Below, one piece after another: positions 1 through 64,000 of a DNA stretch of 64,000 nucleotides; the first letter of the stretch is position 1, and every line of letters begins with the position of its first letter. The notes under the pieces were generated by a model that was not told the DNA's origin, made no database searches, and was given only the letters and a program-made list of their open reading frames with translations. Source of the stretch: Hahella sp. CCB-MM4. Lineage in GTDB: Bacteria; Pseudomonadota; Gammaproteobacteria; Pseudomonadales; Oleiphilaceae. The stretch covers positions 186,001 to 250,000 of the forward strand of contig NZ_MRYI01000001.1 of NCBI RefSeq assembly GCF_002260525.1. Reading direction: 5' to 3'. A program made the position numbers and the translations under genes.

Positions 1-89
1 TAGGTAACCTGGCCTGAAATTGATGTTGCGAGGGTTTCAGCATACCGGCTCTTTCCGGATTTTACACCCCCTAGCACTAACGCTTTCAT
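1..89 (-). CDS. cobU: Adenosylcobinamide kinase/guanylyltransferase CobU (5' end only, runs off window)
   Basis: Reading leftwards from the ATG at 87-89, the translation begins [18 protein letters not shown], which carries the P-loop GGVKSGKS and the SRYAE continuation typical of CobU/CobP. This bifunctional enzyme phosphorylates adenosylcobinamide and transfers GMP to it in the nucleotide loop assembly of cobalamin. Only about 29 residues lie inside the window. Its start codon overlaps the cobQ stop (TAATG), so translation is probably coupled to cobQ. The cobalamin cluster evidently continues to the left of the window. Confidence 0.88.
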   Translation of the reverse strand, partial: MKALVLGGVKSGKSRYAETLATSISGQVT

Positions 90-1585
90 TAACGGCTCTC
101 CGTAGTGGCCATACCATTATTTAAGGCAATGACTTCCCCAGACACCAAAGAAAGAATCTTCTCCATTGCTAACGATGATTCAATCGAATCAGCCAGGCGA
201 TCTATCTGTTGCTCACGCATGGCGGCATAATCCAAAGCTTTCGCCTCTTTCAGTCCAGCCCACTTTAGCCAGGCATTCAATGCCGCCGGACGTTCGAACA
301 ATCCATGCCAATAGGTTCCTGCAACTGACTGATCCTGATTGAATGCTCCATCGGCTCCATTCTCCCCCAGAATAACGGGGCTCTTCAGGTCTGCGCCGAA
401 GGTTTCACCCACATGAATCTCGTACCCCTGAACTTCGGCATCAACAAAGGAAAGACGGCCCTGTCGGTTATGCAATTGCTTGTTTTGCTGCAACAGGGTT
501 TCGCAGTCTAACCAGCCAAGTCCTGACGTTTCTCCTGGACATCCTTCTACACCAGCGGGATCGCGAATCACATTTCCCAGCATTTGAAATCCACCACAAA
601 TTCCCAGAACCTTCCCTCCCAGCCGGATATGTCGCTGAATGGCCTCATCCCAGCCCTGACGTCTCAACCAGTCGAGGTCGTCCCGCACAGATTTGCTGCC
701 CGGAAGTATGATGAGATCGGCACCTGGAATCTGATCATCCGGTCCGATGAACCGAAAATCCACTTGAGGGTGCAGGCGTAAAGGATCAAAGTCGGTATGG
801 TTACTGATTCTGGGCAGAGCAGGAACAACCACCCTCAATGCGCCATGTTCTGAAGAATTTTGGGCCTCCCTTGGCAGAGCATCTTCAGCGTCGAGATGCA
901 GTCCTTGAAGGTAGGGCAATACACCAAGCACAGGTTTCCCAGTGTATTCCTCCAACCAGTCCAGTCCGGGTTTAAGCAGAGAGATATCACCACGGAACCG
1001 GTTAATGACAAAGCCTTTGATACGTGCCTGCTCACTTTCGCTGAGTAATGCCAATGTCCCAACCAAGTGCGCAAATACGCCACCTTTATCGATATCAGCC
1101 ACCAGAATCACAGGACAATCTACCGCCTCGGCAAATCCCATGTTGGCAATATCATTGTCGCGCAGATTGATTTCTGCAGGGGATCCCGCCCCCTCCACCA
1201 GCATAACCTGATACTGCTGCCGCAGACGCTGGTGCGACTCTAACACCGCATCCATGGCCACAGTCTTGTATTGGTGGTAAGACGTAGCCGTCATATTGCC
1301 GCGGGCCTGACCGTGAATAATGACCTGAGCACCAATGTCCGTATTTGGCTTTAACAAAACGGGATTCATGTCCGTATGAGGCTCTAGACCGCAAGCCTGC
1401 GCCTGCAGCGCCTGAGCACGCCCGATTTCTCCTCCGTCAGAGGTGACCGCACTGTTAAGCGCCATATTCTGGGGTTTGAAAGGCGCAACCGATATCCCCC
1501 GACGCTTCAGGCACCGGCACAAGCCGGCAACCAGGGTACTTTTACCGGCGTCAGAGGTGGTGCCCTGGACCATTAGGGTTGGCAT
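89..1585 (-). CDS. cobQ: Cobyric acid synthase CobQ
   Basis: A 498-residue protein, the usual length for CobQ/CbiP, which amidates adenosylcobyrinic acid a,c-diamide at four side chains using glutamine and ATP. The N-terminal dethiobiotin-synthetase-like ATPase domain shows the P-loop GTTSDAGKS at residues 8-16 and the motif [10 protein letters not shown]. The C-terminal class I glutamine amidotransferase domain has the nucleophile in GICGG (Cys330) and the catalytic His427 in YWHGLFE. It is followed with a one-base overlap by cobU and preceded by btuB 25 bases upstream, suggesting one transcript under the cobalamin riboswitch at 3605-3804. Nothing appears missing. Confidence 0.96.
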
Positions 1586-1610
1586 ATCAATTTCCCATCA
1601 GGATATCTAT

Positions 1611-3509
1611 TTATTTGGGCTCATATCTTATGGTCAGGTAGAAACTGGTTCCCGGCTGATTATAGAAAGAAGCTGTTTCATACTCTGTATCAAATAGATT
1701 TTCTACTCTTCCCTGAAGCCACCAGGATGATGCCATTTCATACTGAGCCCGAAGATCGACGGTCTGGTATGCCCCCAACTCACGAGTATTCGCTAAATCA
1801 TCATATGACCTACCCGCGGCATATATAGATGCCCCTGCAGACCATCCAGACTGAAGATAGTCCAGATCTATTCTTCCGCTTCTCTCAGGGCGACGTACCA
1901 ATTGCTTACCTTCATTGGCCCCGTTTGATTCATTTCGAGGTGACTGAATAGTTAAATCCAGTCCAAGCTGCCAACTCTCAAGTATCCTTTGATCAACTAC
2001 AATTTCTATTCCAGTAATTTTCGCTTCATCAACATTGGCAGGTGTGAAAGAAGCATCATAGCCAATTAACTCATCCACTAGAGTATTAAAGTAGCTTACA
2101 GACCATTGCGTAGCGACATATTGTCCGCGGAAGCCAAACTCAATTGTTTCAGACTCTTCTGGCTGAAGTTCCGGGTTACCGAAACCGGGATAATACAATT
2201 GGTTGAAAGTAGGGGCTTTAAATGCAGTGCCGTAACTGGCGACAAATCTAAAACCATCAGCGATGGTTAACCCGTATCCGAAACCTCCGGTAACCTGATC
2301 GCCAAACTGTTCGTTATCATCGTGCCGTAGGCTTAACTCAAAATCATGAATATCCAGAGACATTAAATACTGGAGATACCCACCATAATTTTCCCTCCTT
2401 GTTTCTGCAAACTGGTCACTATCATCAATGATAGAATCAAAGTTCTGGTCACCATAGGTATGGATCTTGTCTCTTTGATAGTCAGCTCCCAAGGTCAGAG
2501 TGTCACGATCAAACAATATAAAATCTGTCTGTAGTCCTGCCGTATCCCGTGTTGTGTCTAGCGTACTGGCGAAACTGTCATTCAGATAATTATCTGAATT
2601 GTCATCACTTCGTCCTAGCGTTAGATTTACCCTCCATGTATCGGTAAGTACCACGGTGGAGTGCACCCCCAAAATCTCTTGTAGAGTTTCAGAGTTATTT
2701 TGAAAAGAGCCATCAAACTCTGTTTCGTTATCGCTTCTTAAACCACTAACAGAAATTTCGGAACCATTTTCAAACTGGTATCCGATACGCAAACTCCCAG
2801 AAAGATTTTCATATCCATCCTTATCCGGTTCATCCACGTAGCAACCAGCAAACTCGGTGCCTGCTTCAGCTTGGCACGAATCAATTCCCCCTGAATTCAC
2901 CCCGCTAACAGAAATGCTATAAAAGAAATGATCTCCGCCCCCTGACAAACCAGCAGAAGCCTCATACGTATCATGACTACCTGCTGTAACACTGATGGTA
3001 GGTTTCAGATCCCCCCCACCTCGACGGGTAAATATCTGAATGACACCTCCAATAGCCTCTGACCCGTATAGACTGGAGCGGGGGCCTCGAACGATCTCAA
3101 TCCTTTCAATCTGATCGATGGGAAAATCTTGAAATGGCACGGATCCGGATGTTGCGGAACCCACTTTTACGCCATCCACTAACACCAGGATGTGATCAGA
3201 GTTAGTGCCGCGCATAAACAATGAAGTGTTTTGGCCACGCCCGCCGTTATTCACAAAATGCAGACCAGCTTCTCCTTTCAACAGATCCTGAAGAGAACGG
3301 GCCTGTCTTTGAAGAATTTCCTCTCGCGTTAATACGCGAACAGTAGAAATAGATTCGTTAGCTGTTTGCGCCGTCCTTGTCGCCGTAACCACAACCGGGT
3401 CTGTAGTTGTAGCCCATAAAACCGGGCTAAAAGTAGCCAGGGCAATGGGAAACATAATTGGTAAAGTCCCTACGGGAAGCTTAGTTACTAAATGAGACTG
3501 GGAAGACAT
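1611..3509 (-). CDS. btuB: TonB-dependent vitamin B12 outer-membrane receptor BtuB
   Basis: About 632 residues. A signal peptide ends near LWA, followed by a TonB box (DPVVVTATR), a plug domain with typical segments (LLKGEAGLHFVNNGGRGQN, FMRGTNSDHILVLVDGVKV, IERIEIVRGPRSSLYGSEAI) and a long beta-barrel. It should import cobalamins or corrinoids in a TonB-dependent way. Assignment as BtuB rests on receptor similarity plus the cobalamin riboswitch just upstream and cobQ/cobU downstream. The frame stays open ten codons further upstream, but the ATG at 3507-3509 gives a normal signal peptide start. Confidence 0.92.
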   Translation of the reverse strand: MSSQSHLVTKLPVGTLPIMFPIALATFSPVLWATTTDPVVVTATRTAQTANESISTVRVLTREEILQRQARSLQDLLKGEAGLHFVNNGGRGQNTSLFMRGTNSDHILVLVDGVKVGSATSGSVPFQDFPIDQIERIEIVRGPRSSLYGSEAIGGVIQIFTRRGGGDLKPTISVTAGSHDTYEASAGLSGGGDHFFYSISVSGVNSGGIDSCQAEAGTEFAGCYVDEPDKDGYENLSGSLRIGYQFENGSEISVSGLRSDNETEFDGSFQNNSETLQEILGVHSTVVLTDTWRVNLTLGRSDDNSDNYLNDSFASTLDTTRDTAGLQTDFILFDRDTLTLGADYQRDKIHTYGDQNFDSIIDDSDQFAETRRENYGGYLQYLMSLDIHDFELSLRHDDNEQFGDQVTGGFGYGLTIADGFRFVASYGTAFKAPTFNQLYYPGFGNPELQPEESETIEFGFRGQYVATQWSVSYFNTLVDELIGYDASFTPANVDEAKITGIEIVVDQRILESWQLGLDLTIQSPRNESNGANEGKQLVRRPERSGRIDLDYLQSGWSAGASIYAAGRSYDDLANTRELGAYQTVDLRAQYEMASSWWLQGRVENLFDTEYETASFYNQPGTSFYLTIRYEPK

Positions 3510-3604
3510 GGATACTCCGGTTCGCGCCCGCCCGCGCATGGCTTACAAGTTTGGCGTATAAGCGAGAGGAGATTGGAGACCGAAGAAGTCTGAGGTCATC
3601 CTTG

Positions 3605-3804
3605 CAAAGCCCTCCGCAATGCCGGTTTATGTCCCAGGCCGGTCTCCGGGCTCACGAGTGGACAATCTCCAGACAACACCTTCCCATGCGCGAACACAGT
3701 GGTATTTCGTTGTCTTTTTCTCGTTTACCGTTGCGGGGGCAGCGTCGGGCTTTCACCGACTTCCCGTTTCATTCCCTAATGAACAATTGTTAAGGAACAC
3801 CTGT
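3605..3804 (-). promoter_or_regulatory. Cobalamin (AdoCbl-type) riboswitch leader of btuB
   Basis: On the minus strand the leader shows the conserved landmarks of the cobalamin riboswitch: a 5' GGTGTTCCTTAAC, the GGGAAGTCGGTGAAAGCCCG block, CTGCCCCCGCAACGG, and the B12 box GCATGGGAAGG, followed by GAGCCCGGAGACC and GCATTGCGGAGG near the 3' end. It lies about 100 bases before the btuB start and probably represses the btuB-cobQ-cobU transcript when adenosylcobalamin is plentiful. The exact ends are judged by eye. An open frame on the plus strand crossing this region is not a gene. Confidence 0.95.
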
Positions 3805-3882
3805 GACGCCGCGTAAACTAAGGGGGAAGAAGGGTAAAGTCAAGGTCAGGAATTAACCAGAAAACTTGGGTTCAGTTGTGAC

Positions 3883-3896
3883 TTGAAATAAATCAA
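3883..3896. promoter_or_regulatory. Possible Anr/FNR box upstream of the cobalamin leader
   Basis: TTGAAATAAATCAA matches the FNR/Anr consensus TTGATNNNNATCAA at 9 of 10 defined positions. It sits about 80 bases before the riboswitch 5' end, in the non-coding stretch 3805-3951 between the leader and the VOC gene. Oxygen-responsive control of corrinoid uptake is conceivable, but this is a single site seen by eye and no transcription start is known. Confidence 0.4.
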
Positions 3897-3951
3897 GGGG
3901 TTAATGATATCCTGTCAGGATTCAATCTCCCCTTGTATAGGACATCCAGGC

Positions 3952-4374
3952 TCAGGAACCGTATATTTTCGCAGCCAGCTCCATGTCCCAATAGGTCGCT
4001 TCGATCTTGTGGCCATCAGGGTCTCGTACAAAACAACCATAATAGGGCTCGCCATAATGTGGACGGGGTCCCGGCTCTCCTTCTCCGCTAGCTCCGGCGT
4101 CCACCGCGGCTTGGTAGAATGCATCCACCCGCTCTTTGCTGGGTACCATGAATCCAATATGAAAGCCGTTTCCTACGGTAGCCGGCTCGCCATTGAGAGG
4201 TGTCTGCAACCAGAATTCAGGATATTGTTTGCCATAGGCGATGGACCCGGGGTGCTCCATGATTCTTCTGCAGCCAATAGCCCCCAGCACTTTATCGTAA
4301 AAAGCGGCGGCCTTTTCAAACTGGTTTGTGCCTATCGAAACATGGGAAATAATGCTTGGACTATCGTCGCTCAT
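3952..4374 (-). CDS. VOC-family (glyoxalase/bleomycin resistance-like) protein
   Basis: A 140-residue single-domain protein of the vicinal oxygen chelate superfamily. The paired beta-alpha-beta halves are visible: ISHVSIGTNQFEKAAAFYDKV at the start and the C-terminal YYGCFVRDPDGHKIEATYW, with the metal-ligand type His near the N-terminus and Glu in KIEA. Proteins with this arrangement are usually metal-dependent lyases, dioxygenases or binding proteins; the substrate cannot be told. A clear ribosome site (AGAGGAG) precedes the ATG. It stands alone, 120 bases downstream of the acetyltransferase. Confidence 0.85.
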   Translation of the reverse strand: MSDDSPSIISHVSIGTNQFEKAAAFYDKVLGAIGCRRIMEHPGSIAYGKQYPEFWLQTPLNGEPATVGNGFHIGFMVPSKERVDAFYQAAVDAGASGEGEPGPRPHYGEPYYGCFVRDPDGHKIEATYWDMELAAKIYGS

Positions 4375-4497
4375 AATATAGCTCCTCTACTCAGAATGGA
4401 TATGAATTCCCATGGGCGACCAGCATTGACTCCGGCAACAGCAGGAGACCACCCTTGGACGGAGTAAAGTATACGACTACCTCCTGACAGCATTCTG

Positions 4498-5013
4498 TCA
4501 GTAGGAATGAAGGTCCAGCGCTAAAAGTGACACTCTCTTTTTGCCGCCTTCAGTATCCTGCTGCCCAACTTCGTCAAAACCCAGCCTCGCGTGAAAATCC
4601 AGCGAATTCTGGTTCAGCGGGCGCAGATTAACTTCACACCCCAATATTGAAGCATCGACAGGATTTCTCTCAGCAACCGCCTGATAAAGTCGACGACCCA
4701 GCCCCCTTCCCTGAAACTCGGGAGCAACAACGATCCGGTCAACGTAAAGAAAGCGTTCATAATTGTCAGAGAACCAACGATAGTTCAGGCTCTGATAATC
4801 AAGCCCGGGCAGCATGGCGACGATAAAACCGGCAATGTTGTCTTCTTCACGAGCGATACCGGTAAAGTAGGACTGTTTTAACAAATCTCGAAGCTCTTGG
4901 GAGTCCAGCTCTCCCACATGCGGAACTTCAGCCTGATTCATGGTCAGCAGACGGTCCAGGTCCTGGGTGGTAATCTCATTCTCGATGAGTGGCGTAATAA
5001 AAATCTCTGCCAT
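4498..5013 (-). CDS. GNAT-family N-acetyltransferase
   Basis: 171 residues. The acetyl-CoA binding signature of GNAT proteins is present around residues 90-115: VDRIVVAPEFQGRGLGRRLY, with the R/Q-x-x-G-x-G/A loop as QGRGLG. The C-terminal part (NQNSLDFHARLGFDEVG) matches the usual motif B region. The acceptor substrate is unknown. AAGGA lies eight bases before the ATG. A short inverted repeat (CTGACAG/CTGTCAG, 4484-4501) overlaps its stop codon. Confidence 0.85.
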   Translation of the reverse strand: MAEIFITPLIENEITTQDLDRLLTMNQAEVPHVGELDSQELRDLLKQSYFTGIAREEDNIAGFIVAMLPGLDYQSLNYRWFSDNYERFLYVDRIVVAPEFQGRGLGRRLYQAVAERNPVDASILGCEVNLRPLNQNSLDFHARLGFDEVGQQDTEGGKKRVSLLALDLHSY

Positions 5014-5047
5014 GAACAGCTTCCTTAGAAATCATTATTGAGGGTCA

Positions 5048-6289
5048 TCAGGCATATATCAGGTCCATCATTTCATGAGCCCAGACACCTGCCTGATGAT
5101 AGGCTTCAAACACATCCTGATACAGGTCAAAGGGTAGCTCGTTCAGCGAGTCCCAATCCCGTTGCTCGATCATTTCGATCTGGCCGAGCAGCTTGCCCAT
5201 AGGGCCCTCACCTGTCAACAAAGCTTTCATCACTTCCGGCGCAACACTGATCTGCTCCAACAGCACAGACTTGTCGGCTTCCAATAGCAGATCTATTCCT
5301 GACAGCATTCCTGCCATGAAATATTGCTCAGGGGACGGTTCATCTCTCATATCAGCGAAAGACTCACACGCCCGTGCTCGGGTCAGGAGTATCCGGACCA
5401 GTTCAGTCTTCTGCTCGCCAGAGGAAGCCAGCATGATGAGCATGGTCCATTTCCTGAGTTGGTTCAGCCCCAACAGGACCAGCGCCTCGCGAATCGTTTC
5501 AATATTACGGTGGAGCTTGCATGCCGGGCTGTTGAGTATCCGTAGCACCTGATACACAAGCTTGGGCTCTCTGGATACGGCCTGGGAGATGTCCTCAAGA
5601 GAAGAGTGCTGGGATTGAATCTGACGCAATACCTGCATCAGCCCCTGAATACTGGGCTGGACGGTCTTACCGAAGACCTTATCCGGCCGCGCAAGATAAT
5701 ACCCCTGGAATAATTTGAATCCCAATTCCCTGCATTGACGATAAACCTCAGGGGTTTCCACTTTCTCGGCAACCAGTTCAAACGGAAACTGCGCCAGACG
5801 ATTCACTGAGTCTATAAGCTTTTCCGAGTCCAGTTTAGAGACATCAACTTTGACGTGGTCGAGATAGGGAAACAGGGCAATATCGGTTTTCGCCGGATGA
5901 TAGCCATCCAATGCAAAGCGATAACCTCTTTTGCTTAAATCAGCCAGCGTTAATAGCAAAGAGTCGGTGACAACAGTATCGTGAACCAGTTCCAGTATAA
6001 CGGCTTCAGGGCTCACCGGCAGGAAAGATTCGGAATCAAGAAAATCTGCCGTAATATTAATGAAGAGTGGTTGTTGAAAGGTGTCAAATTGAGCACTGAT
6101 ACTTGCACAAAGGTTCACCACCACCTGGCTGGTTGCTTTCTCTCCGCCGAAAACCTCTGCGCTTAGTCCATCAGCATTACGAAATAACAATTCATAGCCG
6201 AACAATCTGTGGTTGTCGTCATAAATTGGCTGGCGCGCCATCAGAATATCCAGCGAAGATGACTCTGCCATTGTTGACTGAACTTCCAT
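5048..6289 (-). CDS. EAL-HDOD domain protein with degenerate EAL (YuxH-like)
   Basis: About 413 residues. Residues 10-200 form an EAL domain starting LMARQPIYDDNHRLFGYELL, but the catalytic motifs are altered: YELLF replaces the EAL signature, LELV replaces the ExxE-type metal site and ALDGYHPA replaces DDFGTG, so cyclic-di-GMP hydrolysis is unlikely. Residues 205-400 form an HDOD domain (LVYQVLRILNSPACKLHRNIETI, EALVLLGLNQLRKW). Such proteins are signalling adaptors, often of motility or biofilm circuits; the partner is unknown. Two adjacent ATGs exist; the second has the better distance from AGGAGG. Confidence 0.88.
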   Translation of the reverse strand: MEVQSTMAESSSLDILMARQPIYDDNHRLFGYELLFRNADGLSAEVFGGEKATSQVVVNLCASISAQFDTFQQPLFINITADFLDSESFLPVSPEAVILELVHDTVVTDSLLLTLADLSKRGYRFALDGYHPAKTDIALFPYLDHVKVDVSKLDSEKLIDSVNRLAQFPFELVAEKVETPEVYRQCRELGFKLFQGYYLARPDKVFGKTVQPSIQGLMQVLRQIQSQHSSLEDISQAVSREPKLVYQVLRILNSPACKLHRNIETIREALVLLGLNQLRKWTMLIMLASSGEQKTELVRILLTRARACESFADMRDEPSPEQYFMAGMLSGIDLLLEADKSVLLEQISVAPEVMKALLTGEGPMGKLLGQIEMIEQRDWDSLNELPFDLYQDVFEAYHQAGVWAHEMMDLIYA

Positions 6290-6573
6290 CATCTCCTCCT
6301 ATTCAATAACTGATATTTTTATCTCCTATTACAGGCTAATGCAAGGTGGACAACGGCACTGAGAAGCGTTTAAATCATGGGTATGTGAAGTGAGTCGCCA
6401 CAATTTATGGCCCGGCAGGAAATATCCTTCCGACCTCATAGTTACAATGACATACCGCCAAAAGCGAACGTCATGGACTTTACAAGAATGCCAGGACCTT
6501 ATCCGGTCACCGGCGCATAACATAGTCATTTCCGCACGAGGATTTACCCATCCGGTGCGTCGAGGTAATTAAT

Positions 6574-7407
6574 ATGGGCAATAGTGCAAACAATAGAGTG
6601 ATCGAAGCCGTTCCCGGCTCCAAGTACACGGCGAAAACGCCGGATGAAAATGGCCTGATTCAATATACCCCTGAAGAAGACTCTGTCTGGCAGGACCTTA
6701 TACAACGCCAGCAACCTGCGGTTCAGGGCGTTGCCTGCAATGAATTTCTTCACGGCATGGACCTCCTGAAGCTCCCCCAGGATCGTATCCCTCAGCTTCA
6801 CGAAGTCTCTGAGCCCCTAGACCATGCAACAGGTTGGGGAGCTGCCGCAGTTCCAGCCTTGATACCCTTTATTACTTTCTGCGATCTGTTAGCAAATAAA
6901 AAGTTTCCCTGCGCCACCTTTATCCGTAAAAGAGAGGAGCTGGATTATCTGGAAGAGCCCGATATATTCCATGAAGTATTCGGCCACTGCACCATGCTGA
7001 CCAACCCATGTTTCGCCGAATTTACAGAGACTTATGGAAAGCTTGGTCTTGAAGCGGGAGAGGCTGAGAGAACGTTTCTCGAAAGGCTTTACTGGTTCAC
7101 GGTCGAGTTTGGTCTGCTACAGACTCCTGAAGGAATTCGGGTCTATGGAGGCGGTATACTCTCCTCCATTGGCGAAACCCAGTATGCCTGCAGCAACAAG
7201 CCAGAGTTACGCCCCTTCAACCTGGTGGACGTTTTCAGGACGCCTTACAGAATTGATATCATGCAACCGATTTACTATGTCCTTGAAGACATTGAAGATT
7301 TGTTCAAGGTAGCCCATATGGACCTGTTCTCAGCCATGAAAAAAGCTCAGGAGTTGGGAATGTTCGACCCGGCATTTCCTCCTAAAGAGGATTTAAAATC
7401 GGCCTGA
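6574..7407 (+). CDS. phhA: Phenylalanine 4-monooxygenase
   Basis: 277 residues, normal for the bacterial single-domain enzyme that hydroxylates phenylalanine to tyrosine with tetrahydropterin and iron. The iron ligands are visible: His133 and His138 in HEVFGH and Glu178 in WFTVEFG, with the same 5- and 45-residue spacing as in the animal enzyme. GAGGT precedes the ATG. No pterin carbinolamine dehydratase (phhB) or TyrR/PhhR-type regulator is adjacent, unlike the Pseudomonas operon, so it appears to be a single-gene unit. It is followed by a CAGAAA tandem repeat and a terminator. Confidence 0.96.
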   Translation: MGNSANNRVIEAVPGSKYTAKTPDENGLIQYTPEEDSVWQDLIQRQQPAVQGVACNEFLHGMDLLKLPQDRIPQLHEVSEPLDHATGWGAAAVPALIPFITFCDLLANKKFPCATFIRKREELDYLEEPDIFHEVFGHCTMLTNPCFAEFTETYGKLGLEAGEAERTFLERLYWFTVEFGLLQTPEGIRVYGGGILSSIGETQYACSNKPELRPFNLVDVFRTPYRIDIMQPIYYVLEDIEDLFKVAHMDLFSAMKKAQELGMFDPAFPPKEDLKSA

Positions 7408-7432
7408 GAGTCTTCTGAAAGCTGAGCTGATC

Positions 7433-7480
7433 CAGAAACAGAAACAGAAACAGAAACAGAAACAGAAACAGAAACAGAAA
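7433..7480 (+). repeat. Hexanucleotide tandem repeat (CAGAAA)x8
   Basis: Eight perfect head-to-tail copies of CAGAAA fill 48 bases, starting 25 bases after the phhA stop and ending just before a hairpin terminator. Perfect short repeats expand and contract by replication slippage, so this is a likely length-variable locus between strains. It is not inside a gene, so an effect could only be on the phhA 3' untranslated region. Confidence 0.95.
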
Positions 7481-7488
7481 GACAAAAT

Positions 7489-7522
7489 AAAGGCATCTCC
7501 CTGCAAAGTGAGATGCCTTTTT
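7489..7522 (+). terminator. Rho-independent terminator after phhA
   Basis: An 11-bp perfect stem AAAGGCATCTC / GAGATGCCTTT with a ten-base loop, ending in a T run on the plus strand and an A run at its left foot, so it could stop transcription from both phhA and the convergent TRAP operon. Confidence 0.9.
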
Positions 7523-7547
7523 AACGCTAGTGCCTAACCGGCTTTAT

Positions 7548-9641
7548 CTAATCAGAAGCAGTAGACCGGTTAGGGCCATTCGGAACGAGTATCCCTCGCC
7601 GGTTAATCCACCAAAGCCCTATCAATGCGGCCAAAGCCCCCAAATGAATGTAAAGTGCTGTTGGCCAGATCAACAATACGGCGATCACGGCGAGCACCAA
7701 CCTGAGAGGCAACACCAGATATTGACTCAGCCAACCGGTGAATACTGCTGCCATGGCATACAAGGCTGCCGCGGCGAATATGAATATCGGAATGGCTTCG
7801 CCCCAATTTCCACTCAGGAAAGGCGTGTACGCAAACAGAAACGGCACTACATAGAGAGCCTTGGCCAGTTTCCAGGCGGATAAACCTGCCGGCATGGGCT
7901 CCGTTTTTGCGATGGCTGCAGCAGTAAAAGCTGTCAGACATACCGGAGGCGTCACATTGCTGTCCTGGGACAACCAAAAGATGATCATATGGGCCGACAG
8001 CAGAGCCAGCGTTGCAACGGTTGGATCAATGGCAACATCCAGTACGGTCGGCAAGAGATCTCTCGGCAGGCGACCGACAATATCTGCGGCCAATTCCGGA
8101 GACATCGGCGCCGCCAGATTCACATCGGTGATATTTCCTACAAACTGCAGGGTCACCTGCGCAGCTTCAGGCAAACTGCCCTGAATCAGCAGCTCCACCA
8201 GATTATTTTGCATAATCAGTTGCTGTAACGCAGGTGCGGCGATGGTGGCAACCATGATATAGGCCGCTGTTACCGGAAGCCCCATGCCCAGGATCAGGGA
8301 CGCCAGAGCAATCAGCACAATGGCGATCCATAGCTGCCCCCCGGCCCACTGCACAATCATGAACGAGAATGTATTACCAATGCCGGTAGTGGCCACCACA
8401 TTGACGATCAGACCAATGGTAATTAACAGCAAAGCCGTCATGACCATATTCTTGGACCCCAGCGCCAGCGCATCCATTACTGCTCTGGGCCCCATTGGAT
8501 TGGGAGACAGCCAGGATGAGACGATCACCGCCAGTATGGCAAAGCCTGCAGAATAGGTTGGACTCAGACCGTATATCAGCAATCCGATCAACAAGGCGAT
8601 AGGAACCAGAAACGAAAAACCGCCCTGCTTCATCATCACCAGCAAAGGGGTCGGATCCTTTTCAATTTCAGGAATAATCCCGCTTTTCTTTGCCTGTAAA
8701 CGGACAAAGGCTGCAATCGTGAGGAAGTACAGCAACGCGGGCAGAAATGCCACGATCACAATCTGGGTATAAGGGATCTGGGTATAGTTAGCCATGACAA
8801 AGGCTCCCGCCCCCATAATCGGAGGCATCAATTGCCCCCCGGTCGAGGCAGCGGCTTCCACACCCGCGGCAAAACGAGCGTCATACCCGGCTTTCTTCAT
8901 CAACGGAATAGTGATCACGCCAGTAGAGGCCGTATTCGCCACAGCCGAACCGGAAATGGTACCGGTCAGACCTGACGATATCACCGCAATCAGACCCGGA
9001 CCACCGTGAAGCTTGCCGGCAGAGCGTTTGGCAAGTTCGATAATAAAATCCCCTGCACCGGACCGGACCAGAAAAGCCCCAAAGATGATGAACATCATGA
9101 AAAAGCTGGAGGAGATCGAGGCGATACTGCCGAACATGCCGTCATCTCCGAAAATACTCCGGAACAGAATGGTTTCCAGACTTAACCCAGAAAATCTGAA
9201 GACACCGGGCAGGTATTGCCCCCACCAGGCCACATATCCCAATGCCACCAGGATAATGGCAGGGATCAACCAGCCCGCCGTGCGCCGGGTCAACTCCAAC
9301 GCCACGGCAATTAATACCAGACCGGCGATCCAGTCATAAACGCTGAGATGGATGCCTCTGGCATAGATGGCATCCTCACTCAGAAACAGCCATAGAACTG
9401 ACAGGGTACTCGCCAGTGCCAGCCCACAGTATATTGCTTTCATTTTCCTGGATTCGTCGGTAGATCCGTACCATCCCACGCACAACCAGGAAAACCCGAT
9501 AAAGTGTATTACGTTCGGCCAGAATCCACTGATCCAGCCTGTCATGTTGAATAGGATATGTACTACTGCCACCAACCCTGCCCAGGCATAAAGGACACGA
9601 TGGCGACGCAGAAGCATCCACTCAGCGGCGGACTCTTGCAT
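7548..9641 (-). CDS. TRAP transporter fused permease (DctQ-DctM fusion)
   Basis: 697 residues, rich in hydrophobic segments. The N-terminal part corresponds to the small DctQ-like subunit and the C-terminal two thirds to the large DctM-like permease, recognisable by GIITIPLMKKAGYD-type and AASTGGQLMPPIMGAGAF segments and GMGLPVTAAYIM near residues 450-465. Fused permeases of this kind work with TAXI-type binding proteins and use a cation gradient for uptake. The gene for such a protein lies 85 bases upstream, making a two-gene operon. GAGGT precedes the ATG. Substrate unknown; glutamate, 2-oxoglutarate or other carboxylates are the usual guesses for the family. Confidence 0.93.
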   Translation of the reverse strand: MQESAAEWMLLRRHRVLYAWAGLVAVVHILFNMTGWISGFWPNVIHFIGFSWLCVGWYGSTDESRKMKAIYCGLALASTLSVLWLFLSEDAIYARGIHLSVYDWIAGLVLIAVALELTRRTAGWLIPAIILVALGYVAWWGQYLPGVFRFSGLSLETILFRSIFGDDGMFGSIASISSSFFMMFIIFGAFLVRSGAGDFIIELAKRSAGKLHGGPGLIAVISSGLTGTISGSAVANTASTGVITIPLMKKAGYDARFAAGVEAAASTGGQLMPPIMGAGAFVMANYTQIPYTQIVIVAFLPALLYFLTIAAFVRLQAKKSGIIPEIEKDPTPLLVMMKQGGFSFLVPIALLIGLLIYGLSPTYSAGFAILAVIVSSWLSPNPMGPRAVMDALALGSKNMVMTALLLITIGLIVNVVATTGIGNTFSFMIVQWAGGQLWIAIVLIALASLILGMGLPVTAAYIMVATIAAPALQQLIMQNNLVELLIQGSLPEAAQVTLQFVGNITDVNLAAPMSPELAADIVGRLPRDLLPTVLDVAIDPTVATLALLSAHMIIFWLSQDSNVTPPVCLTAFTAAAIAKTEPMPAGLSAWKLAKALYVVPFLFAYTPFLSGNWGEAIPIFIFAAAALYAMAAVFTGWLSQYLVLPLRLVLAVIAVLLIWPTALYIHLGALAALIGLWWINRRGILVPNGPNRSTASD

Positions 9642-9726
9642 GCGAAACCTCTTTCATACAATTGAACACCGGACAACACTTTCCACGAAAGGTGTCCGGC
9701 AATGAGTGATATTCAGATCACAACAA

Positions 9727-10758
9727 TCAGTTAGAGATCAGGCGCGCAGGAATGTTGATTCCCTGCTCTTTGTAGTAGCGGACCGCACCTGGATGCAGAG
9801 GAACCGGTAAACCTGCAATCGCCTTGTCCAGCGCCATAGCCGTTGTCGCTTTGTGGATACTGTTGAGGAACGGCAGGTTTTCGTAGATGGTTTTGGTTAG
9901 CAGGTATACGGTTTCTTCATCAATATCATTGCGGACTGCCAGAAAGTTGGGCTGGGCAATCGTCTGGATATCCTTGTCCACACCCGGATAGGTTCCCGCC
10001 TTCACGGTGTACGGTGTCCACAAATCGAAATTTCCATCAGCCTGTTTGACCTGCTCATCGGTAAAGCTTAACAGCGTGATATCCGAGCGCTGGGCAAACG
10101 CGTTTATCACAGCACTTACCGGAACACCCGCTGGGGTTCCAAAGCCAACCACCTTACCATCCTGCAGGGCTTGGCTACTGGGACCATAACCGGCATAAAG
10201 CAACTCATAATCCTTATCAATATCAAGTCCGAAATGGTTCAGAATCGTTCGATTGGATTCAATCGTACCGGAGTTCTTTTTCCCCATGGCGACTCGCTGA
10301 CCCTTTGCCTTGGCCATATCGGTAATGGTACCGCTGGATACGTAATCGTTCTGTAAAACAAAGTGCTCCACGTTCTGCCATAGCATGGTCACAGAGCGGA
10401 AGTTTCTCTGTTGTCCATCCGCGGAAAACATAGCAGTACCTTCCCAGGCATATTTGCCGAAGAGACCTTGCAGGATGGCGAATTGAGCTTCGTTCTCACG
10501 CATCAGCTTGATGTTTTCACCTGAACCGGCCGAATTGATGGCTGACAGACTGATACCGTTACTTGGCTGAAGCTTGATCTTACTCAGCGTGGCAATAGCA
10601 ACGCCGACGGGATAATAGGTTCCACCGGTACTGGCGGTAGCCAGTATGTAATCTTTATCCTCGGCATTTGAGTTAGCGGTGTACCCTAACAGGGTTCCCA
10701 CGGAAATCGCCGCTGCCAGAATTCGTGAACAGAAGGCGTTTTTAGGTAGGCTCAACAT
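9727..10758 (-). CDS. TAXI-family TRAP transporter solute-binding protein
   Basis: About 343 residues with a signal peptide ending near SNA. The family signature is plain: LATASTGGTYYPVGVAIA at the mature N-terminus, then SAINSAGSGENIKLMRENEA and LQGLFGKYAWEG. It should capture a solute in the periplasm and deliver it to the fused permease encoded just downstream. The ATG at 10756-10758 is preceded by AGAGGAAA, which decides against an upstream in-frame ATG. A good sigma-54 promoter match sits about 70 bases upstream, suggesting control by an NtrC-class activator. Confidence 0.93.
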   Translation of the reverse strand: MLSLPKNAFCSRILAAAISVGTLLGYTANSNAEDKDYILATASTGGTYYPVGVAIATLSKIKLQPSNGISLSAINSAGSGENIKLMRENEAQFAILQGLFGKYAWEGTAMFSADGQQRNFRSVTMLWQNVEHFVLQNDYVSSGTITDMAKAKGQRVAMGKKNSGTIESNRTILNHFGLDIDKDYELLYAGYGPSSQALQDGKVVGFGTPAGVPVSAVINAFAQRSDITLLSFTDEQVKQADGNFDLWTPYTVKAGTYPGVDKDIQTIAQPNFLAVRNDIDEETVYLLTKTIYENLPFLNSIHKATTAMALDKAIAGLPVPLHPGAVRYYKEQGINIPARLISN

Positions 10759-10828
10759 AAGTTTTCCTCTTGTTTTTGTTGTGAGCATGCACATAGCGTA
10801 TCTGTGCCATGTGAGTACATTTATCTAC

Positions 10829-10845
10829 TGCAAGCTACACGCCAA
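10829..10845 (-). promoter_or_regulatory. Sigma-54 (-24/-12) promoter for the TRAP operon
   Basis: On the minus strand the sequence TTGGCGTGTAGCTTGCA matches the sigma-54 consensus TTGGCACGNNNNTTGCA with two mismatches. The invariant GG and GC pairs are separated by exactly ten bases. A start site near 10818 would give a leader of about 60 bases. The rest of the gap 10846-11167 is A+T-rich and shows no other feature I can support apart from the leader of the next gene on the other strand. Confidence 0.72.
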
Positions 10846-11167
10846 TGAGAACAACTTATAACTCATTGTATTATATACTTTTTTATAAAGAGCAATGATC
10901 ATCATGAGCAACAAATTGCCGACAGCCTTTCACGTATAAGCAAAAAATAGCTCATGATCGATAAAATGATCTGGATACCGCCCTTCACCGTATCGAAATT
11001 CATCACAAATATAGACGCTTTTACTGATTAAAACTTAGCCTTACCGGCCACTTAACGCTATTCTGTCGTTGTGGGTGCCCAAAGACGTTGTCAGGGCCCT
11101 AATGACGAAGATGAGCAAAATTGACAATCCCCCAAAGCAAACAAGAAAACCAAAGAGGGAAACACGA

Positions 11168-11404
11168 ATGAACATCGCCGATTTACGCAGACACCCGGAA
11201 CAGATCAACCAGGTGAATATCTTATCTTTCGAGGGTGATATTTATATCGCCGAGCTCGAATACAAAGACCATCGAGATGTACTTCAGGATGTGAATGGAG
11301 GCCCCAAACGATTTCACAGTATCGCGGAGCTGAAAGAGGTGGTTGGTGCGACAGGGATCAAGCGGTTTAACCTGGTATTCAACTCGCCCTACGACGAGAT
11401 CTAA
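11168..11404 (+). CDS. Small protein, DUF6482-like
   Basis: 78 residues, beginning MNIADLRRHPEQINQVNILS with the recurrent family features: a statement of the ELEYKDHR type in the middle and KRFHSIAELKEVV near the end. It resembles DUF6482-type small cytosolic proteins of gammaproteobacteria, whose role is unknown. The frame is open further upstream but GAGGGAAA before this ATG fixes the start. It is followed by a palindromic hairpin. Confidence 0.7.
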   Translation: MNIADLRRHPEQINQVNILSFEGDIYIAELEYKDHRDVLQDVNGGPKRFHSIAELKEVVGATGIKRFNLVFNSPYDEI

Positions 11405-11435
11405 GCACTAACGTTAAACTGCCAATATAAAATCT

Positions 11436-11461
11436 CATGGGCGCAAAATTTTGCGCCCATG
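11436..11461. terminator. Perfect palindromic hairpin, likely bidirectional terminator
   Basis: CATGGGCGCAAAA followed by its exact reverse complement makes a 26-base perfect palindrome between two convergent small genes. It has a G+C-rich outer stem and an AAAATTTT centre but no T run beyond the stem, so termination may be only partial. Confidence 0.6.
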
Positions 11462-11486
11462 TAGGTTCAGCAGCAGGAATGGATAA

Positions 11487-11753
11487 TCAATACAACGCTG
11501 CCTCGTCCTCCAGAACTTCCTTGATTGCCTCGATAAAAATCCGATCCGCATCACTCATGATCTCAGGGATACGAATGGTGGTGGTGGCACTGATTTCATC
11601 AGCGATCTTCTGATCGGCATTCTCGTCATTATGCAGACGACGGGCAATTTCCATACATTTGGCGGGAATCGTCGGATCTGCCAGAACCTTCTTAATAAAA
11701 CCACGCATTTCATCAATTATTCTGGCCTGACGGCCTTCATCGGCACTACTCAT
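11487..11753 (-). CDS. Hypothetical 88-residue acidic protein
   Basis: Not recognised. The translation is strongly helical in appearance and acidic (MSSADEGRQARIIDEMRG start, EAIKEVLEDEAALY end), with a central RRLHNDENADQKIADEISA. No membrane segment, signal or cysteine pair. CGAGGAGTTTATGA precedes the ATG, so the ribosome site is good and the gene is probably real. Upstream lies the large non-coding region shared with the divergent GlxA-like regulator. Confidence 0.6.
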   Translation of the reverse strand: MSSADEGRQARIIDEMRGFIKKVLADPTIPAKCMEIARRLHNDENADQKIADEISATTTIRIPEIMSDADRIFIEAIKEVLEDEAALY

Positions 11754-11864
11754 TCATAAACTCCTCGAAAAGTCTCCAAGGGAACCTCCCCCCAGAACAG
11801 CGCATATTGGCACTGACACTAATTAGCTATTTTATTTTCGAAGTATAGTGAGGGAAAGGAGATA

Positions 11865-11985
11865 AAAAAACCCGCGCCTGAAATGCTGCTGCATTGCGCT
11901 GCAGGTCGCGGGGTCGTAGGCCGCTTGCGCGGAAATGGACAAATCAACCCTGTGGACGGGTGGATGTGGCCCGTCCCGGGGCGCA
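11865..11985. other. G+C-rich segment with three stacked hairpins (possible structured RNA)
   Basis: Inside the 404-base gap 11754-12157. Hairpin 1 pairs CCCGCGCCTG (11871-11880) with CAGGTCGCGGG (11902-11912) and has an inner AATGC/GCATT stem. Hairpin 2 is CCGC-TTGC-GCGG (11921-11932). Hairpin 3 pairs GACGGG (11955-11960) with CCCGTC (11970-11975). Several GGA trinucleotides lie between or in the loops. The segment is much richer in G+C than its flanks. No known RNA family is recognised and no terminator follows, so it may be a leader, a small RNA, or an unnamed repeat. Confidence 0.4.
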
Positions 11986-12079
11986 AATCAGAATCTCAAA
12001 TTTCTACAGCAAGCAAAACTGTCTGAAATGACATTAACTAGGCTAATCTGGTCACCAATTAAATTATGAGGCACAATAA

Positions 12080-12109
12080 AACTTTCTGTCTGACAGACAG
12101 ATAAAAGTT
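12080..12109. promoter_or_regulatory. Long palindrome upstream of the GlxA-FAN1-helicase operon
   Basis: The core CTGTCTGACAGACAG is a perfect inverted repeat around a central A (12086-12100), flanked by AACTTT and AAAGTT as an outer repeat. It lies 49 bases before the start of the regulator gene, a usual place for an operator. Its CTG-N9-CAG outline is one base shorter than a LexA box, so I do not call it one. The regulator itself is the simplest candidate ligand. Confidence 0.55.
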
Positions 12110-12157
12110 AAATGACGGGTTACCCGCAACAATCACCGATCAGATACGGCAAGCCTT

Positions 12158-13144
12158 ATGCAAAAAGTCACCATTTTGGGATTTGACCTGGCCCTGTCAT
12201 CGGCCATCACCGGAATTGTCGACATACTCAGTATGGCCGGCGTCACCTGGAATTTCTGGCAGCATCAGCCCACCGCTCCGCGTTTCCAGGTTCAATTGGC
12301 CTCCGTCGATGGAGGGCCTGTTCGCTGCTTGAACAAAATGCAGCTTGAAGCCCATTTACGCTTTGATCAGGTGGAGGCAGATCATATCCTGGTCGTTCCC
12401 ACCATCGCGGGAGAAATCGATGTGGCATTGGAACGCAACCGGGAGCTGATCGAAACTCTGGCATTTTTCGGCAGCCGTGGATCGCTGGTCGTTGGTAACT
12501 GCACAGGCGTATTTCTGCTGGCGGAAGCCGGTATACTGGACGGCAAGGTCGCCACCACCCACTGGGCCTATGTGGAACAATTCAAGCAACGATATCCAAA
12601 AGTGGATTTGCGGCCGGAACAGATGATTACCACCTCGGAAAACGTGTACTGCTCCGGCGGCGGAATTGCCTGGCTGGACATGGCGCTCTACCTGACCGAA
12701 CGCTTCTGCGGTCATGATATGGCGGTCAGAACATCCAAATCCTATGTGATCGACATGGGGCGTACATACCAGTCAAGCTACTCTGCCCTCAGAGTTCGCA
12801 AAATGCATCGCGATGAAGACATACTCAAAGTGCAAGATTGGCTGGAGGAGCACTGTCAGCAGGAGATCCGCATCGATGATCTGGCACAACGGTTCAATAT
12901 GAGCCCACGAACCCTTGCCCGGCGGTTTAAAGCGGCTACCGGCGACACGCCTTTGGGATACCTCCAGACCCTGCGGCTGGAGAACGCCAAGAAAATGCTG
13001 GAGGAAACCTCTGACAATATCAGCCAGATCACCATGGCCGTCGGATATGAGGACGTCAGTTCGTTCACCAAACTGTTCCGCCAGAAAACCGGGCTGACCC
13101 CCAAAGATTACCGTAACAAGTTTCAACGCCGGAGCCTCATGTGA
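12158..13144 (+). CDS. GlxA-family transcriptional regulator (DJ-1/PfpI domain + AraC HTH)
   Basis: 328 residues. Residues 1-190 form a DJ-1/PfpI-like domain with a cysteine at the nucleophile elbow (Cys115 in VVGNCTGVFLLAEAG) and His135 in ATTHW. Residues 225-325 form an AraC-type double helix-turn-helix (RIDDLAQRFNMSPRTLARRF and ISQITMAVGYEDVSSFTKLF). GlxA-type regulators are usually activators of nearby genes and the DJ-1 domain may sense a small reactive molecule. The stop overlaps the GTG start of the FAN1 gene by four bases, so it is the first gene of a three-gene operon. Its ribosome site is weak. Confidence 0.92.
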   Translation: MQKVTILGFDLALSSAITGIVDILSMAGVTWNFWQHQPTAPRFQVQLASVDGGPVRCLNKMQLEAHLRFDQVEADHILVVPTIAGEIDVALERNRELIETLAFFGSRGSLVVGNCTGVFLLAEAGILDGKVATTHWAYVEQFKQRYPKVDLRPEQMITTSENVYCSGGGIAWLDMALYLTERFCGHDMAVRTSKSYVIDMGRTYQSSYSALRVRKMHRDEDILKVQDWLEEHCQQEIRIDDLAQRFNMSPRTLARRFKAATGDTPLGYLQTLRLENAKKMLEETSDNISQITMAVGYEDVSSFTKLFRQKTGLTPKDYRNKFQRRSLM

Positions 13145-14793
13145 CAGAACCTGCAGCAGTAGAACTGGATCCGTTCTACTACCTGTACAACTTCAGAACA
13201 CTTCTGGAATGCGTTTTGGAGCAATATGGCGATTTGCTGAATAATGAGGAACAGGAATTCGTCGACACCTTCATGGAACTTCCTGATCCGGAGCAGGCTT
13301 TGCTGGTACGAATGTACAGTCGGCGCTCCACCCTGTTTCGCAGCGATAAGTTGAATTACACCGAACTACCACCGACAGAGCACCTGCTCCCTTCATTGCA
13401 GGAGAGCGGTCTGATCAGTATTAATCCAATGCTGCCGGCCGAAGAGCTACTGGAGCTGGTGACCTGCCCTGAGATGCGGGAGTGGTGGCCGGAGCAGTGT
13501 CCCAAGAAAGGTAACCGTCCATTTCAACTGGAACAGCTGGCGGAACTGACCTCCAATCAGTTTTATGATTCATTCCCCCACACCCTGGTGGAAATCCTTC
13601 ATCAACCAATGATCGACCTCTTTCAGCTCCTGTTCTTCGGCAATCTGGCCCAAGACCTGAGTGCCTTTGTCACCGTTGATCTCGGGCACGTTCGCTACGA
13701 ACCCTATCAACTGGACAGTGACACCCGCCTGTTTCGCCATCGACAGGATATTGACGATTCTGAAGCGATAATGGCACTTCGGGACCAGTTCTACAGTAGC
13801 GAAGAGTTTGATCCCGATATTGCCCAGCATATTCTGCAGCACTTACCGGTTTTAGACGATAACTCCCCGGTAAAAGGCCGCCTCAGCAGATTGTGCAATC
13901 GCATTGGTAAGGGTTATGAACAGCAGCAAATGCTGCCGGAAGCACTCGAAGCTTATTCGTTTTCCCACCGTCCTCCTGCCAGAGAAAGGCGAGCCAGAAT
14001 ATTGTTCAAACTGGAGCAATACGAAGCCGCGGAAAATCGGTGCAAGGAAATCATTAAAAATCCCTGGAATGAGGCCGAAAGCCTGTTCGCCGAGCGCTTC
14101 CAGAAGCAGTGTCGCAAGCAGATGGGGCATAAGGGTCCACCTAACCGGCGCTATACACCGCAGACACAAACGCTGGTTTTACCTAACGGTGACATGCGTG
14201 TAGAGCAAAATGTTCTGATGCATTTGTATCTTGAGGAATCCCCTTGTTTCTATGTTGAAAACTGGCTGATGAATACGGTGTTTGGCCTGACATTCTGGGA
14301 CGCGATATTTGCACCCGTCAGGGGAGCCTTTACCCATCCATTTCAGCGGGCGCCACATGATCTCTTTGATACTGAGTTTGAAAGCAAAAGACACCCGCTG
14401 ATAGAGTCCGCCTTTGACAATATCAACAGCGCCTCGTGGTCAGAACAAATCACGCAACGATGGCGGGATAAATATGGTATCAGCAACCCCTTTGTCGGCT
14501 GGTATGAACCAGGAGAAGATATTCTTTCAATGGCCCTGGACTACATCCCCAGAGAACACTGGATGGCAATATTTCGCCGAATGCTCAGCGACCTTCGGGA
14601 GAATTGTTCAGGATTTCCAGATCTTATTCAGTTCTACGAAGACGGCAGTTACCGGTTGCTGGAAGTGAAAAGCCCGACGGATAAAGTTCAGCCCAATCAG
14701 TTGAGATGGATGAGCATGTTTGAACAACAGGGTATTCCCTATCACCTGCTCCAGGTAAAGTGGGCCGAACAAAGTATTGAATCTCTCTCCTGA
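13141..14793 (+). CDS. FAN1-type structure-specific nuclease (VRR-NUC domain)
   Basis: 550 residues, close to the length of Pseudomonas FAN1. The N-terminal FAN1 winged-helix segment reads LLVRMYSRRSTLFRSDKLNY, a helical repeat region follows, and the C-terminus is a VRR-NUC nuclease with the catalytic PD...ExK: Asp494 in GFPDL, Glu508 and Lys510 in LLEVKSP. FAN1 enzymes cut 5' flaps and unhook interstrand crosslinks. The start is GTG, inside the ATGTGA overlap with the upstream regulator and seven bases after GGAG. Its stop overlaps the helicase start (TGATG). The coupling suggests that the nuclease and helicase are made together. Confidence 0.93.
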   Translation: MTEPAAVELDPFYYLYNFRTLLECVLEQYGDLLNNEEQEFVDTFMELPDPEQALLVRMYSRRSTLFRSDKLNYTELPPTEHLLPSLQESGLISINPMLPAEELLELVTCPEMREWWPEQCPKKGNRPFQLEQLAELTSNQFYDSFPHTLVEILHQPMIDLFQLLFFGNLAQDLSAFVTVDLGHVRYEPYQLDSDTRLFRHRQDIDDSEAIMALRDQFYSSEEFDPDIAQHILQHLPVLDDNSPVKGRLSRLCNRIGKGYEQQQMLPEALEAYSFSHRPPARERRARILFKLEQYEAAENRCKEIIKNPWNEAESLFAERFQKQCRKQMGHKGPPNRRYTPQTQTLVLPNGDMRVEQNVLMHLYLEESPCFYVENWLMNTVFGLTFWDAIFAPVRGAFTHPFQRAPHDLFDTEFESKRHPLIESAFDNINSASWSEQITQRWRDKYGISNPFVGWYEPGEDILSMALDYIPREHWMAIFRRMLSDLRENCSGFPDLIQFYEDGSYRLLEVKSPTDKVQPNQLRWMSMFEQQGIPYHLLQVKWAEQSIESLS

Positions 14794-17168
14794 TGCCTGC
14801 AAACACAACCAGCCTTTCAGCTAAATACAAAATCAACGTCCGTCAGGCCGTGGAACTGCTGTGTCAGGAAGGTGACCTTAGCCATCGCGATCGGGATGTC
14901 GCCACTGCTCGGGAAGGTCAGGAGGCTCATCGACGGGTTCAGACCTCATGGCCGGCTGAAGCTCAGGCGGAAGTCACTATAAAACATCAGATAAAGCATG
15001 AAGGTGTCACGCTGACCATTCACGGCCGCATCGATGGTCTGTGGAAAACCGGAAACAAGATTCGATTTGAAGAGATCAAAACGCTCAGGCACGAAGCCGG
15101 GCTGTTGCCCATCGGCCTGCAAAGCAGGCATCGCTTACAGGTGCTGCTCTATGCCGCTATGTGGGCAGAACAGTTTGGCGAAGAGATTTCAGACAAGTCC
15201 ATTGAGTTGTGCCTGACTTACTTCAACGTCCTGACAGAGAAGGTCGAACAGAACGTCGACACTTGCTCTTTGTCTGCTTTGCGGCAGATGTCCGCCCCGC
15301 TCTTTCAACACTTGATCGACTGGTACTCCGATCTCCATAGGCATCGTCTGCAACGAAATGACTTTCTTGAAAGTATCGGCTTCCCTTACCCGGAATTCCG
15401 GTCAGGACAGCGAGATTTTGCCAAACTGGTATACCGCACCCTGCAGCAGGGAGGCCAATGCTTGATTGAAGCCCCCACCGGCAGCGGAAAATCCCTGGCG
15501 ACCCTGTTCCCCGGCCTTAAATCAATGGCATTGGGGCATCTGGATCAATTGTTCATTACGTCAGCCAAAAACGCCTCTCAACAGGCAGCCCTGGATTCCG
15601 CCCGACAGGTATATGGAAAAGACTCCTGCCAGATCAGAACATTGCAGCTCTCCGCAAAGGAAAAGATCTGTATCCAGGACAGTATTTGCAACAACCAGGA
15701 CTGCCCCCGCCAGACCGGATTCTATGAACGCCTGCCTGGCGCTATCGAAGAAGCCCTGGGCCATGGCTGGCTGGACACGGAAACCGTCAGAGAAATCGCG
15801 CTAAAGCATGAAATTTGTCCACACGGTCTTCAGGGCCTGCTACAACCTTGGGTGGACCTTTTGATTGGTGACTACAACTACGCTTTCTCGCCTAACGTAC
15901 GCTCCGATATGGTGTTTACCCAGAACAGAGTCGGCCTGCTGATCGACGAAGCCCACAACCTCCCTGACCGGGCCCGGGATCTGTTTTCCGCCAAACTGGA
16001 TTCGTGGCAGATTGAGCGCTGTCGGAAAAGCCAGAACAACACCGGATCACCGCTCGCCAAAAGCGCCAGCAGGCTGTTGAAGCACATTCGATCGGTGGTG
16101 CTGGAAAATAATCGGATGGTACAAGGCGAAACGGCCTTTATAAAACAACTGGAACTGTTTTGCGGAGCGGCAGAACAGTGGCTGCTGACTCCTCATGACT
16201 TAATCTCTGTCGCCGATCTGGAAAGCCAGAACAGCGTCACCGAAGCGTTACAGCAGGCCCGTAATTGGTTGTATCTGGCGGACCAGGCGGAGGATGACTT
16301 TGCCTGTTTCGACACGGTTTCTGACAATGGCAGAAATGCATCTCAACGAACGTTGCATCTGAGATGTCTGACTCCAGCCATCATGCTCCAGCCCTACTTT
16401 AAGTCCGTGTCCGCAATGGTTTTGTTTTCTGCGACACTGACACCGCCGGTGTTTTATCAAATCTTACTCGGATTACAGAACAACTATTTGCGGCATCGCA
16501 TGCCTTCTCCTTTTAATCAGAACCACACTGAAGTTCTGATTGCCCCTTACCTGAATATGCGCAGCAAAACCCGCTTCCAGCAAATACACTCCGTGGTGCG
16601 TATGATCGAAGATATCTACGAGAACAGACCTGGCAACTACTGGGTATTCACCCCATCCTACGAGTTCCAGTCCCAGTTAGTGGAAGCTTTTTCAGCATCC
16701 TGTCCTGATATCGAGTACCTGGCCCAGCCACAGGACAATTCGCCGGAAGCCCGGGAAGCATTCTTGTCAGCCTTCAGTGATAACAGTCGCACAGTGGGGT
16801 TTGTCGTACTGGGAGGCGCCTACGGTGAAAGCATCGACATGGCCGGTGAACGCCTGATAGGCAGCATTATTCTGGGCCCGGGATTGCCTCAATTGAGCCG
16901 TGAGAACGACGCCATCGCCAAGTACTTTGAGCAACAGGGGTTGGACGGCTTTGCCTATGCCTACCAACTGCCGGGATGGCAAAAGGTGATTCAGGCGGCA
17001 GGACGGGTTATTCGTACCGAAACAGATAAGGGCATCGTCATATTGGCGGACGATCGCTTTACTCACCAACAGTATCAGGCACTATTTCCTCCTCACTGGC
17101 AACCCAGGCAAACAACCTCCCCGGAACAGTTACTTGAAGCCGTCAGCCAATTCTGGTCCCGGGAGTAG
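14793..17168 (+). CDS. XPD/DinG-like iron-sulfur DNA helicase with N-terminal Cas4/RecB-like nuclease domain
   Basis: 791 residues. Residues 70-125 carry a PD-(D/E)XK pattern: Asp81 in GRIDG, Glu94 and Lys96 in EEIKT, then QVLLYA (Gln116). The helicase part has Walker A EAPTGSGKS (to residue 234), four cysteines suited to an iron-sulfur cluster (293, 299, 304, 342), a DEAH box in LLIDEAHNLPDRA (385-388) and C-terminal motifs VLGGAYGESIDM and QAAGRVIRTETD. It resembles superfamily 2 5'-3' helicases. Coupled by TGATG overlap to the FAN1-like nuclease, it probably unwinds or loads on damaged DNA for it. Confidence 0.93.
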   Translation: MPANTTSLSAKYKINVRQAVELLCQEGDLSHRDRDVATAREGQEAHRRVQTSWPAEAQAEVTIKHQIKHEGVTLTIHGRIDGLWKTGNKIRFEEIKTLRHEAGLLPIGLQSRHRLQVLLYAAMWAEQFGEEISDKSIELCLTYFNVLTEKVEQNVDTCSLSALRQMSAPLFQHLIDWYSDLHRHRLQRNDFLESIGFPYPEFRSGQRDFAKLVYRTLQQGGQCLIEAPTGSGKSLATLFPGLKSMALGHLDQLFITSAKNASQQAALDSARQVYGKDSCQIRTLQLSAKEKICIQDSICNNQDCPRQTGFYERLPGAIEEALGHGWLDTETVREIALKHEICPHGLQGLLQPWVDLLIGDYNYAFSPNVRSDMVFTQNRVGLLIDEAHNLPDRARDLFSAKLDSWQIERCRKSQNNTGSPLAKSASRLLKHIRSVVLENNRMVQGETAFIKQLELFCGAAEQWLLTPHDLISVADLESQNSVTEALQQARNWLYLADQAEDDFACFDTVSDNGRNASQRTLHLRCLTPAIMLQPYFKSVSAMVLFSATLTPPVFYQILLGLQNNYLRHRMPSPFNQNHTEVLIAPYLNMRSKTRFQQIHSVVRMIEDIYENRPGNYWVFTPSYEFQSQLVEAFSASCPDIEYLAQPQDNSPEAREAFLSAFSDNSRTVGFVVLGGAYGESIDMAGERLIGSIILGPGLPQLSRENDAIAKYFEQQGLDGFAYAYQLPGWQKVIQAAGRVIRTETDKGIVILADDRFTHQQYQALFPPHWQPRQTTSPEQLLEAVSQFWSRE

Positions 17169-17230
17169 GCTGTCTCAAGGCTTTGTCTGCACTACTCCAG
17201 GGCCCGTTTTTACACGCTTAAAAAATTGCA

Positions 17231-17944
17231 CTAGGGCGAAGCCTTCAAATATCCACCGGTGGATTGCAACACTTCCTGAGAGCCCTGGGGAGAAACCCAT
17301 ACGGCCAGGGCCGTTTGCTCCTGCCCAGCCTCCGGTCTTGGCGGGAGTGTAACCTGCCAGTTGCCCTGGCCCTCTTTCGTCAGAATATCGAGAACGACAA
17401 AATCATGGGCCAGACGGCGACCTCTGTTTTCACCGGCTCTCACCTCCGAAGCCAGTCCCATGCCCAAATAGGCCACATGTAAAACGCAGGCTCGGTCCTG
17501 ATCAAACTCCACTCTCAGCTGGTTCCCCTGCAAATTGGCTGACAGTACACCCACTTGCTTGTCAGATGGCTGCCATTGACGCTGACCACGAAACCACTGA
17601 CGCCATTCACGGCTGTTGATGACCAGCTCAGGCGTATAGGCCTGACTGACGAGCCCCTCGCGAACATACTGGCGTTGGCGTTCACTGTATGAAGGCTTTG
17701 CAAAGCGGTCTTTCCAGCCGATGTAGTCCCAATAATCCACATGGAAGGCAACAGGAATAAACTCTTTGAACAGACCGGGTTGCTGTTTTAATGACGTCAA
17801 CCATTTGTCCGCAGGCGGACAGCTACTGCATCCCTCTGACGTATAAAGCTCAACAATATCTGTTTGCGATGGACCGCTTTGCCATTCCTCTGCGGACGCC
17901 AAGAGTGGCACCATCACCAATATCCCCACCAATAAGCCTTTCAT
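17231..17944 (-). CDS. Secreted DUF1223 protein (thioredoxin-fold-like)
   Basis: 237 residues with a signal peptide (MKGLLVGILVMVPLLASA). The family signature follows: VELYTSEGCSSCPPADKW around residues 30-50, with a CSSC pair like that of thioredoxin-fold proteins, and FHVDYWDYIGWKDRFA. The role of DUF1223 proteins is not established; a periplasmic redox function is the natural guess. GGGAGAGAAG precedes the ATG. It converges with the helicase gene, about 60 bases apart. Confidence 0.85.
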   Translation of the reverse strand: MKGLLVGILVMVPLLASAEEWQSGPSQTDIVELYTSEGCSSCPPADKWLTSLKQQPGLFKEFIPVAFHVDYWDYIGWKDRFAKPSYSERQRQYVREGLVSQAYTPELVINSREWRQWFRGQRQWQPSDKQVGVLSANLQGNQLRVEFDQDRACVLHVAYLGMGLASEVRAGENRGRRLAHDFVVLDILTKEGQGNWQVTLPPRPEAGQEQTALAVWVSPQGSQEVLQSTGGYLKASP

Positions 17945-18032
17945 CTTCTCTCTCCCAACAACTCACTCAAGAACGTCTTTCTCGTTGGAACAGAGGAGTG
18001 GGAAAAGGTTCCATGATTTCATTTATAGGAGA

Positions 18033-18821
18033 CTAGCGAACTCCTTTCTCCAGGTCCTGAAGGCCGTTGCGCTTCAGAATTTCCAGGTATTCGCCATTAT
18101 TTCGGATGATCTCCAGCCCCCGGTTGAAGGCCGTGATAATTTCATAATGGCGGGGATTTCGATAGCCGCTGATGACATACACAAGATTGACACTGACCGG
18201 CGGCTCAACGAACTCGATTTTTGCAAGAGAGTCCGGTGCCACCTGTCCCAGCCGGTAGCGGGCAACCAGCTCATTTTCAATGGCGAAATCCACCCTGCCA
18301 CGCAGCAACATGGCCACCGCACTGGCAAAGTCCACTACCTCGTAGCGCCGGATATCTGGGGAGGCATTGAATTCATCGTTGTAGGCGTACCCTCTCACCA
18401 CTGCTACCTGCTTGCCGCTAAGACTATCAAGTCCCTGGTAGATAAAGGGCTCATCCCGACGTTTGATCAGCTTCACCGAGCCGTCCAGATAGGGTCTGCT
18501 ATACATGAATTCCATGGCTCGCTCGGAACTCCACCAGGCATCCAATATCAGATCAAAGGTACCCGTACGGGTACCCTCCAACGCTCTTGCCCATGGCACC
18601 ATCAGTTGCCTGACTTTAAATCCCTGAGTCGCAAATGCTGCGTTGGCGATTTCTACGGAAACCCCCATCTCTGGATGCATTTCATCCACATAAGGCGGCC
18701 AGGGGTCAGATGCGGCGACGAGAGTTTCAAGTTGTGGCTCTACTGATGCCGCCCGAAAAGAAACAGCAACCAGATATAGGCTGATAGCGATTGATATAAC
18801 CGGCCAACTCACTTGTCTCAA
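18033..18821 (-). CDS. Periplasmic substrate-binding protein (SBP_bac_3-like), orphan
   Basis: 262 residues starting with a TTG codon seven bases after a strong GGAGGTG. A signal peptide is followed by a bacterial type 3 solute-binding fold: ASDPWPPYVDEMHPEMGVSVEI, then APWARALEGTRTGTFDLILD and VAVVRGYAYN. No permease or ATPase gene is near, so it may feed a transporter encoded elsewhere or act in sensing. It is one of five such orphans in the window. Divergent from the glycerophosphodiesterase gene. Confidence 0.82.
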   Translation of the reverse strand: MRQVSWPVISIAISLYLVAVSFRAASVEPQLETLVAASDPWPPYVDEMHPEMGVSVEIANAAFATQGFKVRQLMVPWARALEGTRTGTFDLILDAWWSSERAMEFMYSRPYLDGSVKLIKRRDEPFIYQGLDSLSGKQVAVVRGYAYNDEFNASPDIRRYEVVDFASAVAMLLRGRVDFAIENELVARYRLGQVAPDSLAKIEFVEPPVSVNLVYVISGYRNPRHYEIITAFNRGLEIIRNNGEYLEILKRNGLQDLEKGVR

Positions 18822-19015
18822 CGCTGTTCACCTCCGCTATATACCAACACGGCTCAATAAATAGTCTCGGTCACCAATGACTCTTTATCCCTGCAGAATA
18901 TTTTTACGGCTTAATCTGAGATTAGCATAGGTCATAAGGACCTGTTCAAACTATTCAGTAATCACAACTTCAATAATCACAGCCCATCAGGCTGGATATA
19001 ACCTGACAAGCCATC

Positions 19016-19033
19016 AATTCATGGCCTTGTCAT
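19016..19033 (+). promoter_or_regulatory. PHO-box-like direct repeat upstream of the glycerophosphodiesterase gene
   Basis: AATTCAT-GGCC-TTGTCAT gives two seven-base half-sites 11 bases apart, the layout of a PhoB box (CTGTCAT every 11 bases). It is 130 bases before the ATG, in the 341-base gap 18822-19162, in which I see nothing else clear. A match by eye only. Confidence 0.45.
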
Positions 19034-19162
19034 ATTAGAAGCACAAGGACGAAATATTCCAATTTTAGTCTCGCTCAGGCAACGTTAACCGGGAAGGCCT
19101 GATACAAGCAGTAAGTGACAAGGACTTTCAATAACTTAATGGATCATTACAAGGAGTATGTC

Positions 19163-20458
19163 ATGCGGACCGCACTGACAATTCTGTCGCTGACGGCGAC
19201 AGCTTTACTTTTTCCTGCAACGAGCGTGATGGCGGGAAACGGGCACCAGAGCGAAATGAAGCAGTCCCAGGATTTCTGGCACCAGCACCATAAAAAGGAC
19301 AAAGCACAAGTCGGGCCCCGTCCATTCTATCTTGTGGAGGATATGGATGAAGGCCCGTTAAAAACGAAGCTAAAGCAATGCGGCAAAGGCCCTTTCTACC
19401 GTACAGATTTCGCTATTGGTCATCGGGGAGCCGCAATGCAGTTTCCTGAACATACCAAAGAGTCTTATGAAGCTGCCGCTGCAATGGGAGCAGGAATAGT
19501 CGAGTGTGATGTTACCTTCACCAAGGATCGCCAACTGGTCTGCCGCCACTCACAATGTGACTTGCATAGCACCACCAACATATTGGCAGTACCTGAACTC
19601 GCGGCCAAATGTACTCAGCCCTTCTCACCCGCAGATGCTGAGGCCGGCGTTCCAGCAACAGCCACCTGTTGTACCAGTGATATTACCTTCGCCGAATTCA
19701 AATCGCTGAAAGGAAAAATGGACGCGTTTAACCCGGCTGCAACGACCGTGGAAGAGTACATGAATGCCACCCCCAACTGGCGGACAGATCTCTACGACCA
19801 AAAAGGCACCCTGCTCAGCCACGCCGAAAGCATCGAGCTATTCAAATCCCTCGGCGTCAAATTTACTCCCGAGCTGAAAGCACCCAGCGTCGAAATGCCT
19901 TTTGAGGGCGACTATACCCAGGAAGATTTCGCCCAACAGATGATTGATGAATACAAGGCCGCAGGCGTTAGTCCCAAAAAAGTCTGGGCCCAGTCTTTCA
20001 GTGAGAAGGATCTGTATTACTGGATTCACAACGATCCACGCTTCGGCAAACAAGCCGTATACCTCGATGGTCGTTACGGAGACCCCTCCTTTGATCCCAA
20101 CAATCCGACCACCTGGAAACCCGGGATGGAGGAACTGGTCGCTAACGGTGTAAGAGTGATTGCGCCTCCCACCTGGATGCTGGTGCAACTGGATGAGATG
20201 GACAATATTGTCCCCTCTCTTTACGCCAAAGCCGCCAAAGATGCCGGCCTGGACATCATTACCTGGACACTGGAACGTTCCGGCCCTCTGGCAACCGGAG
20301 GAGGCTTCTATTATCAATCCATCAGCAAAGTGATTAACAATGATGGCGACGTCATGAAACTCCTCGATGTTCTGGCCAAAGACGTGGGAGTCATTGGCGT
20401 ATTTGCCGACTGGCCGGGCACGGTGACCTATTACGCTAATTGCATGGGCCTGAAATAA
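19163..20458 (+). CDS. Secreted glycerophosphodiester phosphodiesterase
   Basis: About 431 residues with a signal peptide ending SVMA. The GDPD catalytic motif is present: HRG with His87 and Arg88 in [15 protein letters not shown], Glu114 and Asp116 in GIVECDV, and His129 in VCRHSQCD. The enzyme hydrolyses glycerophosphodiesters to glycerol 3-phosphate and an alcohol in the periplasm or outside. AAGGAG precedes this ATG; an open frame 16 codons longer is less likely. The gene sits ahead of an alkaline phosphatase and both have PHO-like boxes, so together they would release phosphate from phospholipid head groups. Confidence 0.93.
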
Positions 20459-20469
20459 CCTTCCTTCTA

Positions 20470-20497
20470 CCCGGCCTACCTCCCTGGGCCGGGTCTT
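20470..20497 (+). terminator. Rho-independent terminator after the glycerophosphodiesterase gene
   Basis: CCCGGCC pairs with GGCCGGG across a nine-base loop and is followed by TCTTT. It separates the gene from the alkaline phosphatase gene, which then needs its own promoter. Confidence 0.75.
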
Positions 20498-20563
20498 TCC
20501 CAGTCAGGAATACATGACCTTCACTCACACCTTTTGATCATCTATTCACCAACTTTGCCGATA

Positions 20564-20599
20564 TTGTCATATCAATTTAACCCAACAGTCATATTTGAC
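20564..20599 (+). promoter_or_regulatory. PHO-box-like repeats upstream of the alkaline phosphatase gene
   Basis: Seven-base elements repeat every 11 bases: TTGTCAT (20564), ATTTAAC (20575, degenerate) and CAGTCAT (20586), with a weak fourth. The first and third are exactly 22 bases apart, as in tandem PhoB half-sites. The start codon is about 60 bases downstream of the array. Confidence 0.6.
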
Positions 20600-20654
20600 C
20601 TTTAGCTTTATGTCTCTCCTCATAAAAGTCATTCAATAATTAATGGTAATTCTA

Positions 20655-22316
20655 ATGAAAACGAACAAAGGCATGATGGCAGTGAGCGCCTTTGCACTGA
20701 CTTTCGGTGCGGCATTGAGCGCGCAGGCCAGCGACGCAATCCCCAGGCACCAAACGGAAAACGCCTGGTATGAAAACGCGCAGGACGCATTGAACGGCAA
20801 GCTACGCATGACCCATGGTATCGGTCATCTGTGGAAAGCCAAGAACGTTATCCTGTTTGTGGGTGACGGCATGGGCATCTCCACCGTTACCGCGGCCAGG
20901 ATCCTCGACGGGCAGCAGAAAGGAATGCCTGGAGAAGAAAACTTTCTTAGCTTTGGCAAGTTCCCCTTTACCGGACTTTCAAAAACCTACAACGTAGACG
21001 CCCAGACACCGGATTCAGCCGGAACCATGACGGCTATGATGAGCGGCGTTAAAAGTGACGCTGGCGTTATTGGCGTTGATGAAAACGTGGTAAGAGGTGA
21101 TTGTGCCTCAGCCAAGGGCAATGAACTGGTGACTGCTCTGGAACTGGCAGAGATCTCCGGCAAGTCTACCGGCATAGTATCAACCGCCCGCATCACCCAC
21201 GCGACTCCCGCTGCAACCTACGCTAAATCAGCTGACCGCAATTGGGAAGACATCTCTGATATGCCCGCCGAGGCCATTGAACAAGGCTGTGAAGACATCG
21301 CCTCTCAATTGGTTAACTTTGAGGATAACCTGGAAAGCCGTTACGACCGACTGGATGTCGATGGTCTGGAAGTCGTCATGGGCGGTGGTCGCCGTCACTT
21401 CCTTCCCAAAGATGCCTCAGCTAACAGCCCGGATGCCGTGAGCTCTATCGAAGGTGACCGTACAGACGGACGGAATCTGGTGACGGAATGGGAAGAAAAA
21501 TATCCAGAAGGTGTTTATGTCTATGACCAGTACGGTTTCGACGGAGTCAATCCCGAATACACCGAACGCCTTTTCGGTCTGTTCAACGAGTCCCACATGC
21601 AATACGAAGCAGACCGTGGCAATGACATCGCCGGAGAGCCTTCACTGAGCGAGATGACGGAAAAAGCCATCCAGATTCTGGACAACAACCGTAAAGGTTT
21701 CTTCCTGATGGTAGAAGCTGGTCGTATCGACCACGCTCACCACGCAGGTAATGCCTACAATGCCCTTTCCGACACCATCGAGCTCTCAAAAGCGGTGGAA
21801 ACGGCAATGAGCAATACCGATCCCAGGGACACTCTGATCATCGTCACAGCAGACCATGGCCACGTGTTCACGATTGCCGGATACCCCAAACGTGGCAATC
21901 CGATTCTGGGCAAAGTGGTCAGCATCGGTGCTGACGAGGCGGCTCTGGCAGCTGACGGCATGCCATACACGACCGTCGGCTACATGAACGGTCGGGGCTT
22001 CCATGACCTTGGTGATGAGACCGATGCGGACGAAGGCTATAACTATCCGATCGATACCGGCCGCAAAGACATCTCTGCCATTGACACAGAGGCCCCCGGT
22101 TACCACCAGGAAGCGCTGATCCCAACCTCCTCTGAAACCCACTCCGGTGAAGATGTTGGTATCTACGCAAATGGCCCCGGAGCTATGCTGCTTTCCGGTA
22201 CCAACGAGCAGAATATGATCTTCCATGTCATGGACCAGTCTGCGCGTTTGACAGAAACCGCCGATCGGGTACTGAAAAGAAAAAGAAGATGGCATCACTG
22301 GCCTTTCTGGGACTAA
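20655..22316 (+). CDS. Alkaline phosphatase (PhoA superfamily), periplasmic
   Basis: About 553 residues with a signal peptide ending in AQAS. Metal and catalytic sites: Asp71 in VGDGMG, the nucleophile Ser121 in TPDSAGTMTAMMSG, EAGRIDHAHHAG and TADHGH near residues 355-400. It removes phosphate from organic monoesters. The arrangement is that of the classical bacterial zinc/magnesium enzyme, with an insert between residues 200 and 300. The ribosome site before the chosen ATG is poor, and an alternative ATG four codons earlier exists. PHO-like boxes lie just upstream. Confidence 0.93.
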   Translation: MKTNKGMMAVSAFALTFGAALSAQASDAIPRHQTENAWYENAQDALNGKLRMTHGIGHLWKAKNVILFVGDGMGISTVTAARILDGQQKGMPGEENFLSFGKFPFTGLSKTYNVDAQTPDSAGTMTAMMSGVKSDAGVIGVDENVVRGDCASAKGNELVTALELAEISGKSTGIVSTARITHATPAATYAKSADRNWEDISDMPAEAIEQGCEDIASQLVNFEDNLESRYDRLDVDGLEVVMGGGRRHFLPKDASANSPDAVSSIEGDRTDGRNLVTEWEEKYPEGVYVYDQYGFDGVNPEYTERLFGLFNESHMQYEADRGNDIAGEPSLSEMTEKAIQILDNNRKGFFLMVEAGRIDHAHHAGNAYNALSDTIELSKAVETAMSNTDPRDTLIIVTADHGHVFTIAGYPKRGNPILGKVVSIGADEAALAADGMPYTTVGYMNGRGFHDLGDETDADEGYNYPIDTGRKDISAIDTEAPGYHQEALIPTSSETHSGEDVGIYANGPGAMLLSGTNEQNMIFHVMDQSARLTETADRVLKRKRRWHHWPFWD

Positions 22317-22340
22317 CCGTTTAGCGAAGTCTTAGTTGTA

Positions 22341-22363
22341 CGGGGCCCTTCTGGGCCCCGTTT
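22341..22363 (+). terminator. Terminator between the alkaline phosphatase gene and the next gene
   Basis: CGGGGCCC-TTCT-GGGCCCCG followed by TTT. The stem is strong but the T run is only three bases, so some read-through into the next gene 26 bases later is likely. Confidence 0.7.
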
Positions 22364-22388
22364 GTGCTATCTGTATCCGGAGAAACTT

Positions 22389-23117
22389 ATGAATATATTG
22401 GCCGCACTACTGGCTGGGCTTGTTGGTCAGGCAGAGATGACACATCAATGTGATCTGGATCCGGCCCACGTTGGAGCCAAGTACGAGATTACTTCCCAGA
22501 CCACCCAACCGAAAAAATCTTCGGAGCGCGTTATGTATCTTTGGCGCAACGATAAGGAGGTGGCTCATCAGTATCCCCAGGAGCAAGTGACGGAAATCTG
22601 GAACCTGGTAAGCGACGGACGAATTCGCCCTATTCGGTACTTCGAAAGTGAACGGCGGGGAATTGAATATCAGCCCGAAGATATCAACAAGGGAAAGGGA
22701 GATCGCAACTGGCCAGGGAAGTTTCAACTGATTTCTGACCAGCAAAAAAACAAAATGACTCTCGTTTCATCAGACGGAGCAGGCTGTGATCGTATTGAAA
22801 CCTACGAGTTCAAGGACGGCAAGGCACAGATCAGGCTATCCTGGCTACCAGCGTTAAAACTGGTGCAGTCCTACAGCGTCCAACAGAAACATCTGTCCTT
22901 ACAATGGCAGTTAACCGACGTGTTCGATAACCAGAATCGAATCCAGGCGCTGTTCCAATCCTACAGGGATTATCAGCTGACTGATTACGCTGACATTGGC
23001 GATAACGAGAGTGATCCATTTCTGCAGAAACTGATCAATCTCGGGTTTGTTTCTCATGGAGCGTCCGGCTTCTACGATGATCAGGGAAATGTGCTGGAGA
23101 GTGCTCATCATCACTGA
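22389..23117 (+). CDS. Hypothetical secreted protein downstream of the alkaline phosphatase
   Basis: 242 residues, not recognised. A short hydrophobic start (MNILAALLAGLVGQAEM) suggests export. Mature features include MTHQCDLDPAHVGAKYEI, DGAGCDRIETYEFKDG and an aromatic-rich strand-like pattern. Only two cysteines stand out. GGAGAAACTT precedes the ATG, choosing it over an upstream one in frame. Its position 70 bases after the phosphatase hairpin suggests joint expression, so it might take part in phosphate starvation, but no function can be stated. Confidence 0.6.
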   Translation: MNILAALLAGLVGQAEMTHQCDLDPAHVGAKYEITSQTTQPKKSSERVMYLWRNDKEVAHQYPQEQVTEIWNLVSDGRIRPIRYFESERRGIEYQPEDINKGKGDRNWPGKFQLISDQQKNKMTLVSSDGAGCDRIETYEFKDGKAQIRLSWLPALKLVQSYSVQQKHLSLQWQLTDVFDNQNRIQALFQSYRDYQLTDYADIGDNESDPFLQKLINLGFVSHGASGFYDDQGNVLESAHHH

Positions 23118-23249
23118 ACGCCAGGTTAAGAGGGCGACCAGAATAAAGCTTGCATTGAAGCGGGTGCGGTGATTTAGTGTCAGACAACGCTTGTTATTGA
23201 TAGAACATCTTCATCCACACGGTCATACCGGTATTTACAGGAGAAGGTT

Positions 23250-24227
23250 ATGAGCAAGCCCATCAGACAGATTCCTGTTCCCGCATTCTTCCAAAGCTTC
23301 AAGTTTAAGTACTTCGTATTACTACCGCTTATCTCCCTATGTTTCTTGTCGGCAGAGGCCGCTGAAATCCAGACCAATCAGCTGTACCAGGGAGGGACAC
23401 AGGTGCAATCGTCTGACATAGGGCTGGGAGTCACCATCCCGGAAAGCTGGCAGGGCGCATTGCCTGCCGGCTCCTCATTTTTCGTGATCGAATCTGCCGC
23501 TTTGCAGGCAACCATTCTGCTTTACGCCGAACAAATGTCTAAAAGCCAGCTGCAACAGACCATGTCCCAGAGTATTCCTCTGGATGCCAGCATCCAGTTG
23601 GTTCCTACCTCAGCCCCCAGAGCCGAAGGAGATCTGTTGATTGCGGACTATCAGGTACCAGCCAGGCCAGAGCTGAAAGCCAGAATCATTGGCCGAACCG
23701 GAAGTAATGGACTGTCAGTTGCCCTGATCACCCTCACCCCCAGCCAGGATCCTGCCGGCGTGTTTAATATTGCCAAAGATACCGCAATGAAGCTCAATTT
23801 CTTCCAGCCCAAGCAGTCGGCCACATCCACCGGAGGCAGCGGCAGTTGGCAGGAATATATGCGTGGTCGCTATATCGCCCGCTACTATTCCGGTTCGAGC
23901 TACCACGAAAAACAGGAAATCTGGCTCTGCAGCAATGGTGAGTTCCATACTTCAGGGGACTCCGGAGGCTATGGAGGTGGTGCAAGCGGTGCGTATGGAA
24001 ATCGCGGCACAGGCCGGTGGCGTGCGGAAGGTAGCCTTCCCGGTCAGGGAGTGCTGGTACTGCAATACGGCCCTGGTTATCAATTTGAAGGCAGCACCGG
24101 CGATAGCGACTGGTCCGAATCAGGACCCGGAGGTGAGCAGGCCCGCTACCGACTCAGTCTTTACAATGACAAGTTGTATCTGGATGACACCCAGTGGTTG
24201 CGCGGCACCAACGAATATTGCCAATAG
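23250..24227 (+). CDS. Hypothetical secreted protein, Gly-rich central loop
   Basis: 325 residues, not assigned. A signal peptide ends near SAEAA. The first half has a beta/alpha pattern (GLGVTIPESWQGALPAGSSF), the second half a strand-rich part beginning WQEYMRGRYIARYYSGSSYH with the short loop GDSGGYGGGASG and a closing RYRLSLYNDKLYLD. Two cysteines (WLCSNG and EYC). AGGAGAAGG precedes the ATG. Nothing adjacent points to its job; it ends in a 620-base non-coding gap. Confidence 0.6.
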   Translation: MSKPIRQIPVPAFFQSFKFKYFVLLPLISLCFLSAEAAEIQTNQLYQGGTQVQSSDIGLGVTIPESWQGALPAGSSFFVIESAALQATILLYAEQMSKSQLQQTMSQSIPLDASIQLVPTSAPRAEGDLLIADYQVPARPELKARIIGRTGSNGLSVALITLTPSQDPAGVFNIAKDTAMKLNFFQPKQSATSTGGSGSWQEYMRGRYIARYYSGSSYHEKQEIWLCSNGEFHTSGDSGGYGGGASGAYGNRGTGRWRAEGSLPGQGVLVLQYGPGYQFEGSTGDSDWSESGPGGEQARYRLSLYNDKLYLDDTQWLRGTNEYCQ

Positions 24228-24288
24228 GATGAACATCACTTTTCTTCGCTGAAGATCCCGTCGGCCATATTTGGCTGATCACCATGCC

Positions 24289-24314
24289 CCTGTCGGCGTT
24301 ATCGCGCCGACAGG
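24289..24314 (+). terminator. Terminator-like hairpin after the 23.2-24.2 kb gene
   Basis: CCTGTCGGCG pairs with CGCCGACAGG across a six-base loop. It is a ten-base perfect stem. It is followed by TCCTCTCC, so the T run is weak. Confidence 0.65.
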
Positions 24315-24371
24315 TCCTCTCCCCCTCCCAAAGACCGCTTGAAAAATCAGGCGCTTATCTGCCCCTGTCTG

Positions 24372-24388
24372 TTGGCATGATTGTCGCT
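24372..24388 (+). promoter_or_regulatory. Possible sigma-54 promoter
   Basis: TTGGCATGATTGTCGCT matches TTGGCACGNNNNTTGCT with two mismatches, with GG and GC exactly ten bases apart (24374-24375 and 24386-24387). A start near 24399 would transcribe toward the hairpin at 24629-24655 and the binding-protein gene at 24854. It lies in the gap 24228-24853. Confidence 0.5.
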
Positions 24389-24628
24389 CTATTAACAGAG
24401 GATGATTGATAACAAACAACATCTTATAACCGACAAGAAAAAAAGATTTGAGGTGCCGGTCATGCGTTCCCAAAAGAGTTCTTTTTTAAGGTCATCTTCA
24501 ACATCTCGTGGTCTCTCCATCACCGATGGGCACCTCGTACATACCCTGTATCCCTGCATTTAACTCGCGCCGGTGGTCCCTAAGCTCTCGAAGATCACCG
24601 ACGCCGGGTAGCTGAAGCGCGACCCTTT

Positions 24629-24655
24629 GGGGCGGCTAATCACCGCCTCCTTTTT
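24629..24655 (+). terminator. Terminator or attenuator hairpin
   Basis: GGGGCGG pairs with CCGCCTC (one wobble) across CTAATCA, followed by CTTTTT. It could end a small RNA of about 250 bases from the sigma-54-like promoter, or attenuate a long leader of the binding-protein gene. Confidence 0.65.
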
Positions 24656-24667
24656 CTCAACCCGCTT

Positions 24668-24724
24668 TCTCTATGAAACATAGATTCTCATATGAAACGA
24701 GCTGCCTCATATGAAACGAGCGAC
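24668..24724 (+). repeat. Three degenerate 19-base direct repeats
   Basis: Copies 2 and 3 share CTCATATGAAACGAGC exactly (24687-24702 and 24706-24721); copy 1 (24668-24686) is a diverged form with CTATGAAACATAG, itself an inverted repeat. They lie between the hairpin and the binding-protein gene, a plausible place for regulator binding. Confidence 0.6.
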
Positions 24725-24853
24725 CTCTTAGGAAAGGAACAATCTCAAGCCCACTGATATTCCATGGGCAACACATAACCACTTCAAGGACAGCACACAA
24801 CTATCTGATGACAGTCGTTCCTCTAAAACAGGAATGGCGAAAGGAGAACAATG

Positions 24854-25660
24854 ATGAAGACCTTCTTCCTGGTTCTTGCAACAATATCAGCAACCATCTG
24901 CCTGGCTTCAGAGCCATCAAATACATTGATCTTCAATACCCAGGACTTTCGTCCCTTTACCTATCTGCAGAATGGTGAGGTCACAGGGCCAGCTACCAGC
25001 ATCGTCAAGCTTGCATGCGAGACGGCCAGAATCGACTGCCGGTTTCATCTGATGGAATGGCCTACCGCCATTAAAGAAGCTAAAGCCGGACAGGCACATG
25101 GGCTTTTCGTGGTAGGCTGGAATGAAGACCGTAACCAGTGGCTCTATTACTCACTTCCCATTATTCGCGGCGAATATGGCTTTTTTACCAATGTACAAAC
25201 CCCGGACGAACCCAAAACTCTGACGGAATACCAACACCATAATGTCGGAGTATACGGCCCGTCCAACCTGGCCAACTCACTACAGAAAATTCAGAAAGCC
25301 ATGCCAAGCATGCGAATCAGTATGTTCGAAGACGACAGCACCGCTTTCCAACAACTCAGCGAGGGGAAACTTGACTCAGTGTATTCAAACCGGGACGTAG
25401 GGTACGCAATGATCAGGGAACTTGGTCTATCCAACCTTCGATATTCCATGCACCAAAAACAGCTGAACTACTATATTGGATTCATGAAGGAATATACTCC
25501 AAGGAAGCTGGTTAACCGGTTCAATCATGCTCTGAAGGTGATATTCCGCGACGGTCAGGCACAAAAGATCCTGAGCGCGCACCAACTGGAGCCGATCATG
25601 ACCAGCCAGTCCAACTCCAGCGACTTATTGCAAACGAATGTTGCCGCGACTGCGCCCTGA
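24854..25660 (+). CDS. Periplasmic substrate-binding protein (SBP_bac_3-like), orphan
   Basis: About 268 residues with a signal peptide ending CLA. Type 3 solute-binding features follow: FNTQDFRPFTYLQNGEVTGPAT at the mature start, MEWPTAIKEAKAGQAHGLFV and HHNVGVYGPSNLA. No permease gene is adjacent. It precedes the porin, lipoprotein, binding protein and two-component system, so these may share an uptake or sensing role. Two ATGs lie next to each other; the second is better spaced from GGAG. A terminator-like hairpin with a T run follows at 25795-25830. Confidence 0.82.
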   Translation: MKTFFLVLATISATICLASEPSNTLIFNTQDFRPFTYLQNGEVTGPATSIVKLACETARIDCRFHLMEWPTAIKEAKAGQAHGLFVVGWNEDRNQWLYYSLPIIRGEYGFFTNVQTPDEPKTLTEYQHHNVGVYGPSNLANSLQKIQKAMPSMRISMFEDDSTAFQQLSEGKLDSVYSNRDVGYAMIRELGLSNLRYSMHQKQLNYYIGFMKEYTPRKLVNRFNHALKVIFRDGQAQKILSAHQLEPIMTSQSNSSDLLQTNVAATAP

Positions 25661-25794
25661 GGAGCTCCTTCCCAAGACGTTTCCCTGCGCCTCCGGTCAA
25701 TTTGCAGGAATCATTTCTGGAGGCGCATCGGCATTCACTCTCCGGAGATGGCCGGATATTCCTCTTAGAATCATGACAACTTGTAAGCAAAAAC

Positions 25795-25830
25795 TTGCTG
25801 CCGCGAATCGGCCCTATCAGCAGTTTTTTT
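25795..25830 (+). terminator. Rho-independent terminator after the binding-protein gene
   Basis: TTGCTG pairs with CAGCAG, with an inner CCG/CGG stem, followed by seven T. The rest of the gap 25661-25970 shows nothing else I can support. Confidence 0.6.
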
Positions 25831-25970
25831 CCTATAACATCCAGAAGAAATAACACTTTCCTTTAATTTTCAATTGGATAGAAATTTCCACTAATAGGCA
25901 TGGGATTTGAAATAGACCTCTTGCATCAAACGTATGCACAACCAAAACAACAACAAGAGGTTTGTACCGC

Positions 25971-27080
25971 ATGTCAAAAGACATTATTAAAACGATCCTG
26001 CTCCCGACTTCTCTGGCAACTGCCATAGCAATGCCCATTACCTCATTCAGTGCCGAGCCCCTGAAATCGGGTAACGATAAGGTCAATGTCACGTTCTCCG
26101 GTCACGTTAACCGGGGCGTGTTGATGACTGACGATGGCAAGGAACAGGAAGTTTACCAAGTCGATAATGATGCATCTTCCACCCGATTCAGAATTATAGG
26201 AGAAGCCAAGCCAGACGATCAGATGACGGTAGGTGCAGCCATTGAGGTTCAGTTTGAATCCAATTCCACCGCAGACGTCAACCAAAACACCGCCGACAGT
26301 GACACAGGTACAGACAGTTTTACCCAACGTCGTCTGGAAGTGTATTTTGATCATAAAGAGATGGGTCGGCTTTGGGTTGGCCAAGGCTGGACGGCCACTG
26401 AAACCACTTCAGAATCCGATCTCAGCGGCACCAATCTTGCCGGTTATTCCGACGTGGATATCCAGGCGGGCGGCACTCTATTTCGTGACGCTGACGGAGC
26501 CTTAACCACGACCAATGTTAAAAGTGTCCTGAGCAACTTCGATGGCCAGGGCCGCAAGGACAGACTTCGTTACGACACCCCTAAATTCGGCGGCCTTACC
26601 TACTCCATCGGTGCCTTTAACGGCGGTTGGGACACGGCATTACGTTACGCGGGAAAACTTGGCTCAAATAAAATCGCGGCTGCACTGGGTTATTCCAAAC
26701 CCAACGGTAGTAAAGTTGAATCCCAGATTAACGGTTCTGCTTCCCTACTGCTGGAGAACGGCCTGAATTTTACCATTGCAGCCGGCCAGCAAAGCCTATA
26801 TTCCGATGCTGAAGATCCCTCCTCCTACTACGGTAAAATCGGTTACCAAGCCAGCTTGATAGATGCCGGGAAATCACTCTTTTCCCTCGATTACGGTGTG
26901 ACAAAAGATCTGGCGGCAGTGGACGATGAGGCTACGGCTACCGGAGTTCAATATGTGCAGAAAATCGATGATTGGGCGACCGAAGCCTACATCAGCTATC
27001 ACCTCTACAGCCTGGACCGGACCGGCAGCGATCTCGAGGATGTAAACGCCCTGCTGGTCGGAGCACGGGTCAAATTCTAA
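25971..27080 (+). CDS. General porin-like outer-membrane protein
   Basis: About 369 residues with a signal peptide (MSKDIIKTILLPTSLATAIA...FSAEP). The mature protein is a 16-strand-type porin pattern: VNVTFSGHVNRGVLMTDDGK, RRLEVYFDHKEMGRLWVGQG, RLRYDTPKFGGLTYSIGAF and a C-terminal strand ending in VGARVKF, the terminal phenylalanine needed for assembly. It forms a diffusion pore; specificity is unknown. AGAGG is ten bases before the ATG; a TTG three codons earlier is less likely. The genes downstream suggest a solute uptake locus. Confidence 0.88.
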   Translation: MSKDIIKTILLPTSLATAIAMPITSFSAEPLKSGNDKVNVTFSGHVNRGVLMTDDGKEQEVYQVDNDASSTRFRIIGEAKPDDQMTVGAAIEVQFESNSTADVNQNTADSDTGTDSFTQRRLEVYFDHKEMGRLWVGQGWTATETTSESDLSGTNLAGYSDVDIQAGGTLFRDADGALTTTNVKSVLSNFDGQGRKDRLRYDTPKFGGLTYSIGAFNGGWDTALRYAGKLGSNKIAAALGYSKPNGSKVESQINGSASLLLENGLNFTIAAGQQSLYSDAEDPSSYYGKIGYQASLIDAGKSLFSLDYGVTKDLAAVDDEATATGVQYVQKIDDWATEAYISYHLYSLDRTGSDLEDVNALLVGARVKF

Positions 27081-27111
27081 CACCCCCTCATTCAAACCAA
27101 GGGAAATCAAC

Positions 27112-27324
27112 ATGCTCAACACAACGCCCTTATTCCTGATTCTTGTTTCCTGTGGACTGATCTCCAGTGGACTGATCGCCTGTAGCGAGATGGAGACCTT
27201 CGAGTACATCGACAACCGGGAAATTCCGCCCGGTCCAGGCCTGTTCAGCAGTGGTGGAGTCTTCACTCTCGATCTGGATGGCACGGATCGGAACCAACAA
27301 AAGACATCGGAGAAAGAACGATAA
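27112..27324 (+). CDS. Small lipoprotein
   Basis: 70 residues. A lipobox is seen at LIAC (Cys24) after MLNTTPLFLILVSCGLISSG, so it should be lipid-anchored in the cell envelope. The mature part EYIDNREIPPGPGLFSSGG has the IPPGPGLF pattern of a family of small conserved lipoproteins known only from sequence. It follows the porin after 31 bases and is probably co-transcribed. A stable hairpin follows at 27335-27360. Confidence 0.7.
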   Translation: MLNTTPLFLILVSCGLISSGLIACSEMETFEYIDNREIPPGPGLFSSGGVFTLDLDGTDRNQQKTSEKER

Positions 27325-27334
27325 CACCAGGGAA

Positions 27335-27360
27335 CGGCACTGCTCTCCGGAGCAGTGCCG
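27335..27360 (+). terminator. Stable hairpin with UNCG-type tetraloop after the lipoprotein gene
   Basis: CGGCACTGCTC-TCCG-GAGCAGTGCCG is an 11-base perfect stem closed by a C(UCCG)G tetraloop, which is exceptionally stable in RNA. There is no T run, so it may protect the 3' end of the porin-lipoprotein message rather than terminate it. Confidence 0.6.
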
Positions 27361-27510
27361 GGACCACAGAAGGGAGATGAAAGAAAGGACATGGAAGAAA
27401 GCAGAAGCAAAAAGGGGAAGAAGGCAATCACGGGAGTCCTCATAACTATGGCTCTTCATGACTTCAATGACGGAAGTTCGTAGAGCCAGGCACGAAGAGA
27501 GAGAACAACA

Positions 27511-28422
27511 ATGAAATTCTGTATCAATGCACTTCTAATGACCGTAACGCTTGGCTTCGTCGGCGAAGCCTTTTCCATGAACATTGCAATGGTGGTATGG
27601 AGGGGCGAAACCATCGCAGAAAAAGGCTTTGTCGGTGAACTCAATCGCCTTGGGCACCATCCGGCTATCGATGTATTCGACGCCGGTCAGGATCGCAAAC
27701 AACTTGCTTACATCCTCCGGCAAAAACTGCAGCCCAATCTGAACCAGTACGACTATGTCTATACCTTCGGCACGACAGTATCCGAAACCGTCAAAACCTT
27801 CCTCAATGGAGTGCGGCCACAGATTTTCAATATCGTAGCTGATCCCCTGGGTTCTTCTTTGGTGGACCCAAAGCTGATGGGTACCGGAAACATTATCGGT
27901 GTCACCAACACCGTTCCTGCGGACAGACAAATTGCCAATGCCAGAACCATCATGAAATTCAAAAGTCTGGCGATTCCATACAACCCCCGGGAAATCAATA
28001 GCGCCCTGATCATTGGGCAGCTAAAAACACTCGGCCGGGAACAAGGCTTTACGGTCCTCCCGATCAGGGTGAGGCCAGATGAAAATCTCTGGCAGGAAGA
28101 CTTGAAACCTGTTCTGGAGGCACAGTCAGTCGATGCTGTTTACCTTCCTCCAGACAGTTTTATGATTTCCAAAGCCGACATTGTTGTGCCTTTACTCAAC
28201 AATGCACGGGTTCCCACAATCTGTGCTGTCGCACAATTCATAAAACACGGCTGTCTGATGGGGACCGTGGCTGACTACGAAACACTGGGAAAGCTGGCGG
28301 CCAATATTGTGGATCGTCTGACTAAAGGAGAATCCGTCTCACAAATTCCGCTGCAGTTTGATCCGGAACCCATATTCAAAGTTAATCAGACATTGTTGAA
28401 AGCATTGGACCTGGCACCCTGA
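27511..28422 (+). CDS. ABC-type substrate-binding protein (ABC_sub_bind family)
   Basis: 303 residues with a signal peptide ending near EAFS. Its sequence follows the ABC_sub_bind/TrpX-like family: VFDAGQDRKQLAYILRQK, YVYTFGTTVSETVKTF, NIVADPLGSSLV, IGVTNTVPADRQI and VDAVYLPPDSFMISKADIVVP. These proteins bind hydrophobic or aromatic small molecules and normally have an adjacent permease and ATPase; none is present here, though the two-component system starts 300 bases later. Combination of an orphan binding protein and a sensor kinase suggests sensing. Ribosome site GAGAG near the ATG. Confidence 0.85.
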   Translation: MKFCINALLMTVTLGFVGEAFSMNIAMVVWRGETIAEKGFVGELNRLGHHPAIDVFDAGQDRKQLAYILRQKLQPNLNQYDYVYTFGTTVSETVKTFLNGVRPQIFNIVADPLGSSLVDPKLMGTGNIIGVTNTVPADRQIANARTIMKFKSLAIPYNPREINSALIIGQLKTLGREQGFTVLPIRVRPDENLWQEDLKPVLEAQSVDAVYLPPDSFMISKADIVVPLLNNARVPTICAVAQFIKHGCLMGTVADYETLGKLAANIVDRLTKGESVSQIPLQFDPEPIFKVNQTLLKALDLAP

Positions 28423-28429
28423 TGAAAGG

Positions 28430-28457
28430 GGCCGGAGAAGGAAAACCTTCCCCGGCC
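28430..28457 (+). terminator. Hairpin after the ABC-type binding protein gene
   Basis: GGCCGGAGAAGG pairs with CCTTCCCCGGCC apart from one A-C mismatch, with an AAAA loop, then ACTTTCC. Weak T run. The remaining gap to 28738 holds a 15-base tandem repeat. Confidence 0.6.
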
Positions 28458-28472
28458 ACTTTCCTGTCAATG

Positions 28473-28532
28473 CAGGTTTTATTGATACAGCTTTTATCGA
28501 TCCAGGTTTTATCGATCCAGGTTTTATCTATA
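28473..28532. repeat. 15-base tandem repeat, four copies
   Basis: Four consecutive units of CAGGTTTTATCGATC with small differences (ATTGATA, CAGCTTT, ATCTATA variants) fill 60 bases upstream of the sensor kinase gene. A reading frame on the other strand crosses it as a five-residue repeat, but it has no gene-like context. The copies vary by a few bases. Confidence 0.8.
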
Positions 28533-28738
28533 GATGATTTACCAATACAGGCGCTTTCACCCATAACAGCCAGTTTCACCTATAATAGGGCGAAGCAATA
28601 AAAACCATAACAGCCATGGCTACTTACAAGCAGACAAGAATGAAGTTTTCCAACGCTCCGATTGTCAGGAATCGCGAAGGTGCACAAGGCAGTGCTCAAA
28701 AGCAATGTCTGAACCTTTAGCCGCGGACGCTTAGTCGT

Positions 28739-30856
28739 ATGAAAAAACACCATGTATTACGCTCAGTACTCATTCTGCTCCTTCTGATTGCCACTCTGGT
28801 CACTTTCTATATTGCCCGTCGCTTGATTATCAATAACTACGAGCAGGAGTCCTCCCAGCTATTGGGGGTTTACCAGAGCGGACTGCTGACCACCGTGGAA
28901 AAGTTCGAGTACTTTCCTGCCATACTGACCTTTGATCCCAGATTTAATCTGCTGCTTAAGAACAATCAGATTGACCAGGATATTTCCAGCCTTCTGGAAA
29001 AGTACAATCTGTCGGCCGGTTCCGATGAAATATTCATTATGAACGCAGAGGGGATTACCCTCGCATCCAGCAACTATCAGGATGCGACCAGCTTTGTCGG
29101 TCGTTCTTATGCCTTTCGTCCCTACTTTGCTGATGCCATGCGGGGAAAAACCGGCTTTTACTATGCGGTGGGGGTCACTACCGGCAAGGCAGGTCTGTTC
29201 ATCTCCGCTCCGATCTGGGGAAACGGAAACGAGATACTGGGGGTTGCCGTGGTGAAGGTCGACCTCACGCCGTTGCAGCAAAGCTGGATCGCTTCCAGAG
29301 ATAACGTCTGGTTGAGCGGCCCCAACGATATTATCTTTCTATCGTCAGATCCCGGAGTGATTTATCGATCTTTGGTTCCCATCAGCGATACCATCGCCAG
29401 AGAACTCAGTATCACAAAACAATACGGCAACGGACCCGTCACATCCCTCAGTGTTCAGCCTGCTGCAGCCAGGACGCCAGGCCAGGTCACTCTTGAGGAT
29501 CACGAGTATTTGCTGTTCTCACAACCGGTCAAACGATTACCCTGGGATATTCATCGGCTCGTCTCCCTTCAGGATATTAACAACCTGGCAGTGGTGGCAG
29601 CAGTGGTGGCCTTCGGAACATTGTTGCTGGCCGTATTTATCGCGCTCTATTATCGGGAAATATTGCGCAAGCGGCAGGCTGAACTAGCGCTCCTGAAGCT
29701 GACAGAGGAATCCGAAGCACATCAGAGATCGATCATCGAAAATACTAACGCCGGCCTGATGACCTTGAACGAGCGCCTGGAAATTACCGAAGTGAATCCC
29801 AAAGCCATCGAGCTGTTCGGAATGGATCAGGAGCATCTGCACGATATTCTGCCACTTAACCCCGAGAGGCTACTGCAGCCCTGGTTCAGCCAGATAACGG
29901 AAGAAAGCCTGGAAGCCCGGGGCAGTCGTAACGACGGCACTGACTTTCCTCTGCTATACAGTCTGAGCATGATTAAAACCGGCCCCGCCCGGGAATACCT
30001 GCTTTCCGTACACGATGTCAGCGAGCTAAAAGCCGCCGAAGCAGAGCTGGTGAAGGCCAATGAAGAACTTGAAGCTCGGGTGGAGCAACGCTCTGAAGAG
30101 CTGAGAGTCATGCAGGAAGCCTTGATGCAGGAAAGAAAATTGTCGGCCATGGGGCGAATGTCCGCTGCTATTGCCCATGAACTGAATCAGCCGCTGACAG
30201 CCCTTTCAAGCTACGTCGCCACCGGACGGCTTTATTTGGCCGAGGGGAAACCCGAGAAAAGTGAAGAGACCTTCGACAAAATGGAAGGCCTGGTACATCG
30301 AATTGCCCGTATTTCCTCACAGTTAAAGACCTTTGCGGCAATTCGCCGACTGACCCTCCAGGAAGTTTCACTGGAAGCCGCCATGCGCTATGCCATGGAA
30401 GTCATGGAGCACCGCATCCGGGATTTGCAGGTGGATACGGAGGTGGTCATCAATAAACCCGTCACCGTCATTGCAGACCAGAACATGCTGGAACAAGTGC
30501 TGGTCAATCTGCTGGATAATGCACTTGATGCAGTTAAAGATGTCGACTCGCCTAAAATCGTACTTAATGCTATGAGTGTGGTAGATAAGGCCTGGGTCAA
30601 GGTCCGTGACAACGGAAGCGGCATGAACCAGGATCAGATGGATCATCTGTTTGACCCGTTTTATACCACCAAAACCGGGGGTAAGGGATTAGGTCTCGGA
30701 CTGGCAATCAGCTACAGCCTATTACAGGATATGCAGGGCACCATCAGTGTCTCCAGTACTGAAGGGGAAGGCAGTGAGTTCACACTGATCCTGCCATTGA
30801 AAAAGAATGTTTCGGAAGAGTCCGGGGAGGGCTCCTCCATGACGGTTAGTGAATGA
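28739..30856 (+). CDS. DctB-like sensor histidine kinase
   Basis: 705 residues. A membrane segment near 10-28 is followed by a periplasmic double-Cache-type domain (to about 280), a second membrane segment (283-304), a PAS domain (about 325-435), a coiled coil, and the kinase: phosphoacceptor His480 in MGRMSAAIAHELNQPL, then an ATPase domain with VRDNGSGMN and GKGLGLGLAIS. DctB-type kinases sense C4-dicarboxylates or amino acids and drive sigma-54 activators. The response regulator follows seven bases after its stop. The upstream genes encode a porin and binding proteins. Confidence 0.9.
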   Translation: MKKHHVLRSVLILLLLIATLVTFYIARRLIINNYEQESSQLLGVYQSGLLTTVEKFEYFPAILTFDPRFNLLLKNNQIDQDISSLLEKYNLSAGSDEIFIMNAEGITLASSNYQDATSFVGRSYAFRPYFADAMRGKTGFYYAVGVTTGKAGLFISAPIWGNGNEILGVAVVKVDLTPLQQSWIASRDNVWLSGPNDIIFLSSDPGVIYRSLVPISDTIARELSITKQYGNGPVTSLSVQPAAARTPGQVTLEDHEYLLFSQPVKRLPWDIHRLVSLQDINNLAVVAAVVAFGTLLLAVFIALYYREILRKRQAELALLKLTEESEAHQRSIIENTNAGLMTLNERLEITEVNPKAIELFGMDQEHLHDILPLNPERLLQPWFSQITEESLEARGSRNDGTDFPLLYSLSMIKTGPAREYLLSVHDVSELKAAEAELVKANEELEARVEQRSEELRVMQEALMQERKLSAMGRMSAAIAHELNQPLTALSSYVATGRLYLAEGKPEKSEETFDKMEGLVHRIARISSQLKTFAAIRRLTLQEVSLEAAMRYAMEVMEHRIRDLQVDTEVVINKPVTVIADQNMLEQVLVNLLDNALDAVKDVDSPKIVLNAMSVVDKAWVKVRDNGSGMNQDQMDHLFDPFYTTKTGGKGLGLGLAISYSLLQDMQGTISVSSTEGEGSEFTLILPLKKNVSEESGEGSSMTVSE

Positions 30857-30863
30857 GTGGGAT

Positions 30864-32219
30864 ATGACAAATCAGGTTTACATCATCGATGACGACCAAT
30901 CCGTAAGGGAAGCTTTGGAGGAATGGCTAACTCTTGCCGGCTTTACCGTCCAGACCTGGGCGTCCGCCGAGACCGCACTGAAATTCATTGATGAAGGTTT
31001 CAGTGGCGCCATTGTGTCTGACGTCAAAATGCCGGGGATGGACGGTATGGAACTACTGGAAAGAGTCCCCCGCTCGATTCCCTTACTTCTGATTACCGGC
31101 CATGGAGATATTTCCATGGCCGTTTCAGCGATGAAAAAAGGAGCTTACGACTTTATCGAAAAACCCTTCCAACCCACTCGCCTGGTTGATGCCGTCAAAC
31201 GTGCCTGCACCCAGCGCAAACTGTATCTTGAAAATCAGCAACTCAAACAGGCCCTGGAACATCAGCAGGGTCTTGAGTCCGTCCTGATCGGGGATTCCCC
31301 TGCCATCAAAAGGCTGAGACAACAGGTTGGAGAGTTGGCTCAATTGGATGTCGATGTCTTGATCCACGGAGAAACCGGCACAGGGAAAGAGCTGGTGGCC
31401 AGGTGTCTGCATGATTTTGGTAAACGTCACAAGCATCCTTTTGTGCCCATCAATGTCGCCGCTATCCCGGAGCAACTGATTGAGAGTGAGTTATTCGGCC
31501 ATGTCGCCGGAGCATTTACCGGAGCCCAAAAATCTCAGCCCGGAAAGTTTGAATTTGCCAATAAAGGCACCCTTTTCCTTGATGAAATTGAGAGCATGCC
31601 CCCGCATTTCCAGGTCAAGGTATTGCGGGTTCTGCAAGAACGTGAAGTGATTCGACTGGGATCACACCAGAGCATTCCTTTGAATGTCCGGGTCATATCG
31701 GCAACCAAGGAAGATCTGCAGCAGTCTGCGCTGGAAGGACGCTTCCGTAGCGATCTGTTTTACCGGCTGATGGTCGCAGAAATCCGCATACCTTCCCTGA
31801 GAGAGCGCAAAGAAGACATCCCGCTATTATTTGCACACTTTCTAAGACAGGCAGCCAGCAAACACAACAAGGCCACACCGGAGCTGTCCAGTGACGAGTG
31901 GGTCACCCTCGAAACCCATGAATGGCCTGGAAATGTACGGGAACTGAAAAACCTGGCAGAAAGATATCTGCTTGGCCGTGAATTTCAGGAGATGCCCCTG
32001 CAGGAAATGCTGACGGGAAAAATCATTCCCGCAAGCGATACCAGCACCTCCCTGCATCAGAGGGTAGCCGATTACGAAAGGGCGATCCTGAAAGCGGAAC
32101 TGTCACGCTGTAAAGGCAATATCTTCCAGGTGATGGAAATTCTGGACCTACCCCGACGAACACTGAACCAGAAAATGCAGCGATATGGCTTGAAACGGGA
32201 AGATTTTCTGGATCATTGA
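30864..32219 (+). CDS. DctD/NtrC-class sigma-54-dependent response regulator
   Basis: 451 residues. Receiver domain with phosphoacceptor Asp53 in VSDVKMPGMDG, AAA+ domain with Walker A GETGTGKE (169-176) and the sigma-54 contact motif GAFTGA (216-221), then a C-terminal FIS-type helix-turn-helix (ILKAELSRCKGNIFQVMEIL, LPRRTLNQKMQR). It should activate sigma-54 promoters once phosphorylated by the adjacent kinase. Candidate targets in this window are the promoters at 10829-10845 and 24372-24388. The ATG chosen follows GAGTGGG; an in-frame ATG five codons earlier overlaps the kinase gene. Confidence 0.93.
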   Translation: MTNQVYIIDDDQSVREALEEWLTLAGFTVQTWASAETALKFIDEGFSGAIVSDVKMPGMDGMELLERVPRSIPLLLITGHGDISMAVSAMKKGAYDFIEKPFQPTRLVDAVKRACTQRKLYLENQQLKQALEHQQGLESVLIGDSPAIKRLRQQVGELAQLDVDVLIHGETGTGKELVARCLHDFGKRHKHPFVPINVAAIPEQLIESELFGHVAGAFTGAQKSQPGKFEFANKGTLFLDEIESMPPHFQVKVLRVLQEREVIRLGSHQSIPLNVRVISATKEDLQQSALEGRFRSDLFYRLMVAEIRIPSLRERKEDIPLLFAHFLRQAASKHNKATPELSSDEWVTLETHEWPGNVRELKNLAERYLLGREFQEMPLQEMLTGKIIPASDTSTSLHQRVADYERAILKAELSRCKGNIFQVMEILDLPRRTLNQKMQRYGLKREDFLDH

Positions 32220-32243
32220 AGCATGGCCTGCCCTGCGAGCCCT

Positions 32244-33140
32244 TCATTCAGACAGAAATAACGATTGGTCCCACCAAAGCGAGGCATCATCCAATGGGGT
32301 TTCAGGGGGGAGATCAGGGTTTTTAAGTTTGATGATCGTACGTTTTTCCAATTGCATGGATTTTAGCGCTGTCTGATGACTGACATGTGTCGTCAGAATA
32401 CGATCAAACTCGCCATTGCGGATTAGCTCCCGCAGTCCGGCTTCCAACCGGTTTGCCAGTGCATCATTGTCCCGATTCACAAAGAAATAAGTCGGGGCCG
32501 GGTATACCAGGGCAAGATGGGGTTCAATCATCAAGTGATCCTTTTGCCCGTGGAAAGCCATTTCGCCGTATATTTCCATCACACTGCGAGGGAAAAAATC
32601 GAAGCGCCCCATGCCGACCAGATTAAATAATTCATCGTAACGTTGGTCGGTTCGAACAACGATATCATTGGCCATCAGGATTCGCGTATCAGGCCAGTCG
32701 TGCCCTTGCACCGCATAGTATTTTCGAAGCGATGTCAGATCATTAACCTGCGAAAAATTCTGAAGTTTCTCCGGACTGATCAACAACAGACGAACCCCAA
32801 GCAGCCCTTTCATCAAAGGTATGCGGATCGGCCGGACCTGTTTTTCTCTGTCCCGGGAGGTCATTGTCCAGATCACATCGTAAACCCGGTTACGCTCAAG
32901 CAACCACAGACTGCGATCCTGGGTGATGTATTCCTTGACCGGTTGGATATCGAAATTGCCGAAGTCTTTTCGGGTGACTTCCAAAGTCGCGGTGAGGAGA
33001 TCCAGATAATAGCGGGGGCGCAGGTCAGTCTCTGATTGAGGACTTCTGACGTGAATAACAAGGAGATTATCGTCGGCCAATGCTTGTTGCAGCAGCGACC
33101 AGATGAACAGCAGAATGCTAAAACACAGCCACTTTCGCAC
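32244..33140 (-). CDS. Periplasmic substrate-binding protein (SBP_bac_3-like), orphan
   Basis: 298 residues, starting with GTG. A signal peptide ends QALA, followed by a type 3 binding-protein pattern: YYLDLLTATLEVTRKDFG, RNRVYDVIWTMTSRDRE, RLLLISPEKLQNFS and a late stretch LANRLEAGLRELIRNGEFDRI. It converges with the response-regulator gene. No permease gene nearby. Similar orphans in related bacteria are sometimes used for signalling rather than transport, but this is only a possibility. Confidence 0.78.
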   Translation of the reverse strand: MRKWLCFSILLFIWSLLQQALADDNLLVIHVRSPQSETDLRPRYYLDLLTATLEVTRKDFGNFDIQPVKEYITQDRSLWLLERNRVYDVIWTMTSRDREKQVRPIRIPLMKGLLGVRLLLISPEKLQNFSQVNDLTSLRKYYAVQGHDWPDTRILMANDIVVRTDQRYDELFNLVGMGRFDFFPRSVMEIYGEMAFHGQKDHLMIEPHLALVYPAPTYFFVNRDNDALANRLEAGLRELIRNGEFDRILTTHVSHQTALKSMQLEKRTIIKLKNPDLPPETPLDDASLWWDQSLFLSE

Positions 33141-33282
33141 GACAGTTCACCATTAAATTATATGAAAATCCCGGACTAACTCCCTAAGTCTCTCAACAAG
33201 TTAATAGCAAATCGAATGTCCACGGCTACCAGGATAGACGTGGACATTAGAAGTTTAGACCAAAGAAGACCGTCTGTCCGTA

Positions 33283-33639
33283 TCAGAACATCCAGCTGGC
33301 GGGATCAGAAACCGGCTGTTTCTGGTCAAGGGCCTTAATACCTTTGACACAGCGAACAATTAACCAGACCAATACAAATAGTAGAACCAGATAGCCAATG
33401 ATTATGAAGCTGAGAACCACCCCGATGATCCCATAGAGAAACCCGATCCAGAAAGTCCGGATCTGGTAACGATAATGGGTCTGTAGCCACTCAGGCGCAT
33501 CACCTTTGTAGATATATGCCATGACCAGGCCGACAATCGAGGTCAGCCCAAAGATAATACTCACCAGATAGAGTATATAAATGGCCTTGGCCATACCGTC
33601 TGACGATGTATTTGCTGCTTGTTCCGTGGATTCAGTCAT
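33283..33639 (-). CDS. DUF4870-type small membrane protein
   Basis: 118 residues with three likely membrane helices (about 20-42, 60-85 and 78-98). The segment MAKAIYILYLVSIIFGLTS and the GDAPEWLQTHYRYQIRTFWIG loop are typical of this predicted membrane family (COG3671/DUF4870), whose function is unknown. GGGAGAAGG precedes the ATG. Confidence 0.78.
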   Translation of the reverse strand: MTESTEQAANTSSDGMAKAIYILYLVSIIFGLTSIVGLVMAYIYKGDAPEWLQTHYRYQIRTFWIGFLYGIIGVVLSFIIIGYLVLLFVLVWLIVRCVKGIKALDQKQPVSDPASWMF

Positions 33640-33720
33640 TACCCTTCTCCCAATTCATTTTTCTCTGATATTTTTATTCACACGCGGCTTTTCCCGCTCA
33701 CTCAAATACCGGCAACGCGC

Positions 33721-34404
33721 TCAGGCTCCCAACCAGGCAAATGAGCGTTTTAAAAACTCAGCTCCATTGTTTTCAATTATGTCGCCATGAGCCAGTACTA
33801 TTTTTTCCGGTGACCAGGATTTTATGTGCTCCAGATGCACCCTGGCCTGTTTCTTATTAAAGCTCAATCTCCAGTCAATGGGAGTTTTACCGTTGGGAGC
33901 CAATATTCCCGCTCCTCCTGCCAGAAGCCTTTGCCACCAGTTAAAGTCGCTTCCGGGAAAGTTTTCGATCAGGTCCGTGACGATTAATACCCTGGAGGGT
34001 TTATGAAAAAACACCGTTTCCTGCATCAGCCGAGACCCGGTAAATACCTCCTGGGCAATCTCCTCTGCCCAGGGCCATTCCTGTTCACCGTTTAATGATG
34101 CACTGAATACAAGGTCGGGTCTTTTTCGAATAACCTCTTTCGTACCGAAGGTTAAAGCGTTGGGGAATACCTGTTGCCACTCGGCGAGGTAAAGGTGATG
34201 TAAATGATTGGGAGCGATCAGGTATCTCACTTGTCCCAACCCGGCCAGGCAGGACAATAAATCAGCGTTAAGCTTTATCGGGCTGTGAACCCATAGACCT
34301 CCATCTGACAATTTGACCACCGTCATCCTTGTGGTAAATGGACAAGCCAGGAAGGTCACTTTCTCGCCATCAAATATCCAAATATTATCTGCCAACTGCC
34401 GCAT
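33721..34404 (-). CDS. DUF4336 protein (metallo-beta-lactamase-like fold)
   Basis: About 227 residues. It has the DUF4336 outline: LWVHSPIKLNADLLSCLAGLG, YLIAPNHLHHLYLAEW and FFHKPSRVLIVTDLIENFP, with histidines placed as in metallo-beta-lactamase folds. The family is uncharacterised. AAGGAG before the ATG at 34402-34404 decides against an upstream in-frame start. Stands alone. Confidence 0.75.
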   Translation of the reverse strand: MRQLADNIWIFDGEKVTFLACPFTTRMTVVKLSDGGLWVHSPIKLNADLLSCLAGLGQVRYLIAPNHLHHLYLAEWQQVFPNALTFGTKEVIRKRPDLVFSASLNGEQEWPWAEEIAQEVFTGSRLMQETVFFHKPSRVLIVTDLIENFPGSDFNWWQRLLAGGAGILAPNGKTPIDWRLSFNKKQARVHLEHIKSWSPEKIVLAHGDIIENNGAEFLKRSFAWLGA

Positions 34405-34778
34405 AAAACTCCTTCTTACGAACTTCCTTGCTGACAACAGCCGTTCGGTTCCTTGAATACACTATCTCAACGATTTCGGCCCGCAGATAACAGCGGGCCG
34501 AATAAAGTTTCACATTATAGCGTTTTTCTTTTTCGCCTGATAAACATAAATCACAATATTAATACTAACGTACTAGCTTGCAGGCACAGACAGCTCAGTT
34601 AGCAGACGTGAGTAAAACTGCTGGCAGTAGGGATGATATTTAGATAGAGAATTTAAGACAGAGAGTTCAAGGTAAAGAGTACTCAGAGAACAGAGACAGT
34701 GAATTCAGTAGCCCCGGCGGCAAAAACACAAATGCACTATTATGCTTAAGCGACAGGGCCTGTTCACACTGATTCCGA
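34405..34778. other. Intergenic region with one strong hairpin
   Basis: A 374-base gap. At 34475-34502 CGGCCCGC pairs with GCGGGCCG across eight bases; it could end the cupin transcript coming from the right, although there is no T run. The section 34600-34700 is A+G-rich with repeated AGAGA-type runs. I see no gene. Confidence 0.5.
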
Positions 34779-35261
34779 TTAGGCTTTTTTCCCCGCAGAA
34801 GGCTCTTCGATATGATCGATATCCACAAGATTCCACTTCAAGCCCTTCTGGCGATAGATTCTTTTGTTGAGGTTGGTATAGTCTGCGACATCGTGATCAA
34901 GCCGCTGCCCTACAACAATGCACTTCAACACTGTCGAGCCATTGTTGGTCAGTTTATGAGGTTCACCGCCAGCTCTGTAACCGATAAAGTCGCCGGCTTT
35001 TACCGGAGTAACCTGATCTCCTATGGTGGCTTCAGCTTCTCCTTCCAGAATATAGACGCATTCTTCTTCGTGGTAATGCCTGTGCAATTCCGTGGATTCA
35101 TGCCCGGGCTGAATTTCGATTATATGAAATCCAATCTGCGTTAATCCGGTCATGTCTCCAAGGGATTTATTCACCCGCTTCGCATTGGGATTCAAGAAAT
35201 GGGTCTTGCTGATCCCCTCATAGGCATCGATTTCTTCTTTGGTGAAAATGTACTTCTCCAT
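34779..35261 (-). CDS. Cupin-domain protein
   Basis: 160 residues. The two cupin motifs are visible: HIIEIQPGHESTELHRHYHEEECVYILEG (motif 1 with His-x-His and Glu) and GDFIGYRAGGEPHKLTN (motif 2 with His), so a metal probably sits in a single beta-barrel. Members range from isomerases to storage-type sensors; function here is unknown. GGAGAGATGCT precedes the ATG. Confidence 0.82.
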   Translation of the reverse strand: MEKYIFTKEEIDAYEGISKTHFLNPNAKRVNKSLGDMTGLTQIGFHIIEIQPGHESTELHRHYHEEECVYILEGEAEATIGDQVTPVKAGDFIGYRAGGEPHKLTNNGSTVLKCIVVGQRLDHDVADYTNLNKRIYRQKGLKWNLVDIDHIEEPSAGKKA

Positions 35262-35327
35262 AGCATCTCTCCTGGCACGATTTCGCGAAAAAACAATAGC
35301 TCATCTTTAAAAGAAATGTCGAGCCAG

Positions 35328-36065
35328 TCAAATCGACATGACAGATGCTGACCAGTTTTTATCATGACGCTCTGCGATTACCAGGGCATTTTCAGTTTCA
35401 CCCGCCACCGCCAGCAACTCACCTTCCCACCAAACGGCACTCTTGCCGATAGGAAGCCATTTGCCTGTGGGCCTACTGTAATTTGCCATGGCCACTAACA
35501 TATGGTGTTTTTTGGAATAATCCCGAAGCAACGCCGTGTCTACAGAATAACCTCCAGCAGTAATTAAAACTCCTGCCACATACACATCCGCTCCTAGTTC
35601 CGCACAAAATTCCGCATGAGAGACATTCCCGGTATCAGCACAAATAGCATTGGCAATCGTGGTATTCCCAATTTTCACCAGATGATGTTCACGGCCACTG
35701 GCAAAATATTCGTCCTCTCCCGGATGCAGATGCATCTTGCGATAGCTCTTAATTTCACCCGAGGGTGAAATGATGAAACACCCGATCGCAGGCAGTGGCT
35801 CTCCAAAGATAGGGGCACCGACCACAATCGTCATCTGATGTTTACTCGCGGCTTCAACAAACAGCTGCAGGCGCTGATCATCAAGCTTAAACGCAAGCTC
35901 ACCTGCCAACTCCGGCTCATAACCGGTCAGCGACAACTCCGGAAATACCAGATAAGACACACCCTGTCCTGCAGCCTGGGAAATAGCATGTAAATGCAAT
36001 TCCGTATTGGCTTGAATATCCCCTTTCAAGGAAGAAATTTGTGCAACCGCCAGTTTTATATCCAT
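35328..36065 (-). CDS. Carbon-nitrogen (nitrilase-superfamily) hydrolase
   Basis: About 245 residues. The Glu-Lys-Cys triad of the superfamily is in place: Glu in LVFPELSLTGYEP, Lys in SYRKMHLHPGEDEYF and Cys in IANAICADTGNVSHA. Such enzymes cleave amides or carbamoyl groups. An open frame continues to 36137 and reads as a lipobox-like start, but MDIKLAVAQISS at 36063-36065 is the family's usual N-terminus. The substrate cannot be told. Confidence 0.87.
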   Translation of the reverse strand: MDIKLAVAQISSLKGDIQANTELHLHAISQAAGQGVSYLVFPELSLTGYEPELAGELAFKLDDQRLQLFVEAASKHQMTIVVGAPIFGEPLPAIGCFIISPSGEIKSYRKMHLHPGEDEYFASGREHHLVKIGNTTIANAICADTGNVSHAEFCAELGADVYVAGVLITAGGYSVDTALLRDYSKKHHMLVAMANYSRPTGKWLPIGKSAVWWEGELLAVAGETENALVIAERHDKNWSASVMSI

Positions 36066-36162
36066 TAACGTTATTCCTATGTAATTACGACCTGCTAATA
36101 AAGAACATGCCGACAAAGCTGTGGCCAAAACTGCCAAAGTAGCTGGAGCTCATTCTATCCAA

Positions 36163-36786
36163 TCAGCTTTTTCTGGCGACAATCGTAAATGAATGCCAGT
36201 GTTTTTCCGCTCCGCCGGCAGTGTGCCCTGCTTCATCACGCTCGACCCACTTTAGGATCTCAAACGATTCAAACATTTTCTCAATCTGGTGCGGAGATAA
36301 CGGAGCAACCTTGGGAAAAGAGCCACCAACCCAGGAATCCTTCATGCCGAGAAAATCGCCACAGAATACCCCACCCGGGCAGATGGCTTTTTCAATATCC
36401 GACCAAACCTGCAAAATACTCTGTGGATTACAAAAGAACAGACTGCTATTGGCAATCACCAGACCGGCCTGAGGATAATGATAGTCTTCAAAAGAGCTCA
36501 GATGGAGATTTACCTCCGGATTACCTGCAAATCGTTCGCGGCATACCTGAATAGCATCAGGGTTGATATCAAAAGCCTCTACCCTATATCCCTGACCAAG
36601 CAAAAACGCAATTTCGCTTCCAGTACCGCACCCGCAATCCACTGCCAACCGAGATTGGGAAAGATTGCTCTCAGCAGCACTTCCCACCAAAGGACGATGG
36701 GGATTATGTTTTACTGTTTGATAATAGTGCTTCCAATGTCCAGCATTATTCGAGGCTTCAGTATCTGGCAGCTCATGACTGTCCAC
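36163..36786 (-). CDS. Class I SAM-dependent methyltransferase
   Basis: 207 residues, with a GTG start after AAGGAG. The SAM-binding glycine motif is LAVDCGCGTGSEIAFLLGQG and the later segment LVIANSSLFFCNPQSILQVW fits motif II. The segment GDFLGMKDSWVGGS is distinctive. The acceptor substrate is unknown. Confidence 0.85.
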   Translation of the reverse strand: MDSHELPDTEASNNAGHWKHYYQTVKHNPHRPLVGSAAESNLSQSRLAVDCGCGTGSEIAFLLGQGYRVEAFDINPDAIQVCRERFAGNPEVNLHLSSFEDYHYPQAGLVIANSSLFFCNPQSILQVWSDIEKAICPGGVFCGDFLGMKDSWVGGSFPKVAPLSPHQIEKMFESFEILKWVERDEAGHTAGGAEKHWHSFTIVARKS

Positions 36787-36905
36787 AAAACACTCCTTGT
36801 GTTTTACATAGTTGCAGTTTTACATCGTTGCTGCAGCTTTACGTAATGCAGTTCTAGACAAATAAGGCTCACAGGACGGTTTAAAGACTGTGATAAACAA
36901 TTCGC

Positions 36906-37193
36906 TCAGTCAGCCAGTGATTCGAATCCCTCTCCCACTCGGGTAGACATAAACTCAGTGATAATATATTCAGCAACGCCCTCCCGATGAAACGGGTCCT
37001 CCTTGATCAGGGCTTCAACCTCCGACCTTGACGTGTTTTTGACGATAATAACGCCTCCTGTCCTCGGCTTTTTTCGTCCTGATACGACAAACAGTCCTTG
37101 CCGATAATATTTGTCCAGGAAAGACATATGCTCTTCAATTAAAGGCTCAACCCGCTCCAGCCCCACAGTGTATTCAATAGAGATGACAAACAT
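36906..37193 (-). CDS. YciI-family protein
   Basis: About 95 residues beginning MFVISIEYTVGLERVEPLIE, with RPKTGGVIIVKNTSRSEVE-like central part and the DPFHREGVAEYIITEF motif of the YciI/YCII family. The ferredoxin-like fold is small and usually of unknown role; some members are hydrolases or dehydrogenase accessory proteins. GAGGA before the ATG at 37191-37193 chooses it over an upstream start. Confidence 0.82.
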   Translation of the reverse strand: MFVISIEYTVGLERVEPLIEEHMSFLDKYYRQGLFVVSGRKKPRTGGVIIVKNTSRSEVEALIKEDPFHREGVAEYIITEFMSTRVGEGFESLAD

Positions 37194-37215
37194 GATTTTC
37201 CTCAATGATCTTTGG

Positions 37216-37683
37216 TTATGAAGCCAGCAGCTTCTCCATGGTGTAGTTCACCAGGGTCACACCTTTTCGATTGATTTCATTTTCCCGCACCAGGCTGAAA
37301 CCGTGTTTTTTGAAAAAAGGCATCGCAATAATGGATGCTTCAACATACAACCGACTCAACTTCTTCTTTCGGGCCTCATTCTCAAGGAACCGATACAAAC
37401 CTGACGCCACGCCCTGACGTTGAAAACGAGGATGTGTATAGGCACAGTCTATATGACCGTTTGTATCCAGTTCGATAAATCCAGCAACCTGATCATCAAT
37501 GATCGCCATAAAGGGTTGCTTGACGCTTAGTCGGTCAATCCAATGATCATAGTCGGGAGGAGAGGGTGCCCACACTTCCTTTTGATCGGCATCATAAATT
37601 GCATTATCGATATTATGAACAGCCAGACAAAACAGGTCGGCGATCTCTAATGCCCTATGGGGATCATAGTATTGAATGTTCAT
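37216..37683 (-). CDS. GNAT-family N-acetyltransferase
   Basis: 155 residues from MNIQYYDPHRALEIADLF. The acetyl-CoA motif reads CAYTHPRFQRQGVASGLYRF, with the R-x-x-G-x-A pattern as RQGVA, and the C-terminal part is typical (ASIIAMPFFKKHGFSLVREN). Substrate unknown. A longer open frame to 37740 overlaps the next gene's end and starts with less suitable residues. It is close to the YciI gene (23 bases). Confidence 0.82.
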   Translation of the reverse strand: MNIQYYDPHRALEIADLFCLAVHNIDNAIYDADQKEVWAPSPPDYDHWIDRLSVKQPFMAIIDDQVAGFIELDTNGHIDCAYTHPRFQRQGVASGLYRFLENEARKKKLSRLYVEASIIAMPFFKKHGFSLVRENEINRKGVTLVNYTMEKLLAS

Positions 37684-37736
37684 ATCAGGGTACTTCTCGA
37701 AGCTTACGATGATGCGGGGAAAATTCCCCCTTGAGA

Positions 37737-38075
37737 TCAATCGGATTCAGCCGCCACAAACGTCGGGGCTTCAATATGGGTGGATTTACACTTCGGGCAT
37801 TTTCCAGGCTTTTTGGCCTTGTGACGATCTTCAAACTGAAAATCACATTTGAGACATCTGGCCGGGTGAACCAATGCACTGCCAGACCTGAGCAGGTGTT
37901 CCAGGTGGTCGCACACATCCTTCTCTGACTTACGCACCAACTTTGACAACTCACTGACGGAATACTCTCCCTCATTGAGCAGCGATTGGATTTCCTTCCT
38001 TATCGTTATATTGCGTTGCTCAGGCGCTTTATCTGCACTCAATGCACCCGCCGGTCCTTTTTTGGTTGTACTCAT
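37737..38075 (-). CDS. Predicted HTH plus zinc-ribbon transcription regulator (COG3357-like)
   Basis: 112 residues. A helix-turn-helix lies around residues 35-65 (GEYSVSELSKLVRKSEKDVC), followed by a zinc ribbon with two CxxC pairs (ARCLKCDFQFEDRHKAKKPG and CPKCKS). Such small proteins are predicted regulators; the target is unknown. Its end meets the region of the GNAT gene start, so co-transcription is possible. Upstream lies panB with a hairpin between them. Confidence 0.75.
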   Translation of the reverse strand: MSTTKKGPAGALSADKAPEQRNITIRKEIQSLLNEGEYSVSELSKLVRKSEKDVCDHLEHLLRSGSALVHPARCLKCDFQFEDRHKAKKPGKCPKCKSTHIEAPTFVAAESD

Positions 38076-38103
38076 TTGTTTCCTTTATGACGCTTAAATG
38101 TAT

Positions 38104-38131
38104 CAGGCCCATAGTATTCACTACGGGCCTG
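38104..38131 (-). terminator. Hairpin after panB
   Basis: CAGGCCC pairs with GGGCCTG, extended by an inner TAGT/ACTA stem. It lies between panB and the next gene and would act in the minus direction; the T content after it is moderate. Confidence 0.7.
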
Positions 38132-38181
38132 TATACTTTACCTCTTCAGGATCTGTTAATACTAATTTCAGTAGAGAAGAG

Positions 38182-38967
38182 TTAACGCTTGCCGGAACTG
38201 GAAAACTGAATAATGTTATTCGGAAATTCCATGGACTCCACTTCTTTTGAGAACAGCTTTGCCACCTCCAGAATAGATTGGCTGACATGCGCATACTGTT
38301 TTGAGAATGGCGGCCAATAGTCCCCCAAACCAAGGGCGTCATTGATGACCAGCACCTGCCCATCACAATTGGGTCCGGCACCGATACCAATCGTCGGAAC
38401 AGCCAACGTCGCGGTAATTACATTCGCCAGTTCATAAGGAATATGTTCCAGCACCAGCATAAATGCACCGGCCTTCTGGATCGCAACGGATTCCTCTTTA
38501 ATCCTCTTGGCATCACTCTCAGTACGACCGACTTTGGCAAAGTTCTTGGCAGTTTGTGGGGTCAATCCGGTGTGCCCGACGACGGGTATACCCTGACTTA
38601 CCAAGTGCTCTATAACATCAACTTTCGGCCCTTCCAGCTTGACGCTATCAGCCCCGGCGGCGATCAGCCGTCTGGCATTGACCAGCGCAATTTCCGGATT
38701 TCTGTCAGTGTTATACGGCAGGTCTCCAATAATATGGGTATCCGGTGCTCCACGACGGACGGCACCAATGTGATATTCCATATGTTCGATGGTGACATCA
38801 CGGGTACTTTCGAACCCCATTTCCACCATACCGACCGTATCACCAACCAGGATCACAGGTATCCCCGCCTTTTCCAGGCCGCGAGCAACTGGACATGTAT
38901 AGGCAGTCAGCATCGCTATCGGCTTCACAGCTTTCATTGCCAAAAAGTCTTGTGCTTGCATCTTCAT
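38182..38967 (-). CDS. panB: 3-methyl-2-oxobutanoate hydroxymethyltransferase
   Basis: 261 residues, the family length. PanB makes ketopantoate from 2-oxoisovalerate and methylene-tetrahydrofolate in pantothenate synthesis. The signature segments are present: VILVGDTVGMVEMGFESTRD, GDLPYNTDRNPEIALVNARR, VKLEGP, VVGHTGLTPQ and GIGAGPNCDGQVLVINDALG. panC and panD are not in the window. It stands as a single gene. Confidence 0.97.
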   Translation of the reverse strand: MKMQAQDFLAMKAVKPIAMLTAYTCPVARGLEKAGIPVILVGDTVGMVEMGFESTRDVTIEHMEYHIGAVRRGAPDTHIIGDLPYNTDRNPEIALVNARRLIAAGADSVKLEGPKVDVIEHLVSQGIPVVGHTGLTPQTAKNFAKVGRTESDAKRIKEESVAIQKAGAFMLVLEHIPYELANVITATLAVPTIGIGAGPNCDGQVLVINDALGLGDYWPPFSKQYAHVSQSILEVAKLFSKEVESMEFPNNIIQFSSSGKR

Positions 38968-39287
38968 GATTCGTCACCTCTGATTCCGTACTTTAACGCT
39001 CGTAACAGCAGTATTTTTTCGTTTACTGCTTGAAATCGGATAGTTTCACCAACTTTTGGAATAAACAACCTAATTTCAGGGTGATTTTAGTAAGAGAACG
39101 ATCTCACCAGGATAGTAAGAAGTGACATAAAGCATGCATTTTTTGACATTGGGCTCTACCGCCAACCATTGCAGCTTCACTCTGGCCATAGCACTGCCCT
39201 CCCCCTTTTACATCGCTCTCTGCTTCTCATACACTTGCATGACACGCTACATGCACCCCATCAGCAATATGTCTTAATGGAGGTTAT
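38968..39287. other. Intergenic region between panB and the LysE-family gene
   Basis: A 320-base divergent gap that must hold both promoters. I see no repeat, hairpin or operator that I would defend, apart from GGAGG just before the LysE-family ATG. Confidence 0.6.
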
Positions 39288-39920
39288 ATGCAGGAACTTC
39301 TTCCTTTACTCGGTATCGCCAGCGCCATTGCCTTTGGAGCGATCAGTCCCGGTCCAAGTTTTCTCCTGGTCGCTCGGGAATCTGTTGCCTCCTCCAGAAC
39401 CCACGGCCTGTTCTCAGCCCTCGGAATGGGTATTGGAGGGGTTATCTTCGCGCTGGCAGCCCTGGCCGGCCTTCAAGCGGTTTTTGCCGCCGTCCCCGGC
39501 CTCTACCTGGCACTGAAGATTGGCGGTGGGTTATACCTGGGGTATCTGGGATATAAAATCTGGAAAGGTGCCAGAAATCCCCTCGACGTATCTCCCCCCG
39601 CTGGCGAGGTGGCTCCGCACAGTGCCGGAAGAGCCTTCTGGATTGCTCTTGCCACTCAAATCAGCAACCCCAAAGCAGCCGTGATTTACACCAGTGTCTT
39701 TGCTGCATTTCTACCTCAGCATTTTGGCTGGACTCTGGGTATCGGTACGATTGTTGTGGTATTCACCATTGAGACCAGCTGGTACACATTGGTTGCCCTA
39801 GGACTCTCATCCACCCGCCCGAGAAATGCCTATTTGCGATACAAAGCCTGGGTCGACCGTGTAGCAGGGGGTGTCATGGGACTGCTGGGTATAAAATTGG
39901 TCACTTCGGCAAACCAATAA
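39288..39920 (+). CDS. LysE-family amino-acid exporter
   Basis: 210 residues, with GGAGG seven bases before the ATG. The N-terminal motif FGAISPGPSFLLVARESVASSR (with the GPSF loop) and the following GMGIGGVIFALAALAGLQ are typical of LysE/RhtB exporters, with about six membrane helices. Family members export amino acids or homoserine lactones; the cargo is unknown here. Confidence 0.9.
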   Translation: MQELLPLLGIASAIAFGAISPGPSFLLVARESVASSRTHGLFSALGMGIGGVIFALAALAGLQAVFAAVPGLYLALKIGGGLYLGYLGYKIWKGARNPLDVSPPAGEVAPHSAGRAFWIALATQISNPKAAVIYTSVFAAFLPQHFGWTLGIGTIVVVFTIETSWYTLVALGLSSTRPRNAYLRYKAWVDRVAGGVMGLLGIKLVTSANQ

Positions 39921-39988
39921 CCACCTACTCTTTTCGTGCCTTTTTTCCTTCCCTGAAACTGGCGCTATCAGCTTCTCTCAAGATCAAT

Positions 39989-40004
39989 CCCCGCTACGGC
40001 GGGG
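39989..40004. terminator. Short G+C hairpin with UACG tetraloop
   Basis: CCCCGC-TACG-GCGGGG lies between two convergent genes and overlaps the stop of the minus-strand one. A C(UACG)G tetraloop makes it very stable. TTTT follows nine bases later on the plus strand. Confidence 0.6.
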
Positions 40005-40293
40005 ATACTCGTTTTGAATCAGAGGTCAGCAAATCCACGACCCACCTGACATACCTCAGCGCCATACCAACGGCCAGAGACAAAGTCAGCAATACGAGAA
40101 CGCCCATTCCCAGGGAACTTCCCGGACTCCCCGTATCAGGACTGATCATTTGCACATAAAAATGCTGCCCCCAGATAATGACTAATGGGGTCGCAAAAAT
40201 ACCGCAAATCGACCAAAACCAGCTCCATCGGGTTAGGAAAACCGGGACAACAACTAACACAAGACAACAAATAACCAACCCGGACATACCCAC
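39994..40293 (-). CDS. Hypothetical small membrane protein
   Basis: 99 residues with three probable membrane segments (1-20, 28-50, 62-85), starting with GTG eight bases after AGGAG. No known family recognised. Convergent with the LysE-type exporter gene; shares no clear role with it. Confidence 0.6.
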   Translation of the reverse strand: MGMSGLVICCLVLVVVPVFLTRWSWFWSICGIFATPLVIIWGQHFYVQMISPDTGSPGSSLGMGVLVLLTLSLAVGMALRYVRWVVDLLTSDSKRVSPP

Positions 40294-40324
40294 GGGACAA
40301 CTCCTGTTTACACCTAAAACGAAA

Positions 40325-40732
40325 CTATCTGCGATTTTCTTTTCTGATGACCAGCTTCAGCCCGGACCAGACATGATCCACAGCACACACTTTGATATCC
40401 ACCAGCCCCATAGGAAGCGAAACCTCACGAATAACGTCTTCTGTGATGTCCGTTTCTACCCGGGATGATTTTTTAGGCCAGGATATCCAGATCATACCGT
40501 TCTGTTTGATCATCGTAAGCAGTAACGCCAGCTCTGCCTGTAGTTCCGCACGGTGCTTGGTGAAGAAGTGGATCATATCCATTCCGGCAGATAACCGCTC
40601 AACAAATTTCACATCTTCCGGTATGGGATCCAACAATTGCAGGTAGTCGGCAGGAGGGTTCTTAACGTACAGACTGACCCCCTCCTTGATGCCGAGTTTC
40701 TTCGACAGTGGGTTTGGAGAATATCCCGCCAC
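40325..40732 (-). CDS. DUF3052-family protein
   Basis: 135 residues, starting with GTG after AAGGGA. The family pattern is clear: GYSPNPLSKKLGIKEGVSLY near the start, MDMIHFFTKHRAELQAELAL in the middle and GMIWISWPKKSSRVETDITE near the end. DUF3052 proteins are uncharacterised small cytosolic proteins. Confidence 0.82.
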   Translation of the reverse strand: MAGYSPNPLSKKLGIKEGVSLYVKNPPADYLQLLDPIPEDVKFVERLSAGMDMIHFFTKHRAELQAELALLLTMIKQNGMIWISWPKKSSRVETDITEDVIREVSLPMGLVDIKVCAVDHVWSGLKLVIRKENRR

Positions 40733-40778
40733 AAAACTATCCCTTTAAATCACAGAAATAATATATCCCTGACGTTTT

Positions 40779-41123
40779 TTACAGCATTGCACGATTGCAA
40801 TAGGTCGCCTTCTCAAACTCATAGACATTCACTGCGATATTGGGAATCTCAGGAAACATGCTAACGAGCTTATCAACCAGCGCTTTGGATAAATCTGATT
40901 TCTGTTCGGTGCTTCGACCTTCCAGAATATGGGAAAACACGTGGATAAAGCTTTCTCTCCTGTTGCCCACAGAGAATTTAGCGTAGGGATTCACCCGGAT
41001 TTTGATATCGCCTTCATCAAACAATCCCGTCCCGTTCACGACACTATGAATTTGTTGCAAAATTTCCTCTTCATAGTGGAGATCCAAAACATCTTCTGAG
41101 CAATCCATGACAAAATGGGGCAT
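40779..41123 (-). CDS. 5-carboxymethyl-2-hydroxymuconate isomerase family protein
   Basis: About 114 residues from MPHFVMDCSEDVLDLHYEEE, with the catalytic-type Pro2 right after the start, and later segments FIHVFSHILEGRSTEQKSDL and PNIAVNVYEFEKATYCNR. CHMI acts in homoprotocatechuate degradation, but no other hpa gene is in the window, so the true substrate may differ. GAGGAATAAGG lies before the ATG; an upstream in-frame ATG lacks a ribosome site. Confidence 0.82.
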   Translation of the reverse strand: MPHFVMDCSEDVLDLHYEEEILQQIHSVVNGTGLFDEGDIKIRVNPYAKFSVGNRRESFIHVFSHILEGRSTEQKSDLSKALVDKLVSMFPEIPNIAVNVYEFEKATYCNRAML

Positions 41124-41252
41124 TGACCTTATTCCTCGGCATTCAATTAACATTGACGTTAAAAGCTTATCAGAAATTACAGTATTGGCAGGGAAGAATT
41201 AGAGACTTTCCTACTGCGATGAACGGACTTCATCAACAGAACCACACATCAC

Positions 41253-41306
41253 TCCTTTCACCTTCAAAAGTCCTTTCACCTTCAAAAGTCCTTTCACCTC
41301 CAAAAG
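41253..41306. repeat. 18-base tandem repeat, three copies
   Basis: Three head-to-tail units of TCCTTTCACCTTCAAAAG (one base differs in the third) fill 54 bases in the gap between the isomerase gene and the binding-protein gene. A partial fourth unit follows. It is not in a supported gene. Confidence 0.85.
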
Positions 41307-41367
41307 ACCTTTGACCAGGTAACGAGCCTTTGGGCTCTAGCCTCAGATCTCTAAGAAAGTCGACTCA

Positions 41368-42135
41368 TCACTTCCTATAGGTAATTGCCGCATTCAACTG
41401 ATCAATAACGGCATCATCGACCTGCCTGCTGCAAAATTTATATCGTTTTTCACCCTGAGGCATCTCCGGAAAACTGATACTCAATAGTTCTTTGGAGGTC
41501 AGGCCATACATAATCATTGCGGCCTCTGCCTCCTCCGGGGCGACGAACATATAGTCAGCATTGCCTCTTGCGATCACTCTCAGCATATTGGCACTTTCGT
41601 ATATCGTGGGATTGATCGTGGGTTTGTATCTGTCGATATACCGATCCAAAAAATCTCCATAGGAATAACTGTCTTTGACTAGTAACACCAGATTCCGGTT
41701 ACTCAAGAGATCAGCGAGACTCCCTCCGGCATAGACCGATTTTTCCGTATTCATCAGGACGATATAACTTCCATCCTGGTATATCGGGACAGTATATTTT
41801 CCGAAGGTAGTCCGATACGGCGTCTTGAACCATCCTACCAGGCAATCCCGCCCCAGATTACGTTTAATAATATAGAGCTGCCTCATGGCGGGTGTGTTCA
41901 CCCAGGAGAATTTTATGCCCGCAGCCCGGAATGCCTCTTCAGCGGGAGATGCCGTCAGTCCCTCGACCCCACTTGAGGTTTCATGAAGATAAGGTGGCCT
42001 TTCATTGTAATGCAGAAGAATGGTAGGCTCGGAAACATCGTCCGCTACCGCCGACAGTCCAATCAGCATTAAAACCAGCAATCGGCATAGACTGTAGAGA
42101 AAGCTCCACAAGCAAGGCTTTCGGGATTTATGCAT
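41368..42135 (-). CDS. Periplasmic substrate-binding protein (SBP_bac_3-like), orphan
   Basis: About 255 residues. The frame is open 35 codons further upstream, but MHKSRKPCLWSFLYSLCRLL at 42133-42135 is a plausible signal peptide start, ending near SAVA. Binding-protein features include LHYNERPPYLHETSSGVEGL, SPAEEAFRAAGIKFSWVNTP and YIIKRNLGRDCLVGWFKTPY. No transport partner is adjacent. The divergent neighbour is the MscS-like channel gene. Confidence 0.78.
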   Translation of the reverse strand: MHKSRKPCLWSFLYSLCRLLVLMLIGLSAVADDVSEPTILLHYNERPPYLHETSSGVEGLTASPAEEAFRAAGIKFSWVNTPAMRQLYIIKRNLGRDCLVGWFKTPYRTTFGKYTVPIYQDGSYIVLMNTEKSVYAGGSLADLLSNRNLVLLVKDSYSYGDFLDRYIDRYKPTINPTIYESANMLRVIARGNADYMFVAPEEAEAAMIMYGLTSKELLSISFPEMPQGEKRYKFCSRQVDDAVIDQLNAAITYRK

Positions 42136-42395
42136 CGATCCGTCACCCCGATAAAGATGACAACTTCTCAAAGTATAGACAAGCGTACAAATCCTGTCCT
42201 GGAGAGGAGGTTGAGATTCCAGAGGCCGCTTTGGTAGCACCGTCTTTCAGGGCGCAGCCGAGCCATTCACGGTTTCTCGACTGGATTTGTACATATTTTA
42301 TACCCCCGTAGCTATACTCAAATCAGCCTGATCTCCAAATTGTTCACTGCGGTATAACTCTTTGCCAATCACTGATCATCAGGAGTGACCGGATA

Positions 42396-43265
42396 ATGGA
42401 GCCTAAGTCTTCGCCCGAAAACTGGCATACAGCCCTGTCAGGCATATACGAGCAGATAACTCAGCATCTGATTTCTTTCTTGCCGCACCTGATGGGCGCT
42501 GTTTTCCTATTACTGATTGGCTGGATAGTCGGGATAACACTGGCGAGGATCACGCTTTCTTTGCTCTCCCTGATCAATCGATTACTGATCAGATTACTAC
42601 CTGATTCTCCTGCCAGGAAACACATCGAAATCAAAGCCTCCCATTCCAAAATTGCCGGCAAAGTAGTGTTCTGGGTTGTGATGCTTTTCTTCGCCGCTGC
42701 TGCTATCAGTGTCCTTGGACTGGACTTTTTCGCCGATTGGATTCGTGAGTTTCTGGGTTATATCCCCCGACTGTTGGCAGGGCTGTTGATTATTCTCGGC
42801 GGGTATCTGATTGGCAATGCGCTCAATGTTATGACAACGGCTACGGCTGAGTCCGCAGGCTTCCAGCGCCCTCACCTGGCTGGCTCGACAGTGCAGCTTG
42901 CTGTCATGTTTACCGCTGTGGCGATTGGCATCGAACAGCTTGGGATCAATATACAGTTCATCACCCAGTTAATCCTGGTTTTGATAGGAGTGCTGGCCGC
43001 CGGCTTGTCCCTGGCCTTTGGATTGGGAGCCCGTGTTTTAATCTCCAATGTCATAGGGGCGCAACAAATTCACAAACATTGCCGCATCAGCGATCAAATC
43101 AGCATTGCGGGTATCGAAGGCACTCTGGTTGAAGTCACCAACACCATGCTGGTCATTGAATCGGAGCATGGCCGCACCATGGTCCCGGCGAAACTTTATC
43201 TATCAGAAATCAGCACTGTTCGAAATACAGTTACCAAGAAGGCCAACCAGCCAACGAACCAGTAA
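42396..43265 (+). CDS. MscS-like/conserved TM-helix membrane channel
   Basis: 289 residues. Several membrane helices (about 28-55, 87-107, 119-137, 167-183, 190-215) precede an MscS-like beta-domain: FGLGARVLISNVIGAQQIHKHCRISDQI is followed by GIEGTLVEVTNTMLVIESEHG. Such proteins are predicted mechanosensitive or small-ion channels. It is first of three same-strand genes with MgtE proteins, so a role in osmotic or magnesium balance is possible. Confidence 0.82.
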   Translation: MEPKSSPENWHTALSGIYEQITQHLISFLPHLMGAVFLLLIGWIVGITLARITLSLLSLINRLLIRLLPDSPARKHIEIKASHSKIAGKVVFWVVMLFFAAAAISVLGLDFFADWIREFLGYIPRLLAGLLIILGGYLIGNALNVMTTATAESAGFQRPHLAGSTVQLAVMFTAVAIGIEQLGINIQFITQLILVLIGVLAAGLSLAFGLGARVLISNVIGAQQIHKHCRISDQISIAGIEGTLVEVTNTMLVIESEHGRTMVPAKLYLSEISTVRNTVTKKANQPTNQ

Positions 43266-43362
43266 GCCCGGACTCTCTGACTTTTCTCAGCCCTCTTAAT
43301 TGCGATTTACATGCGCTTTTTCTGGAGATTGAGGGAGAGTCCCTAACTGAATAGGTGCAGCC

Positions 43363-44253
43363 ATGACAACACCGGCACTAACAATGGCACTCAAGTTTCT
43401 GGAGAACGAGCCCGTAGCTGCAGCCAGACAACTTGAGCTTGAAGACCCTGACAGTGTCTGTGCCTTTTTTCAAAAGGTATCGCAGCGGACTCTGATTCCC
43501 GTCCTAAGAACCATGCTACCGGCTTATGCTGCTCCGGTAATCACTCAATTACCCGAGGACTTTACTGGCAACCTGTTCAGCGAAATGAATCAGGCGGATA
43601 TTGCTGCCATTTTAAGACACACCGACTCAGATAATTGCGAGAGACTGCTTAAGCTGCTCCCCATCCGCAAACAGACCGCCTGCAAGCTTCTGGTAAGTTT
43701 TCCTGAATACACTATCGGGGCCTGGCTGGAGACGGGGTTACTGGTGCTCGACGAACATATGGAAGTTCAAGAAGCTTTGACCAGGTTGAAGAAAAAAGCC
43801 TATAGCGAAACTCAGGATATTTATGTCGTTAACCGAAAGCGGCATGTCAGAGGAAAGATCTCAGTCTACGACCTCATTCGGGCAGCACCAACACAACCTG
43901 TCAACAATCTGGTGCGTGACAGCGGCCCTTCCCTCAGTGGACTGACACACGTGAATACCGCATTGTCATTGCCTATTTGGAATCAGCAGGACACCGTCGC
44001 GGTGGTAAACCGAAAGCAGGAGTTTCTAGGGGTACTGCATCATTTCAGCGTCCGCACTGCCCTTTCCAGAATGGAGGAACCAACCGTCCCCGCCCAGACC
44101 TCAGTCAGCGGTGATCTGATGAGTGCCTACACCGGTGCAGTACTGGCAATTATCGATGCAGCCTTCCGTTCACCTGAACCGCAGGAGCCCCAATACCGGC
44201 CTACCGAAACTCAGAGAAAGCACGACTCGACCCCATCCCCCAGGCACCGGTAG
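43363..44253 (+). CDS. Soluble MgtE-like regulatory half-protein (MgtE_N plus CBS, no membrane part)
   Basis: 296 residues. The first 130 residues resemble the MgtE intracellular N domain (helical superhelix, ending LVSFPEYTIGAWLETG) and residues 140-250 a CBS pair (VLDEHMEVQEALTRLKKK, DIYVVNRKRHVRGKISVYDL). No membrane helices follow, unlike full MgtE. It precedes the complete mgtE gene by 12 bases. It may regulate or assemble with MgtE as a separate subunit; this pairing is inferred. Ribosome site GGAG-like is not clear. Confidence 0.72.
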   Translation: MTTPALTMALKFLENEPVAAARQLELEDPDSVCAFFQKVSQRTLIPVLRTMLPAYAAPVITQLPEDFTGNLFSEMNQADIAAILRHTDSDNCERLLKLLPIRKQTACKLLVSFPEYTIGAWLETGLLVLDEHMEVQEALTRLKKKAYSETQDIYVVNRKRHVRGKISVYDLIRAAPTQPVNNLVRDSGPSLSGLTHVNTALSLPIWNQQDTVAVVNRKQEFLGVLHHFSVRTALSRMEEPTVPAQTSVSGDLMSAYTGAVLAIIDAAFRSPEPQEPQYRPTETQRKHDSTPSPRHR

Positions 44254-44265
44254 GAGATATCTAGC

Positions 44266-45612
44266 ATGACAATCGTTGATCCTCAGCTCAGCTTAACGAC
44301 AGAACACCTGACCCGAGCCTTCCTGACGGAATATCCTCAAAAAAGTGCCCGGGAGCTTGAGACATTGCCATCACAGGACGTGGCCCGTCTTCTGCAGTCT
44401 CAACCTATATTTGTCGTCAAAAGTCTCTGGAAATATTTCCCTGTCGGTACATCCGATTCCATCTTTGAACATTTTGACCCCGGTTTCGCCGCTGACCTGA
44501 TCAGCCAGTTAGACAGCCACGCTGCGGTGGCGATGCTTAGCCGGGTGACAGAATCGCAGCGCGAATCGGTTCTGGGGGCATTGAAAGTCAAGGAACCCTA
44601 CCTTGCCAGGGAATTGACCGAGCTATTGCGATATCCCGAAGATACCGCCGCCAGGATGATGATCACCTCAATACAGGCATTTCATGATCACCTAAATGTC
44701 CAGGAAGCACTGATGCAGCTCAGACTGCGTCGTGGCAAGAAATCCTCAATCCCCCTGGAAGTTCTCTATCTGGTGAACCAAGACCAACAACTTATCGGAG
44801 AAATCGAGCTATCCCGCCTTATCCTTGCTGATCCGATGGAACCACTTCCCGCCATCGCCAAACCGCTCAAAGTCACTCTGAATGCTTTAGATCACAAAGA
44901 CCTGGTACTGGAAAAATTCGAAGGCTACCGAACCAATGCCATTCCGGTACTGGACAGCAGCCAGCATATTATCGGGGCGATAAGATCCTTTGACGTATAC
45001 CAGTCCACCAAGGAGGACTTGGTAAGTGACATACAATCGATGGTCGGTGCAGGAAAGGAAGAACGAGCACTATCAAGCAGTTGGTTTGCCGTAAGAAGTC
45101 GTCTTCCCTGGCTGCAAATCAATTTGCTGACCGCATTTGCGGCTTCGGCTGTCGTTGGCGCATTTGAGGGACTCATTTCCCAAGTCACCGCGCTGGCCAT
45201 ATTACTACCGGTTGCCGCAGGTCAGTCCGGCAACGCCGGAGCCCAGGCACTAGCGGTCACCATGCGGGGCCTGACCCTGAGGGAAATTACGACCCGGCAT
45301 TGGTTGAAGGTCATGCTTAAAGAAGTCCTCGCAGGATTTATCAACGGCATAGCCATTGCCGTCACCTGCGCAATCGGTGTGTACGTTTGGAGTCAATCAT
45401 TAGGCCTGGCATTTGTGATCGGCCTGGCCATGATTACATCACTGGTTATCGCCTGCAGTGCAGGCGCTCTGGTTCCGATCATGCTCAAACGGCTGGGACT
45501 TGATCCAGCCCAGTCATCCTCAATTGTGCTGACGACAGTGACCGATATTGCAGGCTTTATGTCATTCCTGGGAATTGCTTACCTGCTGTTCGATATGCTT
45601 CCTCATGGTTGA
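44266..45612 (+). CDS. mgtE: MgtE-family magnesium transporter
   Basis: 448 residues. N domain (1-130), CBS pair (about 135-255) and a five-helix membrane domain starting near residue 285: AFASAVVGAFEGLISQVTAL, ILLPVAAGQSGNAGAQALAV with the family motif and STDIAGFMSFLGIAYLLF-like end (VTDIAGFMSFLGI). MgtE forms magnesium-gated dimeric channels. The N domain is parallel to the half-protein encoded just upstream. No magnesium riboswitch was recognised upstream. Confidence 0.92.
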   Translation: MTIVDPQLSLTTEHLTRAFLTEYPQKSARELETLPSQDVARLLQSQPIFVVKSLWKYFPVGTSDSIFEHFDPGFAADLISQLDSHAAVAMLSRVTESQRESVLGALKVKEPYLARELTELLRYPEDTAARMMITSIQAFHDHLNVQEALMQLRLRRGKKSSIPLEVLYLVNQDQQLIGEIELSRLILADPMEPLPAIAKPLKVTLNALDHKDLVLEKFEGYRTNAIPVLDSSQHIIGAIRSFDVYQSTKEDLVSDIQSMVGAGKEERALSSSWFAVRSRLPWLQINLLTAFAASAVVGAFEGLISQVTALAILLPVAAGQSGNAGAQALAVTMRGLTLREITTRHWLKVMLKEVLAGFINGIAIAVTCAIGVYVWSQSLGLAFVIGLAMITSLVIACSAGALVPIMLKRLGLDPAQSSSIVLTTVTDIAGFMSFLGIAYLLFDMLPHG

Positions 45613-45708
45613 TGCAGGAGAGACATGCGTCTCAGGGATGCCATGAAGTATCGTTGACCCTCATGCGCATTTTCCTGAAGCAGTGCCTGATATCAGCCAT
45701 CACACGTT

Positions 45709-46338
45709 TTATTCCGGCTTCTCCGCTATCAGGAAGTACACATCCCTGGTGGTCTCCGGAACCCACTGGTAGGAGATATTGAACCCGGCACTTTTCAGCA
45801 TGCCCTCCAGTTCTTTACGGGATAAAAATTTCACATAAGGCATGAACCCCAGAAGTTTCCCCAGCGGCGTAATCAGCTTCAGATAGGGTCTGGTATTTTT
45901 CAGGCAAGCGGTGTTGCTGACGAAGACCCCACCGGGTTTCAGCATGCTGAACACCTGGTTAATCACGGCCTCAGGGTCTTCCATCAGATGCAGTATATTC
46001 AGTCCCAGAATGGCGTCATATTCCTCCCTCACCTGCCGAAAATCTTCCAGTGTGGCAACGTCAAAGGAGAGATTTGCTGTCTCCCGGCCTGCAAGCTTTT
46101 GTCTGGCGATATCGACCATCCTGGGTGATACATCTATGGCCAGGTAACTGCCTACATGAGGAGCATGTTCAAGGGCGGTGGAACCAGTCCCACAACCAAA
46201 CTCCAGGACCTTCATATCCGGCTTGAAGTACTGCTGTGTCAGGCTAAGTTTCTTTTCATAGGCTGCTACATCAGAGACAGGGCGGCGAGAATACCGGTTC
46301 GCCATCTTATCCCAGAACTTGATTGAATATTCCATCAT
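45709..46338 (-). CDS. Class I SAM-dependent methyltransferase
   Basis: 209 residues; MEYSIKFWDKMANRYSRRPV start, SAM motif MKVLEFGCGTGSTALEHAPH, then VDIARQKLAGRETANLSFDV and EYDAILGLNILHLMEDPEAV. These belong to the UbiE/Methyltransf_11 type. Substrate unknown. GAGGG lies before paired ATGs. Divergent from the LysR gene, whose dyads lie in between. Confidence 0.86.
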   Translation of the reverse strand: MMEYSIKFWDKMANRYSRRPVSDVAAYEKKLSLTQQYFKPDMKVLEFGCGTGSTALEHAPHVGSYLAIDVSPRMVDIARQKLAGRETANLSFDVATLEDFRQVREEYDAILGLNILHLMEDPEAVINQVFSMLKPGGVFVSNTACLKNTRPYLKLITPLGKLLGFMPYVKFLSRKELEGMLKSAGFNISYQWVPETTRDVYFLIAEKPE

Positions 46339-46398
46339 GATTCCCTCAAAGTAATCGCTCTCAACGTACTACGCGTGAATTATTCTACCCATACACAA

Positions 46399-46452
46399 AT
46401 ATTGTTAACATGCCACAATATGCATCTTGGTTATTCATAATTGAATAACCAA
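46399..46452. promoter_or_regulatory. Two inverted repeats in the methyltransferase/LysR divergent region
   Basis: Dyad 1: ATATTGT (46399-46405) and ACAATAT (46415-46421), a seven-base repeat with nine between, resembling a LysR T-N11-A site. Dyad 2: TTGGTTATTCA (46427-46437) and TGAATAACCAA (46442-46452), an eleven-base perfect repeat around TAAT, ending 14 bases before the LysR ATG. They are likely operators for autoregulation and for the divergent methyltransferase gene. Confidence 0.65.
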
Positions 46453-46466
46453 ATAGACAGGATTTT

Positions 46467-47360
46467 ATGAACTGGCGATCAGTAAAATTTGACTGGAACC
46501 GTGCTCGCGCATTTCTGGTAACCGCTGAAGAAGGCTCTTTATCCGCTGCTGCTCGGGCACTCGACATGTCACAACCAACCCTCAGTCGACAGGTAGCAGC
46601 TCTGGAGGAAGAGCTCAGAATTGCGCTATTCGAACGAGGGGCCAAGGGACTGGAGCTGACACCCAATGGACTGGAACTACTCGAATACGTCCGCGCCATG
46701 GCAGAGGCCGCGAATAGCCTGTCGCTGGCAGCTTCAGGACAGGCAAACTCCATAGAAGGCAACATTACCATCTCCGCTACGGAAGTCATGGCAGCCTTTG
46801 TATTACCACCTATCATAAGGAAACTGAGAAGCGCTTATCCTGGAATCAATGTGGAAATTATCGCATCGAATAGCGCCAGCGATCTGAGACGACGGGAAGC
46901 GGATATCGCCATTCGTAATTTCCGGCCAACCCAGCCAGACCTGATCGCGAGGCGACTCGGCGATCTTCATGCGGCACTCTACGCCACCCCTTCTTACTTG
47001 GCTGAACTTGGGCATCCTGAAACACTCAAAGCCTTTAGCCAGGCACAGTTCCTGGGATTTGCAACCAATAACGACAACTATCTGAACGCAATGGTGGAGC
47101 ACGGATTTCAGCTCACAGACCAGAATTTTTGCGTGCGCACCGACGATCATTTAGTCCATTGGGAAATGACAAAACAAGGGGTCGGAATCGGTGTGATGAC
47201 CGTTGGTATCGGAGATATCGAACCGGCCGTCGAGAGAATTCTGCCCCATCAGGAGGCGTTTAAAGCAGAAGTATGGTTGGTCTCACACCGTGAGCTTAAG
47301 ATGAATCTTCGGGTTCGCACAGTTTACGATTTCCTGGCTGAGGAGTTGGAATCCGTTTAA
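46467..47360 (+). CDS. LysR-family transcriptional regulator
   Basis: 297 residues. N-terminal winged HTH: WNRARAFLVTAEEGSLSAAA, RALDMSQPTLSRQVAALEEE, and a helix to residue 85, then the effector-binding domain (ITISATEVMAAFVLPPIIRK). LysR regulators commonly control divergent genes; the methyltransferase gene is the candidate, with two inverted repeats between. The stop codon overlaps the end of the convergent binding-protein gene by four bases. Confidence 0.92.
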   Translation: MNWRSVKFDWNRARAFLVTAEEGSLSAAARALDMSQPTLSRQVAALEEELRIALFERGAKGLELTPNGLELLEYVRAMAEAANSLSLAASGQANSIEGNITISATEVMAAFVLPPIIRKLRSAYPGINVEIIASNSASDLRRREADIAIRNFRPTQPDLIARRLGDLHAALYATPSYLAELGHPETLKAFSQAQFLGFATNNDNYLNAMVEHGFQLTDQNFCVRTDDHLVHWEMTKQGVGIGVMTVGIGDIEPAVERILPHQEAFKAEVWLVSHRELKMNLRVRTVYDFLAEELESV

Positions 47361-48157
47361 TACCGGCCAAATTTATTGGCATCATAGCCCCAGCGACGAT
47401 AGATCGCTGTAATGGTTCCATTCGCCGCCAGTTCACTCATGCGTGAGTCAAATATTTTAATCAGCTTTTTCGATCTGGAAGTATTAGAGAACTTCACATA
47501 AAGCTTCTTACCCGGATTCGCCACCTGCATGGAGTAATCATCCAGCTGAATCTCCGCTTGGGCCGCCGCAGCCCGGATGTTGATACTGTAATCAAGTAGC
47601 CCCGCAACCCGATCGATCTCCAACAGCCTGAGTCCCTGGACCACCGTCGATATTTCAAACACTTCCACGGGAGCATTAAGCCAACCTTCCTTGTCAAAAT
47701 TATAGCCCCTGATCCAGGCAACTCTTTTCCCTGCCAAAAATTGCATACCTTCGGCAGACCATAAGGGCAAACGTGATTTTTTGAAAATCACCACCACAGG
47801 GTCCTCTACACTGATATGCCATTTGGGATATTGAAATTCAGCGTTGTCCTGGCTCGGATCGAAATAAGCCCCAACAAGTGCGTCACCGGCCTTCGATCGG
47901 ACAAATTCCTCAGCCCTCTTCCAAGGCATGGTCTTAGACTTTACTTTAATGCCCTCAGGTTCATATATTGCTCGCACAATTTCCCAATAGGCACCAGAGC
48001 CATCACTATTCGTAAACCCGGCCCATTCCTCACAGACTACCGTAATTTCCTCAATAGACTCGCGTGCTGCACAGGCTGAACTCAAGCACAGCAGCAACGC
48101 GAGCAAGGCAGCCTTCCCTCTACCTGGAAATCGGGAATATCCGGCTAGAAACGCCAT
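47357..48157 (-). CDS. Periplasmic substrate-binding protein (SBP_bac_3-like), orphan
   Basis: 266 residues with signal sequence ending SACA, followed by a type 3 binding-protein start (IEEITVVCEEWAGFTNSDGS) and MPWKRAEEFVRSKAGDALVG. Fifth such orphan in the window. Cys in SSACAA could fit a lipobox, so lipid anchoring is possible. It is convergent with the LysR gene, whose last codons it overlaps by four bases. Confidence 0.78.
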   Translation of the reverse strand: MAFLAGYSRFPGRGKAALLALLLCLSSACAARESIEEITVVCEEWAGFTNSDGSGAYWEIVRAIYEPEGIKVKSKTMPWKRAEEFVRSKAGDALVGAYFDPSQDNAEFQYPKWHISVEDPVVVIFKKSRLPLWSAEGMQFLAGKRVAWIRGYNFDKEGWLNAPVEVFEISTVVQGLRLLEIDRVAGLLDYSINIRAAAAQAEIQLDDYSMQVANPGKKLYVKFSNTSRSKKLIKIFDSRMSELAANGTITAIYRRWGYDANKFGRY

Positions 48158-48393
48158 GCAGCTATTTTGACCTCATCAATGCTATTCTGACCTTATTGTA
48201 TCCGTGCATAGTACGCTTAATATGTAACGGACACGCACCCTTCATTAGGAGGTATAGACGGAGGATCCATTTCTGGCAATACGTTGCCTGGAGTGTATTG
48301 ACGAACATAGACACATCGATGCTTGAGCACTCGAACGATCATCCTAACCAAACGGTTCTGAGTTAAAGTGTGGGTACTTTTTAGATCCTTCTT

Positions 48394-48816
48394 TCAGCCC
48401 TGTAGGGCTCTCTGTTTTTCCTTCCAATATCGGTAATAGATATAACCGGCTACCACAAAATCGAAAGAAATACAGGCGACGGCGTACCATGCAGGGGCCA
48501 CATGATAACCGGGCCCCTGAAGATGTAGCGCCACGTCCCAGAGAGGATGGGCAAGCCAACCTGCCGCAACCCATAAGACCGTTCTTACTTTGGATATCAG
48601 GAAAAAGAGTGAGTACACCACAATCCCGAGAGCTTCAATCAGCAGCCAATGCCAGTCTCCAATTAATAAAGCAAACCCGACATAGATCAGGGCTGCAACA
48701 ATCAAGCCCCACCCAAAGACAGCACTGATTGCCCGGAATTCTCGCTTATGTGCGTACAATACCAGTGGGATCGTGGCGACTGCTCCCAATAATAACCAGA
48801 CAGCAAAGTTAGACAT
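48394..48816 (-). CDS. DUF6010-like membrane protein
   Basis: 140 residues with four to five membrane segments. WLLLGAVATIPLVLYAHKRE at the N-terminus, then AAGWLAHPLWDVALHLQGPG, a membrane loop with conserved histidines, resemble DUF6010-type proteins. No role is known. First gene of a run of small minus-strand genes to 57.2 kb. Confidence 0.68.
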   Translation of the reverse strand: MSNFAVWLLLGAVATIPLVLYAHKREFRAISAVFGWGLIVAALIYVGFALLIGDWHWLLIEALGIVVYSLFFLISKVRTVLWVAAGWLAHPLWDVALHLQGPGYHVAPAWYAVACISFDFVVAGYIYYRYWKEKQRALQG

Positions 48817-48867
48817 AGAAATTCAATTATCAGAAGATGTTTTACTTGCAGGAAACAATAACGGGGG

Positions 48868-49299
48868 TCATACACGGCTAAAATCATTTTGAGAGCCGAC
48901 CGCAATAAACCACTTGGGGTTCATTCTCCCAAAATCTGTCCTGACATTAGTTTTTAGTGCTCTCTTTGAGTCCAGCACAAATTCTCTACCATTCTCACGT
49001 CTGAAGACCACCCAATGCCAAAATGGAGTGTCTTCAACTGTATGCCATTTAACTGCCAAAAGGGCACAATCCGGCAGGCTCTCCCAGCCCAGGAACGGCT
49101 GCTCCAACGGACTCGTGACGTATCCCAGCTTCATCAAGAGGTCGCGAATAGGCTTTGTAGCGGACCATAACGATTTATCTTCAGCAAATATGCCAAGGCT
49201 GTTCGCAACCGCCTTAGCCTCCCGATAGGTTATTCCGGCAATGGCGGCACAACTGGCAATAGCGCAACCGGTCGTTTCTTCCTGGACAACTGGATTCAT
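48868..49299 (-). CDS. C39-like cysteine peptidase domain protein
   Basis: 143 residues without signal peptide. A papain-like triad can be read: Cys12 in TTGCAIASCAA, His95 in FWHWVVF and Asp110 in FVLDSKR, in the order and spacing of C39-type peptidases (bacteriocin-processing fold) or transglutaminase-like enzymes. No transporter domain or leader-peptide gene is adjacent, so a bacteriocin link is not supported. It may be an amidase or a toxin-type enzyme. Confidence 0.62.
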   Translation of the reverse strand: MNPVVQEETTGCAIASCAAIAGITYREAKAVANSLGIFAEDKSLWSATKPIRDLLMKLGYVTSPLEQPFLGWESLPDCALLAVKWHTVEDTPFWHWVVFRRENGREFVLDSKRALKTNVRTDFGRMNPKWFIAVGSQNDFSRV

Positions 49300-49318
49300 G
49301 AATAATGACCCGCTTTTC

Positions 49319-49744
49319 TTATGACTTACCCAGATAGGGTGTTAAAAACTGGCTTACCTCTTCCTGGCACAGACCGATATGCACATCAATTCCCGAATCT
49401 CGGAGGATCTGGATACCTGTTCCATTGTTCCGAGGATCCGGATCCAGCATGGCAACCACAACCTTTTTGATCCCCGTATCAGCCAATAATACTGCACATG
49501 CAGGAGTCCTTCCTACAAACGAACAGGGCTCCAGAGTCACATAGGCAGTTAGTCCTTCCAAAGCACCTTTGAATGCCTTGATAGCCTCTACCTCCGCGTG
49601 ATTGCCTCCTATGGGTTGCGTATACCCTTCAGACACAATTCTGCCTCCTCGAACCAGCACACAACCAACGGGTGGATTTGGCTTACAAAGGGGAAGGGCC
49701 TTTTTGGAAACTTCCAAAGCCCGTAACATGAACATATCTTCCAT
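49319..49744 (-). CDS. RibD-like cytidine/riboflavin deaminase domain
   Basis: 141 residues: His49 and Glu51 in GGNHAEVEAI and Cys74 and Cys83 in LEPCSFVGRTPACAVLL are the zinc site of the RibD deaminase domain. The C-terminal reductase domain of RibD is absent and the protein is short, so it may be a specialised deaminase rather than the riboflavin enzyme. Start chosen at MEDMFML, after AGGG; an open frame continues 16 codons upstream. Confidence 0.85.
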   Translation of the reverse strand: MEDMFMLRALEVSKKALPLCKPNPPVGCVLVRGGRIVSEGYTQPIGGNHAEVEAIKAFKGALEGLTAYVTLEPCSFVGRTPACAVLLADTGIKKVVVAMLDPDPRNNGTGIQILRDSGIDVHIGLCQEEVSQFLTPYLGKS

Positions 49745-49827
49745 ACTTTTCCCTGCATGTACTCCAGTCCAGAGCAATGTATAGCTCCGCACTGACCTAG
49801 CCTAATCACATATTGTAGGGAAACAAT

Positions 49828-50484
49828 TTACCATCTGAAGACCAGGGGAAGTCCCGGTCTGAAATCACGAGTCTGACCGCAGACTTCATTATCAAACCCA
49901 ATTTCGACAAGGTGTTCACTCCCTTCCAAAATTTCTAAACCTTTCACTTCAGAAGCTCGATAGGCAGGCTCTGAGTAGATTTTCTCTGAGGGTACAACAA
50001 TGCGCAAAGCCGTTATTTCACGAAATCCAACGGGGTGTTCCATAGGTTGCCGTCGTTCCTGCGCAGCCTGGTCAGGCCTTGAAGCAAAGGCCAGGAAAAA
50101 CCACATAGGCTCCTCCACCGGCGCTTCTCCTATATCGACCTTCAACCCTTCCGGCAAATAAGCGGGCTTGTAGCTCCAGCTTTTAAATGGCGCGTTCCTG
50201 TTTTCATCTGAAGGCCTGAAACAAATACCAAATGGCGATACATCAGCCTCTTTAGAACTGAGCCTTTGATATAGTCTGGTAGGCTCAGTCAGTTCATTTT
50301 GAATCTCATCACGATCTTCCAGATATAGAAGCTCGATAAACGAGTTACGGAAGAAGAAACGCCTGTTGGCTGTTCCCTGCCCGGAATGCTTGTTAGAAGC
50401 CCCTTCGGTCAGACCAAAGTCTTTTAAAGCGTCACCTTCAGGGGCACCCGGACTGACACAAATAAATATATGATCGAACTCCAT
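49828..50484 (-). CDS. Glyoxalase-like VOC protein
   Basis: About 218 residues. MEFDHIFICVSPGAPEGDAL starts a VOC-type domain with the metal-type His, followed by FRNSFIELLYLEDRDEIQNE and a second half around EITALRIVVPSEKIYSEPAY. Longer than simple VOC proteins, resembling the glyoxalase-like domain family. AGGAT five bases before the ATG chooses this start over an upstream ATG. Confidence 0.78.
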   Translation of the reverse strand: MEFDHIFICVSPGAPEGDALKDFGLTEGASNKHSGQGTANRRFFFRNSFIELLYLEDRDEIQNELTEPTRLYQRLSSKEADVSPFGICFRPSDENRNAPFKSWSYKPAYLPEGLKVDIGEAPVEEPMWFFLAFASRPDQAAQERRQPMEHPVGFREITALRIVVPSEKIYSEPAYRASEVKGLEILEGSEHLVEIGFDNEVCGQTRDFRPGLPLVFRW

Positions 50485-50608
50485 ATGACATCCTACTTGT
50501 CTGTATTCTTCCCCCTCATCAATATTAGGGGCTACCAACTCTTAATTTTCAATTAACTGATCAATGCAACTGTTCAGCTATCTGTACCCTATCAATAGCA
50601 GGTGAAAG

Positions 50609-50884
50609 TCATTCAATAACCGGCACTAAATATTGCTGAAGGTTATGCACAACTTCCTGCTGGGCTTCCGGTCGCACCTGGAGCCTGATCTGTCTCTCCC
50701 TTCCCTTGTATACACAGAACAGCGATAAACCATCATCGTAGGGAACAAAATTGGAGCCAATAAACTCGATCACCAGGCTCTCTTCATAAACGTTGTTGTC
50801 GTAGTCCTTGAAGGGCTTAGCAATCGTATATTTCTGCCCGGCCTTAAGATGGCCGTATTCTCGGCTTAAGTTACGCCTTTCCAT
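50609..50884 (-). CDS. DUF3601-like small protein
   Basis: 91 residues. The family pattern of DUF3601 is seen: HLKAGQKYTIAKPFKDYDNN, then IEFIGSNFVPYDDGLSLFCV and QIRLQVRPEAQQEVVHNLQQ. Function unknown. Often such proteins occur singly in accessory regions. 17 bases from the next gene. Confidence 0.75.
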   Translation of the reverse strand: MERRNLSREYGHLKAGQKYTIAKPFKDYDNNVYEESLVIEFIGSNFVPYDDGLSLFCVYKGRERQIRLQVRPEAQQEVVHNLQQYLVPVIE

Positions 50885-50901
50885 TCCCTATACCTCAGAA
50901 C

Positions 50902-51114
50902 TTACGAATTAAAATCACTCCAGTATTCTTCCGCAGATGTCTGAAATTTATCGGGGAACTCTTTACGTAACCACTCATATCGAGAGCCAAGCATTTCTAT
51001 AGCTTTACTCACCGAGCATCCTGTGTGAGCTCGTATCTGCTGGATAAACTTCAGCTTCCTATTCTTAAGAATATACTTATCCAGTTCCTGCCAATATTCG
51101 TCCAAAGCATCCAT
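50902..51114 (-). CDS. Hypothetical 70-residue protein
   Basis: Not recognised. MDALDEYWQELDKYILKNRK start, helical in appearance, with one Cys in HTGCSVSKAIEMLG and a final EYWSDFNS. It sits 17 bases from the DUF3601 gene and 24 from the phosphatase gene on the same strand, so the three probably share a transcript. Confidence 0.5.
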   Translation of the reverse strand: MDALDEYWQELDKYILKNRKLKFIQQIRAHTGCSVSKAIEMLGSRYEWLRKEFPDKFQTSAEEYWSDFNS

Positions 51115-51138
51115 AAAATTAACTACTGATTTTTCAGG

Positions 51139-51699
51139 TCAGTGCAGGCCAAGATCCTTTCGGATTTTCTCAACATTCAGCTGCTTGATAAGATCGACAA
51201 CATTGGGATAGATACTTTCATGGTATCCGTACCCCCCGTTTACCAACTCATCAATGGCCTTATCTTTGGGCCACCCTTCAAAAACCACCCGATATGAAGC
51301 CACGATAGCCCCCGTTCTATCCGACCCGTGCCAACAATGAACAAGGATTGGGGACTGGCTATTCTGAATAATTTGTAGAGAGGCAATCACCTGATCTTCT
51401 GATATATCTCCAGCATTGATCTTTATCTGGTGCAGTTTGAGATCCACCCCTTCAGCCTCATCATCGTCCGAGTGGTATTCCCTCAGGTTCAATACTTCAC
51501 CAATGCCCAGCGTTGAGATGTCTTTGAATTCGTCTTCATCAGGTTGCTCTGAGCGATAAAGCTTATCACTCACCTTGTAGAGGTTCTGCAGTTGAGAGCC
51601 GATGATGGGGGCTGCCCAATCGCTTGGCCTTAATCTGGGTTCGGCAGAAACACCAGAACAAATCATTAGCCATATTAGAAGTAATCCAGCTCTTGCCAT
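51139..51699 (-). CDS. Secreted dual-specificity phosphatase-like protein
   Basis: 186 residues with a signal peptide (LIWLMICSGVSA). The CX5R signature is present: Cys122 to Arg128 in HCWHGSDRTG, with a supporting LNLREYHSDDDEAEG segment and an upstream Asp loop candidate. Phosphatases of this type act on phosphotyrosine, inositol phosphates or RNA 5' phosphates; export suggests extracytoplasmic substrates. One of two CX5R phosphatases in this island (see 55170-55649). Confidence 0.8.
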   Translation of the reverse strand: MARAGLLLIWLMICSGVSAEPRLRPSDWAAPIIGSQLQNLYKVSDKLYRSEQPDEDEFKDISTLGIGEVLNLREYHSDDDEAEGVDLKLHQIKINAGDISEDQVIASLQIIQNSQSPILVHCWHGSDRTGAIVASYRVVFEGWPKDKAIDELVNGGYGYHESIYPNVVDLIKQLNVEKIRKDLGLH

Positions 51700-51843
51700 T
51701 TAATCCTCCGTGAGAGGGACAGAGTCCTCTCGTTATACTTGCCGACATAAAGTCCTGTACAAATTGTCTATCGAGCAAATGGAATACAGTGCCGAGTGTC
51801 TCAAAAGTTTTGCCAAACTCGTATTAGGAATTCGATCAAATCC

Positions 51844-52254
51844 TCAATGCCTTATGACAGCAACCTGAACAATCTTTCCATGCCTTACTTGATAGACTTT
51901 AATCCCACCGATATATGTCCCTAACCACCAATTTCCACATGCAAACCAAAACTCTTCCTCTTCACAATTCTTAATACTAAAAATCAGTTGGGCATCAGAT
52001 GCCCTCCATCTTAGCCGCCCCTTACTCAGCATATGGGCGTTGAGGTCTACATATTTGTATTGATAGCCTTGTTCAGTCAGCCAGTTTTTACATCGCGCCT
52101 TGATTTCATTACGCCGGATGAAACCAACTACATAAGGCCCCTGCAATATAACTATAAACCCTGTCAGGATCACCATCGCAGGCACTTCAATCTCTATGCG
52201 TTTCAGACAGAACACCATAGAAATCAGGATACAAACTATTAAAAAAAATCTCAT
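51844..52254 (-). CDS. Hypothetical membrane protein
   Basis: 136 residues with two N-terminal membrane segments (1-18 and 22-45), then a soluble C-terminal part (RNEIKARCKNWLTEQGYQYK, EEEFWFACGNWWLGTYIGGI). No family recognised. Separated from its neighbours by about 145 and 230 bases. Confidence 0.5.
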   Translation of the reverse strand: MRFFLIVCILISMVFCLKRIEIEVPAMVILTGFIVILQGPYVVGFIRRNEIKARCKNWLTEQGYQYKYVDLNAHMLSKGRLRWRASDAQLIFSIKNCEEEEFWFACGNWWLGTYIGGIKVYQVRHGKIVQVAVIRH

Positions 52255-52481
52255 TCTCTACTTTCAAAATAATGACATGGTAGTGATATTTTAATTCCTT
52301 TGATTCGCTTCATTACCCAGACATACCCGGCCTGTTCGTGGAATAAACAGACCTGAAAGGATGATGCAGTTATAAGGATTTCTATAGGAGAAGGTACTTT
52401 TTATAGGCAACCAAGATGCCGTCAATTAACTCTCTATTACCCGGCTCCGATTGGCTTTCACTCAGAATTGGAACCACCCAA

Positions 52482-53006
52482 TCACACCCCGCTAACACAC
52501 AATGCTCCTGCCAGCGTTTTAAAGGAAGAGAGTTCAAGTGTGCTCAAAGAAACCGAGCCACCCCGTTCACCATGCCCACCACCAATACTCTCGCTAAAAA
52601 TAAGCCACTTGTGACAGCTAAACGGCCGTATGGAAACGCAATAGACATGATGCTTCTCATCCTCAGAGGTTGGCGCCTGGTTCTCCATACCAACGGTGAG
52701 CAGACAGGATTCAAGCTGTGGAAGACTCACGGCTTCGGACACATCAAATAACTGATCGGCAGAAAGGGATAACTTTTGCTCCCATACATTCTGGCCGCCC
52801 CACATCTGAGTTTTGTCTATCGACTCCCAAACAAGGCCACCATCCTTTTGAAGATAGGATCTCAACTTCATTGGGAAAGCCAGGAACCACATGTCTGTCC
52901 CCCCAACTCTTTCCTTTGGGAACTTTCTCAACTGGCCGTTCTCAAATTCCAGAATTAAGTTGAAATGGTCCAGCGGCACGACTTTATGGAGTTGATGTTG
53001 ACTCAT
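52482..53006 (-). CDS. DUF2442-like protein with an unusual C-terminal extension
   Basis: 174 residues. Residues 1-90 resemble DUF2442 (HKVVPLDHFNLILEFENGQL and FLAFPMKLRSYLQKDGGLVW). Residues about 95-174 (SIRPFSCHKWLIFSESIGGG onward) are low in order and unlike the family, so the true protein may be shorter or fused to unrelated sequence through an integration event. Function unknown. Confidence 0.58.
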   Translation of the reverse strand: MSQHQLHKVVPLDHFNLILEFENGQLRKFPKERVGGTDMWFLAFPMKLRSYLQKDGGLVWESIDKTQMWGGQNVWEQKLSLSADQLFDVSEAVSLPQLESCLLTVGMENQAPTSEDEKHHVYCVSIRPFSCHKWLIFSESIGGGHGERGGSVSLSTLELSSFKTLAGALCVSGV

Positions 53007-53044
53007 TAAATATGCTCTTCCGCGAGGAATGCAAAGAGTACTAG

Positions 53045-53353
53045 TCAGTCACTCTCTGCAATAACTTCTATGTTGTTTCTGTAGGCAATACTAAAAAATG
53101 ACGCCAGTCGCACAGTGATAGGGGCGAGCCATTTTACTTCCTTATCATTCTCGACCACACGATATAGTTGCAACAGCTCATGAACCAGTAGATTGGACTT
53201 CTCAGGATTGATACGTGGTCCGTTATAGAATTCACTCCACAGCCAATTGAGAACGGGATAATTTTCATCGTGCTCTATAACGATGAGAAAGAGCGCCTCT
53301 TCGTGAGTAGCGATCCTGTCTTTTTCATTTCCCGCATATAGATCCAGCGCCAT
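53045..53353 (-). CDS. Hypothetical 102-residue protein (duplicated 5' end)
   Basis: Not recognised. MALDLYAGNEKDRIATHEEA start, VIEHDENYPVLNWLWSEFYN middle; acidic and helical. The first 21 codons plus a few upstream bases are repeated 512 bases to the right (53804-53865), where the copy is broken. This small acidic-helical type is seen among immunity-like proteins, but no toxin gene is recognised nearby. Confidence 0.6.
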   Translation of the reverse strand: MALDLYAGNEKDRIATHEEALFLIVIEHDENYPVLNWLWSEFYNGPRINPEKSNLLVHELLQLYRVVENDKEVKWLAPITVRLASFFSIAYRNNIEVIAESD

Positions 53354-53406
53354 GCATGATACCTACTAAAAAGGTTAACTCCCGGAGAAGACATATGGAC
53401 TATTAA

Positions 53407-53784
53407 TCATTCCTTTCGCTTGGTCTTTTCAACGGCCTTTTTCTGCGCCTGTTTATATCGACGAATGTTCTCAGCCACATCATCTGTCTTTTCAAAATCA
53501 ACATTATCTGGCAACGGAACATCATCACTGAAATCACTGCTCTTTCTATACTTCATGAGTTTGAACCGTATGAACAGAAAACCCATTCCCATGCAAAAAG
53601 CCAATAGACTAGCTTTGATGTCATTTCCATCAGAGACTTCCTGCCCATTAACAGAAGTCGCCCCATCCTCCGGGAACAACAAAGACATGAGACTAAGCAG
53701 AGTAAACCCAATTCCCAGAACCAAAAAAGCGAATCGAGTGTTGTTGTAGACTGACGAAAAGCGTTCTATGTAATTTGGTTTCAT
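53407..53784 (-). CDS. Hypothetical membrane protein within the repeat pair
   Basis: 125 residues; two membrane segments (about 15-35 and 57-77) around FLVLGIGFTLLSLMSLLFPE and LLAFCMGMGFLFIRFKLMKY, then a charged coiled tail ending QAQKKAVEKTKRKE. No family recognised. It lies between the two direct repeats. Confidence 0.5.
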   Translation of the reverse strand: MKPNYIERFSSVYNNTRFAFLVLGIGFTLLSLMSLLFPEDGATSVNGQEVSDGNDIKASLLAFCMGMGFLFIRFKLMKYRKSSDFSDDVPLPDNVDFEKTDDVAENIRRYKQAQKKAVEKTKRKE

Positions 53785-53793
53785 AGTAGTAGG

Positions 53794-53865
53794 TTAAGGC
53801 CAAAGCGCCTCTTCATGAGTAGCGATCCTGTCTTTTTCATTTCCCGCATATAGATCCAGCGCCAT
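53794..53865 (-). pseudogene. Truncated copy of the 53045-53353 gene
   Basis: A 23-codon reading frame repeats the first 21 residues of the intact gene, then ends in WP and a stop at 53794-53796. Only the 5' end survives, so it is a fragment rather than a gene. Confidence 0.85.
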
Positions 53866-53907
53866 GCTTAATACCTATATAAACACTTCATTCACCTCAT
53901 TGAGGTA

Positions 53908-54501
53908 TTAGGTCTTAAATTGACCAGGGAGAATAAATACGACCCCTTCGACCGTGATATTTAGCTCACCATTCAAGCCTTCGCTTCTCGGTGCGACCCC
54001 AGTTAATTTCAGCTGTTTGATCTGAAAGTCCGAGACAGTTATCGAGCTCTGCCTTACCACAAGGCCGAGATTCGTCCGCATCAATGAGCTCAGCGTATCG
54101 AGTGAAGCATCATCCGGATGGGGTAACTTCTTAACTTCTACTTCCTCACCATGAGTCTCTATTTGCCATAGCTCCGACTGGGTTAACCATAACTGATAGG
54201 TGCTGGGCCTTTCCGCTCCTGAGGGAGTCGCCAATGGGGTCGTAGATAATATCCCGCCATTTTCTGGAATTTCCATTCGATACGTATCTTTGAAGAAACT
54301 GAACTCCTTGGTACCTCTGGGCGAATTCGATGGATCCAACTGTACTAATCCCCCATTATTGGAAGCTTGAAATGCTGGTCCCATGGGTGAATATTTAAGA
54401 ATTATCGGCAATAAGAATTTTGAACCCAAGCCCAGTACCAAGAGGAATGCGACACCGAAGCCTGCACCAAACACCACTCCATTAAAAAGTTTTTTTAACA
54501 T
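53908..54501 (-). CDS. Hypothetical membrane-anchored protein
   Basis: 197 residues; one N-terminal membrane segment (about 10-35: VVFGAGFGVAFLLVLGLGSK) and a strand-rich soluble part without cysteines (DTYRMEIPENGGILSTTPLA and YQLWLTQSELWQIETHGEEV). No family recognised. GGAAG precedes the ATG. Confidence 0.5.
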   Translation of the reverse strand: MLKKLFNGVVFGAGFGVAFLLVLGLGSKFLLPIILKYSPMGPAFQASNNGGLVQLDPSNSPRGTKEFSFFKDTYRMEIPENGGILSTTPLATPSGAERPSTYQLWLTQSELWQIETHGEEVEVKKLPHPDDASLDTLSSLMRTNLGLVVRQSSITVSDFQIKQLKLTGVAPRSEGLNGELNITVEGVVFILPGQFKT

Positions 54502-54680
54502 CTAACTTCCTTAATAAGCTCCTCCCCTATCCTTGTTCAACTATTTACGAAATCGAATAAATTCAGGGAAAGTCTCATAATCACTTGCACACAGCAACCT
54601 ACATTTACTTAATCTAGGCGATCATCTCACAGAAAAGTAAATTGTTTTTAACGGGCCCAATACACTATCGATTATCAACA

Positions 54681-55124
54681 TCACCAAGGGCTGGCCATAA
54701 TATCAATTGAAGTCATATTTATATCCACCCCAGGCATATGCAAAAGCTCTGGAAAAACTCCTGAGACCGTAGTTTCGACACTATCACCAGGTCTTAAAGC
54801 AATCTTTACCTGATTCCCAAAAAAGCTGACGGGCTCACCTTCTGCATTTCTCCCTGTGACCATCAGGGTCTTTACCAAGACAGGATACAAGTTGGTATTT
54901 TCAACTCTTAATCTGGCAAAGTACTGCCTTCCCTTTTTCTCTGACTCAATAATACTGATCGCAAGCTTTTTGACTGTGGGACTGATGCCACATTGAAGAA
55001 AGACATCTCCCTTCGGATCGTCATCAGAATGACATTCAGCCATTTCATATGATTGCACCCAATCCTCCTGAGCTCCCACATTGCAAGACATTGCTACAAG
55101 CAGCAGGAAAAGATACCGATTCAT
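54681..55124 (-). CDS. Hypothetical periplasmic protein
   Basis: 147 residues with a signal peptide (MNRYLFLLLVAMSCNVGA). It has a beta-rich outline (YFARLRVENTNLYPVLVKTL and VKIALRPGDSVETTVSGVFP), resembling an immunoglobulin-like or chaperone-like fold by appearance only. No family recognised. Confidence 0.52.
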   Translation of the reverse strand: MNRYLFLLLVAMSCNVGAQEDWVQSYEMAECHSDDDPKGDVFLQCGISPTVKKLAISIIESEKKGRQYFARLRVENTNLYPVLVKTLMVTGRNAEGEPVSFFGNQVKIALRPGDSVETTVSGVFPELLHMPGVDINMTSIDIMASPW

Positions 55125-55169
55125 ATAAATCTAACTTATCAGAGGATGGAAGGAATAATTTTTCAAAAC

Positions 55170-55649
55170 TCACTCTCCATAATTGCATATCAATTCATAC
55201 TGCTCTTGAGTATCAGGAATACCGACACCACGAGCAGCTGAAACCATATCAATCGCAGTTTGGGGATCATATTGATCCTTAATTAAAATGCAGCTGGCCA
55301 ACATACCAGTGCGACCAATTCCCGCCCGACAGTGAATCGCCAGGTTGTGACCTCTTTGGATTTCCTCATACAAAGCATCCACCAGTTCGGCGAATAAAGT
55401 CAGATTCGGCAGACCCCGATCCTGGATAGGAAAATTTTGATATTCAATACCATGATGCTGTAGCTCGCGCTCTTCATTTTCCAATCCGAGTTCACATGCT
55501 TCACGAAACTCTAATAGTGATACAACCTTAGTAATACCCAAAGAGGACAAATAGTGAATGTCTTCCTTTAACCACTCAGATGAGGGTTTGGGCATGACAT
55601 AAATTGCCCCCTCACCTATCGCAGTGACTTCATATATTTGTGGAATCAC
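55170..55649 (-). CDS. Dual-specificity/tyrosine phosphatase-like protein
   Basis: 159 residues, starting with GTG, no signal peptide. The CX5R motif is present: Cys107 to Arg113 in IHCRAGIGRTG; the supporting Asp lies in PIQDRGLPNLTLF. Such small phosphatases act on phosphotyrosine or inositol phosphates; the substrate is unknown. It is the cytosolic counterpart of the exported phosphatase at 51139-51699. The two are not alike outside the motif. Confidence 0.82.
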   Translation of the reverse strand: MIPQIYEVTAIGEGAIYVMPKPSSEWLKEDIHYLSSLGITKVVSLLEFREACELGLENEERELQHHGIEYQNFPIQDRGLPNLTLFAELVDALYEEIQRGHNLAIHCRAGIGRTGMLASCILIKDQYDPQTAIDMVSAARGVGIPDTQEQYELICNYGE

Positions 55650-55698
55650 AACTTAATGCCTTAAATGATTTTATCTGAATGTGCGAATTCAACAGACC

Positions 55699-56139
55699 TT
55701 AGGCCCCGCCATTGAAATTTAAATGACTAAACTCCTGACTAACCGGATTGTACAATGCTCCCCAAAAACTTTTTCCACCATCACACACGATTTGGGGTAC
55801 GTGCTTAGAGCCAAACCAATTATCTGATACCGAATTTATGTATATGAATCTCGTGCCTTCTATAACGACACCAACGTATTGGCGAAAACAGTCTTCAGGA
55901 TTGCTTTCCAGTTTTCCTCTTCCGCAGCACTCCGTCGCTTCAACATCCTTTAGCTTCAGGAGATTCGCCTCCAAGCCAGCGATATCTTCATCTGTGGGAT
56001 CCCATGATCCTTCAATCTTCGGCGCAGATCTCGAACACTGACTGAGCATCGCCTGTACAGCTGATTGCGGCATAAGTACATATTCACCAGCATAAACGAG
56101 CGGAGTCATTACCAGGAAAATTAAAAATATATTTCTCAT
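55699..56139 (-). CDS. Hypothetical secreted protein
   Basis: About 146 residues with a signal peptide (MRNIFLIFLVMTPLVYA). Several cysteines in the mature part (SQCSRSAPK, TECCGRGKL, EDCFRQYVG, IVCDGG) suggest disulfides or metal binding. No family recognised. Start is uncertain because an in-frame ATG six codons earlier exists and neither has a clear ribosome site. Confidence 0.5.
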   Translation of the reverse strand: MRNIFLIFLVMTPLVYAGEYVLMPQSAVQAMLSQCSRSAPKIEGSWDPTDEDIAGLEANLLKLKDVEATECCGRGKLESNPEDCFRQYVGVVIEGTRFIYINSVSDNWFGSKHVPQIVCDGGKSFWGALYNPVSQEFSHLNFNGGA

Positions 56140-56193
56140 GAATCTGTGTTGGCACATGGTGATGACAAAACTCCCTGTTGAACCGGTACGAGC

Positions 56194-56661
56194 TTAAATG
56201 CATTTAGCGATGAATTTGGATCGCTTATCTGAATTAAAGTCAGTCACGACTTTCTTGCAAACGGCCTTAGATTCATCCATGGTCAATCCCCAAAATAGAA
56301 CGACTCCCTTAAGCGGCTCATTCTTGGCCGTAAGATGTACATAATGTGTAGAGGCATCACTCTTGTTAAGCATATGAAGATATTTTTGGTCCACACTTTC
56401 TTTACATTCAAATTTCGTCTGAACACAAACTTTATCCTGAATACACGCTTTCAGAAAATCATTGGTGGAATTATTCAGATCGCAATCATTACCCTCATAG
56501 CGCTGCCCTACAGCAACGCCCTCTATTTCCCTGCCAGGAAAATTAAAAGACACTCGTGCTTCTCCATATATGATCTTCCCCTTCTCCTCTTCAGGCTTAT
56601 TCTTGTATCCAAAATATACCAGACCGGCAATAACTAAGATCAAAACAATAAGTTTATTCAT
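56194..56661 (-). CDS. Hypothetical envelope protein
   Basis: 155 residues; one N-terminal membrane segment (LIVLILVIAGLVYFGYK), then a soluble part with conserved-looking cysteines (NDCDLNNS, KACIQDKVCVQTKFECK, SKAVCKKV, IAKCI). No family recognised. Confidence 0.48.
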   Translation of the reverse strand: MNKLIVLILVIAGLVYFGYKNKPEEEKGKIIYGEARVSFNFPGREIEGVAVGQRYEGNDCDLNNSTNDFLKACIQDKVCVQTKFECKESVDQKYLHMLNKSDASTHYVHLTAKNEPLKGVVLFWGLTMDESKAVCKKVVTDFNSDKRSKFIAKCI

Positions 56662-56832
56662 TTAACCAACTCTTACTTTATTTAACAGATTAATCTATGG
56701 AAATTTATATAGGAGAGTTTTTTACGCGGCTCCAATCCCCCAATCATCAATCATCTGTATAATGGGGTAGAACCTATAAGACTTTCCGTCCACTGGAGCT
56801 CAAGCAAGCAGACCAGAACCAAGCTCAGCGTA

Positions 56833-57231
56833 TTATCGAATTAATGCATTATCGCGAGGATTATCAGGATCATAATACACAGTAACTTGCTTACCAGCGG
56901 GGTACATATCCAGCTGCGCCTCGACGCTTTTTAATGATCTTGTCCAATTTGATGCCACTCCCAATTTATGTCCGGTATATCCAATACCGTCAACCTCAAA
57001 CTCATATTCAACCTTCAAGGCATACTCCACAACATCCTTTTTAATCTTGATATCATTTAACTCAGTATTATCCGTGCGCTTCCAGTCATCTATATACGAG
57101 TATGTGATGGTACCCTCTGTACTCGGCCAAGACTTCATCTCTTGCCTTTTTTGGGATTGATTGTAAGCAAGAGCGATTATGACCACTAACAATATAAACC
57201 CTGCAATCCCTTTAGGTCCTTTAACTTCCAC
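56833..57231 (-). CDS. DUF3592-domain protein
   Basis: 132 residues starting with GTG after GAGGAAG. One N-terminal membrane segment, then the DUF3592 pattern: WPSTEGTITYSYI and VEYALKVEYEFEVDGIGYTG, ending VTVYYDPDNPRDNALIR, which are typical of the family. Function unknown. Last gene of the small-gene run. Confidence 0.75.
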   Translation of the reverse strand: MEVKGPKGIAGFILLVVIIALAYNQSQKRQEMKSWPSTEGTITYSYIDDWKRTDNTELNDIKIKKDVVEYALKVEYEFEVDGIGYTGHKLGVASNWTRSLKSVEAQLDMYPAGKQVTVYYDPDNPRDNALIR

Positions 57232-57670
57232 AACTTCCTCTCTTTTTAAAAACCACCTTCAACTGCCAAAAATTTATTCGACAATATACTTCCGTATCCA
57301 AAGCAATGCCGTAACTCCGTTACAGCCTTACAAGACACAACTTCAACGTCTGACTAGATCAATTTGTTCGCAAGTAACCTGATCACTTATTGAAAAGAAA
57401 CATTCTACTGTGATTTTTCACAACATATTACCCTTTCAAATAAGGGTTGAAGATGCTATGAAGATCCGACACAAAATTAGTCATGCAGGCTTATCATCCA
57501 TAAATATTTATCGCTGAGTATTCAGAATTAGCGGCGGAGGTAACATTACCCCAAATACCTGACACTCCCTATCCCCATCCATTTGTTTATTTATGTGAGA
57601 TACCTCGCACCCGTCCTAATAATCGAGTAAAATACTCGGCCATTTTTTGATCAACTCGGTTTTCATCACT
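57232..57670. other. Divergent intergenic region before ygiQ
   Basis: A 439-base gap. A small ACCCTT/AAGGGT inverted repeat occurs at 57431-57448 and CGAGTA/TACTCG near 57624-57638. Otherwise A+T-rich with no gene, terminator or operator that I would defend. Confidence 0.55.
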
Positions 57671-59914
57671 ATGCACGCAGCGCAAAGGTTATTTTCCCAT
57701 CCTCAATACTGGGCGGAGTGCTTTGGCACGGCTGATTATCTGCCCATGTCCAGAGGAGAGATGGACCAGCTTGGCTGGGATAGCTGCGACATCATTATTA
57801 TTAGTGGTGATGCCTATGTGGACCACCCCAGCTTCGGGATGGCCGTGATCGGGCGAACCTGGGAGAAGCAGGGGTTCCGGGTGGGAATCATTGCCCAGCC
57901 AAGCTGGTCGTCCAAAGAAGATTTCATGAAGCTGGGCAAGCCCAATCTGTTCTATGCGGTATCCGCCGGGAACATGGATTCCATGATCAACCGTTACACG
58001 GCGGATCGTAAACTACGTCATGATGATGCTTACACGCCGAACAATGAAGGCGGTAAGCGTCCTGACCGGGCCGTTCTGGTCTATACCCAGCGCTGTAAGG
58101 AAGCCTTCAGCGATGTGCCGGTATTGGTCGGTGGCATTGAAGCCAGTCTTCGCCGGATCGCCCACTATGATTACTGGTCAGACAAAGTCAGACGTTCCGT
58201 ACTCTTTGACTCCAAAGCAGATTTGCTGGTCTACGGAAATGCCGAACGTGCCGTGACAGAGATTGCCCATCGTGCATCACGGGGCGAGGCTCTCAAGGAC
58301 ATGCTGAATATTCGGGGCACTGCCAGCGTCATTTCAGAATTACCTATGGATTGGGACATCAAGGATTCCACCCGGATAGATAAACCGGGACGGGTCGAGC
58401 CCATGCCCAACCCGTATATGTATGTTGGTGAGGAAAACAGCGACGGCAGTTCCTGCGCCAGTCAGTCCCAGGTAGCGAATGATCAGGTTGAGGAGCAGGT
58501 GATTCGGATTCTGCCCTCACCGGGAAGTAAGCAGGAATTCATCCTGCTTCCGTCATATGAGAAAGTCCGCAACGATCCGGTGCTTTATGCACATACATCC
58601 CGAGTACTGCATCTGGAAACCAATCCGGCAAACGCGCGGACACTGGTCCAGAAACATGGTGACCGTTATTTGTGGATGAATCCGCCGGCGATTCCATTAA
58701 GCACAGAAGAAATGGACGAGGTTTTCGACCTGCCATTTCAAAGGGTCCCACATCCGGCCTACGGTAACGCCCGAATTCCGGCCTATGACATGATCAAGTT
58801 TTCCGTCAACATCATGCGAGGATGCTTTGGCGGCTGTTCTTTTTGCTCGATCACCGAACACGAAGGGCGCTGGATTCAAAGCCGGTCACAAGATTCCGTT
58901 ATTCGGGAAATCGAGAAAATCCGCGATAAGACCCCAGGATTTACCGGTACCATTTCTGACCTGGGCGGCCCGACGGCCAACATGTACCACCTTAATTGCA
59001 AAAGTGAGGAGATACATGCTCATTGCCGCCGCTTGTCCTGTGTCTATCCGACCATCTGTAAGAACCTGAAAACCGATCATAGTGCGACGACCCAGCTGTA
59101 TCGTCGTGCACGCGCATTACCTGGCGTAAAACGCGTCATGATTGCTTCAGGTCTCCGATACGATCTGGCGGTAGAAGATCCGGAATACGTGAAGGAGCTA
59201 GTGACCCATCATGTGGGTGGTTACCTGAAGATTGCACCGGAACATTCCGAAGATGGCCCGCTGTCAAAAATGATGAAGCCCGGCATGGGCACCTATGACA
59301 AATTCAAGGCCATGTTTGACCGCTTCTCCAAGGAAGCCGGCAAAGAACAGTACCTGATCCCTTACTTTATCGCCGCCCACCCGGGAACAACCGATGAAGA
59401 CATGATGAATCTCGCCCTGTGGCTGAAGTCTAATGGATTCAGGGCAGATCAGGTGCAGGCGTTTTACCCTTCCCCCATGGCCAGCGCCACAGCGATGTAC
59501 CATTCTGAGAGGGACCCTCTGCACCGGGTGAACTACAAATCCGACAAAGTCGTGATCCCCAAAGGAGAACGCCAGCGCCGGCTGCATAAAGCCTTCTTGC
59601 GCTATCACGATCCGGATAACTGGCCAATGTTGCGGGAAGCACTGGAACGGATGGGGAAAGCCCATCTCATCGGGTATGGTAAAAAGCATCTGGTGCCTCC
59701 GACCCAGCCTGCGAACCATCCCAGTGCGAAAAAGTATGGCTCCAAACTGAATCCCAAGGGTCATACCGGCACCGCTCACAAGGCAAAGCCGAATCTGCCA
59801 ACGGGTGGAAATCGCAAGAAAGCTCCTCGCAAGGGAACCGTATTAACCCAGCATACAGGGCTGCCTCCACGCGAAACCGGAGGCAGAATCAAACCTAAGC
59901 AGAAGCGCCGCTAG
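57671..59914 (+). CDS. YgiQ-family radical SAM protein
   Basis: About 747 residues. Start at [19 protein letters not shown], matching the YgiQ N-terminus; an open frame with TTG eight codons earlier is unlikely. An N-terminal domain [20 protein letters not shown] and the radical-SAM motif CX3CX2C at Cys385, Cys389 and Cys392 (GCFGGCSFC) are present, and the C-terminus has a basic tail ([17 protein letters not shown]). Function of the family is unknown; a role in modifying a methionine- or RNA-linked target is sometimes guessed. It is flanked by divergent and convergent genes. Confidence 0.92.
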
Positions 59915-59985
59915 TCGGCGTTTCTGCTTTTCGCAAGCAGAGAGCTATCCTACTGGCTTAGGGGCAGACTCTGCTGGTACAGGAA

Positions 59986-61254
59986 CTAATGCTGCACAAG
60001 CAACAGTTTATCGGCGTCCACCTGCCACCTCCACCAGGGCGTTTCAGACAGACATACACCACCAACCCAGCGGGGCTTTGGCCCGCACTGGGACCAATCC
60101 AGCTCTCCTCCCAAAAGTTGCCTGCCCGTTTCGTTAATCTGGATAGTTCGTTTCGGCCAGGGCTGTGGATCTCCGTCATCGACCACATCAAACGGAGCGG
60201 TGTCGGCGAACCTTAACCCGTTCATCTCAGCAAAGAACATTAAGTCCCCTAAAAATACTCTTGGCTCGGTTTCCCTGACCAGATGGCCAAAGATTTGCCC
60301 GCCAGTCCTCGGCTCCACTTGTATTGCTTCTAAAGCCAATTGCTGCGTCAAACTCAATCCATTGAACCGACTGGGGAGCTCCTGTATATGCCGAAAAATA
60401 GCACCCGACATGAAAGGTAATTCCGACAACCCCTTTCTCTGAATACTCTCCAGCAACACAGGTGACGGGGAAGTCAGTGCCAGCCAGACATTTTCAGCTT
60501 GCTCAATCATATGGGCATTCACTGGACATCTCTGCCGCCATAAGGATCTTAAACCTTCCGGCTCCAACCTACCCAAGCCGTTAAACCGTTTAATGGCGGG
60601 AAAGCGGTCAATATTGATCAGATGGACTTTAGCCGAATGAACCTTCGGCATATGGGACAGAATGTATGCGAGAATCAGTTGATCGTAACTGTCATGCTCA
60701 AACCAGAGCACCACCTCATCATAAAGCTCCCAGCATGCGTTGAGCTGCTGATATTCTTTATGTTGCCGGGTTTTCACTTCCTGCAAAGGAAGACCATATG
60801 CACTGGAAATGAACTCTGCCCGAGCTGTCAGCAAATTCTCCGCGGGCACCGGCCCCTGGCAAAACGGATCAGAGAATTCCAGAAAGGCGCCGCAGAATCC
60901 CGCTAACTTCAATCCCTCCCGGATGTCACAACCACATCGCAGATGGAGCGTAGAAGCCCTATCCAGAGGTCGCGCCGCCTGAGCAATGGCTCTTCGATGA
61001 TACTCCAGATTTTCCACATGCCTGACCAATGCCGGCCAGCTGGCAAGTCCATATTCCCGAGCCAGCCCCCATTGAATGTCCGCCAGCTTTACCTGCGACC
61101 TATCAATCAACAGCGTATTAGCTCTTGGATGATGTTCTAAAAACCAGTGGGAAGCCTGATCCTCTCCGTTCAACAGACGCTTGTGGAGACGCTTGGCATG
61201 TTTCCGAATAAACTCCAGCGACAGACGCGGAGCTTCAAGTGAAGATTGCGACAT
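59986..61254 (-). CDS. DUF1835-domain protein
   Basis: 422 residues. N-terminal part with a repeated-type motif (IQWGLAREYGLASWPALVRH), then DUF1835 (STLHLRCGCDIREGLKLAGF, FCQGPVPAENLLTAR, VLWFEHDSYDQLILAYIL) and a C-terminal domain (HLVRETEPRVFLGDLMFFAE). DUF1835 proteins are uncharacterised. GAGGG lies before the ATG. Converges with ygiQ after 70 bases. Confidence 0.8.
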   Translation of the reverse strand: MSQSSLEAPRLSLEFIRKHAKRLHKRLLNGEDQASHWFLEHHPRANTLLIDRSQVKLADIQWGLAREYGLASWPALVRHVENLEYHRRAIAQAARPLDRASTLHLRCGCDIREGLKLAGFCGAFLEFSDPFCQGPVPAENLLTARAEFISSAYGLPLQEVKTRQHKEYQQLNACWELYDEVVLWFEHDSYDQLILAYILSHMPKVHSAKVHLINIDRFPAIKRFNGLGRLEPEGLRSLWRQRCPVNAHMIEQAENVWLALTSPSPVLLESIQRKGLSELPFMSGAIFRHIQELPSRFNGLSLTQQLALEAIQVEPRTGGQIFGHLVRETEPRVFLGDLMFFAEMNGLRFADTAPFDVVDDGDPQPWPKRTIQINETGRQLLGGELDWSQCGPKPRWVGGVCLSETPWWRWQVDADKLLLVQH

Positions 61255-61448
61255 AAGACAGCCCTCGTTTTTGACCTGTGCTCGCCACTGTCAGGACTTA
61301 AAGGGTTGCCTGGATTTCTGGGTTTGATGATCGTGAGTTGAACTCTTCCCGCGAGCCTGGGTGCTTCGATCCAGCACCCGAAAGAACATAAAGGCAATCG
61401 AGCGGAAACTCAATCCCGATAGAAAAGAAATTCTGTGCCGATCTGAAA

Positions 61449-62063
61449 TCAATCAGCCTCAGGTATCCGGTAAGCGCAATTCTGACACTGACGCCTGTAG
61501 GCCAACTGTATCGCCTCCGGCTCATCCATCAGCATATCCGGAAAGGTATCTGTCGTTTGCATCAGTCTGCTCTCTAACGCAATTTGTCCCTCCAGCTCTC
61601 CTTCGTGAAGAATATGCTGCAGCTCACAACCATATTGATGAAGCAACGACCACCCCACCAGCAGGCTACGATGACAGATCGCCGGATCCTTCTCGGCACA
61701 ACTCAACGCGATCGTGTAACCCTTATCGATGCCATCAAACAGCCGCTGAATACCGGACTTGAACAGAGCAGATTCCATCAGACGATCAAACTGGACCTGT
61801 CTTCGTTCATCGTAGTGGGCCGGATCCTTCGAGCGAGGGCCAAGCTCCGGCCCCAGATAAACATAGCCGATCCCAGAGGCCTTAAGCGTGTGGCGGAGAG
61901 CTTCCTGATGGTAGTCATGAAAAGCTTTGCTGTAGGGAACCGAACGAATATCGGCCACTACATCAACATTGTAGTGATGCAATTGCTCTATGTAGGTTGC
62001 TATTGGCTTGGTGGCATATCCAATGCTAAAAAGGGGCCGGATATCGGTTACCGCAGACTCCAT
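61449..62063 (-). CDS. DUF488-family protein
   Basis: 204 residues. The family pattern is clear: LFSIGYATKPIATYIEQLHH, VDVVADIRSVPYSKAFHDYH, YLGPELGPR, and a conserved CAEKDPAICHRSLLV with His. DUF488 proteins are uncharacterised but common. It is 40 bases from the DHH gene on the same strand. Confidence 0.87.
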   Translation of the reverse strand: MESAVTDIRPLFSIGYATKPIATYIEQLHHYNVDVVADIRSVPYSKAFHDYHQEALRHTLKASGIGYVYLGPELGPRSKDPAHYDERRQVQFDRLMESALFKSGIQRLFDGIDKGYTIALSCAEKDPAICHRSLLVGWSLLHQYGCELQHILHEGELEGQIALESRLMQTTDTFPDMLMDEPEAIQLAYRRQCQNCAYRIPEAD

Positions 62064-62103
62064 AACGACAACTTAGATGAATTAGTGAAAACTTACTCTC
62101 AGC

Positions 62104-62973
62104 TTAGGTTCCGGTATTAGCCAGATCCGCATTATTCAGCCTTCTGGTTGAAGCGGACAACGGAGTAGAAAAACCTGAGGCCCGGGCATGCCCACCTCCT
62201 CCAAACAGGGAAGCGATCTGGGAAACATCTTCGCCTTCCGCCGAAGACCGCAGAGACCATATACGTTTTTCCGGTTTATCCAGATACCCTGCGGCAAAAG
62301 GATACCCCTGGGCAAGTTCGCCCAGAACTTCGCTGATGATATTGGTGGGACAGTTAACTATTGGAACATCGAAACCGGCAATCCGACCCATGGCGGCACG
62401 CTTCTTATACTGAATAATCTCCAGATTACGATAGCGGTTAATCACCTTCCCTTCACGAGCCAGATCCTCCAGCAGCGGCAGCTCATCCAGCCAGGGCAGC
62501 CAGACATCAAACTCCTGGGGGTAGGATGCTAACGCTGCAGTCACGTCACGGGACTCAGGTATTGTCCAGCTCCAAAGGTCTCGGTCCTGAATACATTGCA
62601 GCAATCGGGGTACCGGCTCTCGATGGAAGTATTCCCAGGTTATCACAGCGCCGGAACGGTTCATGTCAAAGACCATTTCCAGGTGTGGAAAGTCTTGATC
62701 CAACCCTTTGCAGTCCTGGTAGGCACTGATGTGATGATCCAGTATGGTGACCTTCGAAGCAGCCTCACAAAGCGTCTGCATCGTGGCGCGCGGATAACAG
62801 AAGTCCAGAAGATAGACTTCTCTATCCATCACATTAGGCGGTGGTTCGTTGTGCTGGGCAGCATAGTACTCAACTTCCAGTCCCTCACGGCAATTAAGAT
62901 AGCAATATGCCGCCAGAGCGCTACCGAAGCCATCCAGACATCCCCCGCCATGGTATATCACCATTGGTTGCAT
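62104..62973 (-). CDS. DHH-family phosphoesterase
   Basis: About 289 residues. MQPMVIYHGGGCLDGFGSAL with the first Asp motif, then VTILDHHISAYQD holding the DHH signature, and a C-terminal half (LFGGGGHARASGFSTP) typical of DHHA1. Related proteins hydrolyse nucleotides or oligonucleotides, such as NrnA-type nanoRNases. GGGAGAAAAGG precedes the chosen ATG. The open frame continues to 63024. Confidence 0.85.
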   Translation of the reverse strand: MQPMVIYHGGGCLDGFGSALAAYCYLNCREGLEVEYYAAQHNEPPPNVMDREVYLLDFCYPRATMQTLCEAASKVTILDHHISAYQDCKGLDQDFPHLEMVFDMNRSGAVITWEYFHREPVPRLLQCIQDRDLWSWTIPESRDVTAALASYPQEFDVWLPWLDELPLLEDLAREGKVINRYRNLEIIQYKKRAAMGRIAGFDVPIVNCPTNIISEVLGELAQGYPFAAGYLDKPEKRIWSLRSSAEGEDVSQIASLFGGGGHARASGFSTPLSASTRRLNNADLANTGT

Positions 62974-63126
62974 CCTTTTCTCCCGACTAAACGTCTCCCT
63001 TACTGACAATCGACACCACAACAATTGCCAACCATTCCCGGCAAGAACCGGAAACCATTAATATTCATTTGTTTAAAGGATACGGCACCGGCCTGCATTA
63101 AGACCAGTGCCTGTTTTGGATAGGCC

Positions 63127-64000
63127 TTAAATCAGAAGGCCACGGATCGTGTAGAAAAGGAACGCAGCTAAAAGAGCAGAGGCAGGAACGGTGATAATCC
63201 AGGCAGCAACAATCTTCTTCATGCTGGCACGTTTTACCAATTCCTCTTTATAGACATTCTTTAAGCGTTTACGCTCACTTTTGGTAAGGGGAACGTCTTC
63301 TTTGTTTTTCTTCGCCTGCTTCAGCATCAGCTTCATGTCTTCAACGGAAGCTTCCTGGAAGTTTTTGAGGAATTTCTGCAATTTTTCCCGTTCGATACCA
63401 GCATGATCATCAATAATCTGATGTAACTGGCTGGCATAGCTGACCTTAAGGTACTCTCTCAGGAAACCGACACCAAATACCGCTCCCACTGCAATATGAG
63501 TGGAGCTGACCGGCAATCCAAGCTGGGATGCGATAATGACGGTAATCGCGGCTGCCAGGGCAATACAGAATGCCCGGGTTTTATCCAGCTCGGTAATTTC
63601 ATTACCGACCGTACGAATCAGTTTTGGACCATATAACAGAAGGCCAATGGCAATTCCTATGGCTCCGATCATCATTACCCAAAGCGGAATAGAAGCAGAT
63701 TTAACAATCCCATGATTGATAATTGCATCGTTGATTGCCGCCAGAGGGCCGATTGCATTGGCCACATCGTTGGCACCATGCGCAAAGCTCAGCAAGGCCG
63801 CTGCAAATATCAAAGGAACGGTAAACAGTCGGTTCACACTATCCCGATGGTTTTCCAACTTGGCACCGGCTTTCTTGATTAGCGGAATTAAGAAGGCATA
63901 AATCACCAAAGCACTGACGCCGCCAATTGCCAACGCCGTTGTAAAATCCAGCTTGACGATTTTCTTGGTGCCCTTCAGCAGCAGGTAGGTGACAAAAGCC
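63127..64000 (-). CDS. Inorganic phosphate transporter, Pit family (partial, cut by window edge)
   Basis: The reading frame runs past the window end; 291 residues are visible. The duplicated Pit core is recognised from SFAHGANDVANAIGPLAAI and PVSSTHIAVGAVFGVGFL, and the central cytoplasmic insert (QAKKNKEDVPLTKSERKRLK). Membrane helices are visible on both sides. Pit proteins import phosphate with a proton or sodium. The start lies to the right of 64000. Confidence 0.93.
   Translation of the reverse strand, partial: AFVTYLLLKGTKKIVKLDFTTALAIGGVSALVIYAFLIPLIKKAGAKLENHRDSVNRLFTVPLIFAAALLSFAHGANDVANAIGPLAAINDAIINHGIVKSASIPLWVMMIGAIGIAIGLLLYGPKLIRTVGNEITELDKTRAFCIALAAAITVIIASQLGLPVSSTHIAVGAVFGVGFLREYLKVSYASQLHQIIDDHAGIEREKLQKFLKNFQEASVEDMKLMLKQAKKNKEDVPLTKSERKRLKNVYKEELVKRASMKKIVAAWIITVPASALLAAFLFYTIRGLLI

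Follow-up and report, generated by a model that had tools for sequence, protein, structure and literature searches.

The closest described systems to the genes considered here are the FAN1 nuclease of Pseudomonas aeruginosa (PaFAN1, PA1865; PDB 4r89 and 5y7g), the EndoDinG nuclease-helicases and the AraC regulators with a GATase1 or DJ-1-like domain. The catalytic residues of PaFAN1 are numbered D507, E522 and K524 in PMC9635880. According to PMC12796719, PA1865 and PA1866 are raised after UV-C and are counted outside the three known damage regulons, and PA1865 is repressed by hydrogen peroxide. EndoDinG is defined, in a review (Cheng 2025, PMC11981726), by an N-terminal PD-(D/E)XK domain with the residues H, E, D, E and K; neither FAN1 nor VRR occurs in the main text of that review. 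Literature searches returned no account of the conservation of a FAN1-EndoDinG pair or of its control by a DJ-1/AraC regulator, and nothing combining FAN1 with LexA. Amino acids or amines are the signals for the GATase1-type AraC regulators ArgR, GbdR and CdhR.

Locus organisation

The window (the whole stretch of DNA that was analysed, 64,000 nucleotides from Hahella sp. CCB-MM4) contains three overlapping ORFs on the forward strand, at 12158-13144, 13141-14793 and 14793-17168, as taken from the ORF list and read at the junctions. The GTG start of the second gene overlaps the TGA stop of the first at 13141-13144, and the TGA of the second and the ATG of the third have base 14793 in common, so that the stop/start overlaps noted previously are borne out by the sequence letters. 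The three genes, encoding a regulator, a FAN1 nuclease and an EndoDinG helicase, may be expressed as one transcript. A small divergent gene of 88 amino acids without a Pfam match lies on the reverse strand at 11487-11753; an ORF of similar size (cluster C6) flanks the unit at four other loci (L029, L030, L031 and L047), with or without the regulator, and the kinship of the two is judged by position and size.

The FAN1 nuclease

The second gene (13141-14793, 550 amino acids, GTG start) encodes a FAN1 homologue with a FAN1_HTH domain (E 2.6e-26), a sub-threshold TPR region and a VRR-NUC catalytic domain (PF08774, E 4.4e-28; residues 433-541, positions 14437-14763 on the forward strand), the domains that characterise FAN1 (KIAA1018). 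It aligns with PaFAN1 over its full length, and the proposed catalytic residues D494, E508 and K510 fall on D507, E522 and K524 of that protein. The catalytic set is complete and well preserved among the 19 aligned sequences (E373, D494 and K510 in 19/19, E508 in 18/19), and by homology the protein is a bacterial FAN1 with all of its catalytic residues. A single-sequence FAN1 search of genome contigs returned no match.

The EndoDinG nuclease-helicase

The third gene (14793-17168, forward strand) encodes 791 amino acids in which a PD-(D/E)XK nuclease domain (PDDEXK_1, PF12705, E 4.9e-6; residues 18-159, positions 14844-15269 on the forward strand) is fused to an XPD/DinG-type iron-sulfur helicase (DEAD_2, PF06733; Helicase_C_2, PF13307). 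Both the nuclease pattern and the four cluster cysteines that had been picked out from the sequence are recovered: the nuclease residues H46, E60, D81, E94, K96, Q116 and Y120 are present in 14/14 sequences, as are C293, C304 and C342, with C299 in 13/14. The protein matches Finegoldia magna DinG (9kqh) over residues 11-770 (phmmer E 1.1e-104), and its AlphaFold2 model (pLDDT 86.9) has an XPD-type core and a TM-score of 0.84 to that structure. With the nuclease residues, the four-cysteine iron-sulfur motif and the helicase core of the EndoDinG subgroup, it is assigned, on alignment and model, as an EndoDinG like the solved Finegoldia protein. It is not classed as Cas4, scoring 23.9 bits against a TIGR00372 cut-off of 65, and no conserved cysteine triad was seen by eye after the nuclease motifs.

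Conservation of the pair

FAN1 and EndoDinG are a conserved overlapping pair that is common to many proteobacteria. The helicase adjoins FAN1 in all 21 relatives that have it. In a sample of 398 Pseudomonadota genomes the helicase was detected in 43, FAN1 in 55 and both in 36, and in 35 of these the two genes are adjacent on one strand; these pair counts, like the motif counts below, take no account of phylogeny. The FAN1/helicase junctions overlap in 76 of 81 cases, 64 of them by 4 bases, when scored with the start nearest the FAN1 stop, a choice that favours overlap. Each gene is also found alone: FAN1 lacks the helicase in 19 of the 55 genomes of the phylum sample and in 5 of 26 relatives, and the helicase is widespread without FAN1 (52/80 named loci). 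In L146 the helicase is preceded by an ORF of 589 amino acids that matches neither FAN1 nor, above cut-off, any Pfam family and looks spurious.

The earlier note had described all three genes as a coupled unit and proposed comparing gene neighbourhoods. That comparison upholds the FAN1/helicase part far beyond this genome; the regulator stands directly before FAN1 in only 7 of the 26 FAN1-bearing relatives, and belongs to the unit only in Hahella (6/7 genomes) and one other genus.

The DJ-1/AraC regulator

The first gene (12158-13144, forward strand) encodes a GlxA-like regulator of 328 amino acids in which a DJ-1/PfpI domain (PF01965, 41.9 bits, cut-off 26.6) is followed by an AraC-type HTH (PF12833, 95.4 bits, cut-off 33.6), the order found in the GATase1/DJ-1 AraC class. 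It scores 199.2 bits against the FtrA equivalog model (NCBIfam NF006902), under the cut-off of 425. The regulator is a lineage-specific addition to the FAN1/EndoDinG pair, and one Hahella genome (G003) has the pair without it. In six genomes (G000, G006, G001, G004, G005 and G019) the regulator and FAN1 genes share either 4 bases or a single base, and in G002 the two are separated by a nine-base gap. In the regulator tree the seven copies next to FAN1 all fall on one side of a branch with support of 94/96, just below the tool's strong-support mark, and the root is unsure because the outgroup aligned badly. Relatives of this regulator are frequently found facing an acyl-CoA dehydrogenase gene (13/20 loci). 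Of 27 regulators, 26 retain the DJ-1-type elbow cysteine C115, among them the ones next to fatty-acid genes, and this residue therefore says nothing special about carbonyls.

Candidate operator and promoter

A candidate operator, TGTC-N6-GACA (TGTCTGAAATGACA, 12020-12033, forward strand), is conserved upstream of the regulator genes. Of 24 non-redundant sequences upstream of regulators, 12 contain the exact motif (4/4 of the FAN1 type and 8/20 of the others), against a mean of 0.10 and a maximum of 2 in 500 first-order Markov resamplings. It is followed at 12034-12049 on the same strand by a conserved block, TTAACTAGGCTAATCT, which is a probable promoter core. The stricter motif TGTCTN5GACATTN3TAGG occurs exactly once in each of the six regulator-bearing Hahella genomes, at this promoter only, and is absent from G003, the Hahella genome without the regulator. 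The regulator probably controls its own unit through TGTC-N6-GACA, which it would bind and from which it would activate transcription.

A palindromic operator had earlier been proposed at 12080-12109, and this proposal lacks support. The perfect palindrome there, TCTGTCTGACAGACAGA (12085-12101, 8-base arms), is found in exact form only in this genome among 7 Hahella genomes, and no palindrome with arms of at least 7 and a loop of at most 3 was detected in the 350 nucleotides preceding the regulator gene of G006, G001, G005 or G019, even though the G006 regulator is 94.5% identical to this one. The palindrome was rejected as an operator because it is not conserved, and the conserved site, which lies 65 bases further upstream, is the better candidate.

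The short motif CTGTC-N6-GACA has no value for finding a wider regulon: it gave 61 sites in G000 and 61 for the reversed control, and its counts are inflated in G002, G005 and G001. With the longer motif at 2 mismatches, counts overall were not above control; the single 1-mismatch site in G000 coincides with the beginning of what is presumably hslU. Acyl-CoA dehydrogenase orthologues are present in 3 of the 7 Hahella genomes, and an exact operator precedes none of the three, whereas a one-mismatch site precedes two.

LexA boxes upstream of FAN1

A LexA-like box with a score of at least 23 is present in 31 of 90 distinct FAN1 upstreams, compared with 0 of 90 internal windows and 0.28 expected from Markov resampling. 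At the looser score of 18 the contrast is weaker, with 55/90 upstreams, 13/90 windows inside the gene and 11.5 expected. Strong boxes are concentrated outside the host's family, in 30 of 56 upstreams versus 1 of 34 inside it (5/34 at a score of 20), and the FAN1/EndoDinG unit therefore looks SOS-controlled in many Pseudomonadota outside that family. The upstream region of Hahella lexA itself carries CTGTATACATTAACAG (score 28.6), with the same LexA consensus.

In the 450 nucleotides before the regulator, none of the seven genomes with all three genes has a LexA box (best score 19.1), and LexA control of the Hahella unit was rejected for this reason. Two genomes, G003 and G010, have neither a LexA box nor the regulator. 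Given that only 1 of 34 host-family upstreams retains a strong box, a direct exchange of LexA for the regulator in Hahella lacks support; loss of the box probably took place across the family, either earlier than the regulator was acquired or independently of that acquisition.

Interpretation

The reading that best accommodates these observations, with about an even chance of being right, is that a dedicated DJ-1/AraC regulator has come to control a crosslink/flap-repair pair of the SOS type, the host's family having mostly lost the LexA box. FAN1 and EndoDinG would constitute a two-enzyme repair unit for crosslinked or blocked DNA: FAN1 would cleave 5' flaps and cut beyond an interstrand crosslink, and EndoDinG, as a 5'-3' XPD/FANCJ-like helicase, would open the lesion while its own nuclease trimmed the freed strand. 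In Hahella and one related genus the pair lies behind the regulator in one overlapping unit, and the regulator is related to those that face acyl-CoA dehydrogenase genes. A bolder form, clearly unlikely at present, is that the pair shifted from LexA control, as in distant relatives, to a dedicated DJ-1/AraC metabolite sensor drawn from the regulators of fatty-acid oxidation; in Hahella, crosslink repair would be switched on by the very lipid-type metabolite or aldehyde that gives rise to crosslinks, before damage is sensed.

It is somewhat unlikely that the regulator is instead a passenger, controlling itself or a distant metabolic gene while FAN1-EndoDinG is constitutive or has an internal promoter. 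The acyl-CoA dehydrogenase genes faced by its relatives speak for such a role, as does the occurrence of the pair without it in Hahella G003; in much of the family the pair has no regulator beside it and lacks a strong LexA box. Yet the regulator overlaps FAN1 in six genomes, though not in G002, its FAN1-adjacent copies cluster in the tree, the strict motif is exact at this promoter only, and the Hahella acyl-CoA dehydrogenase orthologues lack the exact site.

Sensing of reactive carbonyls such as methylglyoxal or formaldehyde by the DJ-1 domain, with crosslink repair turned on in response, is very doubtful. The domain does retain C115, and FAN1 is reported to act on crosslinks (Gwon 2014 and Jin 2018, cited by PMC12796719 and PMC9635880); against this, the cysteine is just as conserved in the fatty-acid-locus regulators, none of the five annotated window neighbours is a glyoxal or aldehyde enzyme, and the GATase1-type regulators mentioned above respond to other compounds. 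An anti-plasmid or anti-phage role is highly improbable. The helicase resembles the DinG of type IV CRISPR systems and matches the PADLOC typeIV_DinG model (E 1.6e-102), but the closest structure is Finegoldia DinG, CasDinG ranking much lower, and membership of a type IV system was rejected on this structural distance and on the lack of a CRISPR-like repeat array in positions 1-40000 of the window. Neither the regulator nor FAN1 matches a PADLOC model at E 0.01, and 50,697 phage records contain no FAN1 match at E 1e-10.

Comparison with known systems

The preferred reading, a repair pair under a dedicated regulator, would if true make Hahella a naturally occurring example in which control of a repair unit has passed from damage sensing to chemical sensing. 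The Hahella nuclease is homologous to PaFAN1 along its whole length and has identical catalytic residues, but is encoded between a DJ-1/AraC regulator and a helicase, without a LexA box; in P. aeruginosa, a LexA box is a simple candidate explanation for the damage induction of PA1865 and PA1866 described above. The regulator has the DJ-1/PfpI and AraC HTH domains of FtrA/GlxA-type proteins, but falls below the FtrA cut-off (199 versus 425 bits) and is coupled to DNA-repair genes. The helicase has the N-terminal PD-(D/E)XK domain with its H/E/D/E-K residues, the CCCC iron-sulfur motif and the XPD-type core of the EndoDinG subgroup and of 9kqh, and differs in that its gene overlaps FAN1. Bacterial FAN1 thereby gains a regular partner, and the two together resemble eukaryotic FAN1 and the FANCJ/XPD-family helicases. 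XPD and FANCJ are among the hits of sequence and fold searches with EndoDinG, one hit being a structure of XPD stalled at a crosslink (8rev), and the likeness would be one of working, a VRR-NUC flap nuclease beside an XPD-family iron-sulfur helicase; unlike the eukaryotic system, Hahella has no Fanconi core, EndoDinG carries an extra nuclease domain, and the two enzymes are encoded by overlapping genes.

The three-gene unit

The regulator gene, which combines a DJ-1/PfpI domain with an AraC-type HTH domain, occupies 12158-13144 on the plus strand by ORF reading, followed on the same strand by the FAN1 gene (13141-14793) and the EndoDinG nuclease-helicase gene (14793-17168). The overlaps reported in the earlier note are confirmed, with 13141-13144 shared at the first junction and base 14793 common to FAN1 and EndoDinG. 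The host genome (G000) is 6.66 Mb in size. A divergent 88-aa gene without a Pfam match (11487-11753, minus strand) adjoins the unit. ORFs of one neighbor-protein cluster (C6) are found in the equivalent position in four fetched loci, with the regulator present or absent. Short CAGAAA tandem repeats lie at 7433-7492.

The FAN1 protein contains FAN1_HTH and VRR_NUC domains (Pfam) and aligns along its whole length with Pseudomonas aeruginosa FAN1 (PA1865; E 5e-89), for which the catalytic residues are numbered in PMC9635880. The catalytic residues previously named are indeed preserved (D494 and K510 in 19/19 aligned sequences, E508 in 18/19), as is a fourth, E373 (19/19). In one related genome (G042; locus L045, 5475-7619), a FAN1 homologue is fused to a C-terminal RNase_T (DnaQ-type) exonuclease domain, and other FAN1 matches with open frames of 719-784 aa may represent the same fusion. 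In G056, which has no helicase, a 784-aa ORF without a Pfam match (locus L044, 2825-5179) overlaps the FAN1 start.

Residues 11-770 of the helicase match Finegoldia magna DinG (9kqh; E 1.1e-104), and the predicted fold (pLDDT 86.9) ranks this structure, with a TM score of 0.84, before XPD. The protein fits the EndoDinG class as defined in PMC11981726. The nuclease residues H46, E60, D81, E94 and K96, together with Q116 and Y120, are present in 14/14 sequences. Three of the four cysteines are likewise found in all 14, and the second, C299, in 13. Classification as Cas4 was ruled out (23.9 bits vs. a cut-off of 65).

Conservation of the FAN1-EndoDinG pair

FAN1 was detected in 26 of the 58 related genomes searched, including the host, and a full-type helicase (a match above 100 bits extending into the N-terminal domain) in 21. 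The earlier note had treated all three genes as one coupled operon; comparison of relatives supports this for the pair, the full-type helicase lying directly downstream of FAN1 in 21/21 genomes (match coordinates compared by eye), and in part for the regulator, which directly precedes FAN1 in 7/26, confined to Hahella and one other genus. The G019 helicase is split across two contigs, the first part adjoining FAN1. Five genomes (G011, G041, G042, G043 and G056) have FAN1 without a full-type helicase.

In an evenly drawn sample of 398 Pseudomonadota genomes, searched with strict match limits, the helicase was found in 43 and FAN1 in 55; 36 have both, as same-strand neighbors in 35 and apart in one, with FAN1 alone in 19 and the helicase alone in seven (hypergeometric 3e-30, a value that ignores phylogeny). 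Among the 80 named helicase loci examined (the best 80 of 577), FAN1 is directly upstream in 28, all from Pseudomonadota as judged from organism names. The other 52 belong mostly to Bacillota and other phyla, with about 10 from Pseudomonadota, and include three (L129, L139 and L187) in which the upstream contig end is too near to judge. Every neighbor cluster is present in five or fewer of these 52 loci. The FAN1 and helicase genes overlap at 76/81 junctions, by four bases at 64, although choosing the helicase start nearest to the FAN1 stop biases this count towards overlap. In single loci from Verrucomicrobia and Aminicenantes genomes (L131, 5075-5977, and L183, 8331-10067), the ORF overlapping EndoDinG encodes a GIY-YIG nuclease domain, accompanied in L183 by an RNase_T exonuclease domain, hinting that EndoDinG may also pair with other structure-specific nucleases.

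LexA boxes upstream of FAN1

LexA-like boxes of 16 bases were scored in upstream regions using a weight table built from the E. coli consensus. This consensus holds in Hahella, as strong boxes are found at all seven Hahella lexA loci (two in reverse orientation), one near each gene, scoring at least 28 in six and 25.3 in G003; the host box is CTGTATACATTAACAG. After removal of 17 duplicates from 107 FAN1 loci, 31 of 90 distinct upstream regions contain a box scoring at least 23, vs. 0/90 gene-internal windows and 0.28 expected by Markov resampling. Lowering the threshold to 18 reduces the contrast (55/90 vs. 13/90, with 11.5 expected). These strong boxes are found at 30/56 loci outside the host's family, Oleiphilaceae, including Pseudomonas, Microbulbifer, Massilia, Paraburkholderia, Pusillimonas and others, vs. 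1/34 inside it (G016). None was detected at the five FAN1 genes of relatives lacking the helicase that are among the 90. Boxes are rare at the 52 helicase genes without FAN1, with one gamma-type and two Bacillus-type (0.12 Bacillus-type expected). The latter, GAAC-N4-GTTC, lie 36-47 nt upstream of EndoDinG in Listeria and Paenibacillus (L142 and L143).

In none of the seven genomes with all three genes does a LexA-like box score above 19.1 in the 450 nt preceding the regulator. Given the scarcity of strong boxes across the whole host family, box loss probably came before, or was independent of, regulator gain. In PMC12796719, PA1865 and PA1866 are counted among UV-C-raised genes outside three known damage regulons, PA1865 is up with ciprofloxacin and down with hydrogen peroxide, and PA1045, another gene named DinG, is given as LexA-regulated. 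We infer that PA1866 is the EndoDinG of P. aeruginosa and that a LexA box accounts for the induction of PA1865 and PA1866.

The regulator and its candidate operator

The regulator precedes FAN1 in six of the seven Hahella genomes (G000, G001, G002, G004, G005 and G006) and in G019, overlapping it in six of these seven, with a nine-base gap in G002; the remaining Hahella, G003, has the pair without the regulator. Other homologues in the family and order (about 42-52% identity) are away from FAN1. At 13 of 20 fetched homologue loci, which include one (L058) with no regulator ORF called, an opposite-strand protein of about 600 residues from an acyl-CoA dehydrogenase cluster is at most two genes away. 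Clusters annotated as enoyl-CoA hydratase or FadH-like (Oxidored_FMN) also recur often at these loci, the name of every cluster coming from a single member. In a tree of uncertain root, all seven regulators next to FAN1 fall together on one side of a branch with support of 94/96 (92% of 200 bootstrap trees), slightly short of the tool's strong-support mark. The elbow cysteine C115 is preserved in 26/27 regulators; as it is equally kept at fatty-acid loci, it does not point to carbonyl sensing specifically.

The palindrome at 12085-12101, formerly proposed as the operator, is exact only in the host, and nothing equivalent was found in the relatives inspected. A conserved motif, TGTC-N6-GACA, is a better candidate, located at 12020-12033 (plus strand) and followed by TTAACTAGGCTAATCT. 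It is found in 12 of 24 non-redundant regulator upstream regions (27 minus three near-identical Hahella ones), including 4/4 FAN1-type and 8/20 others, where resampling gives a mean of 0.10 and a maximum of 2 in 500; no alternative spacing (0-13) is seen more than once. With one mismatch, it lies 47-63 nt before the start in six further regions and elsewhere in two, and is absent from four. The conserved site appears to cover the expected -35 box position, which would suit an AraC-type activator. The longer TGTCTN5GACATTN3TAGG occurs exactly once per genome, at the regulator promoter, in the six regulator-bearing Hahella, with no exact copy in the G003 genome; a single copy of this candidate site suggests that the regulator may be mainly local in action. 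In G002, CTGTCGTTGCAGACA is a dispersed, highly repeated palindrome that makes up most of the sites listed for CTGTC-N6-GACA, and such sites are likewise more numerous than in controls in G005 and G001.

Proposed function and relation to known systems

At stalled or crosslinked forks, FAN1 would cut 5' flaps, and EndoDinG would unwind 5'-3' and trim with its own nuclease, the gene overlap supplying both in step. DNA damage would be the probable signal in many relatives outside the family, and a ligand of the DJ-1 domain in Hahella. As the nearest regulators are linked to acyl-CoA dehydrogenase genes, a first guess would be a lipid-derived compound; lipid aldehydes are known crosslinkers.

In searches of openly licensed PubMed Central papers, FAN1 was not found combined with LexA, nor was any description encountered of FAN1 paired with EndoDinG, of LexA boxes at this pair or of the regulator, and neither FAN1 nor VRR appears in the main text of PMC11981726. 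PMC9635880 places most VRR-Nuc subfamilies, KIAA1018 included, beside DNA-metabolism genes, and the neighborhood has therefore been at least partly noticed. The protein families are already known; the conserved pair, the SOS boxes outside the host's family and the regulator's capture of the pair are new.
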